NCBI RefSeq assembly: GCF_021568795.1
Contig: NZ_JAKGUE010000003.1
Coordinates: 62,001-126,000 of the forward strand
DNA: 64,000 bases
Reading direction: 5' to 3'
Source of the DNA: Dethiosulfovibrio faecalis
Lineage (GTDB): Bacteria; Synergistota; Synergistia; Synergistales; Dethiosulfovibrionaceae
The notes beneath the pieces are model-generated. The model was not told the DNA's origin, did not search any database, and was given only the letters and a program-made list of their open reading frames with translations. The translations under genes were made by a program, and so were the position numbers. Below, piece by piece: positions 1 through 64,000 of this stretch; positions within the stretch are counted from its first letter, which is position 1; each line of letters begins with the position of its first letter.

Positions 1-15
1 AAGAAGGCCTGATCT

Positions 16-480
16 ATGCCGGAAAGGGATAGCTCAGAGGTGCTCTGCCTGTCCAAGTCCGGATACTATCCGGGCTGGATGAAGAAGACCGCCTTAGTGA
101 CGGGATTGCTGCTGACGTCGGCGGGACTCTGGAGGCTTTTCGGTCCCTCCGCCGGCGGATTCGGCAGTATCTACCCTTACGTCTTCGTCGGTCTGGGACT
201 GGTGTACTTCTCCGGAACGACCAAGAGGATCTACCTCTCCGAGGAGGGAGTGATCCGGGAGACCGGAAGCTTTCTGTCCAAGGGAAAGCAGGTTCTGCCC
301 TGGAACCGGGTGGTCCACGTGACATTGGTCACCAGGAAAAAGCAGTTCATGGCCTTCTTCGAGAAGGCCGGGGAGATAAAGGGGCTCAAGGTTCTCTTCG
401 ACATAGACCAGGAACCTCAGGTAAGGGCCATCCTCAAGAACAGCTGTCCCAGAACGAAGATAAACACGATAACTCAATGA
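16..480 (+). CDS. Small membrane protein with PH-like C-terminal part
   Basis: A 154-residue protein with two hydrophobic segments near residues 24-42 and 48-66, followed by a soluble beta-rich part of about 85 residues. The two-helix-plus-beta layout resembles small bacterial membrane proteins with a PH-like domain, but I see no diagnostic motif and give no function. The start at the first ATG leaves about 20 hydrophilic residues before the first helix. It is followed at once by a hairpin shared with the convergent larA gene, so it is the last gene of its transcript. Its upstream partner, if any, lies outside the window. Confidence 0.6.
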   Translation: MPERDSSEVLCLSKSGYYPGWMKKTALVTGLLLTSAGLWRLFGPSAGGFGSIYPYVFVGLGLVYFSGTTKRIYLSEEGVIRETGSFLSKGKQVLPWNRVVHVTLVTRKKQFMAFFEKAGEIKGLKVLFDIDQEPQVRAILKNSCPRTKINTITQ

Positions 481-482
481 TA

Positions 483-514
483 AGAGCGCCCCGGCCCAAG
501 GTCCGGGGCGCTCT
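483..514. terminator. Bidirectional terminator-like hairpin
   Basis: A perfect 12-bp GC-rich stem with an 8-nt loop lies between two convergent genes. There is little T-tract on either side, so termination is likely but weakly supported by sequence. Confidence 0.6.
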
Positions 515-534
515 TGCACGTCTCTTTTAGATAT

Positions 535-1824
535 TCACCGTTTTACAAAGGGGAAGACAGATCCTCCGTGAGGTATGACGTAGGCAGATCCTCCTTCGGG
601 ATGGAGCCTTGAGACCTCGGCCATGGCCTCCTCGACGGAGTTCACGGCGATTATCCCCGATCCCTCCAGGTCCGACCGTCTCAGTTCGGACACCAGCACG
701 ATATTCGCCTTCAGGGCCTGATCGGCCAGCAGATAGCCTACGTAGCGAGGTATGGAGAACCTCTCTCTGAGCACCTTTTCCCTCGCCACCTGGTCGGAAT
801 AACCGGTCAGTATCTCGAAACACTCGTCGCTGCCCGATCCCTCGTCGCACATGGCCAGGACCACCAGGGTACCCCCGTCTCTGACGGCCTCTATGGAGTT
901 GAACACCGTCTTGGACGACTGATACAGTACCATGTCCTTTGGATATCCTCCCGCCGATGCCACCACCACGTCGGCCTTTCGATCCACAGTCACGCCGTTC
1001 AGGTCGTTCACCAGCTCGGTGCCTTTCAGATGTGCGGACCTCCAGTGTCCCGACACGGCGGCGGCGATCCTTCCGTCTCCACCCATTACCACGTTGAAGA
1101 CGAAATCGGGATTCACCATGGAACAGGCCTCGTCCATGTCCAGGTGGAGGGGGTTGTCCTCCATGAAGGCGCAGCGGCATCTCATGTCCCTGCCGGTCTC
1201 GGGAGCCGATTTCAGCGCCAGGACATGATTGGCCTGTATAGCTTCGTATGAGGCCACCCCGGGAAGTATGGACTTTCTGCCCCCTCCCCATCCGGCCATG
1301 ACGTGATAGGTTGCGGCACCGGTCAGGATAAGCCTGTCGCACTCCGTTACCATGCGGTTGACCTCCACCGGGGTTCCTCTTGAGGTGGTCCCCAGCGACA
1401 CCAGCGAGTCTGCGTCCCTGCAATCGTGATCCACGATCTGAAAGCGATCCGCCAGGTCTCCCAGAAGCAGTCTGTGTTCCTCCCGGGTCTGGGATCTGTG
1501 GGTTCCGGTTGCGGAGATGAACTTTACGTCCTCCTCCTTAACCCCTCCCGCCAGTATCTCGTCCACCAGAAGAGGAAGGTAGACCGACATCCTCTGCCAT
1601 GCCCTTGTGACGTCGGAGACCACCACACAGACGGTCTCGCCCGGAGAGAGCAGGTCCCTCAGCCTGGGCGAGTCTATCGGGTTTTCAAGACCGTCCAGGA
1701 CGACTTCCTCCTCGGATACATCTCGAGGCGTCGGAGGTTCCAGCACCGATTCGAGTTTCAGATTTTCCGGAAGGCTCAGGGGAAGCTCCCCTTTTCCGTA
1801 GGACAGAGTGAACTCCAAGCTCAT
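535..1824 (-). CDS. larA: LarA-family nickel-dependent 2-hydroxyacid racemase
   Basis: A 429-residue protein, close to the 424 of Lactobacillus plantarum lactate racemase. The residues known to matter in LarA are all visible: His109 in GTHR, His174 and Lys184 in the H-V-M-A-G-W-G-G-G-R-K stretch, and His200. Lys184 is the expected attachment point of the nickel-pincer cofactor and His200 a nickel ligand. The family interconverts D- and L-2-hydroxyacids; characterised members act on lactate, malate, phenyllactate and others, so the substrate is not fixed by family. The ATG chosen overlaps the stop of the upstream dehydrogenase by 4 bp (ATGA). The longer open frame upstream is antisense-free read-back into the dehydrogenase and is not used. 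The larB/C/E cofactor genes are not in this window. Confidence 0.9.
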   Translation of the reverse strand: MSLEFTLSYGKGELPLSLPENLKLESVLEPPTPRDVSEEEVVLDGLENPIDSPRLRDLLSPGETVCVVVSDVTRAWQRMSVYLPLLVDEILAGGVKEEDVKFISATGTHRSQTREEHRLLLGDLADRFQIVDHDCRDADSLVSLGTTSRGTPVEVNRMVTECDRLILTGAATYHVMAGWGGGRKSILPGVASYEAIQANHVLALKSAPETGRDMRCRCAFMEDNPLHLDMDEACSMVNPDFVFNVVMGGDGRIAAAVSGHWRSAHLKGTELVNDLNGVTVDRKADVVVASAGGYPKDMVLYQSSKTVFNSIEAVRDGGTLVVLAMCDEGSGSDECFEILTGYSDQVAREKVLRERFSIPRYVGYLLADQALKANIVLVSELRRSDLEGSGIIAVNSVEEAMAEVSRLHPEGGSAYVIPHGGSVFPFVKR

Positions 1825-2909
1825 TTCAGTTTCTCCAGTTGAGGCAGGCCGAACTCGTCGGAGTACCGTTTGAGCATGTCCTCCGTGGCCAGATCCAGCT
1901 CTATTCCCTCTCGAACGGCCCTCTCTCTGGCCTCCCTCTCCTTCTCGCCGTGGACGAATATCCTGTCGTGACCGTCGGCCTTCTCGCTGCGCCGGACCGA
2001 CTCCAATATGGAGGATACGCTGCCTTTTATGGCCGACTCGTCTCCGAAGACGTCCAGCCTGGTGGCGGCGAAATAGTGGGTTATGCCGCTTCCGCTGCCC
2101 GGTTCCTGAAACGTCTCGGGGCTCCATCGTCCCAGAGATAGAGCGGAACATAGAAACTCGACCATCAGCCCGAGCCCGTACCCCTTATGGCCTCCCAGCT
2201 CCTCTCCCTCTCCTCCCAGAAAGAGGTGTCCCCCCAGAGAGGACTCGCTCTTGAAGAGTTCCTCTATGTGGGATGCGTCGTCCGTGACCCTGCCGGTCTC
2301 GTCGACCACCCATCCCAGAGGCATGGGCTTTTTCCTCCTGTCGTAGACCTCCACCTTGCCGTGAGCCACCACAGGTGTCGCCATGTCGAGGAGAAACATC
2401 TCCTCTCCCGATCCCGGGACGGCCACCGCTATTGGATTGGTCCCCAGCAGGCGCTCCTTGCCGAATGTCACTATGCAGCATTTTCTGGTGTTGGTCATGG
2501 CAACCGCCATACAGCCCCGTTTTGCCGCCCGTTCCGCCCAGAGACCGGCCATTCCGTAGTGGTTCGAGTCGCGGACCACGCAGGAACAGGTTCCTATCTC
2601 CAGCGCCTTGTCCACGCAGCGGTCCATGGAGAAAGCCGCCACGGAGGGGCCTATGCCGGATTTTCCGTCGACCACAAGGGAGACCGGCGTCTCGTGGACC
2701 ACCTGAGGCTCCCTGTCGGTGAAGGCGAATCCCCCCTCAAGGTTTTTCCTGTAAAAGGCCAGCCTGGCCACCCCATGGGACGGGACTGCCCTAGCGTCCG
2801 CCTCCACAAGCACCTCGGCGGTTATTCGAGCCTGAGATTCGGTATAACCCAGCCCCTTTTCAAGTATGTCCATCACGTGTCTAGTTAGTCCGTCGTACGA
2901 AACTCTCAC
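1821..2909 (-). CDS. Ldh2/malate-type NAD(P)-dependent 2-hydroxyacid dehydrogenase
   Basis: A 362-residue member of the Ldh2/YlbC/AllD/MdH family, which oxidises 2-hydroxyacids (lactate, malate, ureidoglycolate, sulfolactate) with NAD(P). Visible signatures are S-H-G at residues 44-46, the S-N-H-Y-G motif with the catalytic-type His117, G-T-N-P-I-A, L-D-M-A-T followed by G-K, and G-G-H-K-G-Y-G-L. It sits between the symporter (16 bp upstream) and the racemase (4-bp overlap). The racemase would supply the enantiomer that this dehydrogenase uses. The family alone does not tell the side chain of the substrate. The aromatic leader peptide of the operon points to aryl-lactates, as an inference. 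Confidence 0.88.
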   Translation of the reverse strand: MRVSYDGLTRHVMDILEKGLGYTESQARITAEVLVEADARAVPSHGVARLAFYRKNLEGGFAFTDREPQVVHETPVSLVVDGKSGIGPSVAAFSMDRCVDKALEIGTCSCVVRDSNHYGMAGLWAERAAKRGCMAVAMTNTRKCCIVTFGKERLLGTNPIAVAVPGSGEEMFLLDMATPVVAHGKVEVYDRRKKPMPLGWVVDETGRVTDDASHIEELFKSESSLGGHLFLGGEGEELGGHKGYGLGLMVEFLCSALSLGRWSPETFQEPGSGSGITHYFAATRLDVFGDESAIKGSVSSILESVRRSEKADGHDRIFVHGEKEREARERAVREGIELDLATEDMLKRYSDEFGLPQLEKLK

Positions 2910-2925
2910 GGTCGTATCTCCTTTC

Positions 2926-4356
2926 CTATGCCCTGTCTTCTCCGATTATCCTTCCGGCGGGTCGTCTGTCTACCAGAGCTACCATCAGGAACACCGCTAT
3001 GCACACAGGCCACTCCAGGTATATCACGTGGGAGACCACGTGGGTAGCGGGAAAGAAGGTCCATCCGGCCCATACTATCAGAGAGGCCAGTATTGTCCAG
3101 AAGCCCGACCCCCTGCGGCACAGGGAGGGAACGAAGAGATCCGCCAGTATGAGAAGGGTGAAGGACGCGGTGACAGCCAGAGCGGAGGTAAGGGTCTTGA
3201 GGATTCCCACCACGGATAGGGCCAGGAAGAAGGTAAGGACGCTGACCACGACCACGCAGATCCGGGAGAGGAAGACCTCCCGTTCGGGATCGAGCGCCTT
3301 CTTCTGAAAGAAAAGAGGTTTCACCAGGTCCTCCAGTGTGAGGGTGGCGCTTCCCAAAAGCAGGCCTACCGCTGTGGAGATATCGGCGGCCCAGAGACCG
3401 GCCAGAAGCAGCCCTCCTATGGCGGGGCTTATTGATGTCACCAGGGCGGGCAGGGCCATGGCGGAGTTCTCAAGTCCGGGAAACTTGGCGGCTGCCATGA
3501 CGCCGAAGAGAGCGCAGAGAAAACCTACCGGAAGGATTATTATCCCTCCGAGGATGAAGCCGTTTCGGGCGGATCTGCCGTCCCTGGCGGCGAAGGCGAT
3601 CTGGTTTATGGCCTGCACCGAGAATGCCTGGGTTATCATGACCGCCATCCAGGCGCATACCATGGCGGTTCCCATGCCGGAGGTCCAGTCAAGCCAGACG
3701 TCCGAGGGAGGAAGCTCGGCCATTATGGACTCTAAACCTCCGAAGGTTCCGGATACGCTGACCAGAGCGGCGATTATCCCTCCGTATATGACCACCACGT
3801 TTATGACGTTGACCAGACCTCCGGCCAGATATCCGCCTATAAGGGTGACCCCGATGAATATGGCGGCGGTGGCCATCATCCCGGTCTGGAAGGTGAATAT
3901 GTCCGGAAGAAGAGCCGTGAGAACCGCTCCTCCCGCCACGTACTGAAGGGAGGTTATGACCATCTGGATGACCAGCTGGGCTACAGCTCCGAGAACCCTG
4001 GCTCCGGGACCGAACATACGTCCCATCATCTCAGGCACGGTACGGACGTTCATCTTGCGGAAGAAACCCGCCGCCACGAGGCCTACGACGATTCCCGCCA
4101 CACCCCAGGCGGCGTTGTACCAGCCGGCGGACAGGCCTTTGGTGTAGGCGTTCTGGGCAACTCCGACGGTGGAGGCCCCTCCTATGGCTAGACCGGCCAG
4201 CATGGCGGCCACCACGACGGGAGGCAGGTTGCGCCCGGCCAGGAGGTAGCCCATGGCCCCTTCGACATGACTCCGTCTCTGTATCTGAAGGGCCTTGAGA
4301 GACACCCCGAAGAGAAGCGCTATGTAAGCTATCAAGATAATAAGTTGAACGTTCAT
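2926..4356 (-). CDS. Sodium:solute symporter (SSS family)
   Basis: A 476-residue polytopic membrane protein with about 13 hydrophobic segments. It has the SSS-family N-terminal pattern (G-Y-L-L-A-G-R-N-L-P, then G-G-A-S-T-V-G) expected for Na+-coupled uptake. The open frame extends upstream, but two ATGs occur in its plausible start zone. The one at 4356 has an AAAGG Shine-Dalgarno about 8 nt upstream, whereas that motif abuts the ATG at 4365, so I choose 4356. It is the first gene of the operon with the dehydrogenase and racemase, and lies about 130 nt downstream of the attenuator terminator. It is the likely importer of the 2-hydroxyacid; an importer of aromatic amino acids is the alternative. 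Confidence 0.85.
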   Translation of the reverse strand: MNVQLIILIAYIALLFGVSLKALQIQRRSHVEGAMGYLLAGRNLPPVVVAAMLAGLAIGGASTVGVAQNAYTKGLSAGWYNAAWGVAGIVVGLVAAGFFRKMNVRTVPEMMGRMFGPGARVLGAVAQLVIQMVITSLQYVAGGAVLTALLPDIFTFQTGMMATAAIFIGVTLIGGYLAGGLVNVINVVVIYGGIIAALVSVSGTFGGLESIMAELPPSDVWLDWTSGMGTAMVCAWMAVMITQAFSVQAINQIAFAARDGRSARNGFILGGIIILPVGFLCALFGVMAAAKFPGLENSAMALPALVTSISPAIGGLLLAGLWAADISTAVGLLLGSATLTLEDLVKPLFFQKKALDPEREVFLSRICVVVVSVLTFFLALSVVGILKTLTSALAVTASFTLLILADLFVPSLCRRGSGFWTILASLIVWAGWTFFPATHVVSHVIYLEWPVCIAVFLMVALVDRRPAGRIIGEDRA

Positions 4357-4487
4357 TTTCGACATCCTTTCGCCGCTTTCAGGCTTCCCTCTAGGGTTCC
4401 ACCCGTCCTCTTCCACCAAACGCTTTTTTCTATGTCCCCTCTCCTCTCTGTCGCTTCGCAGTTGTGCTGAAATAAAACAGGAAGCAT

Positions 4488-4521
4488 AAAAAAAGGACCG
4501 ATCCCAGAATGGGACCGGTCC
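4488..4521 (-). terminator. Attenuator terminator in front of the symporter operon
   Basis: Read on the minus strand this is a 12-bp stem (arms at 4510-4521 and 4495-4506, one G-U pair) with a 3-nt loop, followed by seven U residues (4494-4488). It lies inside the leader transcript, before the first structural gene, which is the arrangement of an attenuator rather than an operon end. Confidence 0.88.
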
Positions 4522-4568
4522 CGGAGATTTCAACGACGTCTAGACGTCGGTCCTCCCCAGAGGTCCCA
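4510..4568 (-). promoter_or_regulatory. Antiterminator pairing elements of the aromatic attenuator
   Basis: The leader segment UGGGACC (4568-4562), just after the aromatic codons, is perfectly complementary to GGUCCCA (4516-4510) in the 5' arm of the terminator. Pairing of the two would prevent the terminator stem. A 16-nt perfect palindrome at 4534-4549, spanning the leader stop codon, can form a hairpin between them. A ribosome held at the aromatic codons would leave 4562-4568 free; a ribosome at the stop codon would probably mask it. The mechanism is inferred from sequence complementarity. Confidence 0.75.
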
Positions 4569-4629
4569 CGCATCTAAAGTAATAGCCGTACCAAAAAAGG
4601 CGATTGTTCGATACAGACGTCGAAATCAT
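4540..4629 (-). CDS. Aromatic-rich leader peptide of the attenuator
   Basis: A 29-codon open frame with a purine-rich ribosome site (GGAAAGGAA) before its ATG. Residues 12-18 read F-W-Y-G-Y-Y-F, so six of seven codons specify Phe, Trp or Tyr. Its stop codon lies 19 nt before the terminator stem. Short translated leaders with runs of the regulatory amino acid are the hallmark of ribosome-mediated attenuation (trp, his, pheA). Here all three aromatic amino acids are read. A longer in-frame ATG at 4803 lies upstream of the promoter and is rejected. The product itself probably has no function after translation. Confidence 0.85.
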   Translation of the reverse strand: MISTSVSNNRLFWYGYYFRCVGPLGRTDV

Positions 4630-4676
4630 GGTTTTTCCTTTCCGCGGCTCGCAGCCGCAAAAAACGGTTGAGACGA

Positions 4677-4706
4677 TATATACCACCTCTCGGGGGGTTT
4701 TGTCAA
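4677..4706 (-). promoter_or_regulatory. Sigma-70-type promoter of the attenuated operon
   Basis: On the minus strand a consensus -35 TTGACA (4706-4701) is followed after 18 nt by TATATA (4682-4677). Transcription would begin near 4669, giving a leader of about 180 nt up to the terminator. A small GC hairpin (4644-4658) lies just before the leader ribosome site. Confidence 0.8.
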
Positions 4707-4856
4707 CGATAAAAAACATAACCCTCCGGTGGAAAAGTTCTACGATACTATCTTCCACCCATTTAGTAACACGATGAAGCTTTTTAGAGGCAAAAAACGC
4801 CAAATCGTGCTACTATGCCCTAGTTAGCTAAAGCAAACAAAGGAGAGCGAGAAAAG

Positions 4857-5744
4857 ATGAAAAACGTAATAGAGGTATCGGGTCTCTGTCATCGCTACGG
4901 ATCCCGTTGGATATACAGAGGGCTCGATGTATCGATTTCCCCCGGCAAGGTCTACGGACTTCTTGGTAAAAACGGGGTCGGCAAGACCACCCTTATAAAG
5001 ATCCTCATGGGATTTCTCCGTCCTTCCTCGGGAAGATGTACCGTCTTCGGCGAGGACTCCCACGACCTGAAACCGGCCACCAGGGCCAGGATAGGGCTTC
5101 TTTTCGAGGGACATCTGGCCTACGATTTTATGACCATATCCCAGATAGAGAGATTTTACGCACCTCATTATCCTCTATGGGACAAATCGAGATACTACGA
5201 TCTGGTCGACCTGCTGGGGCTAAAGCCTAATCACAGAATAGGCGATATGTCCTGCGGCCAGAGGTCCCAGGTGGTCCTTGGTCTGATAATGGCCCAGCAA
5301 CCGGAACTGCTGATATTGGACGACTATTCCATGGGACTCGACGCCGGATATAGAAGGCTTTTTCTGGACTATATGTCCGAATATCTGAGAGAGACGGGAC
5401 GGACGGTGTTCCTCACGTCCCACGTGATACAGGACATGGAGGGTTTCGTGGACCAGGTGATCTTTCTCGAGAGAGGCGGAGCCGTCAGGTCCACCTCGAT
5501 AGAATCTTTCAAGGGTACCTTCCACTGTTATGAGCTTCCCAAAAACGAAGGATCTCGAGTACCCGAACCGAAGGGTCCGGTAAAGAACGTCGAGACCCAC
5601 GGCGACCGATGGGAGCTGTTCGGCTTCGCCGGTCCGAAGGAGATTGAGACGGAGCTCGACGCCCAGGGAGTGAACCCCTCCGGCCTGACTCCCCGAAATA
5701 TGACACTGGAAGACGCCTTCATAGGCTACACCGGGAGGTATTGA
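4857..5744 (+). CDS. ABC transporter ATP-binding protein (exporter type)
   Basis: A 295-residue nucleotide-binding subunit. Walker A is G-K-N-G-V-G-K-T-T at residues 37-45, Walker B L-L-I-L-D-D at 151-156, and the switch histidine is His189. Two features depart from the consensus. The signature reads M-S-C-G-Q instead of L-S-G-G-Q, and the residue after the Walker B aspartate, normally catalytic Glu, is Asp156. The last 80 residues form an extra domain as in many single-ATPase export systems. It is followed after one base by its permease, so it is likely an exporter or an energised membrane-protein complex of unknown cargo. An AAAGGAG site precedes the ATG. Confidence 0.88.
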   Translation: MKNVIEVSGLCHRYGSRWIYRGLDVSISPGKVYGLLGKNGVGKTTLIKILMGFLRPSSGRCTVFGEDSHDLKPATRARIGLLFEGHLAYDFMTISQIERFYAPHYPLWDKSRYYDLVDLLGLKPNHRIGDMSCGQRSQVVLGLIMAQQPELLILDDYSMGLDAGYRRLFLDYMSEYLRETGRTVFLTSHVIQDMEGFVDQVIFLERGGAVRSTSIESFKGTFHCYELPKNEGSRVPEPKGPVKNVETHGDRWELFGFAGPKEIETELDAQGVNPSGLTPRNMTLEDAFIGYTGRY

Positions 5745-5745
5745 T

Positions 5746-6417
5746 ATGGTTCGATCGATAATATACAAGGAGCTTCTGAAGACCTGGAGAGGTTGGGCGG
5801 CCCTAATGTTTCTGAATATGGCCGTCATGGCCTATATAGCCGCCGAGACCCGTAGTATGTTCGTGATGGACCATCCCGAGATAGTCTGGCACAGAGTGAT
5901 GTATCTGGGATCCATCCACTTCGGGAGTCTAAGGTCCATTCCCCTCTTAACGGGAGCGCTCCTCGGAGCGGCCCAGTTTCTGCCGGAGATGAGGGACGAG
6001 AGGTTCAGGCTGTCCCTTCACCTTCCGGTGGAGCTTCACAAGGTCGTAACCGCACACGTGGCATTCGGGTTGTTCGCCCTCGGAGCCATCCTGCTGACCG
6101 ATATGGGAATACTGGCTGTCCTGACCGCCAGCTACTTTCCCCTGGAGGCCGTGACCATGTCCCTCTGGACCGCCGCACCCTGGTGCCTGGCCGGTTTCGT
6201 GGCCTATCTCGGGACGGCCCTGGCTTTGCTGGAACCCAAGTACCACTTGAAGGCGGCTCTTATAGCTGTGGCGATAGCCCTCTCGGAGCTGTACATGTAT
6301 AGGACCGCTCCCGGTTCCTACCGAACGATTCTACCGATACTGGTCCTGTTATCCGCGTTACTCGTTCCGGGAGTTCTTCTTCCGGCCTACAGATTCCGCT
6401 TCAGGAGGCTTTCTTGA
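5746..6417 (+). CDS. ABC transporter permease
   Basis: A 223-residue integral membrane protein with about six hydrophobic segments, starting one base after the stop of the ATPase gene. The arrangement, the length and the lack of a binding protein nearby fit an ABC-2-like exporter permease. No substrate-specific motif is visible. Its TGA overlaps the ATG of the next gene by one base (TGATG), which suggests translational coupling of all three genes. Confidence 0.75.
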   Translation: MVRSIIYKELLKTWRGWAALMFLNMAVMAYIAAETRSMFVMDHPEIVWHRVMYLGSIHFGSLRSIPLLTGALLGAAQFLPEMRDERFRLSLHLPVELHKVVTAHVAFGLFALGAILLTDMGILAVLTASYFPLEAVTMSLWTAAPWCLAGFVAYLGTALALLEPKYHLKAALIAVAIALSELYMYRTAPGSYRTILPILVLLSALLVPGVLLPAYRFRFRRLS

Positions 6418-7697
6418 TGAGAAGGATATCCGCCGCGTCCCTGATCCTCCTCATAATCTCGGTCTCGTCCATATATCTTCCCATGGGGTACAGAAAGCTC
6501 TTCATACCGGATACGGAGAAGACCCATCTGCTCTTCAGCCCCGTGACTAAAGAATTCGTCTATCGAGAGCAGCTGATAGGGGATATACCGGAGGAGGTGA
6601 GGTCTAAAGCGGACGATCATCATTCGGAGATCGCCTACGGAGACCAAAAGGGCAGCTACTACGGCAGGCTCGAGTTCGAGAGGATGCTGCCTTTCATCTA
6701 TTCGAAGAACATGGATATGCTGGGCTTTCTGCCGATAGAGATAGACGGCCGATCCTTCGACATCGAGGAGATAAAGAGGGGCAGACAGGTAATGGAGATG
6801 ACCCCGGAGAAACTTCGGGAACACAGCACCAGGCCGTCGGTATGGCCCCTTCTGGAGACCGACTCGGGACAGGCGAGACTGGTCCTTCCCGACGACGTCT
6901 TCAGGATGACCGACGACAGGATGGAGTTCGTCAACGCCGACAGCAACCAGGTGGACCGGAAGCTTACGGAGAAATTCACCCGGGCACTATCGAAGGAGGG
7001 ATTCTCCTTCCCCGCCCGTTCCGTAAATTCCAGGGCAACGGTGCTGAAGCCATTCGACGACGGCGTGTTCATAGTGGACCACGACTACGACGTGTTTCAC
7101 ATCAAGAGGGTGAAGGGGGAGCCTTTCGTCAGAAAAACCCCTATCGACCGGGACATAAAGACGAGGTACGTTCTCGTCTCGGAAAACCTGAGGAAGGTAT
7201 ATCACGGCCTCCTCATAGGGCAAGACGGCCGAGCCTGGCTGCTGGGATTCGACGATTACGAGACCATCCCCCTTCCGCTAGAGGGCTACGACCCAAACGA
7301 GATGGACCTGAAGATACTGACCGACCCTCTTTACGTGACCGCCACCTGGTCCGACGAGACGACCATACACGGCCTGGCGATGGATCGCTCCTATCGGCCC
7401 GTGGCTTCCTTCGACCATACCATGTCCAGGGCAGCGGACACGAGGGCGAAGAAGATCTACAGAGCCCTCTTTCCCTTTTCCCTAGACCTCGGACACAGAC
7501 GAAGAGGAAATATGGAGATATCCTTCCGACTTGGAGACAGGACTGCCGTCGTAGGGATTGTCGCAGCTCTGACGGCACTCCTTACCGTCGGTTCGTCGAT
7601 CCGGAAGAGACGTCCCAAGCCCTACGAGATCGCATTGATCGCCCTGACCGGCCTATACGGCCTTATAGCGGTCTTTCTGGTGGACCCGGAGAGATAG
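6417..7697 (+). CDS. Large membrane-anchored protein of the ABC operon (DUF4857-like)
   Basis: A 426-residue protein with one N-terminal transmembrane segment (residues 6-24), a soluble, presumably extracytoplasmic part of about 340 residues rich in beta-propensity, and two C-terminal transmembrane segments ending near the C-terminus. Its size, topology and place after an ATPase and permease recall proteins annotated DUF4857 in other anaerobes; this is recalled, not searched. An AGGAGG site 8 nt upstream supports the ATG at 6417; a TTG at 6414 is also possible. It is probably the third subunit of the same transporter. Confidence 0.65.
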   Translation: MRRISAASLILLIISVSSIYLPMGYRKLFIPDTEKTHLLFSPVTKEFVYREQLIGDIPEEVRSKADDHHSEIAYGDQKGSYYGRLEFERMLPFIYSKNMDMLGFLPIEIDGRSFDIEEIKRGRQVMEMTPEKLREHSTRPSVWPLLETDSGQARLVLPDDVFRMTDDRMEFVNADSNQVDRKLTEKFTRALSKEGFSFPARSVNSRATVLKPFDDGVFIVDHDYDVFHIKRVKGEPFVRKTPIDRDIKTRYVLVSENLRKVYHGLLIGQDGRAWLLGFDDYETIPLPLEGYDPNEMDLKILTDPLYVTATWSDETTIHGLAMDRSYRPVASFDHTMSRAADTRAKKIYRALFPFSLDLGHRRRGNMEISFRLGDRTAVVGIVAALTALLTVGSSIRKRRPKPYEIALIALTGLYGLIAVFLVDPER

Positions 7698-7720
7698 AAC
7701 CGGAAATACTTCATCAACAA

Positions 7721-7756
7721 AAGCCCCCGAGGAAACACCTCCTCGGGGGCTTTTCA
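7721..7756. terminator. Bidirectional intrinsic terminator
   Basis: A perfect 12-bp stem (7721-7732 with 7741-7752) is followed by TTTT on the plus strand, and by a weaker T-rich tail on the minus strand. It ends the ABC operon and the convergent catabolic operon. Confidence 0.85.
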
Positions 7757-7768
7757 TGGACGACGATC

Positions 7769-8671
7769 TCAGCGACAGACCCTGAGCATGGAGCTGTCTC
7801 CGGGATGGCCGACGAATTCCTCCACCTTCCGTGCCACGGCCAACACCTTATCCAGATCGAAACCGGTGCGGACCCCCATGGTCTCCAGCATATTGACCAC
7901 GTCCTCGGTGGCAACGTTTCCGGAGGCTCCCGGGGCAAAGGGACAGCCTCCCAGACCGGCGAAGGATGCGTCGAAATGGGACACACCTGCGGTCATCGCG
8001 GCGTAGATATTGGCCAGCGCCATACCCCTGGTGTTGTGGGGATGGACCGTCCAGGTAACGTCGGGATAACGGCGGATCAGGTCGGTCATGTATTCGTAGA
8101 CCTGGCTGGGATGGGCCATGCCGGTGGTGTCGGACATGGATATCTCCCTTATCCCCAGGTCCAGATAGGCGTCCACTATGGGGTATATCTCCTCCAGAGG
8201 TATGATCCCCTCGTCGGTGTATCCGAAGGCGGTGGAGATGGCTCCGCTGAGCTCCCTCCCTCTGTCGGAACAGAAGGCGGCGCATTTTCCGAAACCGGTT
8301 ATGACCTCTTCCGGCGTGGCGTTGCTGTTTTGTCTCGAGTGGGTTCGACTGGCCGAGACGCTCACCTTGACCTTGGTAACCCCGGCCTCGCAGGCCCTCT
8401 CGACTCCCTTGAAGTTGAGGGCCAGACCTCTGTACTCGACTCCGTCGATCTTCCTGAGCCTTTTGACTACCTCGTCGGTATCGGCCATGGAGGGAACCGC
8501 CTTGGGATGGACGAAGGACCCGACCTCGATGCTCTTGGCCCCGGCGTCGATTATTCCCTCTATCAGGGCCAGCTTGTTCTCCACGGACAGAAGGGTGCTC
8601 TCGTTCTGAAGTCCGTCCCTGGGGCCTACCTCGCAGATGACGACCTCGCGGGGAAGAGATGGAGAGGACAT
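7769..8671 (-). CDS. HMG-CoA-lyase-like enzyme
   Basis: A 300-residue DRE-TIM aldolase of the hydroxymethylglutaryl-CoA lyase family, which cleaves a 3-hydroxy-3-methylacyl-CoA to acetyl-CoA and a ketoacid. G-P-R-D-G-L-Q-N-E lies at residues 16-24. The metal-binding H-P-H is at 210-212, and the catalytic loop Cys243 is in G-L-G-G-C-P-F-A-P-G. The real start follows a GAGGGA site; the open frame upstream runs back into aroE. It is the last gene of the catabolic operon, 2 bp after aroE. Because its neighbours are not leucine-degradation genes, a different 3-hydroxyacyl-CoA substrate is possible. Confidence 0.85.
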   Translation of the reverse strand: MSSPSLPREVVICEVGPRDGLQNESTLLSVENKLALIEGIIDAGAKSIEVGSFVHPKAVPSMADTDEVVKRLRKIDGVEYRGLALNFKGVERACEAGVTKVKVSVSASRTHSRQNSNATPEEVITGFGKCAAFCSDRGRELSGAISTAFGYTDEGIIPLEEIYPIVDAYLDLGIREISMSDTTGMAHPSQVYEYMTDLIRRYPDVTWTVHPHNTRGMALANIYAAMTAGVSHFDASFAGLGGCPFAPGASGNVATEDVVNMLETMGVRTGFDLDKVLAVARKVEEFVGHPGDSSMLRVCR

Positions 8672-8673
8672 GG

Positions 8674-9564
8674 CTATCCCTCTTTTCTGGTCAGGTGCTC
8701 CAGCATGGTCTTGGTCATGATCTCCACGTCGGGCTCCTTTCCACCGGTCCAGCGGCGGAAGGCCTCCGCGCCCTGCCAGATGGTCATCCAGTATCCCATC
8801 AGGGTCCTGGCACCTCTGGCCTCGGCTTCGCGGAGCATCTTTGTATCGTGAGGAACGTAGACGAGATCGCACACCATGTGACGGCTCTCCAGATAGGAGG
8901 TATCGAAGACCGTGGCGTCGGTGTTGGGTGCCATTCCGACGGACGTTCCGTTTATGACCAGCTCGTTTTCCTTGAGAAGGTTCGGTATGTCCCCCGCCTC
9001 GGTGGACTGCACCTTGCAAACTCCGGCCCGATAGGAGTTGAGGTCGCTGGCAAGCTTCTGGATTTTCTCGTATCCCGACGCCCTTCCCCAGAGGGTTATG
9101 GAGCTGATCCCGGCGGCGCAAAGGGCGAAGGCAACTCCTCTGGCGGCTCCACCGGCTCCGAAGAGAAGGCAGTGTTTGCCGGTGGGATCGTATCGCCCCT
9201 GCTCCTTAAGCCCATGGACGAATCCTATTCCATCCGTATTGGATCCGCATAGCTTGCCGTCCTTCCAGTAGACGGTGTTGACGGCGTTGCAGAGAGAGGC
9301 TATCTCGTCCAGCTCGTCCAGGTATTTTATTATCTCCTGCTTGAGGGGCATGGTGACGTTGAGTCCCTTGAAGCGCATGGCTGCCAGTGCCGGAACCACC
9401 TTGGGAAGTTCCTCCGCCGTCACCTCGTAGGGGGTGTACACCGCGTTCATCCCCAGGGATTTGAAGTTGGAGTTGTGCATGGCCGGTGACAGAGATTTTC
9501 TGACCGGACTGCCAAGAAGGCCGAAGAACTCCGTGTCGGCCCAGAAAGTCTTTTCCTTAAGCAT
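8674..9564 (-). CDS. aroE: Shikimate/quinate dehydrogenase (AroE family)
   Basis: A 296-residue AroE-family protein. Ser24 and Ser26 in S-L-S-P bind the substrate carboxylate in this family. Lys75 in N-V-T-M-P-L-K, Asn96 and Asp111 are the conserved catalytic and binding residues, and a glycine-rich G-A-G-G-A-A-R nucleotide loop lies near residue 140. I start at the ATG at 9564, preceded by GGAAGGA; the frame extends 27 codons further without a better site. AroE normally reduces dehydroshikimate in biosynthesis. Here it lies downstream of a TRAP transporter and next to a CoA-lyase, so a catabolic direction (shikimate or quinate oxidation) is likely. Confidence 0.88.
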   Translation of the reverse strand: MLKEKTFWADTEFFGLLGSPVRKSLSPAMHNSNFKSLGMNAVYTPYEVTAEELPKVVPALAAMRFKGLNVTMPLKQEIIKYLDELDEIASLCNAVNTVYWKDGKLCGSNTDGIGFVHGLKEQGRYDPTGKHCLLFGAGGAARGVAFALCAAGISSITLWGRASGYEKIQKLASDLNSYRAGVCKVQSTEAGDIPNLLKENELVINGTSVGMAPNTDATVFDTSYLESRHMVCDLVYVPHDTKMLREAEARGARTLMGYWMTIWQGAEAFRRWTGGKEPDVEIMTKTMLEHLTRKEG

Positions 9565-9616
9565 GATGATCGATCCTTCCCTTCGAAAGAGCTTTTCGGA
9601 TATTCCGTTCAAAGAG

Positions 9617-9648
9617 TCGGTGTCCGGACCGATCGGACCGGACACCGA
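9617..9648 (-). promoter_or_regulatory. Intergenic hairpin between dctP and aroE
   Basis: Inverted repeats of 11 bp flank a 10-nt loop that is itself palindromic. No T-run follows, so this looks like an RNA-stability or processing element at the 3' end of the binding-protein gene rather than a terminator. Confidence 0.5.
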
Positions 9649-9665
9649 GCTGCACTGAGATGGGT

Positions 9666-10688
9666 CTACTTCTTAGCCGCTTCGGTGGCTTTGACTATGG
9701 AGTCCACCACGTCGTCTCCCACGTTCTTACGGATCATGTTCTCTACCGTGGCGGCTGCCTTCTTCAGATCCGCCTTGAGCTCGGCATTCGGATCTTGGAT
9801 GTTCATGCCAACCTTCTCGAGGGAGGCCAGCATCTCGTCGTTCTTGGACTTGGCCAGGTCGAAGAGGAAGTCGGAGGCCTCTTTCATGCTCTCGTCGATG
9901 ATGGCCTTGTAGTCGTCGGGCATGCCGTCGTACATATCCTTGTTCATCGTAACGCTGAGTATAAACGCTATGTGGTGGGTGTTCGTGAGGTATTTCTGCA
10001 CCTCGTAGAACTTGCTGGCCCATATGATCTCGTAGGGGTTCTCCTGAGCGTCGACCAGTCCCTGCTGAAGTGCCACGTAAAGCTCGGCGAAGTTGAGAGG
10101 GGTGGGGTTGGCTCCGAGAGCCTTCCAGAAAGCCATGTGATACTCGTTCTCCATGGTACGTATCTTGAGTCCCTTGAAGTCGTCTATTTTCTCCAGCGCT
10201 CTGCTGCTGGTCGTCTCTCTGTAGTAGATGGGCTCGAAGAGGAGCAGTTTGAGGCCCGCCTTCTCGTACCATTTGTTCAGCTCGGCCCTGAAGGGTCCGA
10301 CGAAGGTCTTTCTGGCCACGTCGAGATCGTCGAACAGCATGGGGATGTCGAAGACAGCCAGTTCGGGTATGAAGGCAACCTGGGGAGCGGTGGTCTGAGC
10401 TACCATGGAGATGTCGCCGAACTGGCAACCCTCGAGGATCTCTCTGTCGCCGCCTAGCTGGCTGTCCAGATAGATGTTGACTGTGATGTTGCCCTCGGAT
10501 TTGGCCTCGACGAGTTCCTTTATCTTCTCGGTAGCCAAAGCCCTGGGAGTGCCTCCTGTGGAAGGATAAGCTCCTGCCAGCTGAAGAGTGTACTTTTTCG
10601 CCGCCATGCTCTCTCCGGCAAATCCGAGAAGAACAGTCAGAGCCGCCGCCAGACCTAGGAACATGAAACCACGTTTACCGTTGATCAT
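9666..10688 (-). CDS. dctP: TRAP transporter substrate-binding protein DctP family
   Basis: A 340-residue periplasmic protein. It has a signal peptide (charged start, hydrophobic core at residues 9-24, cleavage near A-M-A) and then a TRAP binding-protein fold. The family arginine, which holds the carboxylate of the ligand, is plausibly in the R-T-M-E-N-E-Y region near residue 180. TRAP systems take up organic acids with a sodium gradient. The gene follows dctM after a 121-bp gap and would be the specificity determinant of the catabolic operon. The candidate ligands are polyhydroxy acids such as shikimate or quinate, by inference from neighbours. Confidence 0.9.
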   Translation of the reverse strand: MINGKRGFMFLGLAAALTVLLGFAGESMAAKKYTLQLAGAYPSTGGTPRALATEKIKELVEAKSEGNITVNIYLDSQLGGDREILEGCQFGDISMVAQTTAPQVAFIPELAVFDIPMLFDDLDVARKTFVGPFRAELNKWYEKAGLKLLLFEPIYYRETTSSRALEKIDDFKGLKIRTMENEYHMAFWKALGANPTPLNFAELYVALQQGLVDAQENPYEIIWASKFYEVQKYLTNTHHIAFILSVTMNKDMYDGMPDDYKAIIDESMKEASDFLFDLAKSKNDEMLASLEKVGMNIQDPNAELKADLKKAAATVENMIRKNVGDDVVDSIVKATEAAKK

Positions 10689-10809
10689 TTATTGCCCCTC
10701 CTTTGTTTTCGTCGATCGTAAAAGATCTACCTATAAACCTTCGGAACAAAACGACACAGTAGAAAGAACCCATCTCTCACCTCCAAACGGTTTAAGATCG
10801 TCCCAGCCC

Positions 10810-12102
10810 TCACCCGAGCAGAACCAGACTGAGCTGAGGAATGTAGGTTATCAACATAAGGGCTACTATGAAGGCCAGTATGAACGGTATGGCCTTTATA
10901 CCGACCTTCATGACCTGTTCCTTTATAAGAGGAGCCGCCACGAAGAGATCGACCCCGAACGGCGGAGTCGCCATGCCTATCGCCAGGGTGACCACCATGA
11001 TGATGCCCAGGTGTACCGGACTGACGCCCAATGCGACGGCGGAGGTGAGCATCATGGGTGCCAGTATGGCTATGGCCGGTCCGACATCCATGAACATGCC
11101 CAGGATGAGCAATATCACGTTGAGCGCGAAGAGGAAGATGTACTTGTTTCCGGCAAAGTTGGTCAGAACGAAGTCCCTCAACACCGCGGGGGCCTGTAAG
11201 AGGGCCAATACACGGCCGAATACTATCGCCAGAGAAAGAAGGACCACTATCGGAGCGTAGGACTTGACCGTGTCGGTCAATATCTCCCCCAAAGAACCTA
11301 AGGTCAGACTCTTATAGATGAAGATGCAGACGATAAGGGCATAGAACACCGATACAGCCGCCGCCTCAGTCGGGGTGACGATGCCTCCGTAGATGCCGCC
11401 CAGGATGATGACCGGAGCCAGAAGGGCCCAGAAACTCTCCTTCAGGAGCACCCAGAGACCGCAGGATCTGAGGATTTGGACCTTTGCGGATATCTTCTCC
11501 CTGTCCTCTCCGTGAACCTTGGCGTAGATGTAGGCATATACCATGAGGCTCAGGCCTATCAGTATGCCGGGAATTATCCCGGCTATGAAGAGACTGCCGA
11601 TGGAGACGCCGGTAACGACCCCGTAGGTGACGAAAGGGATGCTCGGAGGGATTATGACCCCGAGACTCCCGGCCGTCGCGATGAGAGCAGCGCTGTAGAC
11701 CTTGTCGTAGCCCAGGGAGGTAAGAAACGGTATGGCCATCCCGCCCACCGCCGCAGTGGTGGCGACGCCGGAGCCCGATATGGCTCCGTAGAAAAGACAG
11801 GTGACTATGGCGGTCATTGGTATTCCCGCCGGGAAATCCCCGATGAAATAGGCAAAGAAGTTGAACAGCCTCTCGGAGATCTTTCCCTTCGTCATTATGT
11901 TTCCGGAAAGTATGAAAAGTGGAATGGCAAGCATGGGAGTGCTATCGAGAGCGCTGACCACACATCGAACGACGTACTGTACGTTGGCGGTAAAGGCCGA
12001 GTCCATCAGGGACGGAAGAATGGTGGAGAAACCGAGAGCCACCGCAATGGGTATACCCAGGAGAAGACCACCCAGAAGGATGAGAATCATGGATAAAATC
12101 AT
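10810..12102 (-). CDS. dctM: TRAP transporter large permease DctM
   Basis: A 430-residue integral membrane protein with about twelve hydrophobic segments and typical DctM stretches such as G-A-I-S-G-S-G-V-A-T-T-A-A-V-G and I-P-P-S-I-P. It carries the transport path and sodium sites of a TRAP system. It begins 2 bp after the stop of dctQ, so the two are co-translated. Confidence 0.93.
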   Translation of the reverse strand: MILSMILILLGGLLLGIPIAVALGFSTILPSLMDSAFTANVQYVVRCVVSALDSTPMLAIPLFILSGNIMTKGKISERLFNFFAYFIGDFPAGIPMTAIVTCLFYGAISGSGVATTAAVGGMAIPFLTSLGYDKVYSAALIATAGSLGVIIPPSIPFVTYGVVTGVSIGSLFIAGIIPGILIGLSLMVYAYIYAKVHGEDREKISAKVQILRSCGLWVLLKESFWALLAPVIILGGIYGGIVTPTEAAAVSVFYALIVCIFIYKSLTLGSLGEILTDTVKSYAPIVVLLSLAIVFGRVLALLQAPAVLRDFVLTNFAGNKYIFLFALNVILLILGMFMDVGPAIAILAPMMLTSAVALGVSPVHLGIIMVVTLAIGMATPPFGVDLFVAAPLIKEQVMKVGIKAIPFILAFIVALMLITYIPQLSLVLLG

Positions 12103-12104
12103 GT

Positions 12105-12602
12105 CTAAAGCTCCGCCTTTCCGCTCGAATCCCTAATATCGGCCCTGAAACGCTGGATCGCCCTGAAGGTAGCGAGGAGAAATCCCACTACGGCGGCCAT
12201 ATAGATCCATCCCATGTGTACCTTGAGAGCCGGGCTGGTCTGACTGCTTCTCATAACCCTCTGGACCGCCGGCACGGCAGCTATGGACAGATAGCCGAAG
12301 AAAGCCACCACGGTCAGATTTCCCAGATTTGTCATCAGGTTTCTGAGAGGTTTGGGAAGGGCCTCTATCAGGGTATCGACCCTCAGTATGTTTCTCTCTT
12401 TGATGCTGTAACCGATGCTTACGAGGGCAGACCATATGAAGGCGTAACGGGAGGCCTCCTCCGCCCAGGAAAGCGAGTTGTTGAACACGTATCTCATGAT
12501 CACCTGTAGCATCATGACGCTGGCGATCACCACCAGGAGCCCGCTTAAAACGTACTCCTCCAGGTGATCGTTCAGCCATCGAATTATCTTCACCTGTATC
12601 AC
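12105..12602 (-). CDS. dctQ: TRAP transporter small permease DctQ
   Basis: A 165-residue protein with four hydrophobic segments, matching the size and topology of DctQ subunits. The conserved N-terminal amphipathic start and the F-N-N-S-L-S-W-A-E-E motif before the second helix are present. It forms the membrane complex with DctM. It lies 67 bp after the aldehyde dehydrogenase gene in the same direction. Confidence 0.9.
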   Translation of the reverse strand: MIQVKIIRWLNDHLEEYVLSGLLVVIASVMMLQVIMRYVFNNSLSWAEEASRYAFIWSALVSIGYSIKERNILRVDTLIEALPKPLRNLMTNLGNLTVVAFFGYLSIAAVPAVQRVMRSSQTSPALKVHMGWIYMAAVVGFLLATFRAIQRFRADIRDSSGKAEL

Positions 12603-12669
12603 CTCCGCTGGGTGGTTGGGCGACGACGGAGCCCGAAGGCCGGGTCGCCGCTCAAACAGCTACAGTAGT

Positions 12670-14091
12670 CTACTGCGGTTTCTTTTTAGAGGGATCGAAG
12701 AACTCCCCGAAGAGTATCGCCTCGTCGGGCTGGTCCTTCACTATGGGACGGGCCACCCAGGTGCTCTGCATATAGTGTTTCAGTGAGATGTTCTCCGACA
12801 CCATGTTACCGCCCCATACGCCGCATCCCATGCTGGATGTCATGGGCATTCCGTTCTCGGCGCTGCCGGCGTTGGCCTTGGACTGGGGCTGACGGACCAT
12901 TATGCGGGTGACGGGAGCCCTCAGTGCAAGACGGTCGATATGGTCGTCGTCGTGGCTGTAGATCCCGCAGGAGTGGCCTCTGCCTCCGACCTTGTAGATC
13001 TCGTCCATCATCTTCAGGGCGTTCTCGAACTCGCCTTCGTAACGATGCAGTGTCAGCAGGGTGGTAAGCTTCTCCCCGGAGAACTTGTACTCCTTGCCGA
13101 TCCCGTCGCCGACGACCATTATGAACTTGCGGTCCTCCGGGATCTCGAAACCGGCGGCCTTGGCCAGCTTCTGAGGAGCCACGGCGACGGTCGCGACTAT
13201 GCGGTGCCCCTCCTCGTCCCACATGGCCTTCTTCAGCATCTCCCTCTGATCGTCGGTGGCCAGATAGCCGCCCTCGTTCTTCAGGGCCTCAACCATGGCG
13301 TCGTATATCCCGCCGTAGATAACCAGGTTTCCGTCGGCGGAACATCCGGAGCCGAAATCGGATGTCTTGCTGATCCTGGTGTTTCTGGCTGCGATCTCGA
13401 CGTCGGTGGTCTCGTCGAAGATCATGGTGGCGTTTCCGGCGCCGGAACAGTAGGCGGGCTTGCCCGAACTGTGGGCCGCCTTGGTCATGGCGGGGCCTCC
13501 CGTGGCCATTATCAGGTCCCCCATGGTCATGATCTTGTTCACCATGGCCATGTTGGGGGACTCGACGCACTGGAGGAAGTCCTCCGGTTCGCCTATGGCC
13601 TTGAGGGCCTCTCTCATAAGACGAACGACCTCGAAGGTGGTCTTCTTGGTCCTGGGGTGGGGCGAGAATATGACCACGTCCCTGGCCTTCAGGGCGTATA
13701 TGGCGGTGACTATGGGGGTGAGCTCCGGGTTCGTCATGGGGATGAGGGAAACTATCAGCCCCGCCGGTTTGGCGTAGCGGGCCAGCCCCTTCTCGGGATT
13801 GAACTCCACCATTCCGACGCTCTTCTGTCTCAGTGCGTCCCTTAGAACTCCCAGGATCTTGTGTCTCTTGCCGTAACGTCCGTTCCAGTCTCCCGCTCCG
13901 CTCTCCTCGACTCCCATCTTGCCGAGTCTGTCGAAGTTCTCCGGATTTCCCGCAGCCCAGGCGACGGCGCGGCACATGCGGTCGACCCTCTCCTGATCGT
14001 AGTTCTCTATGATTCCCTGAACCCGGCGGGCCTTCTCTACAAGTTTCTCCAGCACCTCGAGCTGTTCCGGAGTTATCTCTTTACTAGCCAT
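12670..14091 (-). CDS. CoA-acylating-type aldehyde dehydrogenase
   Basis: A 473-residue aldehyde dehydrogenase. The catalytic cysteine is Cys250 in G-S-G-C-S-A-D-G, and the nucleotide-binding part carries S-L-I-P-M-T-N-P near residues 115-122. The N-P-E-L-T-P segment and the lack of the usual glutamate base resemble CoA-acylating aldehyde dehydrogenases, including the acetaldehyde and sulfoacetaldehyde enzymes. It would oxidise an aldehyde, probably made by the TPP enzyme of the operon, to an acyl-CoA. The substrate cannot be read from the sequence. Confidence 0.82.
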   Translation of the reverse strand: MASKEITPEQLEVLEKLVEKARRVQGIIENYDQERVDRMCRAVAWAAGNPENFDRLGKMGVEESGAGDWNGRYGKRHKILGVLRDALRQKSVGMVEFNPEKGLARYAKPAGLIVSLIPMTNPELTPIVTAIYALKARDVVIFSPHPRTKKTTFEVVRLMREALKAIGEPEDFLQCVESPNMAMVNKIMTMGDLIMATGGPAMTKAAHSSGKPAYCSGAGNATMIFDETTDVEIAARNTRISKTSDFGSGCSADGNLVIYGGIYDAMVEALKNEGGYLATDDQREMLKKAMWDEEGHRIVATVAVAPQKLAKAAGFEIPEDRKFIMVVGDGIGKEYKFSGEKLTTLLTLHRYEGEFENALKMMDEIYKVGGRGHSCGIYSHDDDHIDRLALRAPVTRIMVRQPQSKANAGSAENGMPMTSSMGCGVWGGNMVSENISLKHYMQSTWVARPIVKDQPDEAILFGEFFDPSKKKPQ

Positions 14092-14125
14092 AACAAATCT
14101 CTCCTTGCGATACTGATTTTTTAGC

Positions 14126-14953
14126 CTACAGAATTCCGTTTTCGACCATGTAATCCTTGGCCGTGGACAGACAGCGCTTGGCGTGTTCCATAGATCCCCA
14201 GCTTCCCTCTCTCTTCAGATGGGGAAGCTCTATGGAGAGGACCACGTCGTCCGGAAGACGGCGGACTACGCCGGCTATGTCGATGGCACCTTCGCCCACG
14301 TAGTAGCGTTCGTCCCTTCCGGTGTGTATCAGGCTTTCCTTGTCGTCCCAGTCGGGGATCTCCGCCGGGCCGTCGCAGATATGGGCCATGTGGAAGAGCT
14401 CCTTAGGACAGTCGTCCAGCTCCGCCGGATCCACCCTGGACCTGTACAGGTGAAGGGTGTCTACCATGATTCCAGCGTTGTCCCTCTTTACCGTGTCGAG
14501 GACCTCTCTGGTCTCCTTCAGGGTGCGGATCGACGCCCAGGTGACGAACTCCAAATTCACCGTGATGCCGTATTGTTTGGCCAGATCGCACAGAGTGGCG
14601 AACTGATCCAGATAGAAGTCTTTTTTGTCGGTCCATATGCTGCTTATGACGTTCTTGACTCCCAGCTCCGCCGCCGCCTCGAAGGGGCCCTCGTAGTTCC
14701 GGACGTCGACTCCGTCGGCGATCTTGGCCAGCTCGATATCGTTTATTGCCACCCCGGTCTCGTCCATGGCCCTGCGGGTCAGGTCGAACATCTCCCTGTT
14801 CCTGTAGATATCGTAGTCGTTCTCGCCCTTGACCCCCATGGTTATGGATCTTATCCCCACGCAGTCGTAGCCCAGGGTGTGGGCGTTGTAGATCATCTCG
14901 GGTGGAGCCCATCCGAGAACGGTAAGCTGAGCCAGAGAATACCTGTGTGCCAT
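14126..14953 (-). CDS. TIM-barrel sugar isomerase/epimerase-like (xylose-isomerase-like) protein
   Basis: A 275-residue xylose-isomerase-like TIM barrel. Conserved acidic and histidine positions of the metal site are visible in L-E-F, V-D-T-L-H and I-E-L. This superfamily includes sugar-phosphate isomerases, inosose dehydratases and 3-dehydroshikimate dehydratases (AsbF/QuiC type). Next to AroD and AroE the last activity is a reasonable guess, but not shown. A GAGGAGG site precedes the ATG at 14953; the longer frame reads back through aroD. Confidence 0.78.
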   Translation of the reverse strand: MAHRYSLAQLTVLGWAPPEMIYNAHTLGYDCVGIRSITMGVKGENDYDIYRNREMFDLTRRAMDETGVAINDIELAKIADGVDVRNYEGPFEAAAELGVKNVISSIWTDKKDFYLDQFATLCDLAKQYGITVNLEFVTWASIRTLKETREVLDTVKRDNAGIMVDTLHLYRSRVDPAELDDCPKELFHMAHICDGPAEIPDWDDKESLIHTGRDERYYVGEGAIDIAGVVRRLPDDVVLSIELPHLKREGSWGSMEHAKRCLSTAKDYMVENGIL

Positions 14954-14973
14954 CTTCTTTTTTGCCTCCTCGA

Positions 14974-15750
14974 CTAACGATAAAGTAGATCGAAGGCCCC
15001 GTGCATCCGCTCCACCGGGATCTGTCCCGGGGCGGACTCGGCGCTTCCGACCGCGAAGGTGAGGTCCGATCCGTAAAGCCCTCCGGCCAGACGGCTGACC
15101 TGTCCCAGAGCTCCCATGGACATGGTTATCAGGGGAACGTCGGGGAAGTCCCTGCGGACCGCCAGGGTGGCCTCGAACACCTTCAGAACGTCCTCCTCCG
15201 ATCTCGGCATCAGAGCCACCTTGGCGACGTCGGCGCCGAAACGGATCTGGGTGGCCAACTGAGAGTAGATGAAGGAGAGAGAGGGGGTCCGGTCGAAATC
15301 GTGATAGGAGACTATAAGCCCTATTCCCGCATTCTCCGCCAGAGCCTTGACCTCCGAGAGCTTCTCGTAGCCGTAGGAAAGTTCCTTGTCCACCAGCTCG
15401 ACAAGCTTCTCCGAGATCGCCCCTATGTATATGCCGTCCTTGGCCGACTCGGACACCTCCTTGATACCGCCCTCCCAATGTCCGCGACAGGTGAGGATGA
15501 TGGGAAGATCTCCCACGGCGGAGCGTACCCTGCGAAGGAGGTCCATCGACGAGTCAAGATCCTCGACCACGTCCCAGGCATCTATTCGCAGCTCTATGAT
15601 GTCCGGATTTATGGAGGAGAGGTTCTCCACCTCCGCCATGACGTCCTCCCCGGTCGAGCCGACCAGGGGGACGCATACCAGGGGAACCTCTCCGCCCAAC
15701 AGGGCGTTTCGGACCTTCAAGGGCTTTCCGGGAAGAGGACGAACCATCAT
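14974..15750 (-). CDS. aroD: Type I 3-dehydroquinate dehydratase
   Basis: A 258-residue type I dehydroquinase. Every active-site residue of the E. coli enzyme is found at a constant offset of seven: Glu53 and Arg55 in E-L-R, Arg89, His150 in S-Y-H-D-F and the Schiff-base Lys177 in A-K-V-A-L-M-P. It interconverts 3-dehydroquinate and 3-dehydroshikimate. Its ATG overlaps the stop of the TPP enzyme gene by 4 bp. Placement in an operon with a TRAP transporter argues for quinate/shikimate catabolism rather than, or in addition to, aromatic biosynthesis. Confidence 0.92.
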   Translation of the reverse strand: MMVRPLPGKPLKVRNALLGGEVPLVCVPLVGSTGEDVMAEVENLSSINPDIIELRIDAWDVVEDLDSSMDLLRRVRSAVGDLPIILTCRGHWEGGIKEVSESAKDGIYIGAISEKLVELVDKELSYGYEKLSEVKALAENAGIGLIVSYHDFDRTPSLSFIYSQLATQIRFGADVAKVALMPRSEEDVLKVFEATLAVRRDFPDVPLITMSMGALGQVSRLAGGLYGSDLTFAVGSAESAPGQIPVERMHGAFDLLYR

Positions 15751-17522
15751 TCCCACACCCTTCCGGGTTTGCTGCCGCCTCTCTTGACGTAGATATCGTT
15801 TATGTTCCAGCATCCGGCTGTGACCACCGGGGCGTTCTCCATGCTGACGTCTATGAGATAGGGCTTGTTGGACGCCAGGGCCCTCTCCAGAGCGGGTTTG
15901 AAGTCCTCGGCGGACTCGACCTTCTCTCCCTCTATGCCGTAGGCCCTGGCGATGGCGGCGAAGTCGGGAGAGTAGGGCTCGCCTTCTCTGGTGAAGAGGG
16001 TTCCGAAGTGATGCTCGTAGTGCTGATATTCCAGTCCCGCTATGGTGCCGAATGCGCAGTTGTTCATGACCACCCATACCACGGCTATGTTCTTCTCCGC
16101 AGCAGTGGCCAGAGGCGACACGTTGGTCCCCATTCCTCCGTCTCCGATGAGAGCGACCACCTTCTTGTCCGGGCAGGCCACCTTGACTCCCAGGGCGGCG
16201 GAGGGACCGTATCCCATGGTGCAGAGGCCGCCGGGTGCCACGAAGGTTCCCGCCTCGTAAATGGGGAACTGCTGTCCGACTCCGTTTTTGTTCCAGCCGA
16301 CGTCGGCGACCACGTAGCCGTCCTTGGGAAGGGCCTCTCGAAGGTCCGCCAGGATTCTCTCCGGTCTCATGGGGAACTGTCCGGAGATCTGAGCCTCCAC
16401 CAGAGACGCCCGGTAGGCGCTCTTGGACTCGGAGATCGACTCGGCCAGGCCCGGTCTCTTCACTCCATCGGGATATATCCTCCTGGCGGCGTCGAGAATT
16501 GCCTCGAGGGCTTTCCTGGCGTCGCAGATGGCTCCTATCTCGGTCTTGTAGTTGCGTCCGATCTCCTCCTGGTTTATATCTATATGGACGAGTTTCGTCG
16601 GAGGGATGTTGAAGGTCTCGTCCCTGTACCAGGAACTGCAATCGGCCTCGGAAAGGCGGGTACCGACCGCCATCATGACGTCGGCCTTCATCGCCATGGA
16701 GTTGTTGAACTCCGTTCCCCAGAAACCGGTCATGCCGACCGCCATGGGGTGGTCGTCCGAGATGGACCCCTTGCCCATAAGGCTGTAGAGTACGGGAACG
16801 GTGAGATGCTCCGCCAGCTCGGTGAGGGCCCTGGAGGCCCCGCTGGATATTACCCCGCCGCCGGGGTAGAGTATGGGGTTCTTGGCTTCGCCCAACATCC
16901 GGGCTATCCTCTCGGCGTCGGAGATGTCCATTCCGGGCTTGGGCAGCTCGGGCATGTTGTCGTAGCGGCGCTGGAAGAACTTAACGTCCAGCTCCATGGA
17001 GAAGATGTCCATAGGTATCGACACCAGCACCGGACCGGGACGGCCTGTGACGGCGAGGCGGAAGGCTTTGTCCATTATCTCCGGCAAAAGCTCGGGGCGG
17101 TCCACCCTCCAGGCCCTCTTGACGAAGGGCTTGTATATCTCGAACTGGGTCGCGTCGCCGTGCATGTTCACTTCCTGGTGAGGATGACGACCGTAGTAGC
17201 TGCTGGGGACGTCTCCCGCTATGACGACCATGGGGATGGAGTTCAGACCGGCCTCGGCCACCCCGGTGGTGGCGTTGGTAAGTCCGGGCCCGAGATGGGT
17301 CATGAGAACTCCCGGAACTCCCTTGTTCTTGCCCCTGGAGTAACCGTCGGCGGCGTGGGCCGCTATCTGCTCGTGCCGAACCGAGATGTACTCGATCCGC
17401 TCGCTCTCCCTGAAGGCGTCCAGGAGGCCTATGACCGTGTGGCCGCACAGGCCGAAGACCTTCTCCACCCCTCGGGACTCAAGAAAACGAACTAGTTGAA
17501 AGGCTACCAAATCTCTGTTCAA
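15747..17522 (-). CDS. Acetolactate-synthase-like TPP-dependent enzyme
   Basis: A 591-residue three-domain thiamine diphosphate enzyme. The cofactor-activating Glu51 is in R-H-E-Q, and the TPP/Mg motif G-D-G-G-M-G-T-N runs to N-N near residues 450-480. The family includes acetolactate synthase, glyoxylate carboligase, oxalyl-CoA and sulfopyruvate decarboxylases, and IolD-type C-C hydrolases. The sequence does not match any of these strongly enough for me to choose. It is the first gene of the nine-gene catabolic operon. Together with the acylating aldehyde dehydrogenase, a decarboxylating or C-C-cleaving step yielding an aldehyde is plausible. Confidence 0.85.
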   Translation of the reverse strand: MNRDLVAFQLVRFLESRGVEKVFGLCGHTVIGLLDAFRESERIEYISVRHEQIAAHAADGYSRGKNKGVPGVLMTHLGPGLTNATTGVAEAGLNSIPMVVIAGDVPSSYYGRHPHQEVNMHGDATQFEIYKPFVKRAWRVDRPELLPEIMDKAFRLAVTGRPGPVLVSIPMDIFSMELDVKFFQRRYDNMPELPKPGMDISDAERIARMLGEAKNPILYPGGGVISSGASRALTELAEHLTVPVLYSLMGKGSISDDHPMAVGMTGFWGTEFNNSMAMKADVMMAVGTRLSEADCSSWYRDETFNIPPTKLVHIDINQEEIGRNYKTEIGAICDARKALEAILDAARRIYPDGVKRPGLAESISESKSAYRASLVEAQISGQFPMRPERILADLREALPKDGYVVADVGWNKNGVGQQFPIYEAGTFVAPGGLCTMGYGPSAALGVKVACPDKKVVALIGDGGMGTNVSPLATAAEKNIAVVWVVMNNCAFGTIAGLEYQHYEHHFGTLFTREGEPYSPDFAAIARAYGIEGEKVESAEDFKPALERALASNKPYLIDVSMENAPVVTAGCWNINDIYVKRGGSKPGRVWE

Positions 17523-17671
17523 TGGGATCTCCTCCTGAACTTTAGTTACTTGCCGTCCTTCCCGAACAAGATCTCGTCGGGATTTTCGTGCGAAAGGGCT
17601 TTACATAGAACGAGATTCGCTCTAAAATCCCACTACGTGGTAACGAATGCTGTGCAATGGAATGTACCTGA

Positions 17672-17700
17672 AACATACATCACTCTTTTCTCCATGTCAA
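17672..17700 (-). promoter_or_regulatory. Promoter of the catabolic operon
   Basis: On the minus strand TTGACA (17700-17695) and TATGTT (17677-17672) are separated by 17 nt. The -10 region overlaps a small imperfect dyad (ATGT, 7 nt, ACAT), a possible operator for the divergent IclR protein. Confidence 0.7.
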
Positions 17701-17732
17701 GGAATTCGCACACTTTTTCAAAAGCTATCCGC

Positions 17733-17761
17733 TTGATCTTTCCGAAATCGACGTTTAGGAT
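17733..17761 (+). promoter_or_regulatory. Promoter of the IclR-family regulator gene
   Basis: TTGATC (17733-17738) and TAGGAT (17756-17761) lie 17 nt apart, about 70 nt before the regulator start. Together with the divergent promoter this fills the 311-bp intergenic region; I see no other gene there. Confidence 0.55.
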
Positions 17762-17833
17762 CGTAACGTTCCGGGTAAAACGAGGCTAAACCGAGAAAAG
17801 AGCGGAACGAAAGTCATATGGGAGGGGTTTATC

Positions 17834-18595
17834 ATCAAAGAAGGGAACGAAAAATCCGTAAGGGTTCTGGACAGGGCGATATCCATTCTGGACTGCTTCA
17901 CCCTGGACGACACCCATCTAACGTTGAAGGAGCTCTCCGAGAGGGTAGATCTCTCCACCAGCACCGTCTCCAGATTGCTCAATTCCCTGGTCGCGCTTAA
18001 ACTTCTCCATAGAAACGACAGGGACAAGTCCTACTGTCTGGGGCCGAAGCTCTACCACTACGGCTTTCTGGCCAAGGACAACATATCGGTGGTTAAACAC
18101 GCCTACCCCCTGATGAAAAGGATAAGGGACAAGACCAAGGAGGCCGTTACCCTCTACGTCTTGGAAAACGACTACAGGGTATGTTACGAACACGTGGAGA
18201 GCCTGCTATTCATGTCGTGCGTGGTTAGGGTCGGAGACCGCTTCCCCCTCTGGGCCGGTGCCGGAGGAAAGTGCATACTGGCCTATTCGGACGAATCCTA
18301 CGCTCTGAAGGAGGCAGAGAAGGCCTACCCCATAACCGGGACGACCATAACGGACCGGGAGTCGTTTCTGTCGGAGCTGGCGTCCATAAGGGAGAGGGGT
18401 TACGCCATAAGCCACGGAGAGAGAGAGGAAGGGGTCATCTCCGTAGCGGTCCCCATATTCGAGCCGCCCCACAGGATATTCGGCTGTCTTTCCGTGGCGG
18501 CCCCTACCGTCAGGTTAGACGAGAAGGCCATAAAGGAGCTCATACCGGAGCTAAAGGACATTTGCTCCAGGATATCCATGAACCTGGGCATATAG
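17834..18595 (+). CDS. IclR-family transcriptional regulator, probable AUC start
   Basis: The frame encodes an N-terminal winged helix of the IclR type (V-R-V-L-D-R-A-I-S-I-L-D, then L-K-E-L-S and T-V-S-R-L-L-N-S-L) and a C-terminal effector-binding domain of about 170 residues. The frame is open from 17759, but no ATG, GTG or TTG occurs before the TTG at 17924, which would remove the first helix of the DNA-binding domain. A strong site, GGGAGGGG (17820-17827), sits 6-8 nt before an ATC codon at 17834. Starting there gives 253 residues, the normal family length. It is divergent from the catabolic operon, its probable target. Confidence 0.82.
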   Translation: MKEGNEKSVRVLDRAISILDCFTLDDTHLTLKELSERVDLSTSTVSRLLNSLVALKLLHRNDRDKSYCLGPKLYHYGFLAKDNISVVKHAYPLMKRIRDKTKEAVTLYVLENDYRVCYEHVESLLFMSCVVRVGDRFPLWAGAGGKCILAYSDESYALKEAEKAYPITGTTITDRESFLSELASIRERGYAISHGEREEGVISVAVPIFEPPHRIFGCLSVAAPTVRLDEKAIKELIPELKDICSRISMNLGI

Positions 18596-18617
18596 AAAGT
18601 CGAAAAACGGAGGTCTC

Positions 18618-20063
18618 ATGAATCGTATCGCCGAAAAGAAGCACCTGATCCTGGCGGCCCTGCTGTTATTTCTTGGATTCGTCGCCACCAGCGTCGCCAA
18701 CTATACCGTGTCTCTGTACTCGTTAAGGAAGGAGATCGTCAACAACGACCTTCCCTTGACGGGGGATACTGTCTACTCGGAGATACGAAGAGACCTCCTG
18801 ATCCCCATATTCATATCCTCCTCCATGGCCCACGACACCTTCGTCAGGGACTGGGTGCTGGACGGAGAGAGAGACCCCTACAGGATGACCCGTTATCTGA
18901 AGGAGATACAGCTCAAGTTCGACGCCATAACCGCCTTTTTCGTCTCCGACAAAACGGAGATCTACTATCATTCCGACGGAATACTGAAGAGGGTGTCTCC
19001 CGACGCGGAGAGGGACGTGTGGTTCTACAGGGTCAAGCGGATGAAAAACCCCTACGAGATAAACGTCGACATAGACATGGCCAACGAAGACGCCATGACG
19101 ATATTCATAAACTACAAGGTCTTCGACTACGACGGCAACTTCATCGGAGCCACGGGGATAGGCCTGACGGTCAACGCTGTTACCAAGCTGATAGCCCAGT
19201 ACAGAGAGAGATACGACCGGGAGATCTACTTCACCGACGGAGAGGGCACCATAACCCTCCGTGCCTCTGACGACGGAACCGACGACAGAAGGACCCTGTT
19301 CGACCGCCTGGAGAGGGACGAACTGGCCAGGGAGATCCTGTCCCGAAGGGAAGACGTTCCCATCTCAAGGACCTTCGACCGGCAGGGACACACCATACAC
19401 CTGGACAGCCGCTACATCCCCGAGTTCGACTGGTATCTGTTCGTGGAGCAAAACGAGGACGACGTAACGAAAGCAATAAGACACACCCTGGCAATAAACA
19501 TCGTGGTGGGAGGACTCATAACCCTCGTCGTCACCTTCCTGGTAGCCCTGATAGTCAGAAGCTACGAGCGCAGGGTGGAGAGGCTGGCCTCTGTGGACGA
19601 GCTGACAGGCATATGGAACCGCCGGGCTTTCGACCTGGCTTTCGCTCATTTCCTGGAGAATTTCGAAGATCACTGTTCCCTGACCATGATGGACATAGAC
19701 CACTTCAAACACGTAAACGACACCTACGGTCACTTAATGGGAGACAGGGTTCTGGAACACGTGTGCGACGTGGTGACCAAGGCCATAGGGCCGGACGACG
19801 TCTGCGGGCGTTGGGGCGGAGAGGAGTTCATCGTCCTGCTCAAGGACAGAAAAAAAGGAGACGCCGCCAAGGCCGCGGAGAAGATCCGCCGGGCCGTCGA
19901 GACATCACCCTACGAGGACGGAGACGTTACCGTACCGATCACGGTCAGCCTGGGAGTGGCGGAGCACCGCCCCGGCGAGTCCAGAGAGACCACCATCGCC
20001 AGGGCGGATCAGGCTTTATACAGAGCCAAGGAATCGGGACGGAACAGGACGGAGACGGCCTAG
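18618..20063 (+). CDS. Cache-domain diguanylate cyclase
   Basis: A 481-residue membrane receptor. A transmembrane helix at residues 10-30 is followed by an extracytoplasmic Cache-like sensor of about 260 residues, a second helix near 295-317 and a GGDEF domain. The active-site loop is G-G-E-E-F, a competent variant that makes cyclic di-GMP from GTP. The usual inhibitory R-x-x-D five residues before the loop is absent (P-D-D-V precedes). The gene lies 22 bp after the IclR gene on the same strand and ends in a CCTAGG where the convergent Na/Pi gene also stops. Confidence 0.88.
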   Translation: MNRIAEKKHLILAALLLFLGFVATSVANYTVSLYSLRKEIVNNDLPLTGDTVYSEIRRDLLIPIFISSSMAHDTFVRDWVLDGERDPYRMTRYLKEIQLKFDAITAFFVSDKTEIYYHSDGILKRVSPDAERDVWFYRVKRMKNPYEINVDIDMANEDAMTIFINYKVFDYDGNFIGATGIGLTVNAVTKLIAQYRERYDREIYFTDGEGTITLRASDDGTDDRRTLFDRLERDELAREILSRREDVPISRTFDRQGHTIHLDSRYIPEFDWYLFVEQNEDDVTKAIRHTLAINIVVGGLITLVVTFLVALIVRSYERRVERLASVDELTGIWNRRAFDLAFAHFLENFEDHCSLTMMDIDHFKHVNDTYGHLMGDRVLEHVCDVVTKAIGPDDVCGRWGGEEFIVLLKDRKKGDAAKAAEKIRRAVETSPYEDGDVTVPITVSLGVAEHRPGESRETTIARADQALYRAKESGRNRTETA

Positions 20064-21691
20064 GCCTCTCCGTGGTGGAGCCTGTGCATATCCCTCACTA
20101 TGAGGGACAGGTTGTGGGCGTGGTCCCCTATCCTCTCGAAATTGCTCAGTATATCTATGAAGACCACTCCGGCGGAGGGGGAGCAGGTTCCCTCGTTCAG
20201 ACGGTGTATGTGGCTCTTGCGAAGCCTCTGCTCCATCTCGTCGATCTCCTCCTCCAGAACCTCGGCCACCTCGTTGGCCTTGGCCAGGTCCTCCTTCTCT
20301 ATGGCCTCCAGACCGAGGGAGAGAGAGCGTCTCACCAGGTCGTACATCTGCTCGAACTCGGCCATTCCCGTCTCGGAGAAGAACAGCTTGTGCTCTCTCT
20401 TGTACTCGTACATCTCTATGAGATTCTGGGCGTGGTCGCCTATCCTCTCTATGTCCCCCAGGCCGTTGACGTAGGAGGACAGCACCTGGGAAAGGTCGCT
20501 GGAGACGTGATGCTCCCATAGCTCCGAGGCGTAGTTGGCTATCCTGTGGGTCATCTCGTTGACTATCTTCTCCGTCTGGTTGACCTGGTCTATCATCTTG
20601 GGATCGTCCTCTACGAAGGCTTTGTGGACGTCTCCCAGCATATCGAGGGCGATGTGTCCGAGCCGAAGGACCTCCTTTCGGACCGCGTCGGCCGCGGCGG
20701 CGGGGGCGGCGGATATGAGCTTAGAGTCCAGATAGAGGGGGCCCGTATCCATCTCCTTGGCGTCGGAGGGTATTATCCTCTTTATCAGAGCCACGAAGGG
20801 CGTGGTGAAGGGCAGGAAAATCAGGGTGTTGGTGATGTTGAAAAGGGTGTGGGCGTTGGCTATCTGCCTGGCTATATCGTGGGAGGTGGCCAGCACCACG
20901 TGTTTGTATAGAGGCATAGCGGCCAGGAATATACACACCCCCAGCAGGTTGAACAGCACGTGAGACGCAGCCGCCTGCTTGGCCGAGCGGCTGGCGCCGA
21001 TCGAGGCCAGTATGGCGGTTATGGTGGTCCCCAGATTGTCCCCCATGAGTATGGGAATCGCCGAGTCCAGAGGAAGTAGACCCTGAACCGCCATGGCTAT
21101 GGTCAGGCCGACCGTGGCGGAGCTGGACTGTACCAGCATGGTAAGCCCGGTACCGGCCAGTATGCCGAGAAACGGGTTGTGTCCGAAGGCCAGGAATATG
21201 TCCTGACGACCCCGGAGAAACCTCATAGAGTCCTCCATGGTGGTCATCCCGAGAAAGAGCAGGCCGAACCCCACCAGGCCGTTTCCGAGATACTTCTGTC
21301 TCTTGCTCTTTCCGAAGACCGCCAGAATCATCCCAACTCCCACTATGGGAAGTGCGTAGTCCTTTATCTTGAAGGCTATGAGCTGGGCCGTAACGGTGGT
21401 GCCTACGTTGGCCCCCATTATCACCCCGACCGCCTGCTTCAAGGTCATCAGACCGGCCTGGACGAAGCTGACCGCCATGACGGTGGTTCCACTGCTGCTC
21501 TGTATAAGGACCGTCACCAAAGCGCCTATTATGACACCCTTGACAGGCGTGCTGGTCAAGGAAGCTATAAGCTGCCTGAGCCTGTCGCCCGCCAGATCCT
21601 GAAGGGCGTCGCTCATCAGCTTTATGCCGTAGAGAAACAGCCCTATTCCTCCCAGAATCTGGAAAAAATTCGCCGTGCTCACGTCTACCAA
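20060..21691 (-). CDS. Na/Pi cotransporter family protein with PhoU-like C-terminus
   Basis: A 543-residue protein. The first 310 residues contain the two Na/Pi-cotransporter repeats with Q-S-S-S-G-T-T and Q-S-S-S-A-T-V-G signatures and about nine hydrophobic segments. The last 200 residues are an all-helical PhoU-like domain. Family members move phosphate, or another anion, with sodium. The TAG stop overlaps that of the convergent cyclase by three bases. Its upstream region contains no other gene. Confidence 0.9.
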   Translation of the reverse strand: MVDVSTANFFQILGGIGLFLYGIKLMSDALQDLAGDRLRQLIASLTSTPVKGVIIGALVTVLIQSSSGTTVMAVSFVQAGLMTLKQAVGVIMGANVGTTVTAQLIAFKIKDYALPIVGVGMILAVFGKSKRQKYLGNGLVGFGLLFLGMTTMEDSMRFLRGRQDIFLAFGHNPFLGILAGTGLTMLVQSSSATVGLTIAMAVQGLLPLDSAIPILMGDNLGTTITAILASIGASRSAKQAAASHVLFNLLGVCIFLAAMPLYKHVVLATSHDIARQIANAHTLFNITNTLIFLPFTTPFVALIKRIIPSDAKEMDTGPLYLDSKLISAAPAAAADAVRKEVLRLGHIALDMLGDVHKAFVEDDPKMIDQVNQTEKIVNEMTHRIANYASELWEHHVSSDLSQVLSSYVNGLGDIERIGDHAQNLIEMYEYKREHKLFFSETGMAEFEQMYDLVRRSLSLGLEAIEKEDLAKANEVAEVLEEEIDEMEQRLRKSHIHRLNEGTCSPSAGVVFIDILSNFERIGDHAHNLSLIVRDMHRLHHGEA

Positions 21692-21852
21692 TCCCCCGAT
21701 TGAAATAATTACGACACGAAAAAACCCAGCATATTCTAAGGGAAAATCCCCTAAAGCGATACAAAAAAACTCGGTTTATCTATTTTCGAGATATAATGGC
21801 TCTTCGTAAGGCACAGAAAAAGCACCATGGATCAAAGGAGCTGACAATAGAG

Positions 21853-23025
21853 ATGAGAAAATACGACTTCGACGAAATCATAGAACGACGTGGCACCAAC
21901 TGCGAGAAGTGGGACGGCCTCGAGGACACCTTCGGCAGCAGGGATCTCACCCCTCTTTGGGTGGCCGACATGGACTTCAAGGCCCCTCCGGAGATAATAG
22001 ACGCCCTCAGAGACCGGGTGGAACACGGTATATTCGGCTACACCCGCTATCCCGACAGCTGGTACGACGCCTTCAGAGACTGGGTCGGCAAGAGACACGG
22101 CTGGGAGATAGAGAGAGACTGGATAACCCATTCTCCCGGAATCGTCACGGCCATGGGCCTTTCCCTGATGGCCTTCACCGAGCCGGGCGACAAGATCGTC
22201 ATCCAGCCTCCAGTGTACCATCACTTCGAGGAGGAAATACGGCTCAACGCCAGAACCCCCTTGACCAGTCCTCTTAAATACGAAAACGGCCGCTTCACCA
22301 TGGATCTGGAGGACCTCAAAAAGAAGCTCGACGGGGCGAGGATGATGATCCTCTGCAACCCCCACAATCCGGCGGGCAGGGTCTGGACCGAGGATGAGCT
22401 CAGAGCGGTGGCGGATCTCTGCGTCGAACACGACGTCGTGCTGGTGAGCGACGAGATCCACTGCGACGTGATATACAAAAGCCACGTCCATCGCCCGATA
22501 GCTACCGTCTCCCCTGAGATAAGGGAAAAATGCGCCGTCTTCATGGCTCCCAGCAAAACCTTCAACATAGCGGGCTTCAAGGCCTCGGCCGTGGTCATCC
22601 CGAACGAGAAGCTGAGGGAGAAGTTCAACTCGGTACTGGATTCGGTCCACGTCGGAGGCGGATCCTGCATGTCCATACCGGCCTTCGAGGCGGCCTACAG
22701 ACACGGCGGTCCCTGGCTGGACGAACTGCTCGAGTACCTGGAGGGCAGCCTGGACATGATAGAGGAGTTCCTCGTCAGGGAGATCCCCTCCGTCAAGCTG
22801 GTGCGTCCCGAGGGAACCTACGTACCTCTGGTGGACTTCAGAGCCCTGAACATGTCTCCGGAGGAGCTGCACGAGTTTCTCATAAACGCCGGAGTGGCCA
22901 TGAACAGCGGAGCCATGTTCGGCAACGGCGGAGAGGGTTTCGCCAGGTTGAACATCGCCACCCCGAGGTCCATACTACAGGAGGGGCTGAAAAAGGTAGC
23001 CTCGGCAGTTAGGTCGTTGGGCTAG
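21853..23025 (+). CDS. MalY/PatB-family aminotransferase or C-S lyase
   Basis: A 390-residue fold-type I PLP enzyme of the MalY/PatB subgroup. The PLP lysine is in A-P-S-K-T-F-N-I-A-G, the N-P-H-N-P-A-G loop and the S-D-E-I-H-C-D motif are intact. Members act as cystathionine beta-lyases or aminotransferases, and in a cysteine- and peptide-fermenting organism C-S cleavage releasing H2S is plausible. The longer frame begins at 21796, but the core starts at the ATG at 21853 (M-R-K-Y-D-F-D), as in homologs. AAAGGAG lies 12 nt upstream. Confidence 0.88.
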   Translation: MRKYDFDEIIERRGTNCEKWDGLEDTFGSRDLTPLWVADMDFKAPPEIIDALRDRVEHGIFGYTRYPDSWYDAFRDWVGKRHGWEIERDWITHSPGIVTAMGLSLMAFTEPGDKIVIQPPVYHHFEEEIRLNARTPLTSPLKYENGRFTMDLEDLKKKLDGARMMILCNPHNPAGRVWTEDELRAVADLCVEHDVVLVSDEIHCDVIYKSHVHRPIATVSPEIREKCAVFMAPSKTFNIAGFKASAVVIPNEKLREKFNSVLDSVHVGGGSCMSIPAFEAAYRHGGPWLDELLEYLEGSLDMIEEFLVREIPSVKLVRPEGTYVPLVDFRALNMSPEELHEFLINAGVAMNSGAMFGNGGEGFARLNIATPRSILQEGLKKVASAVRSLG

Positions 23026-23063
23026 AGTAAATCCGATCGATAAGGGGAAAGGGGAGTCGGGCG

Positions 23064-23321
23064 GTGATCAGCCACACCATAGTGATATGCATGGGCAGTT
23101 CCTGCTTCTCCAGAGGAAATCAGGAAAACCTCCTGGAGATAAAGACCTTTCTGAAAGACAACGGCCTGGAGGACCAGGTACTTCTGAAGGGCAGCAGATG
23201 CGAGGGTGAATGCCTTAAAGGCCCTAACGTAACCGTGGACGGAAGGCTTTTCAACGGGGTGAAGAAAGAGGACATCCTTTCCATCCTGGAGGAGACCCTT
23301 CTAGGAGGAGCTAAACCATGA
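23064..23321 (+). CDS. Thioredoxin-like [2Fe-2S] ferredoxin
   Basis: An 85-residue protein of the NuoE/HydA-gamma thioredoxin-like type. The cysteine pairs C-M-G-S-S-C and C-E-G-E-C are spaced as in [2Fe-2S] ferredoxins of this fold. It begins with GTG behind a GGGGA site and overlaps the next gene by 4 bp. It probably passes electrons to, or reports redox state with, the sensory hydrogenase encoded just downstream. Confidence 0.85.
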   Translation: MISHTIVICMGSSCFSRGNQENLLEIKTFLKDNGLEDQVLLKGSRCEGECLKGPNVTVDGRLFNGVKKEDILSILEETLLGGAKP

Positions 23322-25078
23322 TCCCCGTAACCGCGGACCCCGGAACCTTCCCCATATACACGGTCAAGAACGACTGCCAAGACTGCTACAAGTGCGTCCG
23401 GGCCTGTCCTGTAAAGGCCATAAAGATCGAGAACGGACACGCCCAGGAGATATCGGACCACTGCGTCCTCTGCGGAAGATGCGTAGAGATATGTCCGGTA
23501 GGGGCGAAGAGGATAAGGGACGACAGACCAGAGGCGGAGAGACTTCTGAGATCGGGAAAACCGGTTTACGTTTCAATAGCTCCCTCCTGGGTGGGCGAGT
23601 TTCCCGACGTGTCTCCGGGAAGGATGATCCGTGCCCTGAAGGCCCTGGGGTTCGCCGAGATCGGTGAGACCGCCCTGGGAGCCCAGGAGGTAACGGCGTC
23701 CCTGGCGGAGTTTCTCAGGGACGCCGGACCGGGGTTGTATCTGTCCACCGCCTGCCCCAGCGCGGTGGAGTACGTCAGACGGTATCTTCCCCACCTTACA
23801 AAATGCCTCACCCCGGTGCTGTCGCCCCTTCTGGCCCACTGCAAGCTGATCCGGCGGGCCGCCGGACCGGATGCCCCTATAGTTTTCTTCGGTCCCTGCA
23901 TAGCCAAGAAGGTCGAGGCCGACGGCCACGGCGACATGCTGGCCTGCTCCCTGACGTTCAAGGACCTGAGGGCCTGGCTTGAGGAGAGGGGCATAGACCT
24001 GGATCGTATCGACGACGGTCCGGAGGACTTCTTTCCCGTCAAGGCCGACGAGGGAACCCACTACCCCATAGAGGGCGGGATGATAGAGACCATAAAGGCA
24101 TCGGGAGAGTTTCCCGACGTCCGTTTCCTGACCATATCAGGGATGAACTCCCTTCAGAGGGCTCTGGACAAGGTAGATCCCCGGGGCTTTTCCGTTCCGG
24201 TTTTCATGGAGTGCCTGGCCTGCCCGGGAGGGTGCATCAACGGCCCGGGCTCTCAGAAAAGCCATTCCAGCCTGTCTCGATGGATGAACGTCAAGGACTT
24301 CGCCGGACCTCTGGAGAAGGCCCCTGCCCGCACTGTCTCGGTGCCGGTGGACGAGCCCTACCTACCTCAGAGATCGGACGAGGGGAACGTGACGGAGGAA
24401 CAGATAAAGCTGGCCCTCAGGATGATAGGCAAGACCTCCGAGGAGGACGAGCTGAACTGCGGCGGCTGCGGCTACGACACATGTCGTGCCATGGCGAAGG
24501 CCCTGGTGCTGGGACGGGCGGAGGTCACCATGTGCGTCTCCTACATGAGGAAGAAGGCCCAGAAGAAGGCCAACGCCCTCCTCAGGAGCATGCCCTCCGG
24601 CGTCGTCATAGTCGACCACGATCTGAGCATAGTGGAGTGCAACGAGAGGTTCGCCAACCTGATGGGTCCCGAGACCGCCGGCCTTTACGACCTTTCCGAC
24701 GGCCTCAAGGGAGCGAGACTGGCCCGGATAGCCCCGACCTTCGCCCATCTGGTAGAGGGCGTGCTGGACACCGACGAGGACGTCCACTACGACCATTTCA
24801 GGGCCGGGGAAAAGCTCTTCGAGATAACGGTGTTCTCCATAGAGCCTCATCTGACGGTGGGAGCGGTGATACTGGACGTCACCCGCCGGGAGATACGGAG
24901 GGACCAGATAGCCCACAGGGCCAACGAGGTCATAAGGAAGAACCTGGCGACGGTGCAGGAGATAGCCTGCCGCCTGGGAGAGCACATGGCGGACACCGAG
25001 ATACTCCTCAGGGACATCGCCGAGGGTTACGGATCGGAGAACGACCCGGACCCTAAACCCAGGGGGCGGACCTCTTGA
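23318..25078 (+). CDS. hydS: Sensory-type [FeFe]-hydrogenase with PAS domain (HydS-like)
   Basis: A 586-residue protein. Two [4Fe-4S] motifs (Cys20/23/26/30 and Cys49/52/55/59) come first. The hydrogenase domain follows with L1 T-A-C-P at 144-147, L2 G-P-C-I-A-K-K-V-E around Cys194, and L3 E-C-L-A-C-P-G-G-C with Cys302 and Cys306. The four H-cluster ligands are therefore kept. The proton-transfer cysteine of catalytic enzymes is Ala145, and Met of L3 is Leu300, as reported for HydS-type enzymes. A C-G-G-C-G-Y-D-T-C cluster motif and a PAS domain (about 430-540) follow. It is co-transcribed with a SpoIIE phosphatase, which suggests H2 or redox sensing. Confidence 0.9.
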   Translation: MIPVTADPGTFPIYTVKNDCQDCYKCVRACPVKAIKIENGHAQEISDHCVLCGRCVEICPVGAKRIRDDRPEAERLLRSGKPVYVSIAPSWVGEFPDVSPGRMIRALKALGFAEIGETALGAQEVTASLAEFLRDAGPGLYLSTACPSAVEYVRRYLPHLTKCLTPVLSPLLAHCKLIRRAAGPDAPIVFFGPCIAKKVEADGHGDMLACSLTFKDLRAWLEERGIDLDRIDDGPEDFFPVKADEGTHYPIEGGMIETIKASGEFPDVRFLTISGMNSLQRALDKVDPRGFSVPVFMECLACPGGCINGPGSQKSHSSLSRWMNVKDFAGPLEKAPARTVSVPVDEPYLPQRSDEGNVTEEQIKLALRMIGKTSEEDELNCGGCGYDTCRAMAKALVLGRAEVTMCVSYMRKKAQKKANALLRSMPSGVVIVDHDLSIVECNERFANLMGPETAGLYDLSDGLKGARLARIAPTFAHLVEGVLDTDEDVHYDHFRAGEKLFEITVFSIEPHLTVGAVILDVTRREIRRDQIAHRANEVIRKNLATVQEIACRLGEHMADTEILLRDIAEGYGSENDPDPKPRGRTS

Positions 25079-26250
25079 ACGGGCCTCTCTTTCTGGAGGT
25101 GGACGTGGCACAGAGGGCCAAGGAGGGGCAGGGTATCTGCGGAGACTCCTTTTTAAGTCACCGCATGCCCGATAAAAACCGGGTGCTGTCGGTGCTCTCG
25201 GACGGACTGGGCAGCGGGGTGAAGGCGAACATACTTTCCTCCATGACGGCCACCATGGCCCTCCGCTTCGCCGCCAGCGACATGGACTTTCTCCACTCGG
25301 CGGAGATCATGATGGAGGCCCTTCCGATCTGCCAGGTCAGGAAGATAAGCTACGCCACCTTCACCGTGGTGGACAGCGTCCTGAAGGGATGGACCAGGAT
25401 GATAGAGATGGACAACCCGTCCTCCATAGTCATCCGGGACGGAGAGGTCCTTCCCCTGTCGTACCGGGAGGTCGAGTCACCGAAGTGGAACGACAGGAAG
25501 ATAAGGATGTCCGAGATACTGACCCAACCGGAGGACCGCATAATAATCATGTCCGACGGCATAACCCAGTCAGGAATGGGCACCTACTCCCACCCCCTGG
25601 GCTGGGGAGAGGAGGGATGCCGCTCCTTCGTGCTGAAGACGGTCCGACGAAGGCCGGACATATCCGCCGGAGATCTGGCGGTCAGGATAATGGAGGAGGC
25701 CATCTCGAAGGAGCCGTCCAGGAGGAGCGGCGACGACATGACCTGCGCCGTGATGTACTTTCGCAGGCCCAGGAATCTCGTACTCCTCACAGGGCCTCCC
25801 TTCTCGAAGGATAGGGACGGAGAGTACGCTACCATTTTGAAGGAGTTCGAGGGAACCAAGGTGATATGCGGAGGCACCACGGCGGAGATAGTGGGCCGCA
25901 GACTGGGCAGGTCCATAGAGACCGACCTGGAAAGCTGGTCTCCCGGAGTTCCGCCCCGATCCTCCATGGAGGGGGTGGACCTCATAACCGAGGGGATACT
26001 TACCCTGACCGAGGCCAAGAAGATACTGGAGAGCCAGAGAGGGCTGGAGGAGGACAACCCCGCGTCGGAACTGGCCCGACTGCTGCTGGACAACGACGTA
26101 ATAAACTTCGTGGTGGGAACCAGGATAAACGAAGCCCATCAGGATCCTACCCTTCCTGTGGAGATAGAGATAAGGCGCAACATAGTAAAGGCCATGGCGA
26201 CGGTGCTGGAGGAGAAACACCTCAAGGAGGTCTCCATAAGGTACTTTTGA
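25075..26250 (+). CDS. SpoIIE/PP2C-type serine phosphatase of the hydrogenase module
   Basis: A 391-residue protein. The first 230 residues form a PP2C-like SpoIIE phosphatase domain with metal-binding aspartates in G-D-S-F, L-S-D-G-L-G-S-G, M-S-D-G-I and G-D-D-M-T. The last 150 residues form a domain I do not recognise. It starts with TTG overlapping the hydS stop by 4 bp, so it is coupled to the hydrogenase. Such phosphatases accompany group C/D sensory hydrogenases and probably turn the hydrogenase signal into dephosphorylation of a target protein. Confidence 0.87.
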   Translation: MNGPLFLEVDVAQRAKEGQGICGDSFLSHRMPDKNRVLSVLSDGLGSGVKANILSSMTATMALRFAASDMDFLHSAEIMMEALPICQVRKISYATFTVVDSVLKGWTRMIEMDNPSSIVIRDGEVLPLSYREVESPKWNDRKIRMSEILTQPEDRIIIMSDGITQSGMGTYSHPLGWGEEGCRSFVLKTVRRRPDISAGDLAVRIMEEAISKEPSRRSGDDMTCAVMYFRRPRNLVLLTGPPFSKDRDGEYATILKEFEGTKVICGGTTAEIVGRRLGRSIETDLESWSPGVPPRSSMEGVDLITEGILTLTEAKKILESQRGLEEDNPASELARLLLDNDVINFVVGTRINEAHQDPTLPVEIEIRRNIVKAMATVLEEKHLKEVSIRYF

Positions 26251-26316
26251 CGTCCGATAGTTTTCTGCTAATATATTGTCGGGACAGGATGAATTAAAAA
26301 GAAAAGAGGAGATGCA

Positions 26317-27033
26317 ATGATCTGCCCGATAAAGAGATGGACTTTATTTATTTCCATTTTCGCGTTTTTCGCCTTCTCAGGACTTTCCGAAGCCGCATCG
26401 TTGGACGCGGTCTTTCCCGCCAACAACGCCAGCGACGTCGAACCCGGCACCATAACCCTTACGTGGGAGGCGATGGACAACGCCACCTACAGCCTGTCTT
26501 TCGGAACCGGCGCAGGCTCCATGTCTCCGATATCTCTCAGAGATAACTCGCTGCCTATGGCGGACGTCTCGGCAGCGTCGGGAACCTCCTATTACTGGCA
26601 GGTCTCCGGAACAAGCGCCAGCGGCGACGTCGTACAGTCTTCGGTATGGCGCTTCACCACTGCGGAACTCGAGGCCGGAGAGCTGGAGGCTGTCTATCCG
26701 ACGGATAAAGGGACGAGCATCCCCTACGGAAAGGTCACCCTGAGGTGGAAATCCTCCCTACCGAACATGTATTTCGACCTTTATTTCGGCAAAGACGCCT
26801 CTTCATCCGAGAAAATAGCGTCCAATCTCCAGGATCCCCTGTTCGACGTTCAGGTTTCGGAGGGAAGGGAATACCTCTGGTGGGTCGTGGCCAAAAACTC
26901 GGAGGGGCTTGAGGCATCTTCGTCCATATGGTCCTTTAAAACAAAGGGAGACGACTCCATCGGAGGAGGTTGCAACCTCTCCTCTTTAAAACACGGCATG
27001 GTTTTGATGCTTCCACTGCTGTTTTTCCGCTGA
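26317..27033 (+). CDS. Secreted fibronectin-III-like protein with Synergist-CTERM-like tail
   Basis: A 238-residue exported protein with a signal peptide (residues 1-27) and two repeats of about 95 residues, each with P-x-N/D-x-A/G-x-x-x-x-x-x-G followed by L-x-W. These look like fibronectin-type-III or Big domains. The C-terminus has a G-G-G-C motif near residue 215, a hydrophobic stretch and a final arginine. This is the layout of the Synergist-CTERM sorting signal, in which the cysteine region is processed for surface anchoring. It is a single-gene unit with a ribosome site GAGGAG and its own terminator. Confidence 0.82.
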   Translation: MICPIKRWTLFISIFAFFAFSGLSEAASLDAVFPANNASDVEPGTITLTWEAMDNATYSLSFGTGAGSMSPISLRDNSLPMADVSAASGTSYYWQVSGTSASGDVVQSSVWRFTTAELEAGELEAVYPTDKGTSIPYGKVTLRWKSSLPNMYFDLYFGKDASSSEKIASNLQDPLFDVQVSEGREYLWWVVAKNSEGLEASSSIWSFKTKGDDSIGGGCNLSSLKHGMVLMLPLLFFR

Positions 27034-27082
27034 AACCGAATACCCGTTTTCTGAACTTAAAAACAGAACGAATTGAAGACTG

Positions 27083-27112
27083 GAGGGCTCTTTTTCGAAA
27101 GAGTCCTCTTAA
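27083..27112 (+). terminator. Intrinsic terminator with UUCG loop
   Basis: An 11-bp stem (27083-27093 with 27098-27108, one G-U) closes on a TTCG tetraloop and ends in a short T tract. It lies after the Synergist-CTERM gene. Confidence 0.8.
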
Positions 27113-27139
27113 CTTTCTGAAATATTAGCCTTCGGAGCT

Positions 27140-27167
27140 TTGTTTCGCACCGTGAATCTGGTACAAT
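27140..27167 (+). promoter_or_regulatory. Probable promoter of the liv operon
   Basis: TTGTTT (27140-27145), a 16-nt spacer and TACAAT (27162-27167) lie 55 nt before the livJ start. The -35 match is moderate. Confidence 0.5.
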
Positions 27168-27221
27168 ATTTTATGTGAAACTCTGAAGTATCTTTATCAT
27201 CAGAAAGGGGAGAGAGTAAAC

Positions 27222-28373
27222 TTGAGGAAATTATTTGTTCTCTGTATGGCCGCCGCTCTTTGCTGCACGATGGCAGCCGGAGCCATGGCGGAGGAAACAG
27301 TCAAGATAGGGTATCTAGCAGCTCTGACCGGCGACTGGGCAGCATACGGTCAGACCGAGAAGAACACGGCACAGTTGGCCGTAGACGAGATCAATGCCAA
27401 GGGCGGCATCGACGGCAGGAAGGTCGAGCTGGTCGTCTACGATTTCAGAGGTCGTCAGGAAGACGCGGTCAACGCAGTCCGTCGTCTTCTCGAGGAAGAT
27501 AAGGTATCGGCCATAGTCGGAGCAAACGCCAGCGGCATAAACATAGCCACGGCGGCTCTGGTCAACAGGGCCGAGGTTCCCCAGATCGGCACCGTCTCCA
27601 CCAACCCGATGGTAACGGTCGACAGAAAGGGCAGAGTCCGCCCCTACAGCTTCAGAATATGCTTCACCGATCCCTATCAGGGCAAGCTCATAGCCTGGTT
27701 CTCCGCCAAGGAACTCGGCAAGACCAAGGCCGCGGTGCTCTACGACATAGCCAGCGACTACGCTCAGGGACTTAGGGAGTTCTTCATAAAGAGCTTCAAG
27801 GAGTACGGCGGAGAGACCGTCGCTGACGAGGCCTTCAAGGGCGGCCAGGACGTGGACTTCCGGGCCCAGCTCACCAAGATCCGGGAGGCCGGAGCCGACG
27901 TACTCGTCCTTCCCAACATGGGCAAGGAGATGGCCCTCATAATGAAGCAGGCCAGAGAGCTCGGCATGGACGACCTGGTATTCGTCGGCGGAGACGGCTA
28001 CGCCGAGTTCATGTGGGAGATCGCCGGCAAGTCTATGGAGAACTCCTACTGGATCAACCACGTCTCCCCCAGCGACCCCAACATGGCCAAGTTCTTCGAG
28101 GACTACAAGGCCAAGTACAACGACGAGTGTAAGGAGTTCGTCAACGGCATCCTCGGATACGACGCCATGTACTGGCTCTTCGACGCCATCGACAGAGCCG
28201 ACTCGACCGACCCGGTCAAGATAGCCCAGGCACTGGCCGACACCAAGGACCTACAGCTCCACCACGCCACCATAACGATGGACGAGTTCCACAACCCCCT
28301 CAACAAGGACGGCATAGTCCTGATAGCCAAGGACGGCAAGGGACAGTTCTTCAAGAAGATCAAGCCCGAATAA
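27222..28373 (+). CDS. livJ: Branched-chain amino-acid ABC transporter binding protein
   Basis: A 383-residue periplasmic binding protein of the LivJ/LivK type with a signal peptide (residues 1-24, cleavage after A-M-A). The family opening is I-G-Y-L-A-A-L-T-G-D-W-A-A-Y-G, and G-A-N-A-S-G follows near residue 103. It starts with TTG behind a GGGGAGAG site. It is the first gene of a complete livJHMGF operon and supplies amino acids (Leu, Ile, Val or related) to a fermenting cell; the exact ligand is unknown. Confidence 0.92.
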   Translation: MRKLFVLCMAAALCCTMAAGAMAEETVKIGYLAALTGDWAAYGQTEKNTAQLAVDEINAKGGIDGRKVELVVYDFRGRQEDAVNAVRRLLEEDKVSAIVGANASGINIATAALVNRAEVPQIGTVSTNPMVTVDRKGRVRPYSFRICFTDPYQGKLIAWFSAKELGKTKAAVLYDIASDYAQGLREFFIKSFKEYGGETVADEAFKGGQDVDFRAQLTKIREAGADVLVLPNMGKEMALIMKQARELGMDDLVFVGGDGYAEFMWEIAGKSMENSYWINHVSPSDPNMAKFFEDYKAKYNDECKEFVNGILGYDAMYWLFDAIDRADSTDPVKIAQALADTKDLQLHHATITMDEFHNPLNKDGIVLIAKDGKGQFFKKIKPE

Positions 28374-28398
28374 AAACGGCGAAATAAGCTTATCCCGA

Positions 28399-28430
28399 GA
28401 CGGGTGTGCCGGGAGCACACCCGTCTTTTC
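28399..28430 (+). terminator. Partial terminator between livJ and livH
   Basis: A perfect 11-bp stem with a 5-nt loop is followed by TTTT, within the operon. Partial termination here would give an excess of binding protein over membrane subunits, as is common in such operons. Confidence 0.8.
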
Positions 28431-28460
28431 ATCAAGACCTCACGAGAGGAGGCTGGGAAT

Positions 28461-29342
28461 GTGGCAACGCTGATACAACAGATAATAAACGGTCTATCCC
28501 TGGGCTCCATCTACGCCCTCATAGCCGTCGGCTATTCCCTGGTTTATTCCATACTTATGTTTTCCAACTTCGCCCACGGCGGTTTTCTTATAATAGGTGG
28601 CTATTTCTGTTATTTCGCCCTGAACTCGGCGGGGTTCAACATCTGGATAGCCGGATTCGGAGCCCTGGTAGGAGCGGGCTTCGCCGCCGTAGCGACCGAA
28701 AGACTGACCTACAAACCCATAAGGGAGAGGACCTCGGTCACCCTTTATCTTCTTATAGCCTCGATGGGAATGAACATAGTCATCGAGAACATATTCGTCA
28801 TAGTGGCGGGAGGTCGATTCAGAGCCCTGCCGCCGGTCATACCGACCACTCCGGTTCACCTCTTCGGAAACGCCACCACCAGCGCACTGGACCTGATATC
28901 GCTGGTAACGGCATTCGTCTTTCTGGGAGGGCTTCAGCTCTTCCTCACCAAGACGAAATGGGGACTGGCGATCAGGGCGGCTGCCTGCGATCTAAGGGTC
29001 GCGGGATTGATGGGGGTCAACACCAGCAAGCTGATCTCCATAGTATTCTTCGTCGCCGGGCTTCTGGCGGCCGTGGGAGGGATATTCCTCTCCGTCCGCT
29101 ACACCCTGTATCCCCAGCTGGGAATGATCACCATAAAGGCCTTCGTGGCGGCGGTCATAGGCGGTCTGGGGTCCCTTCCCGGAGCCGTCGTCGGCAGCCT
29201 GATCCTGGGACTGTCGGAGATGCTCACGGCAGGCTTCCTTTCCAGTCAGCTCAGAGACCTGGTCGTGTTCTCTCTGCTGGTAGTAACCCTCATAGTCCGT
29301 CCAACCGGCCTCTTCGGCAAAGACGTCAAGGAGAAGGTGTAG
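28461..29342 (+). CDS. livH: Branched-chain amino-acid ABC permease LivH
   Basis: A 293-residue membrane protein with about eight hydrophobic segments and the LivH opening I-N-G-L-S-L-G-S-I-Y-A-L-I-A-V-G-Y. I start at the GTG at 28461, which has AGGAGG 8 nt upstream. The frame begins 19 codons earlier but those codons cover the terminator hairpin. The conserved E-A-A-like cytoplasmic loop sits near residues 170-190. Confidence 0.92.
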   Translation: MATLIQQIINGLSLGSIYALIAVGYSLVYSILMFSNFAHGGFLIIGGYFCYFALNSAGFNIWIAGFGALVGAGFAAVATERLTYKPIRERTSVTLYLLIASMGMNIVIENIFVIVAGGRFRALPPVIPTTPVHLFGNATTSALDLISLVTAFVFLGGLQLFLTKTKWGLAIRAAACDLRVAGLMGVNTSKLISIVFFVAGLLAAVGGIFLSVRYTLYPQLGMITIKAFVAAVIGGLGSLPGAVVGSLILGLSEMLTAGFLSSQLRDLVVFSLLVVTLIVRPTGLFGKDVKEKV

Positions 29343-29344
29343 CC

Positions 29345-30205
29345 ATGTCAGCATATGCCGAAGGTATTTTCATACTGTTGCTCATAAACGCCATAGCGGC
29401 CATGGGAGTATCGCTCCTCACGGGGTTCACCGGGATATTCACCCTCGGTCACGCAGCCTACCTGGCCCTGGGATCCTACACCACCGCCATACTCACGCTG
29501 GACTACGGCATCGCCTGGCTACCGGCAGTCCTGGCCGGTGGAATAGTCGCCATGGTGGTGGGCTATCTCATAGGGCTTCCCACATTGAAACTGATGGGAG
29601 ACTACTACGCCATAGCCTCCATAGGTCTGGCCGAATCCATAAGGCTCATACTGGAAAACTGGCAGAGCCTGACCAACGGAGCCAGAGGTCTGGCGGGAAT
29701 AGACACCTTCACCACGCTGCCCGTGGCGCTGTCTTTCTTCATAGTCATGGCGATAGCGGCGTTCTGTCTGATAAACGGACGGTTCGGCCGCTCCCTCAAG
29801 GCCTGTCGGGACGACCACGTCGCAGCGGCACTTCTCGGATTCGACGTAGCCAAGATAAGGGTGGCCAGCCTGTCCATATCGGCCCTCTACTGCGGCCTGG
29901 CCGGAGGGCTCTACGCCGGGTTCATATCCTTCATACAGCCCATGATGTTCGACATGCTCAAGTCCACAGAGATGACCGCCGTGGTGGTCTTCGGAGGACT
30001 GGGCTCCATGAGCGGCTGTATCCTGGGAACTACCGTCATAACCATGGTCACCGAGCTGTTCCGACCCATATCTCAGTACAGGATGCTCATCTACGGCCTG
30101 GTTCTGGTCCTGGTGATGGTCCTCCGTCCCGAGGGAATGATGGGACAGCACGAGATAGGAGGCCTTTTGAAGCGACTTTTCAGGAGAGGCGGTGATCGCT
30201 CATGA
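29345..30205 (+). CDS. livM: Branched-chain amino-acid ABC permease LivM
   Basis: A 286-residue membrane protein of the LivM type, with G-F-T-G-I-F-T-L-G-H-A-A-Y near the N-terminus and the G-R-S-L-K-A-C-R-D-D cytoplasmic contact for the ATPase. It starts 2 bp after livH and ends overlapping livG by 4 bp (ATGA). The longer open frame upstream is antisense-free read-through over livH and is not real. Confidence 0.92.
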   Translation: MSAYAEGIFILLLINAIAAMGVSLLTGFTGIFTLGHAAYLALGSYTTAILTLDYGIAWLPAVLAGGIVAMVVGYLIGLPTLKLMGDYYAIASIGLAESIRLILENWQSLTNGARGLAGIDTFTTLPVALSFFIVMAIAAFCLINGRFGRSLKACRDDHVAAALLGFDVAKIRVASLSISALYCGLAGGLYAGFISFIQPMMFDMLKSTEMTAVVVFGGLGSMSGCILGTTVITMVTELFRPISQYRMLIYGLVLVLVMVLRPEGMMGQHEIGGLLKRLFRRGGDRS

Positions 30206-30972
30206 CCGCCATACTCGAACTGGACAACCTCAACAAGTTCTTCGGAGGCGTACACGCCGTCAGGGACGTGTCGTTCTCCCTGGAAAAAGGGGAGCTGGCC
30301 GGGCTCATAGGCCCCAACGGCGCGGGAAAGACCACCATATTCAACCTGATAACCGGCGTCTATCCCCTGGACTCGGGGCACATCGTCTCGAACGGCAAGG
30401 AGATAAACGGGCTGAGGACCTGCGACGCGGTCGGACTGGGCATAGCCAGGACATTCCAGAACCTGCGGCTCTTCAAGGGCTCCACAGTGCTGGAAAACGT
30501 CATGACCGCCGGACAGAGACACCACCGCTATTCCTTCCTAGAAGCGGCCACCCATCTGGGACGGTGGAAGAAGACGGAAAAGACCATCCGGGACGAGGCC
30601 ATGGAATATCTGGAAAAGGTAAACCTGGCCAAAGACGCCGACAGGATGGCAGGGACACTTCCATACGGACATCAGAGAAGGCTGGAGATAGCCAGAGCAC
30701 TGGCCCTAAGGCCCGAGCTTCTTCTGCTGGACGAACCGGCGGCGGGAATGAACCCGGAGGAGGTCCAGGCCCTTAACGGTCTTATAGTGGGCATACACAA
30801 GGAGTTCGACCTCACCATACTGGTCATAGAGCACCACATGGAGCTGGTGATGGAGATTTGTCCTCACGTGGTCTGTCTGAACTTCGGCGCCGTCATAGCC
30901 GAGGGGCCGCCGGAGGAGATACAGGGCAACCCGGAGGTCCTCAAGGCCTATCTCGGCGAGGAGGTGGAATGA
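30202..30972 (+). CDS. livG: Branched-chain amino-acid ABC ATPase LivG
   Basis: A 256-residue ATPase. Walker A is G-P-N-G-A-G-K-T-T near residues 37-45 and Walker B L-L-L-L-D-E-P-A. The LivG-typical A-R-T-F-Q-N-L-R-L-F motif is present. The signature is degenerate (L-P-Y-G-H-Q instead of L-S-G-G-Q), which is normal for this subfamily. It overlaps both neighbours by 4 bp. Confidence 0.93.
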   Translation: MTAILELDNLNKFFGGVHAVRDVSFSLEKGELAGLIGPNGAGKTTIFNLITGVYPLDSGHIVSNGKEINGLRTCDAVGLGIARTFQNLRLFKGSTVLENVMTAGQRHHRYSFLEAATHLGRWKKTEKTIRDEAMEYLEKVNLAKDADRMAGTLPYGHQRRLEIARALALRPELLLLDEPAAGMNPEEVQALNGLIVGIHKEFDLTILVIEHHMELVMEICPHVVCLNFGAVIAEGPPEEIQGNPEVLKAYLGEEVE

Positions 30973-31700
30973 TGGACGGCAAAAAACCGCTTCTCTCGGT
31001 CAGAGGACTGGAGGTAAGCTACGGAGCAATAAAGGCCCTGCTCGGAGTGGATCTGGACGTTTACGAGGGAGAGATCGTCTCGGTCATAGGGGCCAACGGC
31101 GCCGGAAAATCCACCTTGATGAACGCCATAATGGGCGACGTGCCCAGACAGGCCGGCGAGGTCTCTCTGGAGGGCAAGCCTCTCTCCAGCAAAAGCTTTC
31201 AGGTTGTTCACCAGGGAGTATCCCTCTCTCCGGAGGGACGAAAGGTATTCGCGCCGCTGACGGTGGAGGAAAACCTCATGATGGGCGCCTTTCCCAGACA
31301 GGACAGGTTGGAGATACACCGAACCCTGGCCCACGTCTTCGAGCTCTTCCCCAGGCTGGAGGAGAGACGGCAACAGTACGCCGGGACCCTCTCAGGAGGG
31401 GAACAGCAGATGCTGGCCATAGGAAGGGCCCTCATGTCGGCCCCCAGGGTGCTCCTGCTGGACGAGCCGTCTCTGGGACTGGCTCCCATAGTGATAAAGG
31501 ACATCTTCAAGGAACTCAAGACCATAAACGAAGGAGGCATGACCATCCTGTTGGTGGAACAGAACGCCAGACAGGCTCTCATGCTGTCCCACAGGGCCTA
31601 CGTCCTTCAGACCGGAAGGGTCACCATGGAGGGACCGTCGAAGGAACTCCTGGCCAACCCGGAGGTCGAGGCCGCCTACCTGGGAACGGGGCATCACTAA
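30969..31700 (+). CDS. livF: Branched-chain amino-acid ABC ATPase LivF
   Basis: A 243-residue ATPase with Walker A G-A-N-G-A-G-K-S-T, the signature L-S-G-G-E-Q-Q-M-L-A-I-G-R-A and Walker B L-L-L-D-E-P-S-L-G-L-A-P. The ATG at 30969 overlaps the livG stop and has GGAGG just upstream; a second ATG follows at once. It is the last gene of the operon and is followed by a very strong terminator. Confidence 0.93.
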   Translation: MMDGKKPLLSVRGLEVSYGAIKALLGVDLDVYEGEIVSVIGANGAGKSTLMNAIMGDVPRQAGEVSLEGKPLSSKSFQVVHQGVSLSPEGRKVFAPLTVEENLMMGAFPRQDRLEIHRTLAHVFELFPRLEERRQQYAGTLSGGEQQMLAIGRALMSAPRVLLLDEPSLGLAPIVIKDIFKELKTINEGGMTILLVEQNARQALMLSHRAYVLQTGRVTMEGPSKELLANPEVEAAYLGTGHH

Positions 31701-31730
31701 AAAACAGCATAAAAATCGATAAGCGCTATA

Positions 31731-31774
31731 AAAAGAGCCGAAAACCCCACATGCATGGGGTTTTCGGCTCTTTT
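31731..31774. terminator. Strong bidirectional terminator of the liv operon
   Basis: A 19-bp perfect stem (31731-31749 with 31756-31774) begins with AAAA and ends with TTTT, so it can act on both strands. Confidence 0.92.
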
Positions 31775-31870
31775 CGCTCAAAAAAAATTTTTCACGATCC
31801 CTCCGACCTATCTTGTCGCACCTAATAGGTACAGTAGTGTAGACGACAACATATTTAAGGAGGGAAAAAC

Positions 31871-32212
31871 GTGAATCGGACAACTCAATTTCTCGATCCT
31901 TCCATTAAGAAAAATATAATAAAGGAACTATCCGAACTGTCCCGAGAGATGAACTCCACTGAGGGACCGCTCAGCGGCGTCATAAAGTCGAAGATAGACC
32001 ATAAGATAGAGTACTTCCGCAAATGGATGTCCGGAGACATACCGTCGGACTCGGGGCAAATATTGATGGAGACCGAGACCATGGAGCTACTGGTCGAGGT
32101 AGCCATCAGGAACTGCCGCTCCAGCCTTTCGGATACAAGCTCCGATAGGATAAGAGAGCGTTGCAGCAGGATATCCAGAACCGTGAGACATATAGCCGGG
32201 CAGGTCTCTTAA
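31871..32212 (+). CDS. Small protein of unknown function before the WYL pair
   Basis: A 113-residue soluble, mostly helical and charged protein. I do not recognise a family. A good AAGGAGG site precedes its ATG, and codon use matches the neighbours. It ends 2 bp before the first WYL regulator, so the three genes are probably one operon. It might be a partner or the regulated product of the WYL proteins, but the sequence does not show this. Confidence 0.65.
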   Translation: MNRTTQFLDPSIKKNIIKELSELSREMNSTEGPLSGVIKSKIDHKIEYFRKWMSGDIPSDSGQILMETETMELLVEVAIRNCRSSLSDTSSDRIRERCSRISRTVRHIAGQVS

Positions 32213-32214
32213 AG

Positions 32215-33225
32215 ATGGGAAAAAGCACATCCTCCGCCAGAGCCGTAAGGCTGAACAACATAATGAGACAGCTTCTCTTCCACAGAGAGGTCGACGGGGA
32301 TGCGTTGCTGACGACCTCCTGCGCAAACACCAGGAGGACCTTCGAAAGGGATCTTCAGTTCCTGCGGACCGAACACGGTGCAGACATAGTCTACGATCCT
32401 TGGAGAAAGAGCTACCGTCTAGAGAACAGGGGGTCCTTCGTGCCGACCTTCCCTGTAAGCGAAAGGGAGGTGATGGGCCTAATGGCGGGCATAAAAATGG
32501 CCTCCCACGCCCTTCCCTATCTGAAGGACGAGATGGCGTCCCTCTGGAGCAGGATCAAGGCGGTGCTTCCAGAGGAACTGGGCCAGAAAGGGGAGGCTAT
32601 GGGAGATGCCTCCGTGTGGGCCCTTCCTGTGACCTCGCTGGACCCCAGGATCTTCGAGAGTCTCGTCGACTCCATCAGGACCAAAAGTACGGTCAGACTG
32701 GTTTGCTCCACCGCCGGGACCGGCGATCTGATCGTGTCGCCCTGGGAGCTGTTCTTTCAGGGCGACTACTGGTACCTGTGGGGAAGCCACGACGACCGCC
32801 CCGAGGGATACACCTACCCCCTCCACGAGATAAAATCCCTGATCGTATGGGACCGGGATAATTACGCCATTCCGCCCGACGCAGGGAATTTATGTTCCGC
32901 TTGCTGGACCGGCCCTCCCGGAACGATTCAACACGAGGTGAGCATACTGGTTCTGCCTCCACTTTCCTCGGTGATCGACGCCACGCTGTGGCATCCGACA
33001 CAGAGGATAACTCGCCTTTCCAGAGACGCGGTGCTACTGGAGGTTACTGTGGGATCCAACGCCCTGGACACGGTGGCCCGTTGGATAATGGCCAGGGCCC
33101 CTCTGGCCGTACCGCAATCGCCGGAAAGACTTGTGAACAATGTGGAGAGGATGCTATGCGGTTTGAGGCGAAACATGGACAGAGATTACGGAGATCTCAC
33201 CGATCTTGGGGAAGCGGGAGACTGA
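32215..33225 (+). CDS. WYL-domain transcriptional regulator (first of a tandem pair)
   Basis: A 336-residue protein with an N-terminal helix-turn-helix region (residues 10-70) and a WYL domain. The namesake motif reads Y-W-Y-L-W-G-S near residue 185, within F-F-Q-G-D-Y-W-Y-L-W-G-S-H, and a C-terminal WCX-like part follows. WYL domains bind nucleotides or other small ligands and tune DNA binding. The start is the ATG at 32215, since the frame upstream overlaps the preceding gene. The protein has exactly the same length as its downstream paralog. Confidence 0.85.
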   Translation: MGKSTSSARAVRLNNIMRQLLFHREVDGDALLTTSCANTRRTFERDLQFLRTEHGADIVYDPWRKSYRLENRGSFVPTFPVSEREVMGLMAGIKMASHALPYLKDEMASLWSRIKAVLPEELGQKGEAMGDASVWALPVTSLDPRIFESLVDSIRTKSTVRLVCSTAGTGDLIVSPWELFFQGDYWYLWGSHDDRPEGYTYPLHEIKSLIVWDRDNYAIPPDAGNLCSACWTGPPGTIQHEVSILVLPPLSSVIDATLWHPTQRITRLSRDAVLLEVTVGSNALDTVARWIMARAPLAVPQSPERLVNNVERMLCGLRRNMDRDYGDLTDLGEAGD

Positions 33226-33289
33226 TCGGCCATTAAGGTCTAAAATGGGGATGTATGCACCCAAACGCCGAACGGAAAGGACCTTGTCG

Positions 33290-34300
33290 ATGCCCAAAGA
33301 GATCGGATCAAACAGGATAAAAAGGCTGAACTCCATAATGGAGAAACTCTGCTCCCGCACGGTGCTCCCGGGGAAGGATATCAGGGAAACCGCCGAGTCG
33401 GTCTCCGCCAGAACCCTACAGAGAGACCTCAGCTATCTAAGAAACGAGTTCGGAGCCGACATCCTGTACGACCCCTCTTCCGACTCGTACAGTTTAAAGA
33501 ACAGAGGCACCTTCGTGCTCCAGATACGACTGAGGGAATCCCAGATACAGGGGCTGGCGGCCGGCATCAAGATGGCCTCCCATTTTCTACCCCATATGGA
33601 GGAGGACCTGAAGGACCTCTGGGCCAAGATGGCGTCCATATTGCCTCCGGACCTGGTCCGAAAGGGCGAGACTCTCGGCCTGGCCTCGGTGGTATCCACC
33701 CCGGTATCGTCCATGGATCCCAGGACCTTCCACCTTCTGATAAAGGCGATACAGGAGGAAAAACCGGTCCGTTTTTCCTATCGATCGCCCTACGACGACG
33801 ACCCCGACGACAAAGACAGGTTCGTGTCTCCATGGGGAGTCTTCTTTCAGGCCCACGCCTGGTACCTATGGGGAAGCCATCCCAAACTGCCCCAAGGGGC
33901 GACATACCGCATATCCCGAATAGACAAGGCCCTACTGTGGCCCGACACCGACTACGAAAGCCCTCCGGAAAATCAGGGTCTTACCGACTACGCGTCCTCA
34001 TGCTGGTACGCCTACAGAGGCGGCAAAGAGGTGGACGTTAAGCTCAGGATAGATCCACCACTCTCCCGGGTCATACCGGAGACATCCTGGCATCCCAGCC
34101 AGACCTTCGAGGAAAGAGAGGACGGCTCGTCCACCATGACGGTCAGAATCCACGAAAACGCCCTGGAATCGGTGGCAAGGTGGGTCCTGGCCAGCGCGCC
34201 CTTCGTGACCGTCGAAAGCCCCATGAAACTGGCGGATCAGGTGGAAAAGCTGCTTAACCGATTACAGGACAAAACGACGACGAAAGTATTGCAGAACTAA
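33290..34300 (+). CDS. WYL-domain transcriptional regulator (second of the pair)
   Basis: A 336-residue paralog of the preceding protein. Shared stretches run along the whole length: R-L-N-x-I-M near residue 13, the F-G-A-D-I-L-Y-D-P segment, G-I-K-M-A-S-H, and A-W-Y-L-W-G-S-H. I choose the ATG at 33290, preceded by AAAGGA, because it makes the two paralogs collinear. The frame opens 28 codons earlier. The pair probably arose by tandem duplication and may act as a heterodimer. Confidence 0.85.
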   Translation: MPKEIGSNRIKRLNSIMEKLCSRTVLPGKDIRETAESVSARTLQRDLSYLRNEFGADILYDPSSDSYSLKNRGTFVLQIRLRESQIQGLAAGIKMASHFLPHMEEDLKDLWAKMASILPPDLVRKGETLGLASVVSTPVSSMDPRTFHLLIKAIQEEKPVRFSYRSPYDDDPDDKDRFVSPWGVFFQAHAWYLWGSHPKLPQGATYRISRIDKALLWPDTDYESPPENQGLTDYASSCWYAYRGGKEVDVKLRIDPPLSRVIPETSWHPSQTFEEREDGSSTMTVRIHENALESVARWVLASAPFVTVESPMKLADQVEKLLNRLQDKTTTKVLQN

Positions 34301-34348
34301 CTTTTTGAGGGTAAAATCGGGGCATATCGTGGAAAGACGGTGATTGAC

Positions 34349-34693
34349 ATGGGAAAGGAGCTGCTGCTCGGCTCTCTGGCCTTCGGCCTATTCGTGGTGT
34401 GTCCCAGGATGGCCGGGATGATGCACGTCATATCGGGGCAGGAAAGCCTGTCGATGATGAAGACCGTCCTGGTCGGGACGCTGTTTTCCGTGCCTCTGTT
34501 GATGCTGATGGTTTTGGTGTTCGGCAAGTTCGGCGTCTGGGGAGCTCTGGCGGTATGCGTTCTGACCGATCTGGGAGCCGCTCTGGTTATGGGGTCGGTG
34601 AGTCCCAGGGCCGGGGTGGAGACGGCCGTGATAGCCCTGTTCGTCATACTGGGAGTTAAGGTGGCACCGCTTATCTCGAGGGCTTTTTTCTGA
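34349..34693 (+). CDS. Small integral membrane protein
   Basis: A 114-residue, very hydrophobic protein with four predicted transmembrane segments. No family is recognised. The ATG at 34349 is preferred; an in-frame GTG lies three codons upstream at 34340. It is the last plus-strand gene before a convergent terminator, 48 bp after the second WYL gene, and may belong to the same transcript. Confidence 0.65.
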   Translation: MGKELLLGSLAFGLFVVCPRMAGMMHVISGQESLSMMKTVLVGTLFSVPLLMLMVLVFGKFGVWGALAVCVLTDLGAALVMGSVSPRAGVETAVIALFVILGVKVAPLISRAFF

Positions 34694-34703
34694 CATCGAG
34701 TTA

Positions 34704-34752
34704 AAAGGCGGGCCCGGAATCGGGGAAACACCGCGATCCCGGGCCCGCCTTT
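34704..34752. terminator. Bidirectional terminator
   Basis: A 14-bp GC-rich stem flanked by AAA and TTT lies between convergent genes. Confidence 0.85.
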
Positions 34753-34772
34753 CCGTTACGCCCGACCGGTTT

Positions 34773-35147
34773 CTACAGCACGGCGGCGCCGAGTATCCGA
34801 TATATGTCCTCTATGCTTGAATCCTTTTTGAACTCGTAGGTAAGAGGTATGTCCTGCCCTCTGACCCAGATCTTGAGCTCCGCGTCCAGATCGAAATGCC
34901 CGGCGCTCTCCTTGGAGAAACAGACTATGCTGCCGTATGGAACGGTCAGATAGGATACCTTTTTCCCGGTCATACCCTGCTTATCCATGACTATGAGCCT
35001 CTTGTCGGTGAAGACGAACATGTCCCTGACCAGCTTGTAAGCCGCCTGAACATCCTCGCCCTCGATCAGCATGGATGCGAACTCCTCCCGAACCCTTTCC
35101 AGATCGGTCTCGGTAGCGTGTCCCATCAAACCTCTTATAAGTCCCAT
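34773..35147 (-). CDS. Bacterial PH-domain protein (YyaB-like)
   Basis: A 124-residue single-domain protein of the bacterial PH-like family. It shows the motif F-V-F-T-D-K-R-L-I-V-M-D-K-Q-G near residues 46-60 and the closing helix after K-D-S-S-I-E-D. These small proteins form beta-barrel rings and have no agreed function. It is monocistronic, between a terminator and the sulfonate-type transporter operon, which reads in the same direction. Confidence 0.82.
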   Translation of the reverse strand: MGLIRGLMGHATETDLERVREEFASMLIEGEDVQAAYKLVRDMFVFTDKRLIVMDKQGMTGKKVSYLTVPYGSIVCFSKESAGHFDLDAELKIWVRGQDIPLTYEFKKDSSIEDIYRILGAAVL

Positions 35148-35192
35148 GAACGTCCTCCTGATCTAAGGAATATAGTTCCATTCTATACCATA

Positions 35193-35963
35193 TCAGGAAC
35201 GGCACCCCACCTCCCGGTCCAGCATGGAGAGCACCTCGTAGGCCAGTTCGCCGAATCGGGGATCGGAACGACGCCTCGGCCTCTCTATAGGAACCGTGAT
35301 GATCTCCCTGATCCTGCCGGGCCTGGCTGACATGACGACTATCCTGTCCGCCAGAGAGACCGCCTCGTCGACGCTGTGGGTCACGAACAGGACGGTCTTT
35401 CTGTGGGCCTCCCATATCCTCAAAAGCTCGCCCTGGAGCAGTATCCTGGTATGGGCGTCCAAAGCACCGAAGGGCTCGTCCATCAGCAGAACCTCGGGAT
35501 TGTTCACCAGGGCCCTGGCGATGGCCGCCCTCTGCCTCATCCCGCCGGAAAGCTCGTAGGGATAGGCGTCGGCGAACTCCGCAAGCCCTACGAGGTCGAG
35601 ATATTCCTCGACCAATCCTCCGTATGATTCGGGCTTCTCCCCTGCAAGCTCGGGCCCAAGGCCCAGATTCCCCGCCACGGTGCGCCAGGGAAGAAGGGAG
35701 TATTCCTGGAAAACCATGCCCCGCTCCCTACCGGGACCGGATATCTCCGACCCCATATAGCGGGCCTCGCCGCCCGTAGGGGTCTCCAGTCCGGCCAGTA
35801 TCCTCAACATGGTCGACTTGCCGCAGCCGGAGGGACCCACTATGCATATGAACTCGTTCGGATCGACCTCCAGATCGACCGGAGCCAGAGCCTTGACCAG
35901 ATCTCCCTTTTCGGTCACGAAGGTCTTCTCCAGCGAGGACACGGATATAACCGGAACGGTCAT
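35193..35963 (-). CDS. Nitrate/sulfonate/taurine-type ABC ATPase
   Basis: A 256-residue SsuB/TauB-type ATPase with Walker A G-P-S-G-C-G-K-S-T, Q-loop V-F-Q-E-Y-S-L-L-P-W, signature L-S-G-G-M-R-Q-R and Walker B L-L-M-D-E-P-F-G-A-L-D. Two in-frame ATGs compete (35981 and 35963). I choose 35963, which overlaps the permease stop as ATGA and has GAGG 8 nt upstream. It energises uptake of a small anion or heterocycle; the family covers sulfonates, nitrate and thiamine precursors. Confidence 0.88.
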   Translation of the reverse strand: MTVPVISVSSLEKTFVTEKGDLVKALAPVDLEVDPNEFICIVGPSGCGKSTMLRILAGLETPTGGEARYMGSEISGPGRERGMVFQEYSLLPWRTVAGNLGLGPELAGEKPESYGGLVEEYLDLVGLAEFADAYPYELSGGMRQRAAIARALVNNPEVLLMDEPFGALDAHTRILLQGELLRIWEAHRKTVLFVTHSVDEAVSLADRIVVMSARPGRIREIITVPIERPRRRSDPRFGELAYEVLSMLDREVGCRS

Positions 35964-36796
35964 CTCGACAGCCTCTGCCATCCGAAACACCGGGCCTCCA
36001 CGACCCTGAACCCCCAGTCCATAAAGGCTCCGACCAGACCGATGCTCACCATCCCGGCAACTACAACGTCGGTCCTCGCCACGGTGTAGGCGTGGGTTAT
36101 GAGATATCCCACCCCGGAAAGGCTTCCTGGCAGCATCTCCGCCGAAACGAGACACATCCAGGCTACCCCCAGCCCCACCCTCATTCCCGTCACGATGGAA
36201 GGAGCGGCGGCTGGAAGAAGCACCTTGACGAAAAGGTCCCTCTCGGAGGCACCGAGAACCCTGGACGACTCCACCAATATCTTCGGCACGTTGGAGACCC
36301 CGTATATGGTGTTGCTGAGAACGGGGTAGAACGCCCCTATGAATATGATGAACAGCATCGAAAGCTTGAGGTTGTTGAGCCATATATACCACTGCCCCTC
36401 CTCGATCCCGACCAAGGTGGCGAAGCTGGCCACTCCGAACCAGGCAAGCACCAGAGGAACCCAGGCCAGAGGAGGAATAGGCCTGAACAGGCCGAGGAAC
36501 ATGTTCAAGAGACCGTAGATTCTTTTGGAAGCCCCCATGATCAATCCCAGAGGGATCGCCACTACGACGGCAAGAGAGTACCCCACGAGAACCCTCACAA
36601 GACTCACGGCGACGTTTCCTGCCATGGATCCCATGCTTATGACGTCGGTACCGGGATGGAACAGAAGGGTTCCTACCTCCCTCAACCCCGGAAGAATCAG
36701 GTCGTTTCCGACCTGCACCGCCACCACGTTCCATAAAACGAGAAAGATAAAAGGAACCACCATGGGAGCAAACAGAGCCCCACCAGAACGTATCAT
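35960..36796 (-). CDS. Nitrate/sulfonate/taurine-type ABC permease
   Basis: A 278-residue SsuC/TauC-type permease with about six transmembrane segments and the E-A-A-like loop (E-S-S-R-V-L-G-A-S-E-R-D-L-F near residues 175-190) that contacts the ATPase. It begins after a terminator-like hairpin that separates it from the binding-protein gene, and overlaps the ATPase gene by 4 bp. Confidence 0.9.
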   Translation of the reverse strand: MIRSGGALFAPMVVPFIFLVLWNVVAVQVGNDLILPGLREVGTLLFHPGTDVISMGSMAGNVAVSLVRVLVGYSLAVVVAIPLGLIMGASKRIYGLLNMFLGLFRPIPPLAWVPLVLAWFGVASFATLVGIEEGQWYIWLNNLKLSMLFIIFIGAFYPVLSNTIYGVSNVPKILVESSRVLGASERDLFVKVLLPAAAPSIVTGMRVGLGVAWMCLVSAEMLPGSLSGVGYLITHAYTVARTDVVVAGMVSIGLVGAFMDWGFRVVEARCFGWQRLSR

Positions 36797-36813
36797 CCGC
36801 AGAAACCCCTTTC

Positions 36814-36847
36814 AAAAAAAGCCCCCTCGGCAAAAAAGCCGAAGGGG
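36814..36847 (-). terminator. Terminator-like hairpin between binding protein and permease genes
   Basis: On the minus strand a 10-bp stem with one mismatch (36847-36838 with 36831-36822) is followed by seven U residues. It sits just before the permease start, so it would lower expression of permease and ATPase relative to the binding protein, or act as an attenuator. Confidence 0.75.
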
Positions 36848-36868
36848 ATCGTCGTATATCGAATGGAC

Positions 36869-37954
36869 TTATCTCACGAAGGAGAAATCGAAGAGTCCCT
36901 CCTGGACGTCCTCAAGCCGTTTTCCGGCGAACGAGCCCTTGAACTTGCCCATCTTGTCCAGATAGGTCATGAACACTCCCGCTCCGGTTATCCAGTTCTC
37001 CGAGGGATCGGTGGTGTAGACTATGGTCGACTTCTTGGCGGCCTCCGCCGGTATGCCGATCCAGCCGGCTCCCAACGTGGCGGCCTCTTCCTTGTTGTCG
37101 TTGCACCATGAGCAGGTCTTGGTCATGAGATCGACGAAGGCCTTGACCACAGGTCCGTCCGAGGCGATGGTCTCCTCCCTGGCTGCCACCACGCAGCAGG
37201 GGAAGTTGGACCACTTGCCTGCCGGAGGAAGATCCCTCAGGTCCATGAGGACCTTGCCGGCGCCTCTGAATGCGGCCATCTCAGGGAAGGGATCGGGGCC
37301 TACCCAGGCGTCCACCTGTCCGCTCGTAAGGGCGGGGATAAGGTTGGAGGTCGACTTGAGGTCAACCAGGAATACGTCGGCGTCCTCTCCCATCTTCTGG
37401 GTCACGGAGATATCGTTGTCGAACATGGCGCTTTCGAATATTATCCTGGGAGCACTGGTGGGGGAGTGATATCCCACCTTTATCGGTTTATCCGAGTTCC
37501 TCAAGGCGTCCAGAAACTCGTCCCACGAACCGTAGGGACTGTCAGAGGGCACCACGAGGCCTATTCCGTCGGCGTGAAGAGGGCAAAGCACCTTGACGGG
37601 AGTTCCCTTGTCCCTGGCGGTCATCATGGCCGGCAGAGATCCCATGCCGAGATCGATATGTTTCTGAGCGAAGAGAACGGCCGTCTCCGATCCGCTCTTG
37701 GCCACAACGACGTTGAGCCTGGCGACCTTCTCTCCGTCTACGAAGAGATCGTATTTCTCCTTGGGGACGACCTGCTCCAGCCAGATACCCTGATCCTTGA
37801 GCCCTTCGCATTTGGACATGGCCACCATGAAAGGCTCGTGGTGGGTGGTGAAGATGTAGCTCACCCTCACAGTTGGAACTTCGGCGGCCATGGAGGGGGA
37901 CAGGGCAGCCAGACCAAGTAACACCGACAGACAAAGAACCACAAATTTTTTCAC
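36869..37954 (-). CDS. Periplasmic binding protein of the sulfonate/taurine-type ABC system
   Basis: A 361-residue SsuA/TauA/NMT1-like binding protein with a signal peptide (residues 1-23, cleavage at M-A-A). The fold hallmark is V-V-A-K-S-G-S-E-T-A-V-L-F-A-Q near residues 84-98 followed by D-L-G-M-G-S. A C-C pair near residue 255 and a C-S-W-C pair near 286 are unusual for this family and could form disulfides or bind a metal or thiol ligand. The substrate is unknown. It is the first gene of its operon and diverges from the DNA glycosylase gene. Confidence 0.85.
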   Translation of the reverse strand: MKKFVVLCLSVLLGLAALSPSMAAEVPTVRVSYIFTTHHEPFMVAMSKCEGLKDQGIWLEQVVPKEKYDLFVDGEKVARLNVVVAKSGSETAVLFAQKHIDLGMGSLPAMMTARDKGTPVKVLCPLHADGIGLVVPSDSPYGSWDEFLDALRNSDKPIKVGYHSPTSAPRIIFESAMFDNDISVTQKMGEDADVFLVDLKSTSNLIPALTSGQVDAWVGPDPFPEMAAFRGAGKVLMDLRDLPPAGKWSNFPCCVVAAREETIASDGPVVKAFVDLMTKTCSWCNDNKEEAATLGAGWIGIPAEAAKKSTIVYTTDPSENWITGAGVFMTYLDKMGKFKGSFAGKRLEDVQEGLFDFSFVR

Positions 37955-37988
37955 ACTAAAAGCTCCTTCCCGACACGAGGTGATTGTT

Positions 37989-38693
37989 ATGCGAAAAGAT
38001 TATAATGTGTATTCTTGCTTCGGTCAAAATCCGGAGGCATGTTTTTCCCCGTTAGACGTAAGCTTCTACGAAAGGTCCTGTTTCGCCGTGGCCAGAGAGC
38101 TTCTGGGATCCCTGCTTGTGAGCTTCGCTGGGGGAGAGCCTACGGTCGGAAGGATAGTGGAGGTGGAGCCCTACATCGGAGCCTACGACAGAGCATCCCA
38201 CGCCTGGCCCATGAAGAGGACCCCCCGCACCGAGGCCATGTTCGGTCCCGGAGGGAGGGCCTATATATTCTTCGTCTACGGCATGCACCATCAGCTGTGC
38301 GCCGTGACAGGGCCGGAGGGAACGCCGGACGCTGTGCTGATAAGGGCTCTTGAACCCATCGAGGGGATCGACGTCATGACCCGTCGGAGAAATCAGCCCC
38401 TGAAAAGGCTCTGCGACGGCCCAGGGAAGCTGTGCTCCGCTCTGGCGGTCACCTCCGAGCTGTACGGGATCGACCTGACCGACCCCTCGTCGCCCCTCAC
38501 GATAAGGAAGGGAGAGCCGATCGGAGACGACCGGATCCTGGCGGCCCCCAGGGTCGGTGTGGCCTACGCCGGACCATATGCCACGGTTCCGTGGAGGATG
38601 TACCTTAAGGACTGCCCTTGGGTCAGCGTGAAGGACCGCTCCGCCGTGCCCTACCAGTCGCTTCCGAAAAACACCTTCACCCCGCAGGACTGA
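37989..38693 (+). CDS. 3-methyladenine DNA glycosylase (AAG/MPG family)
   Basis: A 234-residue alkyladenine glycosylase of the AAG type. The catalytic glutamate lies in G-R-I-V-E-V-E-P-Y-I-G near residues 56-66, followed by D-R-A-S-H-A and the G-R-A-Y-I-F-F-V-Y-G-M-H motif. It excises alkylated or deaminated purines in base-excision repair. The ATG at 37989 gives the family length with a short N-terminal extension. Its 3' end overlaps the convergent opgH gene by 17 bp. Confidence 0.9.
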   Translation: MRKDYNVYSCFGQNPEACFSPLDVSFYERSCFAVARELLGSLLVSFAGGEPTVGRIVEVEPYIGAYDRASHAWPMKRTPRTEAMFGPGGRAYIFFVYGMHHQLCAVTGPEGTPDAVLIRALEPIEGIDVMTRRRNQPLKRLCDGPGKLCSALAVTSELYGIDLTDPSSPLTIRKGEPIGDDRILAAPRVGVAYAGPYATVPWRMYLKDCPWVSVKDRSAVPYQSLPKNTFTPQD

Positions 38694-40791
38694 AGCCTAT
38701 TCCCCATTCGGAGGCCTTCAGGTCGTCCTCCAGGGTCCATACCCGGCGGTGAAGCTCCGCCAGGGCGGCGGGATCCTTGAGAAGCTCCATCTTATCCCCG
38801 GAGCCAAGGGAGCCTGGGCCCTCGGCGATGGCCCTATCCACCAGGGGAAGCCTGTCGGGCCTTATCCTCGTTCCCTCATGGCCACAGGACGCAAGCAGTG
38901 AAATATGGAGGCCGTGAACCCTGGGATCGGTGACGGCTCTGAGAAAACCCTGTCTTTCCGAAAAGGAAAACGGGCTGTAGGGAGGTCTCTCTCCGTCGAT
39001 ATGGTCCTTCACCTCCGCCAGCTCTCGGGGAAGCCGAATCTCCTCCGGGATGACCAGAAGGCCTAACCGTCTGAGAGATCTGCCCACCGAGACCCTGCTG
39101 GTGAAGACCGAGAGGGGGACCGAAAAGGCCAGAGACAGGACTATAGGGGATATCCAGGGGAAAAACGACGGATTGACCAGATACAGCAGCCCTCCCCAAA
39201 CGATCCCCAGAAGGGTCGCCCACCAGTGGACCGACGCCGCGTCGACCCAGGCGGTTCCTCGATCGTCCCTGGACTGGGTTCCCCATCCGACGTCCTTTCC
39301 CAGCAACGTTCCGATCACGAACAGGCTGTGGTGGATCATCCTTATAGGAGCCAACAGGGTCGACAGCAGAACCTCTACCAATATTCCACCGGCGAGCTTG
39401 CCTCTTCCTCCGAAGGAAGAGGCTCCGGGATCCTTCAACAGCACCAACGAGAAGCTGAGCAGCTTCGGCAGAAACAGAAGCACCGCCGTCGAACCCAGCA
39501 GAGCCAGAGCCCAATGGGGATGCCAGACCGGCCACTGGGGAAATAGGGTCTTGGTCTCCAGGAAATAGCTTGGCTCCAGTACGACCTCCGCCAAAGCCTG
39601 CACCGAGCTTATGAGGAGAAAGACCAGCCACAACAGAGCGGATCCGTATGACAGAACCCCGTTCAGAAACAGGGCCCTGTGGGTCGGGAAGAACCCCCTG
39701 GTGAACATCAGCCTCATATGCTGGAGGTTCCCCTGACACCACCGTCGATCCCTCTTTAGCTCGTCCAACAGGGTTGGTGGGGTCTCCTCGTAGCTTCCAT
39801 CCAGATCGTAGGCCAGCCACACACCGTAACCGGCCCTTCTCATGAGGGCGGATTCCACGAAATCGTGGCTCAGTATGTCGCCGCTCAAAGCCCCCTTTCC
39901 GGACAGCCTGGGAAGCTGACAGTGCTTCGTGAAGGGCTCCACCCTTATTATGGCGTTGTGTCCCCAGTACTGACCGTCTCCCAGCTGCCAGAAGTGTATC
40001 CCGGCGGCGAACATGGGCCCATAGACCCTGTTGGCGAACTGCTGGGCTCTGGCGATGAAGGTCTCCCTGTTAACCCCGGCGGGAGGGGTCTGAAGTATGC
40101 CTATATCCGGACGATCCTCCATTATCTGGACCATCCGAACCATGGTTCTCCCGGCCATGACGCTGTCGGCATCGAAGACTATCATGTAACGGTAGTTTTT
40201 CCCCCATCGACGACAGAAATCCGCTATATTGCCGCTCTTGCGCTTGGCGTTGCTTCGCCTCTTTCTGTAGAACACCCTGCCGAAACAGTCCCTGTCGCTG
40301 CAAAAACGGTGCCAGGCCGCCTCCTCCTCGACCCAGACGTCCGGATCGGTGCTGTCGCTCAGGACGAAGAAATCGAAACGGTCGGACGAACCGGTCCTCT
40401 CAAGGGAATCGTAGACAGCCTCCAGACCGGCCATGACCTTCTTGACGTCCTCGTTGTAGACCGGGATGAGAACGGCGGTCCGGGCGGAGACGTCGGCTAT
40501 GGACAGATCCCGTCCCCGACAGTGATTGGAGGGAGAATAACGGTTCTTCCCAGCCAAAAGCAGCACGAATCCCATGAAGGCGGTCCAGAAACCGACGGAT
40601 ATCCAAGCGAAGAGGACCCCGAAGAGGATCAGCAGCAATACCTCCAGAGGGGTCCCTCCCTTCGAGGGAAGCACCGAGGCCATGGTGCGACAGGCCGCCG
40701 CGGTCGGGAACAGTATAAGGGCCAGCAGAAGGGCCCTTCTCCAGGCGGCGCTCCGATACCAGAGATTCGGAGAAAGGTTCTTCATCGACAT
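38677..40791 (-). CDS. opgH: Glucosyltransferase of periplasmic glucan synthesis (OpgH/MdoH), short N-terminus
   Basis: A 704-residue membrane glycosyltransferase (GT2) with two N-terminal transmembrane helices. The catalytic part carries D-S-T-D-P-D and F-D-A-D-S (DxD), then the Q-R-R-W-like R-R-W-C-Q-G-N motif, and about five further helices follow. It polymerises glucose from UDP-glucose for osmoregulated periplasmic glucans. The E. coli protein is about 847 residues and has a cytoplasmic N-terminal arm of about 140 residues. That arm is missing here and appears to be encoded by the separate gene just upstream, 4 bp away. Confidence 0.92.
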   Translation of the reverse strand: MSMKNLSPNLWYRSAAWRRALLLALILFPTAAACRTMASVLPSKGGTPLEVLLLILFGVLFAWISVGFWTAFMGFVLLLAGKNRYSPSNHCRGRDLSIADVSARTAVLIPVYNEDVKKVMAGLEAVYDSLERTGSSDRFDFFVLSDSTDPDVWVEEEAAWHRFCSDRDCFGRVFYRKRRSNAKRKSGNIADFCRRWGKNYRYMIVFDADSVMAGRTMVRMVQIMEDRPDIGILQTPPAGVNRETFIARAQQFANRVYGPMFAAGIHFWQLGDGQYWGHNAIIRVEPFTKHCQLPRLSGKGALSGDILSHDFVESALMRRAGYGVWLAYDLDGSYEETPPTLLDELKRDRRWCQGNLQHMRLMFTRGFFPTHRALFLNGVLSYGSALLWLVFLLISSVQALAEVVLEPSYFLETKTLFPQWPVWHPHWALALLGSTAVLLFLPKLLSFSLVLLKDPGASSFGGRGKLAGGILVEVLLSTLLAPIRMIHHSLFVIGTLLGKDVGWGTQSRDDRGTAWVDAASVHWWATLLGIVWGGLLYLVNPSFFPWISPIVLSLAFSVPLSVFTSRVSVGRSLRRLGLLVIPEEIRLPRELAEVKDHIDGERPPYSPFSFSERQGFLRAVTDPRVHGLHISLLASCGHEGTRIRPDRLPLVDRAIAEGPGSLGSGDKMELLKDPAALAELHRRVWTLEDDLKASEWGIGFSPAG

Positions 40792-40795
40792 CGGC

Positions 40796-41143
40796 CTATC
40801 TCCTCAGACCGAACAGATCGTCCCGCCAGGACCTGAGAGCCCTGACGATGGCGGTCTTCCAGGGAACCAGGTCCATCTCCTCCGAGACCATCACGGCCCT
40901 GTTCAGAGGAGGAACCGACGCTCTGGGTATCGATTTTTCCGTACCGATCGAGTCCTTCCTCTCTTCCAAGACATCCCAAAGGGATTCCATGGCCTCCTTC
41001 GGAGAGGACGCACCGCTTCGAGATAGCCCCTCCAGTGCCAGATCCAGGGCCACCTCTGCCGGGACGTCCAGGGACCCGGCGTATAACAGCGCCCTATCCC
41101 TGGTCATTCGACGAAGCTCCTCGGATTTAAGGACGCCACTCAT
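40796..41143 (-). CDS. Small cytoplasmic protein resembling the detached N-terminal arm of OpgH
   Basis: A 115-residue soluble protein between opgG and opgH, overlapping opgG by 17 bp and ending 4 bp before opgH. Its C-terminal half (a proline-rich piece, then N-R-A-V-M-V, P-W-K and R-S-W-R-D-D-L-F-G) resembles the region of E. coli OpgH just before its first membrane helix (R-S-S-M-F, P-W-R, F-W-D-R-L-R-G). Together with opgH it would restore the normal OpgH length. A gene split is my inference; a separate accessory subunit is the alternative. Confidence 0.65.
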   Translation of the reverse strand: MSGVLKSEELRRMTRDRALLYAGSLDVPAEVALDLALEGLSRSGASSPKEAMESLWDVLEERKDSIGTEKSIPRASVPPLNRAVMVSEEMDLVPWKTAIVRALRSWRDDLFGLRR

Positions 41144-42758
41144 AGGTCCAGGTCTCCGTGAGGGGTTCGGTCAGGTTCTCCCCTTTTTTCAGCAGTGCGG
41201 ACAGCTCTACGACGGGGCGGTTTCCCATCGAGGGGAACAGCGCCCTGAGTGACTCGTCGACGCCGGAGGTCACCCTGAAGGAGAGTCTCCAGCCCCCTGT
41301 AACGTCGTTTTTCACTAGCTGCTTGTCCACCAGCTTGGCTCCATCCCCGACGTAGACTATGCTGGACAGAGGTCCGTCCTCGGGGATATCGTCCAGGAGC
41401 CCTCCCTCGAAATCCACCACGAAGCGAACCGTCTTGGGGTCCCCTCCGTCGGCCATTCTGGTGGCTACCACACGTCCCAGAGGGTGGACCGCCTCTCCGG
41501 GAGCCATCCAGCTCATGCGATAGGAGAAGTAGAGCTTTTTCGGATAGGTCGGGGCCTCTCCCTCGGCTGCTTTCATCTTGTCCGGTATCCAGTAGGCCAC
41601 CACGTTATCGTGGATCTCGCTGTTCGTGGGAATCTCCACCAGCTCGACCCGACCCTTTCCCCATCCCTCGGCAGGCTCTATCCACAGAGACGGACGTCTC
41701 TCGTATCGGGCCTCCAGGTCCTGATAATGGTCGAAATCGGCGTCTCTCTGGACCAGTCCGAAACCGCCGGGATCGGCCATCTCGACGGAGGACAGGGAGA
41801 GCCGTCTCGGATTGCACAGTGGACGCCAGAGCCACTTGCCCTCCGAGTCACAAGTCAGCAGGCCATCCGAATCGTGGACCTCGGGACGGAAGTCGCCGGG
41901 CCGTCCGTTGTCGTTTTCTCCGTACAGGAACATGCTGGTAAGGGGGGCTATCCCCAGCTTGGCCACGTCCCTACGAAGAAACAGATCGCATGAAACGTCC
42001 AGCTCGGTGGTCTCCCCGGGATCTATCACGAAACGATAGGCTCCGGTCATTCCGGGACTGTCCAAAAGGGCGTAGACGGTCATAACGTCATCGCTAGCCT
42101 TCGGCCTGTCCAGCCAGAACTCCCTGAAATAGGGAAACTCCTCGCCGGACTGCAACGCCGTGTCCACAGCCAGTCCCCGAGCGGAGAGCCCGTACTGAAC
42201 CCCTTTCGCCACCGCCCTGAAATAACTGGCGCCGAGGAAAACCGCCACCTCGTCCTTGTAGTCGTCTTTGTTGAGATGGTGATGGACCCTGAAGCCTGCG
42301 AAATCCATGGAGACCGCCGCAACCCTATCGGCCAAGGAGCTGTCGCCGTATTCGAACATATCGGAGGAGAAGGCCACAGGCTCGACCCTTCCCTCGTCCA
42401 CCACGTTCACCCTGACGAAACGATTGTAGAACAACCCCGGGTGAAAGAACTGGACCTCGAAAGGCAGATTATCCCCTCTCCAGAGGGACTCTTCCGGGTT
42501 AAAGCGGATCTTTCTCCAATCGTCGTAGCTGAGATCCAGCAGAAAACCCGGCACGACCCCTTCCGGATCCTCGAAATCCGAGGAGGCCAGCTCCTCCGCC
42601 ATATCCCTCAATACACGGAAGGAGAAGACGTCGCCGGACAGATCTCCCGACGTCGCCTCCTCCGCTATAGCCGGCCCCGAGACCGACAGACAGGCCGCCC
42701 CTAAAAGGGCCGACAGTATTATCCTACGGAAAAACTTGAGTCTTTCGATAAAAATCAA
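41127..42758 (-). CDS. opgG: Periplasmic glucan biosynthesis protein OpgG/MdoG
   Basis: A 543-residue exported protein with a signal peptide (residues 1-32, cleavage at A-I-A). The OpgG/OpgD two-domain architecture follows: a large carbohydrate-binding beta-sandwich to about residue 400 and an Ig-like C-terminal domain. Family stretches such as F-Y-N-R-F-V-R-V-N and P-L-C-N-P-R-R-L-S are visible. It helps build or branch the glucan made by OpgH and is the first gene of the opgG-opgH operon. Confidence 0.9.
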   Translation of the reverse strand: MIFIERLKFFRRIILSALLGAACLSVSGPAIAEEATSGDLSGDVFSFRVLRDMAEELASSDFEDPEGVVPGFLLDLSYDDWRKIRFNPEESLWRGDNLPFEVQFFHPGLFYNRFVRVNVVDEGRVEPVAFSSDMFEYGDSSLADRVAAVSMDFAGFRVHHHLNKDDYKDEVAVFLGASYFRAVAKGVQYGLSARGLAVDTALQSGEEFPYFREFWLDRPKASDDVMTVYALLDSPGMTGAYRFVIDPGETTELDVSCDLFLRRDVAKLGIAPLTSMFLYGENDNGRPGDFRPEVHDSDGLLTCDSEGKWLWRPLCNPRRLSLSSVEMADPGGFGLVQRDADFDHYQDLEARYERRPSLWIEPAEGWGKGRVELVEIPTNSEIHDNVVAYWIPDKMKAAEGEAPTYPKKLYFSYRMSWMAPGEAVHPLGRVVATRMADGGDPKTVRFVVDFEGGLLDDIPEDGPLSSIVYVGDGAKLVDKQLVKNDVTGGWRLSFRVTSGVDESLRALFPSMGNRPVVELSALLKKGENLTEPLTETWTYEWRP

Positions 42759-42918
42759 ATGAGACTCCCCCTAATCTTAAAGGATGGCCTACATAGTACA
42801 TCGACACATCCCGCAAGGACAAGGGTATTATTTCCTATATAGGTAAAACTACGGACCAACCGCCGTCGGGGTCCTTTCGACGACGATCTTGAACAAATAT
42901 CCAGTTACGGAGTATCGA

Positions 42919-43356
42919 CTACTTCGCTATCGGTTCGATCGGATTGGAGGGATCTTTCTGCCAGTCGATTATGCCTCCCTTGTAGTTCTTCACCGACTCG
43001 TAGCCCATCTCGACCATCTTCTCGGCTATGACCCCGCTTCTCTTGCCGCTGTTGCAGTAGGTTATCACGGTGACATCCTTCGTCAGACCCATGGAATCGA
43101 GCTGGGCCTGGGTCATTGAGTCGAATTCTTTGTCGAAAACGTCGATGGCTCCAGGGATATGGCCTCCCTTTATGCCTTTCTTGGGAGATTCACCGTTGAA
43201 AACCTTCGGAGATCTCACGTCCACCAGAACGAATCCCGGCTTGCCGACATGCTCCTTGACGTAAGTCTGATCGACTATTCCCACCGAAGACGCAAAGGCC
43301 ACGGAGGCACAGAGAACCGCAAAGACACACATAGCGATATACTTCAGATTTCTCAC
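42919..43356 (-). CDS. Exported rhodanese-like protein
   Basis: A 145-residue protein with a signal peptide (residues 1-22) and a single rhodanese domain. The active-site loop is Y-C-N-S-G-K-R-S-G, with the persulfide-forming cysteine near residue 103. It could move sulfane sulfur outside the cytoplasm, fitting an organism that handles reduced sulfur. It is monocistronic. The 160-bp gap between it and opgG holds no gene that I can see. Confidence 0.88.
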   Translation of the reverse strand: MRNLKYIAMCVFAVLCASVAFASSVGIVDQTYVKEHVGKPGFVLVDVRSPKVFNGESPKKGIKGGHIPGAIDVFDKEFDSMTQAQLDSMGLTKDVTVITYCNSGKRSGVIAEKMVEMGYESVKNYKGGIIDWQKDPSNPIEPIAK

Positions 43357-43428
43357 AAAAACACTCCCTAACGTAATATTATTTATTACTTTAAGGATTG
43401 TATCCTTTGTCTACTACCCCGTCAAGGA

Positions 43429-44775
43429 TCAGTCGGGGTCCGCCTCCAGCGGATGCCTTCTGATATAGCCGTCCGCATAGGGAACGAAGATAGATATTAT
43501 GGCGAAGATCGCCAATATATACTGGTACCAGCAGGACGATATGAGGGACAGGGGGTTCGCTCCGCTCCCCATAAGCGAGGCGGCTATCAATATCTGGGCC
43601 CCATAGGGCAGAAGCCCCTGAAAGACGCAGGAGAATATGTCGAGCAACGAGGCGGTGCGTCTCGGGTCAACGCCGTGTTTCAGGCTGAGCTGCTTCGAGA
43701 GCTCCCCGTTGATGAGGATGGACACCGTGTTGTTGGCAGTGGCTATGTTCGTCAGGGAGACCATCCCAGCTATGCCGAGCTCCGCGGTCTTTCGATTCCC
43801 TATCACCTGGCTGACCTTGCCGAGTATCCAGTCTATTCCTCCCCCCCGTTCGACCATCCTGGCCAGACCGCCCATGAGCATCGACAGCAGGAATATGTCC
43901 ATCATTCCGGTAAAGCCTCCGTAGATGGCCTGGGAGTACCCCAACATGGAGAAGGTGTGGTTCCAGAGCCCTATGGCCCCGGAGAAGAGGATCCCTCCGG
44001 TCAGGACGACGAAGACGTTCATGCCTCCCAGAGCCGAGACCAGAACGAAGATGTAGGGAAGAACCTTCACGAAATCGTAGCTGTATTCCCCGGCCGGCAC
44101 GACCGTCTCGGGAGATCCGTATATGACCAGCAGCACTATGGTCACGACCGCCGCAGGAATGGCTATGGCGGCGTTGACGTTGAACTTGTCCTTCATGCGA
44201 ACTCCCTGGGTCCTTGTGGCGGCAATGGTGGTGTCCGATATTATGGAGAGGTTATCGCCGAACATACACCCGCCTATTACGGCTCCAACCGCAAGGGTCA
44301 CGTTGAGACCACCGGCCTGGGCTATCCCGACCCCGATGGGAGTCATGGCCACCACCGTCCCGACGGAGGTCCCGGTTGCCGTGGCTATGAAGGCCGATAT
44401 CACGAAAAGTCCCGCAGAGGCGTACTTGGGCGACAGAACCGCCATGCCCATATCCACCACCGCGTCGACCCCTCCGATCTCCCTGGATACCGTGGTGAAG
44501 GCTCCGGCCAAAAGGTAAATCAGGCACATTATGACTATGTTGGAATCCCCGCATCCCTTGACGAGCATGTCGAACTTCTCGTCCACGGTCCCCTTAACTA
44601 TAAAAAAGGCCGCCACTATCCCGATTATCACCGCCACAGGCGACGGCAGCTGATAGAAGGCCTTGTCCACTCCCTTGGCGGCCAGTATGACCCCCGTGGC
44701 GAGATAGACGAACACGAACACCAACAGGGGCAGAAACGCCAGACCTCTGCCCGATTCCTTCTTTTCCGATATCAT
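43429..44775 (-). CDS. NhaC-family Na+/H+ antiporter
   Basis: A 448-residue membrane protein with about twelve hydrophobic segments and NhaC-type stretches (T-A-T-G-T-S-V-G-T-V and G-G-C-M-F-G-D-N-L-S-I-I-S-D-T-T). Members exchange sodium for protons, malate/lactate or other solutes. It lies 13 bp after a corrinoid-type methyltransferase gene and is probably co-transcribed, which suggests solute exchange related to that enzyme rather than simple pH control. Confidence 0.88.
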   Translation of the reverse strand: MISEKKESGRGLAFLPLLVFVFVYLATGVILAAKGVDKAFYQLPSPVAVIIGIVAAFFIVKGTVDEKFDMLVKGCGDSNIVIMCLIYLLAGAFTTVSREIGGVDAVVDMGMAVLSPKYASAGLFVISAFIATATGTSVGTVVAMTPIGVGIAQAGGLNVTLAVGAVIGGCMFGDNLSIISDTTIAATRTQGVRMKDKFNVNAAIAIPAAVVTIVLLVIYGSPETVVPAGEYSYDFVKVLPYIFVLVSALGGMNVFVVLTGGILFSGAIGLWNHTFSMLGYSQAIYGGFTGMMDIFLLSMLMGGLARMVERGGGIDWILGKVSQVIGNRKTAELGIAGMVSLTNIATANNTVSILINGELSKQLSLKHGVDPRRTASLLDIFSCVFQGLLPYGAQILIAASLMGSGANPLSLISSCWYQYILAIFAIISIFVPYADGYIRRHPLEADPD

Positions 44776-44788
44776 TCCACCGATCCTC

Positions 44789-45856
44789 CTAATCCTCTAA
44801 CAGCTCGGGACGAATCGGCAACCGGCCGTATTCGCGTCCTGCGTCCATTATCGCCTTGATGTTCTCCATGGGAGTACCCTTGGGAATCTGACAACCGGTG
44901 CAGAGGATGAAGCCCTTGGGAGAATCCCAGGCCTTCCTTATGCACTCCCTGGCGGACCGGAACACGTCGTCCACGGTCCCGTTGGCCACCACGTCCACCG
45001 GAGGGATGTTGCCGGTAATAACGACCCTGTCCCCCATCACGTTCTTGGCGTCCTCCAGGTCCTCCACGTTGTCTATGGAGAAGTTCCCTATACCGGCCTC
45101 GACGCAGTCCTCCCACAGATCCCGGCTCTTCCCGCAGATATGCATGGTTGGCCTGCCTCCGGTACACTCGGCCACGTGGGCCACGTTGCGCTTCATGTAG
45201 GGCAGGGAGAAGCTCCTGAACTGCTTGGGACTTATGACGCTGGTGGAGGACACGGGATCGCAGAACCCCACCCCCAGTCCCAGCTGGGCCACCGCCTCTA
45301 TGTAGCGATCGTTCGACTCGGTTATTACCTCCATCACCTGATGCACCTTCTCGGGGGCCCTGACCATCCACTTGAGCAGATTCTCCGTCCCCACCACGGA
45401 AGCGGCCACGCTGAAGGGCCCTGTCATGGAAGCCCCTATGTCGGCCACGTCCCCCAGGGTGTCCTTTATGATCTCCAGGGCCTTGAGCAACAGAGGGAGC
45501 TTGCCGTCCCTGCGGGGATCCGCCGGCTCGAGGCGGTCCACGTCGTCGAAATCCTTCACCACCGGCTCCAGCAGATAGCTGATGTTGTCCTCCGGATAGC
45601 CTATCTTGGACCCCATGGCCTCCGCCATTCCTCTCAAGGTTGTGGATATGCCTATGCTGTCGTGGTGCAGATAGTCGAACAGGGCTATCTCCAGCTCGGC
45701 CATCCTCTCCGCCGAATGGTAATATTCCTTGGTTGTCACGCCTATGAACTCCGATTTTGTGACCCCCATGTCGGGAACCACCGGGATGCGGTCCATAGGC
45801 TCCCCCTTGGCGAACGCCGTCATCCGTTCCTTCGGAGTCATCTCATCCTTAAACAC
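44789..45856 (-). CDS. MtaA/CmuA-type uroporphyrinogen-decarboxylase-family methyltransferase
   Basis: A 355-residue TIM barrel of the UroD/MtaA/CmuA family. The zinc motif H-x-C lies in M-H-I-C-G-K-S, and the partner cysteine is in L-C-T-G-C. These separate methyltransferases from true uroporphyrinogen decarboxylases. Members transfer methyl groups from methylcobamide proteins to thiols. The start is GTG at 45856, overlapping the stop of a 7-codon upstream frame. No corrinoid protein is encoded in this window, so the partner is elsewhere. Confidence 0.82.
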   Translation of the reverse strand: MFKDEMTPKERMTAFAKGEPMDRIPVVPDMGVTKSEFIGVTTKEYYHSAERMAELEIALFDYLHHDSIGISTTLRGMAEAMGSKIGYPEDNISYLLEPVVKDFDDVDRLEPADPRRDGKLPLLLKALEIIKDTLGDVADIGASMTGPFSVAASVVGTENLLKWMVRAPEKVHQVMEVITESNDRYIEAVAQLGLGVGFCDPVSSTSVISPKQFRSFSLPYMKRNVAHVAECTGGRPTMHICGKSRDLWEDCVEAGIGNFSIDNVEDLEDAKNVMGDRVVITGNIPPVDVVANGTVDDVFRSARECIRKAWDSPKGFILCTGCQIPKGTPMENIKAIMDAGREYGRLPIRPELLED

Positions 45857-45879
45857 TAACTTTCACTCCTTTTCCCCAT
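45856..45879 (-). CDS. Seven-codon upstream ORF coupled to the methyltransferase gene
   Basis: An ATG with an excellent AAGGAGA site starts a frame encoding M-G-K-R-S-E-S, whose TAG shares its G with the GTG start of the methyltransferase (TAGTG). It could couple or limit translation of that gene. Its function is inferred from layout only. Confidence 0.45.
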   Translation of the reverse strand: MGKRSES

Positions 45880-45919
45880 AAAATTATCTCCTTTAGTTAT
45901 TGTCTTTATTACTCGGAGG

Positions 45920-45948
45920 AGTTTACTGTATACGGTCAAAACCGTCAA
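45920..45948 (-). promoter_or_regulatory. Promoter of the methyltransferase-NhaC operon
   Basis: On the minus strand TTGACG (45948-45943), 17 nt and TAAACT (45925-45920) precede the operon by about 65 nt. Confidence 0.65.
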
Positions 45949-45962
45949 ATGACAAATTCATA

Positions 45963-46006
45963 CGAAAAGCGGAGGCAGATCCCCGATGATCTGCCTCCGC
46001 TTTTCG
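45963..46006. terminator. Strong terminator after iadA
   Basis: A perfect 18-bp stem (45963-45980 with 45989-46006) with AAAA and TTTT inside the arms ends the iadA operon on the minus strand. Confidence 0.9.
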
Positions 46007-46024
46007 AATCTAATTTTTTACGTT

Positions 46025-47200
46025 CTAACTCTCGAAAACTCCCTTTACCGCTACCTCTCCGTCCTCCATCATCACCCGGCCTCGAGAGACCACGTGACGG
46101 ATGGACAGATCCGGGGTCAACACCACGAGATCCGAGTCGTAACCCCGTTCCAGACGGCCCTTTCCTCTCAGCCCAAGGCCGTCCGCCACGTTGGAGGTGA
46201 CCATGGCTACAACGGTCTCCAGAGGGGCCAGACCGGCGTCCACCGCCGACTTCATCCGTTCCATAAGGGATCTGGGAGAGCCCATCGCCATTCCGATCAG
46301 CCTCTTGCGATCGTCGAATCTGGGCAGGCTTCCGTTTCCGTCGGAACTGAGGGTTACCGAGGAGAGATCGGCGCCGGCCCTCAAAAAGGCCTCTATGGCG
46401 GCAAGAGCCCGACCGTCCGCGGTTATGTCCGCCCTGCCGCCGCAGAGGACAAGGTCAACCGCCTCCTTCAGGAGGTCGTCCGTCCGACCCACGTGGGTGG
46501 GGACGAAATGGCCCGGCGGCACCTCCAATCCTCGAAGGGCCTCCCTGATCGGGCCGAGTCCGGAGCTCTCAGACCCCATATGGACGCAGACAACCCCGAA
46601 CTTGCCGGACAGCATTCCCGCCGTCCTGACGTCCGACACCAGTCGCCTGATCTCCTGGACCGAGGGGTGGGAGCAACGGTGATCCGACAGGGCCATCTTG
46701 ACCCCTATCACCTTGTCTATAAGGACCATGTCCCTCATTGTCGATCCGGTCATGGTGGGAGAGGGTATACGATATGAGCCGGTGTATATCCAGGTGCTCA
46801 ATCCCTCGGCCTCCAACCCTCTGGCCTTAGCCAGAAGCTCCTCCAGAGAGCGAGACACCCCGTCGGTACCGAGCAGTCCGACCGCTCCCGTGACCCCGGC
46901 CTTCAAAAATGACGAAAGCTCGGCAGGAGGGGTTCTGAACTCCGGGCCTCCCTCTCCTCCGGCGCCGTTGAAATGGTTATGCTGATCTATGAACCCCGGA
47001 ACCACCTTGCAACCTCCGGCGTCCAGCACCTTTAGGTAGGGGAGACAAATCCCTATAGATCCCTCGTCGATCGGACCATCGATTACGACGATCTTACCCG
47101 ACACGGAGAGGAGATCTCTCCTAATCCAGGTGGAAGCCGAGGTCATGAGTTCCCCCCCCTTGACTAACAGAGGGGGGAGACATAAAGGCTCGTTCATCAA
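46025..47200 (-). CDS. iadA: Isoaspartyl dipeptidase (beta-aspartyl peptidase)
   Basis: A 391-residue amidohydrolase of the IadA type. The zinc ligands appear as D-Q-H-N-H near residue 72. The carboxylated lysine lies in G-V-K-M-A-L-S-D-H, the further histidines in V-C-V-H-M-G-S and P-T-H-V-G-R, and the catalytic aspartate in S-S-D-G-N-G. It cleaves beta-Asp dipeptides formed by protein ageing, useful in a peptide fermenter. It overlaps the NhaC gene upstream by 4 bp. Confidence 0.9.
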   Translation of the reverse strand: MMNEPLCLPPLLVKGGELMTSASTWIRRDLLSVSGKIVVIDGPIDEGSIGICLPYLKVLDAGGCKVVPGFIDQHNHFNGAGGEGGPEFRTPPAELSSFLKAGVTGAVGLLGTDGVSRSLEELLAKARGLEAEGLSTWIYTGSYRIPSPTMTGSTMRDMVLIDKVIGVKMALSDHRCSHPSVQEIRRLVSDVRTAGMLSGKFGVVCVHMGSESSGLGPIREALRGLEVPPGHFVPTHVGRTDDLLKEAVDLVLCGGRADITADGRALAAIEAFLRAGADLSSVTLSSDGNGSLPRFDDRKRLIGMAMGSPRSLMERMKSAVDAGLAPLETVVAMVTSNVADGLGLRGKGRLERGYDSDLVVLTPDLSIRHVVSRGRVMMEDGEVAVKGVFES

Positions 47201-48603
47201 ATATCACCTTTATCGTTGCGGTAGATTCCTATGCCGGTAAAGCCGTAAAACCAGGCGAATAGAGCTCCGGCGTAACACATGACCGCCCAGGGCAGATACT
47301 GCAACACCGGGACGTCCAGCACCGAGGACATATATATGCCGGCGGCGGACCAGGGAACTATCGCTACCGTGACGGTACCGGAGTCCTCCAGAGTCCTGGA
47401 AAGGACCTTCCGATCGATCGACAGGTCGTCGCAGAGATCCTTGTACATAGTTCCGGGCATTATTATGCTCAGATAGGAGTTACCGGTTCCCAAAGCGGTT
47501 ATTATCCCCGTAAGGGACACGGAAAAGATGAACTTCCCAACGCTGTTCTTTATAAACCTCTCCCTAAGAGCGGTGGTAACGGTCCTTATGGTACCGGAGA
47601 ACTCAAGCTGCCCCGCAAAGATATAGGCGAAGAACACCACGGCCACGGCACCGGCCATGAAGGAAAGCCCTCCTCGATTGAGCAGCTTGTCGACCGCCTC
47701 CGCACCGGTGGATAGAGACGGTCCCTTCGCCATGATACCGACGATTTCTCCAAGAGAATGTCCCTGCATCATCGCCAGAGGTGTGGCCGCTATCATGGAG
47801 ACCCAAAGGACCGGCAGAGTAGGATATCGCATATAGGCCAGGACCAGCAGCAACACGGGCGGGATCAAGACCACCGGTCCCAGTTTGAAGCTGCCCTGTA
47901 TGGCCGAGAGGATGACCTCTATCTTGGACATATCCATCTCTCCACCGCTTCTGGATCCGACTACGGCGTACAAGGCCAATCCGATTAAAAACGCCGGAAG
48001 AGTAGTCCACATCATCGACTTGATATGGTCTATCAGATCCGCCTCTGCCGTCGCAGCCGCAAGCACCGTCGTGTCCGAGACCGGACTGAGCTTATCTCCG
48101 AAATAAGAGCCGGCCACCACGGCTCCGGCTGCGGCAGGAAGAGGAACGCCCAAGCCATAGGCGATACCCATAAAGGCCACCCCGAAGGTGGCCGCCGACC
48201 CCCACGACGTACCGGTTAAAACGGAAGACATAGCGCATATTATCGCCGCCGAGGCAAGGAAGGTCTTAGGCGTAAGTATCTGAAGCCCGAGGTATATCAG
48301 ATAAGGCACCGTACCAGAGGCCATCCAGACCGCTATCATAGGACCTACCGTCAGGAGAATAAGGATGGCTCCGGAAGCCCTGGCTATCATGGGGATTACT
48401 CCTCCATCAAAAAGTTCACCCCAGGTAAAACCGTATCCGAACACGTAGATAGCCGAGGTCACCACGGACACCATCATTATCAATATGGCGGTATCGAAAC
48501 CGAGGAACAGCTTTCCTGCTATCATCATCAAAAGAATGAGGACTAAAATAGAAACGGCTCCCTGTAACCCTACCTCTCTGCGCTCTTTTTCACCACTCAA
48601 CAA
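47197..48603 (-). CDS. NhaC-family antiporter co-transcribed with iadA
   Basis: A 468-residue membrane protein of the NhaC superfamily with about eleven hydrophobic segments. The paired motifs L-T-G-T-S-W-G-S-A-A-T and G-S-Y-F-G-D-K-L-S-P-V-S-D-T-T are present. I start at TTG 48603, which has AAGGGG 7 nt upstream. The longer frame begins with a GTG at 48642 that has no ribosome site and falls in an inverted repeat near the transcription start. With iadA it may import or exchange peptide-derived amino acids. Confidence 0.85.
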   Translation of the reverse strand: MLSGEKERREVGLQGAVSILVLILLMMIAGKLFLGFDTAILIMMVSVVTSAIYVFGYGFTWGELFDGGVIPMIARASGAILILLTVGPMIAVWMASGTVPYLIYLGLQILTPKTFLASAAIICAMSSVLTGTSWGSAATFGVAFMGIAYGLGVPLPAAAGAVVAGSYFGDKLSPVSDTTVLAAATAEADLIDHIKSMMWTTLPAFLIGLALYAVVGSRSGGEMDMSKIEVILSAIQGSFKLGPVVLIPPVLLLVLAYMRYPTLPVLWVSMIAATPLAMMQGHSLGEIVGIMAKGPSLSTGAEAVDKLLNRGGLSFMAGAVAVVFFAYIFAGQLEFSGTIRTVTTALRERFIKNSVGKFIFSVSLTGIITALGTGNSYLSIIMPGTMYKDLCDDLSIDRKVLSRTLEDSGTVTVAIVPWSAAGIYMSSVLDVPVLQYLPWAVMCYAGALFAWFYGFTGIGIYRNDKGDI

Positions 48604-48617
48604 GACCAACCCCCTTA

Positions 48618-48661
48618 TTTTATGGACACACACAATGAACACTTTTTATGTGTCCATAAAA
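48618..48661. repeat. Inverted repeat over the start of the NhaC-iadA transcript
   Basis: Two perfect 13-bp arms (48618-48630 and 48649-48661) are separated by 18 bp. One arm adjoins the -10 box and overlaps the expected start point. It is a candidate repressor operator or a 5'-end RNA hairpin. Confidence 0.75.
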
Positions 48662-48689
48662 GTATAATGCCGCCAGATTATGCTGTCAA
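48661..48689 (-). promoter_or_regulatory. Promoter of the NhaC-iadA operon
   Basis: A consensus -35 TTGACA (48689-48684), 17 nt and TATACT (48666-48661) lie on the minus strand. Confidence 0.82.
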
Positions 48690-48765
48690 CGGTAAAATAG
48701 GGCGGTGATTTCGTCATGTAAAAGATGTACAATACGGCAAACGTAGTATATTAGGAGGTATATTC

Positions 48766-49713
48766 ATGGACAGTTTATACGTTGGGGCCGCCAGAGACCT
48801 TATAACGGCCTGCATAGATCTCCAGAAGTTGAATAAATACATCAGAGACCACGAAGGAATGCCTCCGGCTTTCTTTATGGCAATACCGGGAGAGTCGGCG
48901 CCTCTCATGACCAGCCTGGCGGTGGACGACAACGACAAGATATCTCTCTCCCTCGGCAGGGGATATCACGATCTGGACGAGGAGTTCAGCAGGGATCCGG
49001 AGGGAGTATCGGCCTTTTTCTTCACCTGCACCATCGGAACGAAGAGCTCCCTGTCCGATCAGGCCCTGGAGTGGTACGACTCGATAGAATACGAACCGGA
49101 CGGAATCCTGTACCCCGAGCCTCTGGTCTACGACGATTTCTTCGACAGCGTGAGATGTCCCCAGGCTGGAGAGATTATCTGTTTTCTATACGCGGTAAAG
49201 GCTGTAATAGAGCTCTGCAAGAGAGGAACTATCATGACCGAGGACTTCAGGGAGAGAAGGCCCATCGTCTTCGTCTCGGGCCATCCCTCCTGCCCCCTAA
49301 TAGGAATAGGCGAGGAGTTGTTCCATCGGAATACCTTCGCAGAGGTGGAGGCCCTTCCGTCCATGGACCGGTCGATCAGGGAGCTGCCGGTTATCGATAC
49401 CGGCTGGACCGTGGGAGCCAAGAAACTGGGAAGGGACGAGAGAGGCGGGCAGACCTTCATGGTCGTCGAGCTGGAGGGAGAGACCACCTCGGGGAAGAAG
49501 ATACCTGTGAACGGAGGCGGCCTCATCTCCCTGTGGAAGACCCTGGAGACCCTCTTCTCGACGGGAGCCATGGGGAAGCCGGGCATACCGGCCAGGCTAA
49601 GGATATGCCACCCCGGCCTGGCCCCCATGGCGAAGACCTTCATAGGAGACATGGTGGAGGTGACCCAGGCGGATCCCACCGACTCCATGGCTGTACTTTT
49701 GAATCTCGAGTGA
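48766..49713 (+). CDS. Protein of unknown function
   Basis: A 315-residue soluble protein without signal peptide or membrane segment. I do not recognise its family. It contains an H-P-S-C-P-L-I-G-I-G-E-E-L-F-H stretch near residues 172-186 and a C-terminal G-G-G-L-I-S-L-W-K region. The ribosome site (AGGAGG) and codon use are those of a well-expressed native gene. It is monocistronic, diverges from the NhaC-iadA operon and converges with hcp. It could be an enzyme, but nothing points to a reaction. Confidence 0.7.
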   Translation: MDSLYVGAARDLITACIDLQKLNKYIRDHEGMPPAFFMAIPGESAPLMTSLAVDDNDKISLSLGRGYHDLDEEFSRDPEGVSAFFFTCTIGTKSSLSDQALEWYDSIEYEPDGILYPEPLVYDDFFDSVRCPQAGEIICFLYAVKAVIELCKRGTIMTEDFRERRPIVFVSGHPSCPLIGIGEELFHRNTFAEVEALPSMDRSIRELPVIDTGWTVGAKKLGRDERGGQTFMVVELEGETTSGKKIPVNGGGLISLWKTLETLFSTGAMGKPGIPARLRICHPGLAPMAKTFIGDMVEVTQADPTDSMAVLLNLE

Positions 49714-49722
49714 GGAAAAAGA

Positions 49723-49752
49723 CGAAGGGAGCCCGTTTAGGGGCTCCCTTCG
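49723..49752. terminator. Terminator between the unknown gene and hcp
   Basis: A perfect 12-bp stem with a 6-nt loop. The minus-strand side is followed by a T-rich tail (TCTTTTTCC), so it mainly terminates hcp. Confidence 0.85.
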
Positions 49753-49770
49753 CGGTTCATCCGATATGGA

Positions 49771-51438
49771 TCACCTGCCCGCCATGATGGCGGCCACGTC
49801 CTCCTCCACCGTTCCGATTCCCCTTATGCCGAAGTTGTCCACCAGCACCTTGGCGACGTTGGGCGAGAGGAAGGCGGGAAGGGTCGGTCCGAGGCGGATG
49901 TCCTTGACCCCCAAAAAGAGCAGGGCCAGAAGAACGGCCACGGCCTTCTGTTCGTACCAGGCGATATCGTAGGAGATGGGCAGCTCGTTGATGTCCTCCA
50001 GGCCGAAGGCCTCCTTCAGCTTGAGGGCGATAACGGCCAACGAATAGGAATCGTTGCACTGACCGGCGTCTAGCACCCTGGGAATGCCGCCTATGTCTCC
50101 CAGGTTCAGCTTGTTGTAGCGATACTTGGCGCATCCCGCCGTCAGTATAACGGCGTCCTGGGGAAGGGCCTCGGCGACCTCCTTGTAGTAGTCTCTCGTC
50201 TTGTGACGGCCGTCGCATCCGGCCATGACGACGAAGCGCTTGATAGCGCCGCTCTTCACGGCTTCCACGATCTTGTCCGCCAGAGCCATCACCTGATCGT
50301 GGGCGAACCCTCCGACTATCTTTCCCGTCTCCAGCTCTGTCGGGGCCGGACAGGACCTGGCCTTCTCTATCACGGCGGAGAAATCCTTGGGCTTTCCGTC
50401 CTCCCTGTCGGGGATGTGGACCACTCCGGGATAACCGGTCATGCCGGTGGTGAAGAGCCTGTCCTTGTAGGTGTTGCCCGACTTCAGGGGCACAAGGCAG
50501 TTGGTGGTCATGAGAATGGCCCCGTTGAAGGCCTCGAACTCGTCGTTCTGAAGCCACCAGGAGTTGCCGTAGTTCCCCACGAAATGGTCGTACTTCTTGA
50601 AGGCAGGGTAGTAGTGGGCCGGAAGCATCTCCCCGTGGGTGTAGACGTCCACGCCGGTCCCCTCGGTCTGCTTGAGCAGGTCCTCCATGTCTCTCAGGTC
50701 GTGGCCGCTGATAAGTATGGCCGGATTTTTCCGGACCCCCAGATCTACCTCGGTGATCTCCGGCTTGCCGTAGGTCTCGGTGTTGGCCCTGTCCAGCAGG
50801 GCCATCGTCTGTACAGCGAAATCGCCGGCCTTCATGACCATGGCGATCATCTCGTCCACAGACAGGTCCTTCGTGGTGGAGTCCAGGGCCTCCATGAAGA
50901 AGCCGTAGATCTTCGGATCCTCGTAGCCCAGAACGGCGGCGTGGTCTCCGTAGGCGGCGATCCCCTTAAGGCCTATGACCAGAAGCTCCCTGAGGGAACG
51001 GACGTCCTCGTTCTCCGTCGCCAGCACCCCCACCGAGAGTGCCTTGTCGGCGTACTCGGATATGGAGCCGTCCCAGGTGGCGCAGTCCGGAACGGAACCG
51101 TCGAAGCTCCGCCCCTCCTTTTCCTCGTAGGCGGCCTCGAAGCGAGCTCTCAGGTCGTCCCTTCTCTTGATGGCCTCTCCTATGAGCTCGACGAAGCGGT
51201 CGTCGTCCCAGTTGGCGTTGGTTATGGTGGCGAAGAGTCCCTGGGCTATGAAGAGCCCGTCGGATTTATCCAAAACCCCCAGATTTTCGGCTTTCTTCCC
51301 CCAGACGGCTATCCCCTTTAAGACGTATATCAGAAGATCCTGTAGGTTGGCGGTGGATTCGGGCTTTCCGCAGACCCCCCTGACGGTGCAACCCGAGTTC
51401 TTGGCGGTCTCCTGACACTGGAAACAGAACATGGACAT
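49771..51438 (-). CDS. hcp: Hybrid cluster protein (hydroxylamine/NO reductase)
   Basis: A 555-residue class I hybrid cluster protein. The N-terminal cluster motif is Cys5-x2-Cys8-x8-Cys17-x5-Cys23. The hybrid-cluster ligands lie in later blocks such as [16 protein letters not shown] and V-M-A-G-C-D-G-R, with T-A-G-C-A-K-Y-R downstream. It reduces NO or hydroxylamine and protects anaerobes from nitrosative stress. The ATG at 51438 is chosen over an upstream one because it begins the family N-terminus and follows a GGGGGAG-like site. It diverges from a Crp/Fnr regulator. Confidence 0.93.
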
Positions 51439-51464
51439 TCTTTCATCTCCCCCTCTGTGTAAGG

Positions 51465-51513
51465 TTATAATAAGCACGGGAAAACTTATCCCCGCACATC
51501 GTGCTTATCATAA
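51465..51513. repeat. Inverted repeat between hcp and the Crp/Fnr gene
   Basis: Arms of 14 bp with one mismatch (51465-51478 and 51500-51513, core ATAAGCACG) are separated by 21 bp. They lie in the short divergent promoter region and are the best candidate operator for the adjacent regulator. Confidence 0.7.
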
Positions 51514-51574
51514 TGGACTATGAAAAAGCATATATCCTTGACCGGTATCAAGAAAAAGAGGGGGGATTCGCCAG

Positions 51575-52279
51575 GTGACCATGGAAAAGGCCATGGAGAG
51601 GATTCCCGGGTTCAACGGACTTTCCCGGGAGGAGAGCGAAAAGATACTCTCGATCTCCATACTCAAGAAGGTGAGAAAAAAGGAGATAATATTCTCCGAC
51701 GGGGAGGTCGGGGAGGGGTTCTTCGCCGTGCTCAGAGGCAGGGTGAGGGTCTACAAGATGTCCGAGGAGGGGCGAGAGGTTATACTCCACGTCTGCGGCC
51801 CGGGAGACCACTTCGGCCAGGTGTCCATGTTCGCCGGGAAAAACTACCCCGCCTGGGCCCAGGCCATGTCCGACTCGGAGCTGCTGCTATTTCCTAGAAG
51901 AGCCTTTCTGGACCTGTTGTCCAGAGAGCCTCAGATAGCCCTGTCCATGATGTCCGGCCTTTCCTCCAAGATGAGGGAGCTGACACTACAGGTGGAGAGC
52001 CTGGCACTCAAGGAGGTTCCGGGGCGACTGGCGTCGTATCTCATCATGCTGGCGGAGGAGAAAAAATCTCCCGGAAGCCTGCATCTGGACATTCCGAAAT
52101 GGCAGCTAGCCTCAGTTCTGGGGACCACCCCGGAGACCCTGTCTCGGATATTCTCCGACATGACCGATCGAGGGCTGATAGATCTGGACAGGAGGGACGT
52201 CACGCTTCTGGACCACACCGCCCTGAGGGAACTGGCGGAACACGGCAGATTCTACGACGACAGGGCCAAAAAAGAATAG
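51575..52279 (+). CDS. Crp/Fnr-family regulator, probable HcpR type
   Basis: A 234-residue protein with an N-terminal cyclic-nucleotide-binding-like sensor domain, a long dimerisation helix near residues 125-150 and a C-terminal winged helix whose recognition helix reads T-T-P-E-T-L-S-R. There is only one cysteine, so an FNR-type iron-sulfur sensor is excluded. Position opposite hcp and this layout match HcpR-like regulators that sense NO, in known cases through heme. It begins at GTG 51575, behind a G-rich site; an ATG two codons later is also possible. Confidence 0.87.
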   Translation: MTMEKAMERIPGFNGLSREESEKILSISILKKVRKKEIIFSDGEVGEGFFAVLRGRVRVYKMSEEGREVILHVCGPGDHFGQVSMFAGKNYPAWAQAMSDSELLLFPRRAFLDLLSREPQIALSMMSGLSSKMRELTLQVESLALKEVPGRLASYLIMLAEEKKSPGSLHLDIPKWQLASVLGTTPETLSRIFSDMTDRGLIDLDRRDVTLLDHTALRELAEHGRFYDDRAKKE

Positions 52280-52305
52280 GAGACGACTCTTTCGAGCCGT
52301 CTCCT
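52278..52305 (+). terminator. Terminator of the Crp/Fnr gene
   Basis: A 12-bp stem with one mismatch and a TTTC loop begins at the stop codon. Confidence 0.65.
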
Positions 52306-52313
52306 GAAACAGG

Positions 52314-52338
52314 AAGGTCCCCGTGAAACGGGGACCTT
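52314..52338 (-). terminator. Terminator of the small secreted protein gene
   Basis: A perfect 10-bp stem with a 5-nt loop lies 9 bp after the minus-strand gene, with a modest T-rich tail. Confidence 0.65.
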
Positions 52339-52346
52339 AACTCGAA

Positions 52347-52763
52347 TTATTTCTCCTCTATGGAATCGATCATACCCTCCAGCTGAGGATGATCCCCTAT
52401 GACCACCAAAAGAATGTACTCGGAGTCGTCGCCGCAGAGCACGGCGTAGCAATCGACGCCGCTGTCGTTCTGGAAGCCGAACATGTACACGTCGTCCTCC
52501 ACCTCCGGCTCGGAAGCCTTGAACTGATTAGCGTAGGCGTAGGCCAGGTCCTTGATGGCGGTTCCGTCGTTTTTCTCCACCGTCACTGTAAGGGCGGCGG
52601 ACTTGTCGCTCGCCAGGAAAGTAACTGTGGTCCCGTCCTCGGAGGCGTCCCATCCCTGGGGAACGTCGATCGTAAAACGGGGAAAATCCATGGTGGCAGC
52701 GAAGGCACTCATGGAAAGGGCGAGAACGAGCACCATCGAAAGCAGAAAACATCTCTTCTTCAT
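52347..52763 (-). CDS. Small secreted PsbP/DUF1795-like protein
   Basis: A 138-residue exported protein with a signal peptide (residues 1-22, cleavage at A-F-A). The mature part contains the F-T-I-D-V-P-Q-G-W motif followed by alternating strands, as in small PsbP-like or DUF1795 proteins that resist oxidative or envelope stress. Two cysteines near residues 106-110 may pair. It is monocistronic. No specific function can be given. Confidence 0.7.
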   Translation of the reverse strand: MKKRCFLLSMVLVLALSMSAFAATMDFPRFTIDVPQGWDASEDGTTVTFLASDKSAALTVTVEKNDGTAIKDLAYAYANQFKASEPEVEDDVYMFGFQNDSGVDCYAVLCGDDSEYILLVVIGDHPQLEGMIDSIEEK

Positions 52764-52936
52764 AGTAAAAGAAACCTCCTTGATTACGGCGTCGACGCCG
52801 TTTTTTCACACGATAAAATTCTACATTCCGGACGACAGGGTCGTCCATAACCCGAGGTCGAGGTTTCAGCGGGAGACGAAAAATTTTTTCGAAAAACGCA
52901 GCTCCATCGACAACACCCGAAAGGAGAGCTCCGCCG

Positions 52937-55438
52937 GTGACGAGAGACCGTCTATTCTCACCCCCTAAATACGGAACCAACACTATATACAGAAAACGCA
53001 TGGGAGCCTTTCTCGACGAAAACATCGCTAAGAAAAGAAGATGGGTCTATGTAGAGGCCCCCTCGGGATTCGGAAAGACCGTATCCATATCTCGATGGAT
53101 CAGCCCCCTCAGAAACAAGCTGGCATGGATAAATCTCTCCAGCGACGACGACGTTCCGGAACGTTTCGTGCGAAAGCTGGTGAAGGCCATGGCCTTCGCT
53201 CAGAAGTCCAACAGAAAGCTCGCCAAGGCCGCCGACTCGACAGGTCCACCTCGGGAGGTGCTGTACCGATCCGTCTCCTCCCTGCTGGACAACGACAAGA
53301 ACTACGTCGTGGTGGTAGACGACTTTCAGCACATATCCGACGGCGAGACCCTGAGCATACTGTCCGATCTGGCGGAAAGCCCTTCCCCGGGGCTCATCTT
53401 GTGCATCCTCAGCAGAAAAGGACCTCCGAAGGAGCTGTCTCCATCGATACTGAACGGCACCATGGCACTGATGACGGAGGAATACCTCGTCATGGACGAA
53501 GAGGAGATATCCTCCATGATGACCAAGCACCATATGAGCCTGAGAAGATCGGAAGAGGTCATATCCGAGACGAGGGGGTGGCCGGTGGCGGTAAACGCCT
53601 ATCTGATGGGAGACGAAGGCGACTGGAGCCTTCTGGACGGCTATCTCGACTCCCGGGTGTGGGACAGATGGCCCGAGGAGGTCAGGGAATTCATGGTAAG
53701 GGCCGCACCCTGCCCCAGGCTGGACGAGGATATATGCCGCAGCCTGAACGGATCGAGAGACTGCGAGGCCCTTCTGAAACGCCTCCGCAGCAGCGACGCC
53801 TTCCTGGAGAACTCGGAGGACGGCGGATACGGCATATTCCCCCCTTTCAGGGAGTATCTGCTCCGAAGGATCAACTCCCAGCTGAGTCGAGACAGGATCG
53901 ACGAGATATATCGGTCGCTCGGCAGGATATTCTTCGACGAGGGGGACTACCTGGTGGCGGCGGATCTATACGTGAGGTGCCTCTGCCTCTCCGGGCTGTC
54001 CGACTGCTGCACTGCCATGACGAAATACAGAAAGGATATCTCGGTCCACAGCAGATTCCGCTTCTTCAAGGAGAGGGTGCTAGGACGGATCAGGTTCACC
54101 GGAGACGAGGGACTGCCTCTTCTGGCCCAGTCGGCCTTCATGTACTACCTGGACGGCAACGCCGAGAGGTTCACCGAGCTCATGGACATGCTGTACAGGA
54201 GGGCAAAGAGATGCGGAGACGGCCCCTTCGTGTCCTTTCTGACATTGCTGAAGGTCCTGGACTTCAGGATACCCCTGAAATCCTATATAGAGAGGGTGAT
54301 AGACGGCAAGGAGACTCCCACGTCGCCCATATGCTTCGGAGAATCCCCCTCCCCCGGAACCTTCTCCGCAAATATGCCTCTGATCCACCGGTCCCTCAGG
54401 GAGAGGTCCGACCTGGCCCTGTCCATGGACGAGCTCTACAGGACGATGGAAAAAGACAGGGCGCCTCTGACCGATTTTCTGGTCAGAGACCACCTCATAC
54501 TGAGGGAGTGTCAGATCGCGGGAATACTGTACGAACAAAACCACCTGGAGGAAGCCTATCGCCACGCGGTGGAGGCTCAGACCGCCGCCATGAAGAGAGA
54601 CTGCCGTCGGGACGTCCGCTTCTGCTCCGACATGATACTGATCCACATTCTGAAGGCCATGGGACGAAGCGACGAGACGTCACTGACCGCTCTCGAGATG
54701 GAGAGACAGATCCACAGAGACGGGGCCACCGATCTGGTCCCAAACCTCAGGGCCTGGAGGTTCCGGCAAAGGATCGTCTCAGGAGACGGGACGGCTGCGG
54801 AGGAATGGCTGACCTCCTACGGAGAGAACCCCATGTCGTCTCCGGACCTATACGGCATCTACCGACACTTCACCACGGAGAGGGCCCTGGTGGCCTCGGG
54901 CAAGGCGGCCCTGGCCGAGCTCTTCGGGGAAAAGCTTCTCCGTATGAGCCGAGACTTCAATAGACCTATGGACGAGCTTGAATCCTACATCCTCCTCTCC
55001 ACGGCCTACTGGAGCACCGACGACAGAAAACGGTCCTTCGAATACATAGAGAAGGCCCTGACACTGGCCGAACCTTACGGCTACATGAGGATGTTTCTAG
55101 ACGAGGCCCTGTCGATAAAGCCGATGATGGTCTCGTTTCTCAGGAGGACGAAATCCGACGGCAGGCGGATATCCGACTTCGCCTCCGAGGTGGCCCTGGC
55201 CGTGACGGGAACGAGCTACGAAAACGTAGTCCCATGTTTCGAAGAGACCTCTCTGAGCGAGAGACAGATGAGGATTCTAACCCTGCTCAAGGGTAACGGC
55301 AGCTACAGAGATATAGCGGAGGATCTCGGCATAGCCCACTCCACCGCCAAATACCACGTGACCAAACTCTATCGTTTTCTGGGAGTCTCGAACGGGACGG
55401 AAGCCCTGAGAAAAGCCCGCTCCATGGGAATAATATGA
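52937..55438 (+). CDS. Large ATP-binding LuxR-family (MalT-like) regulator
   Basis: An 833-residue regulator. The N-terminal STAND/AAA-type ATPase has Walker A A-P-S-G-F-G-K-T at residues 41-48 and Walker B V-V-V-D-D-F near 120. A long helical-repeat region of about 500 residues follows. A LuxR-type helix-turn-helix ends the protein (L-S-E-R-Q-M-R-I-L onward, H-S-T-A-K-Y-H-V). MalT relatives bind ATP and an inducer to activate transcription. It starts at GTG behind AAAGGAGA. It lies beside the truncated regulator and grdB pieces, so it may once have regulated, or may still regulate, that region. Confidence 0.87.
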   Translation: MTRDRLFSPPKYGTNTIYRKRMGAFLDENIAKKRRWVYVEAPSGFGKTVSISRWISPLRNKLAWINLSSDDDVPERFVRKLVKAMAFAQKSNRKLAKAADSTGPPREVLYRSVSSLLDNDKNYVVVVDDFQHISDGETLSILSDLAESPSPGLILCILSRKGPPKELSPSILNGTMALMTEEYLVMDEEEISSMMTKHHMSLRRSEEVISETRGWPVAVNAYLMGDEGDWSLLDGYLDSRVWDRWPEEVREFMVRAAPCPRLDEDICRSLNGSRDCEALLKRLRSSDAFLENSEDGGYGIFPPFREYLLRRINSQLSRDRIDEIYRSLGRIFFDEGDYLVAADLYVRCLCLSGLSDCCTAMTKYRKDISVHSRFRFFKERVLGRIRFTGDEGLPLLAQSAFMYYLDGNAERFTELMDMLYRRAKRCGDGPFVSFLTLLKVLDFRIPLKSYIERVIDGKETPTSPICFGESPSPGTFSANMPLIHRSLRERSDLALSMDELYRTMEKDRAPLTDFLVRDHLILRECQIAGILYEQNHLEEAYRHAVEAQTAAMKRDCRRDVRFCSDMILIHILKAMGRSDETSLTALEMERQIHRDGATDLVPNLRAWRFRQRIVSGDGTAAEEWLTSYGENPMSSPDLYGIYRHFTTERALVASGKAALAELFGEKLLRMSRDFNRPMDELESYILLSTAYWSTDDRKRSFEYIEKALTLAEPYGYMRMFLDEALSIKPMMVSFLRRTKSDGRRISDFASEVALAVTGTSYENVVPCFEETSLSERQMRILTLLKGNGSYRDIAEDLGIAHSTAKYHVTKLYRFLGVSNGTEALRKARSMGII

Positions 55439-55460
55439 AGGGAGGAACGGCAATTTAGGG

Positions 55461-56106
55461 TCACTCCTTGCTTCCGGGGCCGAGGAACCTGTCCAGCAAC
55501 AGGGCGGTGTAGAGGTTTAGGCAGGTACGAAAATCCCTCAGGTCGTGGCCCGAATAGGCCTTTATCTTGTCCAGCCTGTATATGACGGTGTTCCTGTGCA
55601 GGTGAAGCTCCTTCGCGGTGTTGACCAATGAGAAACCGCTCTCGCACCACGATCGGATCGTATCCTTGAGCTCGTTCCAGTCCGGTCCCTCCCTTAGAGC
55701 TTTCAGATTGGACAGCACGAACCGGTTTCTCACCGACGGGGCGACGGTGGAGATCATCTCCTCCAGCCGATAGTCGTCTATACAGTAGACCCCGGGCCCC
55801 TGCATGAACTTCTTCCCCAGGGTCAATGCCCTCCAGGACTCCTTGTAGGAAGCGGCCAGGTCGGCTATCCCCAGGGCGGGAGACCCTATTCCCACGGCGG
55901 CGTTTAGCCCCTCGTCCATTATTCTGCCCAGAAGCTCCTCGGTCTTCTCCCTTGTTCCCGCAACGGCATTTGACGGTGCCGGATAGGACTCGGCGGGCCG
56001 AACCCCGTGGAGCACCACGAAGCGGTTGTTGCTCTCCATGGTGGATATATCCCTGGGACCGTTGAAGATCCTCCTTATCTCCAGGAGGATCTTTCTCTTT
56101 ACGTGA
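55461..56106 (-). pseudogene. 5'-truncated CdaR/PucR-type regulator
   Basis: The frame encodes about 215 residues of the C-terminal part of a CdaR/PucR-type regulator. A GGDEF-like middle domain is followed by the characteristic helix-turn-helix with E-L-H-L-H-R-N-T-V-I-Y-R-L-D-K-I near the end. Full members are about 370 residues or more with an N-terminal ligand domain, absent here. The frame stays open to 56417 only by running antisense through the grdB remnant. The recognisable regulator stops near 56106, where the grdB homology begins. It is probably non-functional, unless a short form is made from an internal start. Confidence 0.72.
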
Positions 56107-56994
56107 GGAATGAAGGACGCGGTAAAGACCATGAGCTCTCTGCTTCTCAAGAGGTTGAAGGGCGATGCCATGGGATCCGCCATGGAAGAGGGATATCTGT
56201 CCAGAGGGGTCAGAAAGGTGTTCTTCCACGAGAAGACTGGCGCGAAAAGAGCGGTGGAGATGCTGCTCAAGAAGATGGACGGCCAGCCCTTCCATACCGA
56301 GTACGAGATGCCGGTGTTCAAAAAGATTCCGCCGTCGGCTCCCATAGAGGACCTCTCCAAGGCGACCATCGCCATAATAACCTCCGGAGGCATAGTGCCC
56401 AAGGGCAACCCGGACAAGATCAGGGTGTCCTCCGCCGAGAGCTACGGCATATACGACATAAGTTCACTGAACGATCTGACTCCGGACAACTACGAGTCCA
56501 TCCACGGCGGCTACGATACCACCTGGGCCAACGAGAACCCCGACGTGGTGCTTCCTCTGGACGTCATGAGGGAGTTTGAGAAAGAGGGAGTTATAGGCAA
56601 GCTTCACGAATACGCCTACTGCACCACCGGAACAGGCACCGCCGTGGGACACGCCGAACGCTTCGGTCAGGAGATAGGCGCAAAGCTGAGGGAAAGCGGC
56701 GTAGACGGAGTTATACTCACGTCCACCTGAGGATCCTGCACTCGATGCGGTGCATCGATGTCGAGGGAAATAGAGAAATCGGCGGGTATACCGGTGGTCC
56801 AGATGGCTACGATCGTTCCGATAATGCTGACCGTCGGAGCTAACAGGATAGTTCCCGGGGTGGCCATTCCCCATCCCATAGGAGCTCCCGAGCAGGGCCC
56901 CGAGGGAGACGTAAAGGTAAGGAGAAAGCTCATCAACAAAGCGCTCGAGGCTCTGACCACGGAGGTTTCCGAACAGACGGTCTTCAAGGCCTGA
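56107..56994 (+). pseudogene. grdB: 5'-truncated glycine/sarcosine/betaine reductase B subunit with selenocysteine
   Basis: The frame begins at G-M-K-D-A-V-K, which corresponds to an internal position (about residue 145) of the roughly 437-residue GrdB/GrdF/GrdH proteins, directly after an in-frame stop at 56104-56106. It continues through V-I-L-T-S-T to an in-frame TGA at 56728-56730, then G-S-C-T-R-C-G-A and on to the true stop at 56992. U-x-x-C-x-x-C is the known active-site motif with selenocysteine. The C-terminal part looks intact (T-V-G-A-N-R-I-V-P, A-I-P-H-P). Missing the N-terminal third, it is probably inactive. Substrate type cannot be told. Confidence 0.85.
56742..56758 (+). promoter_or_regulatory. 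Bacterial SECIS element of grdB
   Basis: A 17-nt stem-loop with a perfect 7-bp stem and a GGU apical loop begins exactly 11 nt after the UGA codon. This matches the minimal upper stem-loop and spacing established for the E. coli fdhF SECIS, and supports reading the UGA as selenocysteine. Confidence 0.85.
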
Positions 56995-57007
56995 GGAGGT
57001 GATGGAC

Positions 57008-57397
57008 TTGATCGTCGTCACCAACAACGAGAGAACCAGGGACTCCCTCCCTATGGCGCGATGGGTTGACGGTACCGCCATCGACGTCCTCGACGAGGTG
57101 GAGTCGATGCTCCGAACGGGGTACGGTCTAGTGAGCGCCCCTCTTTCGGCCAACAACAGGCTGAACCGCTCTCCCTACCGTTCTATCATCCTTGGAAAAC
57201 AGGGAACCTGGTCCGGAGACGACTTGGAACTGGTCGACAAGGCCAGAGCCTTCCTCAAGAGCCAGAGGATCGTTCAAGACAGCTCAGCCGACGTAGATTA
57301 TCGTTGGATCGACGCCGATCTGGCAAAGACGGCCTGGGACGAAGGTATGAAGCTGGGCCTCCAACGAAGAGATCCGAAAGGGGCTCCCCATGAATAA
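57008..57397 (+). CDS. grdX: GrdX-family protein
   Basis: A 129-residue protein that opens with I-V-V-T-N-N-E and matches the small GrdX proteins found in glycine-, sarcosine- and betaine-reductase clusters, whose role is unknown. Two starts are possible: an ATG at 57002, which nearly touches the AGGAGG, and a TTG at 57008 with 8-nt spacing. I choose the latter because the protein then begins as its relatives do. It follows the grdB remnant by 13 bp and overlaps the next gene by 8 bp. It looks intact, unlike grdB. Confidence 0.85.
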   Translation: MIVVTNNERTRDSLPMARWVDGTAIDVLDEVESMLRTGYGLVSAPLSANNRLNRSPYRSIILGKQGTWSGDDLELVDKARAFLKSQRIVQDSSADVDYRWIDADLAKTAWDEGMKLGLQRRDPKGAPHE

Positions 57398-58472
57398 CGA
57401 CGACTACAGCGTAAAGACGGTGATAACCTTCGGAGGAGCCTTCATAGCGTTTCTCATAGGATCGGGGTTCGCCACCGGACAGGAGGTGCTCCAGTATTTC
57501 ACGTCCTACGGTTACAGGGGAATAGCCGGGGCGGTCCTGACGTTGATACTGCTGCTGTTCGTAGGGGTGAGCTTCATCACAGTGGGACAGGAGGAGAAGT
57601 TCGAGAGGAGCAGCGATATCTTCAGGTATTACTGCGGAGATACCCTCGGAGGATTCTTCGACTATTTCGCCACGGTCTTCATATACCTCTCCTTCGTGGT
57701 CATGATAGCCGGAGCTGGAGCCACGGTCGAGCAGCATTTCGGCCTTCCCGTTTACGTCGGAGGCGTCCTCATGGCCCTTATGGCCGGGTTCACCGTCTCC
57801 TTCGGGCTTGGCAGGATAGTGGACGTGATAGGCAGGATCGGCCCCACCATAGTGGTAATATCCATAGGGCTCGGACTGGTTTCCATATTCGGCAACTTCG
57901 ACGGCATAGCCCGAGGTCAGGAGGCGCTCCCGACCATGAATATCATGAAGGCGTCCTCCAACTGGATATTCGCAGCCGGATCCTACGTTGGCTTCTGCAT
58001 GCTCTGGCTGGCGTCCTTCCTGGCGGCCATGGGGGCCACGGCCAAAAGCAGAAAAGAGGCGGCCTACGGGGCCGGTCTGGGGGCGATAGGGTTCTCCCTG
58101 GCCGTCATAGTGGTGGCCCTGGGCCTTCTGGCCTACGTGAAGGACGTCGCCGCGAGCCAGATACCTATGCTGATACTGGCGGAGAAGGTCCACCCCATGC
58201 TGGCGAACGGCTTCTCTCTGATAATAGTGGCGGGAATATACACCACGGCCGTTCCGCTTCTGTGGTCCGTCTCCTCCAGGATAGCCGAGGACAAGAGCCC
58301 CCGGTTCAGGACGGCGACGATTATACTGGCCGTAGCGGGGCTGGTGGTCGGGATATACCTTCCCTTCGCCAGGCTGGTCAACATAGTCTACGTCATAAAC
58401 GGCTATGTAGGCATACTCCTTCTGGGGATAATGGTACTGAAGAGCTTCAGACAGCGTGTCGCTAAAGCATAA
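57390..58472 (+). CDS. YkvI-like membrane transporter of the grd cluster
   Basis: A 360-residue integral membrane protein with about ten hydrophobic segments and the start F-I-G-S-G-F-A-T-G-Q-E typical of YkvI-like transporters in the APC superfamily. Members sit beside grd genes in several anaerobes and may carry the reductase substrate (glycine, sarcosine or betaine). That link is inferred from neighbourhood. It overlaps grdX by 8 bp. Its last codons form the first unit of a 20-bp tandem duplication. Confidence 0.78.
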   Translation: MNNDDYSVKTVITFGGAFIAFLIGSGFATGQEVLQYFTSYGYRGIAGAVLTLILLLFVGVSFITVGQEEKFERSSDIFRYYCGDTLGGFFDYFATVFIYLSFVVMIAGAGATVEQHFGLPVYVGGVLMALMAGFTVSFGLGRIVDVIGRIGPTIVVISIGLGLVSIFGNFDGIARGQEALPTMNIMKASSNWIFAAGSYVGFCMLWLASFLAAMGATAKSRKEAAYGAGLGAIGFSLAVIVVALGLLAYVKDVAASQIPMLILAEKVHPMLANGFSLIIVAGIYTTAVPLLWSVSSRIAEDKSPRFRTATIILAVAGLVVGIYLPFARLVNIVYVINGYVGILLLGIMVLKSFRQRVAKA

Positions 58473-58494
58473 AACGTGTCGCTAAAGCGTAAAG
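58455..58494 (+). repeat. 20-bp tandem duplication at the 3' end of the YkvI-like gene
   Basis: Two adjacent 20-bp units differ at two positions. The first contains the last codons and stop of the gene; the second is just downstream. It looks like a recent slippage event. Confidence 0.8.
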
Positions 58495-58510
58495 AGAGCA
58501 CGGATAGATG

Positions 58511-58538
58511 ATTAGGGGAGCCTTCGGGCTCCCCTAAT
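58511..58538 (+). terminator. Terminator of the grd remnant operon
   Basis: A perfect 12-bp stem with a TTCG loop is followed by CCCTTTT. Confidence 0.85.
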
Positions 58539-58563
58539 CCCTTTTATACCATCTTCTCCGGAC
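58531..58563. repeat. Copy 1 of the fumC 3'-end repeat
   Basis: These 33 bp match 59417-59449 at 30 positions. Read on the minus strand the unit encodes C-P-E-K-M-V and a stop, the same C-terminus as fumC, with a synonymous difference in the Glu codon. Further sequence to about 58575 continues the fumC match after a gap, which fits loss of the segment between two CCGGAC repeats. It appears to be a decayed fumC 3' end. Confidence 0.75.
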
Positions 58564-58572
58564 AGACTCCCC

Positions 58573-58659
58573 ATGGTGGATATAACTGGCTTGCCCATGA
58601 AGAAGATCAAAGACATCTCGGAGAACAGGGAAAAGTACGCCGCCGAACTGGAGAACTAG
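58573..58659 (+). pseudogene. Short remnant ORF before the toxin-antitoxin pair
   Basis: A 28-codon frame ending in TAG. The peptide contains T-G-L-P-M-K-K-I-K-D-I, reminiscent of the C-terminal end of Rpn/PD-(D/E)XK-type transposase-like nucleases. It has no ribosome site and abuts the fumC-like repeat, so it is best seen as debris of a lost gene. The family guess is weak. Confidence 0.3.
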
Positions 58660-58674
58660 TTAGTTCGTGCTATG

Positions 58675-58705
58675 TATTGTTTTTTTCGCACAATAGACGT
58701 ATGAT
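58675..58705 (+). promoter_or_regulatory. Promoter and putative operator of the toxin-antitoxin operon
   Basis: TTGTTT (58677-58682) and TATGAT (58700-58705) are 17 nt apart. An inverted repeat TATTGT/ACAATA (58675-58680 and 58690-58695) covers the -35 region, a plausible site for autorepression by the antitoxin. Confidence 0.65.
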
Positions 58706-58731
58706 GTAGGTAAACAAAAGGAGGTGGGCAT

Positions 58732-59010
58732 ATGGCTGGAAATACCACAAATATCAGCATCCGTATGGATTCCGACCTAAAGGCTCAGGCAGAGATTCTC
58801 TTCGGAGAGATGGGGATGAATATGACAACTGCTTTCAACATCTTCGTTCGCCAGTCGCTCCGTGAAGGCAGGATTCCTTTTGAAATCTCTGTAAACAATA
58901 TAAACAGGGAAACCATGGCTGCGATATTAGAGGCTGAGATTATCGCCAAAGACCCCTCAATCAAGGGCTACACCGATTTAGACAAGCTTTTTGCCGATCT
59001 CAGAAAATGA
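58732..59010 (+). CDS. RelB/DinJ-family antitoxin
   Basis: A 92-residue protein with an N-terminal ribbon-helix-helix region (I-S-I-R-M-D-S-D-L-K, then M-N-M-T-T-A-F-N-I-F-V-R-Q) typical of RelB/DinJ antitoxins, and a C-terminal tail that would wrap the toxin. An AAGGAGG site precedes the ATG. It overlaps the toxin gene by 4 bp. Its A+T content is clearly higher than in the flanking genes, a sign of acquisition from elsewhere. Confidence 0.9.
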   Translation: MAGNTTNISIRMDSDLKAQAEILFGEMGMNMTTAFNIFVRQSLREGRIPFEISVNNINRETMAAILEAEIIAKDPSIKGYTDLDKLFADLRK

Positions 59011-59297
59011 GAAAGACAAAACTAACTGTAAAACCGACCTCTCAATTCAGAAAGGACTACAAACAAGCCTTTAAACGTGGGCTAAAGATAGAGCTCATAG
59101 AAGACGTCATCTCCATTCTGGCTATGGCTGAGGAGCTCCCCCCAAAAAACAGGGATCACGCTCTTTCCGGAAATTGGGCAGGGCATCGAGAGTGTCATAT
59201 TCAGCCTGATTGGTTACTGATATATCGTGTGGAAGCATCGGTCCTGGTGTTGACCCTTACCCGGACAGGAACGCATGCGGATCTTTTCGGGAAATAA
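59007..59297 (+). CDS. YafQ/RelE-family mRNA interferase toxin
   Basis: A 96-residue toxin of the YafQ branch of RelE. Residues used by YafQ for ribosome-dependent mRNA cleavage are visible as histidines in D-H-A-L-S-G, G-H-R-E-C-H and T-G-T-H-A-D-L-F, with the aspartate in Q-P-D-W. It is translated from an ATG inside the antitoxin 3' end. The pair sits between two copies of the fumC 3' end, so it marks an inserted segment. Confidence 0.9.
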   Translation: MRKTKLTVKPTSQFRKDYKQAFKRGLKIELIEDVISILAMAEELPPKNRDHALSGNWAGHRECHIQPDWLLIYRVEASVLVLTLTRTGTHADLFGK

Positions 59298-59333
59298 AGC
59301 ACCCTGTGGGACAGGAAATCCCTCAGGGTGCTT
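59297..59333 (+). terminator. Terminator of the toxin-antitoxin operon
   Basis: A 10-bp stem (59297-59306 with 59324-59333) with an internal shorter pairing follows the toxin stop codon directly. Confidence 0.75.
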
Positions 59334-59416
59334 GTGTTAAAAAGGGCAATACCACAATGGAGAAGATAACGTACAATATCTTTCGCACATTTACTTGAGG
59401 TAAAACTTGGCAGTAC

Positions 59417-59449
59417 CCCCTACTTCCTTTTATACCATCTTTTCCGGAC
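59417..59449. repeat. Copy 2 of the fumC 3'-end repeat (within intact fumC)
   Basis: The 33-bp partner of 58531-58563. It includes the fumC stop codon and the codons for its last residues, plus 13 bp beyond the gene. Confidence 0.75.
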
Positions 59450-60791
59450 GTACCAGCTTGTCGAACTCCTCACCGGACAGGCTCCCCATGGCTACCGCCG
59501 CCTCTTTCAGTGTAATTCCCTCGGAGTGGGCCTTCTTGGCTATGGCCGCCGCCCCGTCGTAGCCCAACACCGGCGCCAGAGCTGTGACCAGCATCAGAGA
59601 TCTGTCCCTTACCTGGGATATCCGCTCCTCGTCGGCCTCCAGACCCGCCAGACAACGGTCCGTGAAGGATTCCATGACGTCGCTCAAAAGGCCTATGGAG
59701 TTGAGCACCGCCTCGATGGTCACGGGCATGAAGACGTTCAGCTGGAAGTTGCCCTGGCTGGCGGCCACTCCGACGGTGGTGTCGTTTCCCATGACCCTCA
59801 CCGCCACCATGGTGACCGCCTCCGCCTGGGTGGGGTTGACCTTGCCTGGCATGATGGAGCTTCCAGGTTCGTTCGCCGGTATGATCAGCTCTCCCAGCCC
59901 GCACCGGGGCCCGGACGCTAGCCACCTGACGTCGTTGGCTATCTTCATGAGGTCCGCCGCCAGGGCCTTGAGGACGCCGTGGAAGGCCACCAGCTCGTCC
60001 TTGCTGGTCAGGGAGTGGAACTTGTCCGGAGCGGTGCTGAAATCGACTCCCGTGAGGTCCCCTATCTCCTGGGCGACCTTTCTTCCGAAGTCCTCCGGGG
60101 CGTTCAGGCCCGTGCCGACCGCCGTACCTCCCAGGGCCAGATCCTTGAGGTATTCCACCGAGGTGATCACCATGGACTGACACCTTTCCATCATGCGGAC
60201 CCAGCCGCCTATCTCCTGTCCCAAGGTCAGAGGGGTGGCGTCCTGGAGATGGGTCCTGCCTATCTTGACCAGGTCTCGGTAACGGTCGCTCTTCTCCCTA
60301 AGCACTTTCGTGATCCTCTCCAGTGCGGGAAGGAGCCTTCTTTCCACCGCCAGTACCGTCGCCACGTGCATGGCGGTGGGGAAGACGTCGTTGCTGCTCT
60401 GGCTTCGGTTCACGTGGTCGTTCGGATGGATCGAAAACCTGGAATCGTCCGATGCTATCCTGGCTATCACCTCGTTGACGTTCATGTTCGTCTGGGTGCC
60501 GCTCCCGGTCTGCCAGAGAGACAGGGGGAACTGATCGGAAAAGTCCTCCGACAGTATCCTATCGGCCGCCTTGGCTATGGCTCGTCCTCTGTCCTCGTCC
60601 AAAACCTCAAGCTCCACGTTGACCACTGCGGCGGCCCTCTTGACTAGGACCAAAGCCTCTATTACCTCCTGAGGCATCTTCTCCCTGCCTATGGGAAAGT
60701 TGTTCAGGCTCCTCTGGGTCTGAGCCCCCCACAGGGCCTCCTCTGGAACCTGGACCTCCCCTAGGGAGTCTCTCTCTGTTCTGGTTTTCAT
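59430..60791 (-). CDS. fumC: Class II fumarase
   Basis: A 453-residue class II fumarate hydratase. The superfamily signature G-S-S-I-M-P-G-K-V-N-P lies near residues 310-320, and the substrate-site block G-S-G-T-Q-T-N-M-N-V-N near 96-106. It interconverts fumarate and malate without iron-sulfur clusters. It is monocistronic on the minus strand. A decayed copy of its last codons lies 0.9 kb away at 58531-58563, across the toxin-antitoxin pair. Confidence 0.95.
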   Translation of the reverse strand: MKTRTERDSLGEVQVPEEALWGAQTQRSLNNFPIGREKMPQEVIEALVLVKRAAAVVNVELEVLDEDRGRAIAKAADRILSEDFSDQFPLSLWQTGSGTQTNMNVNEVIARIASDDSRFSIHPNDHVNRSQSSNDVFPTAMHVATVLAVERRLLPALERITKVLREKSDRYRDLVKIGRTHLQDATPLTLGQEIGGWVRMMERCQSMVITSVEYLKDLALGGTAVGTGLNAPEDFGRKVAQEIGDLTGVDFSTAPDKFHSLTSKDELVAFHGVLKALAADLMKIANDVRWLASGPRCGLGELIIPANEPGSSIMPGKVNPTQAEAVTMVAVRVMGNDTTVGVAASQGNFQLNVFMPVTIEAVLNSIGLLSDVMESFTDRCLAGLEADEERISQVRDRSLMLVTALAPVLGYDGAAAIAKKAHSEGITLKEAAVAMGSLSGEEFDKLVRPEKMV

Positions 60792-60907
60792 TCTCCATCA
60801 CTTCCTAATATTTATTTTTACCGTTTCGAACCTTCAATTTTTCCCTGAAAAAACTAAGTCGATACGTAAGTTGATATAATGGGGGAAAGGGGAAAGGGGT
60901 TAGTAGA

Positions 60908-61321
60908 ATGGCAGGAGACGTTTTGGTCCGTTTCGGGGTGGCGGTTCCGGAAGGACTACTGAGGGATTTCGACCGCCAGATAGAGCGGAAGGGAGTTCCC
61001 AACCGCTCGGAGGCCATAAGACAGCTGATCCGGGACTCCATCTCGGACACACGCTGGACCGAGGGGAAGGGCACCGTCTACGGATCTGTGACCATCTCCT
61101 ACAACCACCACACCAGGGAGGCCTGTTCGACCCTGACCGACATACAGCACGATTTCGGCGACGTCATAATATGCACCAACCACGTCCACGCCGATCACGA
61201 CCACTGTGTGGAGGTCATAATGGTCAAGGGACAGGCGTCCAGGGTGAAGGTCCTCATAGAGGAGCTGTCGGGGGTAAGGGCGATAAACAACCTGTCGCCG
61301 GTCATAGCCTCCATACTTTAA
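60908..61321 (+). CDS. nikR: Nickel-responsive regulator NikR
   Basis: A 137-residue protein with a ribbon-helix-helix DNA-binding domain (residues 1-50) and an ACT-like nickel domain. The four nickel ligands of E. coli NikR are all present at an offset of five: His81, His92, His94 and Cys100. It represses nickel uptake when nickel is plentiful. A link to the nickel-dependent LarA in this window is reasonable but indirect, since no nickel transporter is nearby. Confidence 0.94.
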   Translation: MAGDVLVRFGVAVPEGLLRDFDRQIERKGVPNRSEAIRQLIRDSISDTRWTEGKGTVYGSVTISYNHHTREACSTLTDIQHDFGDVIICTNHVHADHDHCVEVIMVKGQASRVKVLIEELSGVRAINNLSPVIASIL

Positions 61322-61322
61322 A

Positions 61323-61350
61323 GAGGTCGTCGGGAGTTCCCGACGACCTC
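61323..61350. terminator. Bidirectional terminator between nikR and ridA
   Basis: A perfect 12-bp stem with a 4-nt loop lies between the two convergent stop codons. Confidence 0.82.
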
Positions 61351-61355
61351 CGACT

Positions 61356-61733
61356 TTAACCTTTTAGGGCCACTACCTCTATCTCGACCATTCCGTTCAG
61401 AGGAAGCTTGGCTACCTGGAAGGCGCTCCTGGCGGGACACTCTCCCGTGAAGAAGGACTTGTACACCTCGTTCATGGCGGCGAAGTTATTCATGTCGCTG
61501 AGGAACACCGTGGTCTTAACGACCTTGTCCATGGAGCTTCCGGCCTTCTCGAGGATGGCCTTGACGTTCTCCAGGGCCTGTTTGGTCTGCTCCTCGATCG
61601 TATCGGGAAAGGCCTTGGTTGCCGGATCCATCCCGAGCTGCCCGGAGGTGTAGACGAACTGCTCCGTCTCTATTCCCTGGCTGTAGGGACCTATGGCCGC
61701 AGGGGCCTTATCGGTGGCTATCGCTTTTCTCAA
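61356..61733 (-). CDS. ridA: RidA-family enamine/imine deaminase
   Basis: A 125-residue YjgF/RidA protein with the family blocks G-P-Y-S-Q-G, Y-T-S-G-Q-L-G-M-D and C-P-A-R-S-A-F-Q-V, whose arginine holds the carboxylate of the 2-imino acid. It removes reactive enamines released by PLP enzymes. I start at the TTG at 61733, which has AGGAGGGA 9 nt upstream and gives the normal length; the ATG overlapping that site is followed at once by a stop. Confidence 0.92.
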   Translation of the reverse strand: MRKAIATDKAPAAIGPYSQGIETEQFVYTSGQLGMDPATKAFPDTIEEQTKQALENVKAILEKAGSSMDKVVKTTVFLSDMNNFAAMNEVYKSFFTGECPARSAFQVAKLPLNGMVEIEVVALKG

Positions 61734-61764
61734 CTTACATCCCTCCTGTTTTTTATGGTTCCCT

Positions 61765-63462
61765 TCAATTATAACCAGCATCGTCGAAGACAACCACCCG
61801 GTTTCGCCCGTCTTTTTTGGCCCTGTAGAGGGCCTCGTCGGCCATGTTGGAGAGGTTTTCAAGGGACGCCCTTCCGTTCCACAGGGCCAGTCCGAAGCTG
61901 GCCGTCACTCCCTGAAAGCTCTCTCCCAATGCATCGCATATCCTCTTTCTCAGGTCCTCGGCCACTATCAGGGATTTATCCAGGTCCTGCTCCAGGGCCA
62001 CCATGAACTCGTCGCCGCCCCAGCGCCCGAACAGATCTCCCATCCTCAGACGGCCCGACACCGCCTCGCTGGCCAGCACCAGGGCCCGATCTCCCTCCAG
62101 GTGACCTCTGGCGTCGTTCAAATCCTTAAATCGATCGAGGTCGAACATTATGAGGCAAAGAGGAAGCCTTTTCTGATCCATCTTCTCCTGAAGGAGAGAT
62201 TCGAACCTCTGGCGGTTCAGTATGCCGGTGAGTTTGTCTATGGAGGCCATCTTCTCCAGCTTTTTGGTGAGCTCCAGCCTTTCCTCCTCTATCCTCTTCC
62301 GCCTGTCCACGTCCATGATCGTTCCTACCATCCTGAGAGGAGCCCCGTCGGACCTGCGGTCCACCACCCGGCCTCTCTCCAAAACCCACCGCCATCTTCC
62401 GTCGCCTCGGTTCATTCTGTACTCGACCCGATACTCGTCGCCTCTATCCAGGTGCCCCGTAAGGGCCTCATCTATGTCGTCCCGATCGTCCCTATGGGCC
62501 ATCTCCCTCCAGACCCGATAGGGGAACCGTTCCTCGACGTCGCCGCTTCCGCCCCAGGAACTGCCGCTGACGTACATTGTCATGGTGGGAACGTCGAGCT
62601 CCCACAGACCGTCGTCGTTGGCCTCCATGGCGAGACGCAGCCTCTCCTCGCTACGTCTGAGAGCCCTCTCCGTCTCGACCCTGGAGGTCGTGTCCCTGAC
62701 GACCATAACGACGATGGACCGTCCTTCCAGCTCGGTTATCCTGACGCTTATCTCCACCGGGAAGGGACCGGAGGGACCTTTGTGGACGGCCTGGAACAGC
62801 CCGCCCTCCTTGGGGCTGGAGTTCACCCTTCGGAGGAAGGCGGTGAGCTCGTCGTCGTCCATGAGGTCGTCCAGACGGGAGTTCAGCATCCTCTCTTCCG
62901 ACAGACCGTACATTCGAAGAGCCGCTATGTTGGCCTCCAGTATGGATCTGTCCCATCGGGATGCCATTATTATGGCGTCTCGAGAAGAGGTGAAGAGTAT
63001 GGAGTACCTTCCGGCTGTTATGGGCCCCACGGGAAAGGAGCGGTGGTCCGACTGGGTCCTGTCCGGTATGGAGTGGTGCAGATGCTCCTGGACCCATCGG
63101 CCCTCGACCTTTCGGAATACCACGGTCCTCCTGGTCTCGTATCTTATGGGCTCCCCCTTGACGTTGACACCGTAGACGGCCTGAAAGAAGAGCCAGCCGG
63201 CGTCCCCTCTGGCCTTGACGGTGACGAAGCCGTCTATCAGCCTGAGTTCGTCCAGCTCGCCGAAATCACGGGAGAAGCCCTCCCTTATTGCTTCGGAGCT
63301 TCGGCTGATCTCGTCCCTGCCTGTGCCTACGGATAAAACGTCCGGAGCCATCCACTTCATTATTCCCTCTATGTCGCCTCCGTCGTAGGATGCCATCCAC
63401 TCCTGGAAAGCCCCGTATATCTCCAGCTCCTCCGGAGTGGGGGTCTCGTTGAGCAGTTTCAA
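61765..63462 (-). CDS. SnoaL-like/PAS/PAS/GGDEF diguanylate cyclase
   Basis: A 565-residue cytoplasmic protein without membrane segments. Residues 10-135 look like a SnoaL/NTF2-type ligand-binding cone. A PAS domain (about 155-270) and a second PAS domain with PAC tail (about 285-405) follow, then a GGDEF domain with the active loop G-G-D-E-F. Five residues before the loop is an intact inhibitory site R-M-G-D. It should make cyclic di-GMP under product inhibition, in response to a soluble ligand. It ends 31 bp before the ridA start, in the same direction. Confidence 0.88.
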   Translation of the reverse strand: MKLLNETPTPEELEIYGAFQEWMASYDGGDIEGIMKWMAPDVLSVGTGRDEISRSSEAIREGFSRDFGELDELRLIDGFVTVKARGDAGWLFFQAVYGVNVKGEPIRYETRRTVVFRKVEGRWVQEHLHHSIPDRTQSDHRSFPVGPITAGRYSILFTSSRDAIIMASRWDRSILEANIAALRMYGLSEERMLNSRLDDLMDDDELTAFLRRVNSSPKEGGLFQAVHKGPSGPFPVEISVRITELEGRSIVVMVVRDTTSRVETERALRRSEERLRLAMEANDDGLWELDVPTMTMYVSGSSWGGSGDVEERFPYRVWREMAHRDDRDDIDEALTGHLDRGDEYRVEYRMNRGDGRWRWVLERGRVVDRRSDGAPLRMVGTIMDVDRRKRIEEERLELTKKLEKMASIDKLTGILNRQRFESLLQEKMDQKRLPLCLIMFDLDRFKDLNDARGHLEGDRALVLASEAVSGRLRMGDLFGRWGGDEFMVALEQDLDKSLIVAEDLRKRICDALGESFQGVTASFGLALWNGRASLENLSNMADEALYRAKKDGRNRVVVFDDAGYN

Positions 63463-63562
63463 CGCGAAATGCCCCCTCCCGTCTTTTTCTTTCCATTCAT
63501 TGTCCTTTGCCTACTATGATAAGATACGGAAGACATTACAACAACTAGGAGGGGCGATCAAC

Positions 63563-64000
63563 ATGACGAAGAGTTTCAAGGCCATAGCTCTGGCCGCAGC
63601 ACTGATCACCGTATCGGCGTCTTCCGCCCTGGCGGAGGACCTGGGAGACAGGCTCTTTCGGATGTTCCTGGACGAACTCGATCCACAAAGGGCCCAGATG
63701 GTACTTAGTGAACCTCCGGAGGAATCCGGATTGGTCAAACACGTCTACATGGACATGGAGGGGGCCGATATAGGGGGAGTCCGCATAGACAGGATAACGG
63801 TGGAGGGAATGGACGTGGCTTTCACCTCCCCCGAGACGTGGGGAACAGAGAGCGCCGACGTAACCTCCATACTGGCGACCAACGCCGTGGCGGTGATAAA
63901 GGAAGAGGACATAAACTCACACCTGAGAAGCAAGGAGTTCGGCGACGACGAAAAATGGAACAACCTCGCCCTGGATTTCTCTCCGGGAAAGGTGTACGCC
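63563..64000 (+). CDS. Exported protein, LmeA/DUF2993-like (incomplete)
   Basis: The first 146 codons of an exported protein; the gene runs off the window. A signal peptide spans residues 1-24 (cleavage at A-L-A), and an AGGAGGGG site lies upstream. The mature part has D-I-G-G-V-R-I-D-R-I-T-V-E-G, as in DUF2993/LmeA-like lipid-binding proteins. The family call is tentative because the C-terminal part is not visible. Confidence 0.65.
   Translation, partial: MTKSFKAIALAAALITVSASSALAEDLGDRLFRMFLDELDPQRAQMVLSEPPEESGLVKHVYMDMEGADIGGVRIDRITVEGMDVAFTSPETWGTESADVTSILATNAVAVIKEEDINSHLRSKEFGDDEKWNNLALDFSPGKVYA

Follow-up and report, generated by a model that had tools for sequence, protein, structure and literature searches.

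We identified a leader region in Dethiosulfovibrio faecalis that is best explained as a classical ribosome-mediated transcription attenuator with any-aromatic input, placed before an operon that probably serves aryl-2-hydroxy-acid salvage (probability of the whole explanation about 0.87). The leader lies on the minus strand of the window, the whole 64,000-nt stretch of DNA analysed, between a divergent ABC-transporter gene (4857-5744, plus strand) and a three-gene operon for a symporter, an Ldh_2-family dehydrogenase (Ldh2) and a LarA homologue (Table 1). It is almost certainly a functional attenuator, and an input spanning Phe, Tyr and Trp as a class is very probable.

Table 1. Features of the leader region and of the operon behind it.
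Feature	Position	Strand	Details	Evidence
Promoter	4677..4706	minus	TTGACA 4706-4701, 18-nt spacer, TATATA 4682-4677	sequence
Ribosome-binding site AAGGA	4636..4640	minus	leader ATG 6 nt downstream	sequence
Leader ORF, 29 codons	4540..4629	minus	MISTSVSNNRLFWYGYYFRCVGPLGRTDV; ATG at 4629, stop TAG 4542-4540	
Regulatory codons 12-18	4576..4596	minus	TTT TGG TAC GGC TAT TAC TTT = F-W-Y-G-Y-Y-F	
Antiterminator	4509..4569	minus	GUGGGACCUCUGGGGAG ... CUCC ... GGUCCCAU	predicted fold, about -31.5 kcal/mol
Intrinsic terminator	4488..4522	minus	12-13 bp stem (4522-4494), then T7	-23.9 kcal/mol
SSS-family sodium:solute symporter	2926..4356	minus	likely ATG 4356, alternative ATG 4365	PF00474, 1.8e-26
Ldh_2-family (malate/L-lactate/sulfolactate type) 2-hydroxyacid dehydrogenase	1821..2909	minus		PF02615, 1.2e-100
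LarA homologue	535..1839	minus	nearest the LarAH10 hydrophobic 2-hydroxyacid (phenyllactate) racemase family	PF09861, PF21113

The ribosome site, the 29-codon frame and the F-W-Y-G-Y-Y-F run described in the initial annotation were all found, as was its 12-bp terminator with seven U residues. The consensus promoter that it had named stood in part: the -35 hexamer is TTGACA, but the -10 TATATA is only fair, and a strict promoter scan passed over it. Relatives in the genus carry TTGACA with TATAAA or TATATT at the equivalent position, and AAGG or GGAG-type ribosome sites stand upstream of the relatives' leaders. The 7-nt segment proposed as the antiterminator (4562-4568) is indeed complementary to the terminator 5' arm, but the fold extends the pairing to about 14-16 pairs across 4569-4509, with the palindrome CGACGTCTAGACGTCG enclosed. 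Six aromatic codons out of seven have a chance probability of about 1.1e-6 per seven-codon stretch at the local codon frequency. A scan of 1.98 Mb from the sibling genome G108 ranked the symporter leader first among all candidates in aromatic density; weaker ones (e.g. at 829242, 950504 and 1757411) had no dense run or sensible target and were discarded as chance. An Rfam scan of the window gave no match, and the T-box hallmarks (RF00230: stem I specifier, UGGN) were not found in it. What the region does contain is the full set of elements of a ribosome-mediated attenuator: promoter, ribosome site, codon cluster, terminator, an antiterminator that excludes it by computed energies, and conservation in orthologous loci.

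We then calculated the antiterminator from the RNA present before the terminator 3' arm exists, and stepped along the leader a ribosome whose front was set 16 nt away from the first base in the P site. Folding with alternative pairings, which the initial annotation had suggested as a check, gave a mutually exclusive antiterminator and terminator by computed energies. In the energy model, an A site at codon 12, 13, 14, 16 or 17 leaves the whole antiterminator in place (-30 to -31.5 kcal/mol); it is reduced to -22.1 at codon 18 and is gone from codon 19 onward. In the window's leader, W, Y and F codons alike precede the switch point of the stall model. The same was seen in 24 of 25 leaders, where stalls at nearly every aromatic codon spare the antiterminator, which is lost near the last one; the calculation was ambiguous for the leader of G020. 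We judged the pairing on per-sequence folds and left the pair counts of the genus alignment unused, since its terminator arms are one base misaligned. The results showed that RNA 3' of the aromatic run pairs with the terminator 5' arm in all 25 leaders, with an antiterminator energy distinct from that of shuffles (p<=0.02) in about 20 of them. The pairing letters vary by clade, being GUGGGACC:GGUCCCAU in the genus, GCGGGGA:UCCUCGC in g22 and GCGAGG:CCUCGC in the leaders from Thermodesulfobacteriota/Myxococcota. Across clades, the predicted antiterminator structure is preserved while its sequence is not.

These folds are compatible with the following mechanism. A shortage of charged Phe-, Trp- or Tyr-tRNA would stall the ribosome within codons 12-18, leaving the RNA from 4569 free to pair with the terminator 5' arm, and with this antiterminator formed the polymerase would continue into the symporter-Ldh2-LarA operon. 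With all three tRNAs charged, the ribosome would reach the stop codon and mask the antiterminator, allowing the terminator to form. An untranslated leader would likewise end in termination: in the energy model its 5' part pairs with the RNA in between (ATG-proximal GAUUUCGACGUC with GACGUCGUUGAAAUC), and the terminator hairpin folds.

Symporter orthologues were present in 40 of 188 Synergistota genomes. We called a leader where an ORF with a ribosome site had at least 5 aromatic residues in 8 and was followed by a terminator. The results showed a leader before the orthologous symporter in 21 of the 40 Synergistota regions, compared with 0 of 600 dinucleotide shuffles; 17 of the 40 loci had no leader at whatever threshold was tried. 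The leader is kept in all seven genomes of the genus (G000, G108-G113), with Y16 changed to F in G109. Among the leaders the aromatic run reads FWYGYYF, FWYGFYF, FYFYFWF, FRYYWYW, FYFYY, FYFYYYF, YFYFYYWF, YFYFYFWF or FFYFYYW, and relatives also carry YFYFYGF and FFYFFGF. This conservation in other Synergistota ruled out the lack of it, which had been set beforehand as a refutation. Together with the stall-model energies, the 21 loci uphold the original proposal of a translation-coupled attenuator with mixed aromatic input before a symporter-dehydrogenase-racemase operon. Residue totals across the leaders are F 72, Y 70 and W 16, about 40% of leaders lack W, and F and Y exchange at equivalent positions between related leaders. 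Because exchanges among F, Y and W require non-synonymous changes, selection appears to act on the aromatic class of the codon, with no single residue fixed.

Outside Synergistota, leaders were found before the symporter in three Thermodesulfobacteriota/Myxococcota genomes (L084, L086, L090), namely Candidatus Adiutrix, Deltaproteobacterium Smac51 and a Desulfovibrio. In the first two, the whole symporter-Ldh2-LarA operon follows. Candidatus Adiutrix (L084) has two complete aromatic attenuators in tandem, with NYYYFWF at -384 and IFFYYSWF at -199 from the symporter. In a tree of 55 symporters, the three non-Synergistota members group inside a mostly Synergistota clade; this nested position suggests horizontal transfer of the transporter, and the simplest reading of the sequences is that the leader may have moved along with it.

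Homologous symporters in Clostridia are preceded by a different regulator. We found a T-box before the symporter in seven Clostridia loci, with a Phe or Tyr specifier in six and a Leu specifier in one. We assigned the specifiers from alignments, reading them in the specifier loop as GAA-N-codon, or GAA-codon if N is missing. The specifier was UAC in L113, L123 and L148 and UUC in L126 and L135, while L106 has tandem T-boxes, UUC (Phe) at 3852-4103 followed by UAC (Tyr) at 4413-4664. In L135, the UUC T-box, the symporter and a LarAH10 racemase above the family cut-off form one operon. A search at E<=0.01 found no T-box in L099, L102, L104, L105 or L108. That two unrelated RNA sensors, the leader peptide in one lineage and the T-box in the other, are coupled to the same transporter family for the same amino acids is strong independent evidence of its function. 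The Leu specifier (CUC) belongs to L112:2468-2704, where the T-box precedes a symporter homologue that has a divergent LarAH10-like racemase as its neighbour; this may be a hydroxyisocaproate counterpart of the aromatic system.

Aromatic leaders also precede biosynthetic genes. The aro operon of the genus (DAHP synthase) has its own mixed aromatic leader, SYSYSFTDGQWRYYASG in G000 and G108 and FYSFSGSQWRYYVSGYG in G111 and G113, and mixed aromatic leaders stand before DAHP synthase in many Synergistota families, e.g. YFNYYFSYGQWRYYYASG in L193 and AGFYYFYCFT in L197. The genus also has Trp leaders, NWWW before trpE (G108 1070864) and WWWW before trpB. On these sequence comparisons, the symporter leader is part of a putative phylum-wide aromatic regulon. 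Both leader and symporter are retained in six near-complete genomes where chorismate synthase gave no match (G109, G020, G032, G034, G096 and G098). G109 also lacks trpE, prephenate dehydratase and a long DAHP synthase, its sole PF00793 match being a 293-aa frame that we take to be of the KdsA kind. We found aroC in 11 of 23 leader genomes versus 13 of 16 leaderless ones (Fisher p 0.049), a comparison that ignores relatedness and that we do not rely on. Two observations were made beside these results: many DAHP synthase leaders in L174-L203 and L154-L158 have a recurrent GQWRYYxASG motif, and the leader before trpB at 1544415 of G108 contig C1 (L282), which ends in CWWWWT and is followed by a terminator, is distinct from the trpE leader.

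The operon genes were assigned by profile searches. The symporter scored 93.4 bits against PF00474 (gathering cut-off 22.8) and belongs to that family. The LarA homologue scored 460 bits against NF052525 (LarAH10), the best of all LarA models but below the cut-off of 540; it is thus related to LarAH10 and not a member by the curated cut-off. LarAH10-type racemases act on phenyllactate, 4-hydroxyphenyllactate and other hydrophobic 2-hydroxy acids, and D-gluconate was considered by the authors as perhaps the native substrate of one member (PMC7583248, PMC11770544). An operon switched on by scarcity, as the mechanism predicts, should supply aromatic amino acids rather than degrade them. Catabolism, first suggested as an option beside uptake, was therefore rejected as unlikely: the predicted scarcity induction, the Phe/Tyr T-boxes of Clostridia and the similar leader of the aro operon all point to supply. 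We propose that the operon imports the aromatic 2-hydroxy acids phenyllactate, hydroxyphenyllactate and indolelactate, and that the racemase and dehydrogenase would convert both aryl-lactate enantiomers to aryl-pyruvates, which are one transamination from Phe, Tyr and Trp. This would be a salvage route running alongside the shikimate pathway, a role that we favour slightly on the gene content. If true, aryl-lactates from the environment would be salvaged by an orphan sodium symporter acting together with a racemase and a dehydrogenase.

The cargo could also be the aromatic amino acids themselves, or aryl-pyruvates, with the attenuator working as described and with Ldh2 and LarA being accessory or acting on another 2-hydroxy acid. 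We regard this as a serious possibility of somewhat less than even odds. The symporter is the constant partner of the regulators: in g12, g21, g22 and g24 no partner gene accompanies it after the aromatic leader, the same holds downstream of the T-box in most Clostridia loci, and G034, which has leader and symporter, lacks an Ldh2 orthologue. These solitary symporters are what suggest amino acids as cargo. Against them stand the genes that travel with it, since genera from several families, as well as L084 and L086, have Ldh2 downstream of the symporter, and LarA homologues adjoin it in L084, L086, L099, L102, L112 and L135, loci that are far apart on the tree. Among the solved structures searched, none was near enough to settle the cargo. 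On the wider picture, the odds are about even that one leader class treats Phe, Tyr and Trp as one common signal for the shikimate pathway and aryl-lactate salvage in Synergistota and a few Thermodesulfobacteriota/Myxococcota, with Clostridia using Phe/Tyr T-boxes instead.

Other alternatives concern what the leader senses, if anything. The pheA, trp and Corynebacterium glutamicum aroR leaders are described as responding mainly to one amino acid, and the frequent lack of W would fit a leader that senses a single aromatic amino acid with the others as neutral neighbours. This is improbable given the swapping of F and Y at equivalent positions, the placement of W, Y and F codons all before the switch point, and the T-boxes of the same symporter family, which read Phe or Tyr and in L106 both. 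A TnaC-like peptide, arresting the ribosome with a free aromatic amino acid and so inducing a catabolic operon, would suit an operon with a degradative role, and the residues that follow the run are indeed conserved among members of the genus. Between clades, however, those residues are wholly different while the RNA pairing is retained; the run itself varies among F, Y and W; an intrinsic terminator with a stall-dependent antiterminator suits starvation sensing; and the aro operon has the same leader type. We consider such an arrest very unlikely. Short ORFs and terminators are common, but the empty shuffles, the conservation over several families and across phyla, and the position-specific antiterminators leave a negligible chance that the leader is an accidental ORF before the ordinary terminator of an upstream transcript.

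The any-aromatic attenuator resembles the trp, pheA and pheST attenuators of Enterobacteria in its leader ORF, clustered codons, exclusive antiterminator and terminator, and coupling to translation. Those systems respond to Trp or Phe and regulate biosynthetic genes or the charging of tRNA, whereas here a mixed Phe/Tyr/Trp leader precedes a symporter-2-hydroxyacid operon. A single ilv, leu or thr leader likewise senses several end products, each acting as an alternative signal for stalling, but these are branched-chain amino acids or threonine, and the operons are biosynthetic. T-box riboswitches (RF00230) also sense uncharged tRNA, but bind it directly without translation. The uORFC-13-1 motif before aroF in Acholeplasma has a predicted leader ORF, a Phe codon and a terminator before DAHP synthase (PMC8632094); it differs in clade, in reading phenylalanine only and in serving biosynthesis. 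The nearest precedent for mixed codons is the aroR leader of C. glutamicum, with Phe-Tyr-Phe before aroF, reported to answer Phe limitation (Neshat 2014, via PMC11802643). As summarised there, aroR shares mixed aromatic codons and a link to aromatic supply with the symporter leader, but has three codons, no Trp and a biosynthetic DAHP synthase target; on the same summary, the Synergistota aro-operon leaders resemble it more closely than the symporter leader does. Our search of the open-access literature found no described leader reading all three aromatic amino acids, no attenuator on a transporter-2-hydroxyacid operon and no aromatic attenuation in Synergistota. The novelty first claimed for a mixed aromatic leader thus holds for the transport target in the literature searched but, going by the aroR summary, not for biosynthesis. 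The mechanism is known (trp/pheA-type attenuation), and the any-aromatic input and transporter target are new in that literature. They would extend attenuation to class-wide aromatic input and to an uptake or salvage operon, and would assign a role open to experiment both to an orphan family of SSS symporters and to the LarA racemase associated with it, a protein that the LarA papers discuss without settling its physiological role.

Further leaders followed by terminators were seen on contig C1 of G108. A Met/Cys-rich one, MRLSDSNMMMCDMMCCLCGAPEGEYGG, at about 1794706 (L294) precedes a MetQ-MetN-permease operon (12826-15417) and is possibly a mixed sulfur-amino-acid attenuator on a transporter. 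At 1555018 (L282:10799-12049), the leader MNFKFFVFGTTMMCTTKFGDPSRGVGA (Phe, Met, Thr) stands before a 416-aa protein with no Pfam or NCBIfam match. FVIIIVVVI, at 1467829 (L278), precedes ilvC and an acetolactate-synthase-like gene. In the window itself, a shikimate-dehydrogenase-family gene (8674-9573) that belongs to no aro operon has an HMG-CoA-lyase-like gene and TRAP transporter genes as neighbours.
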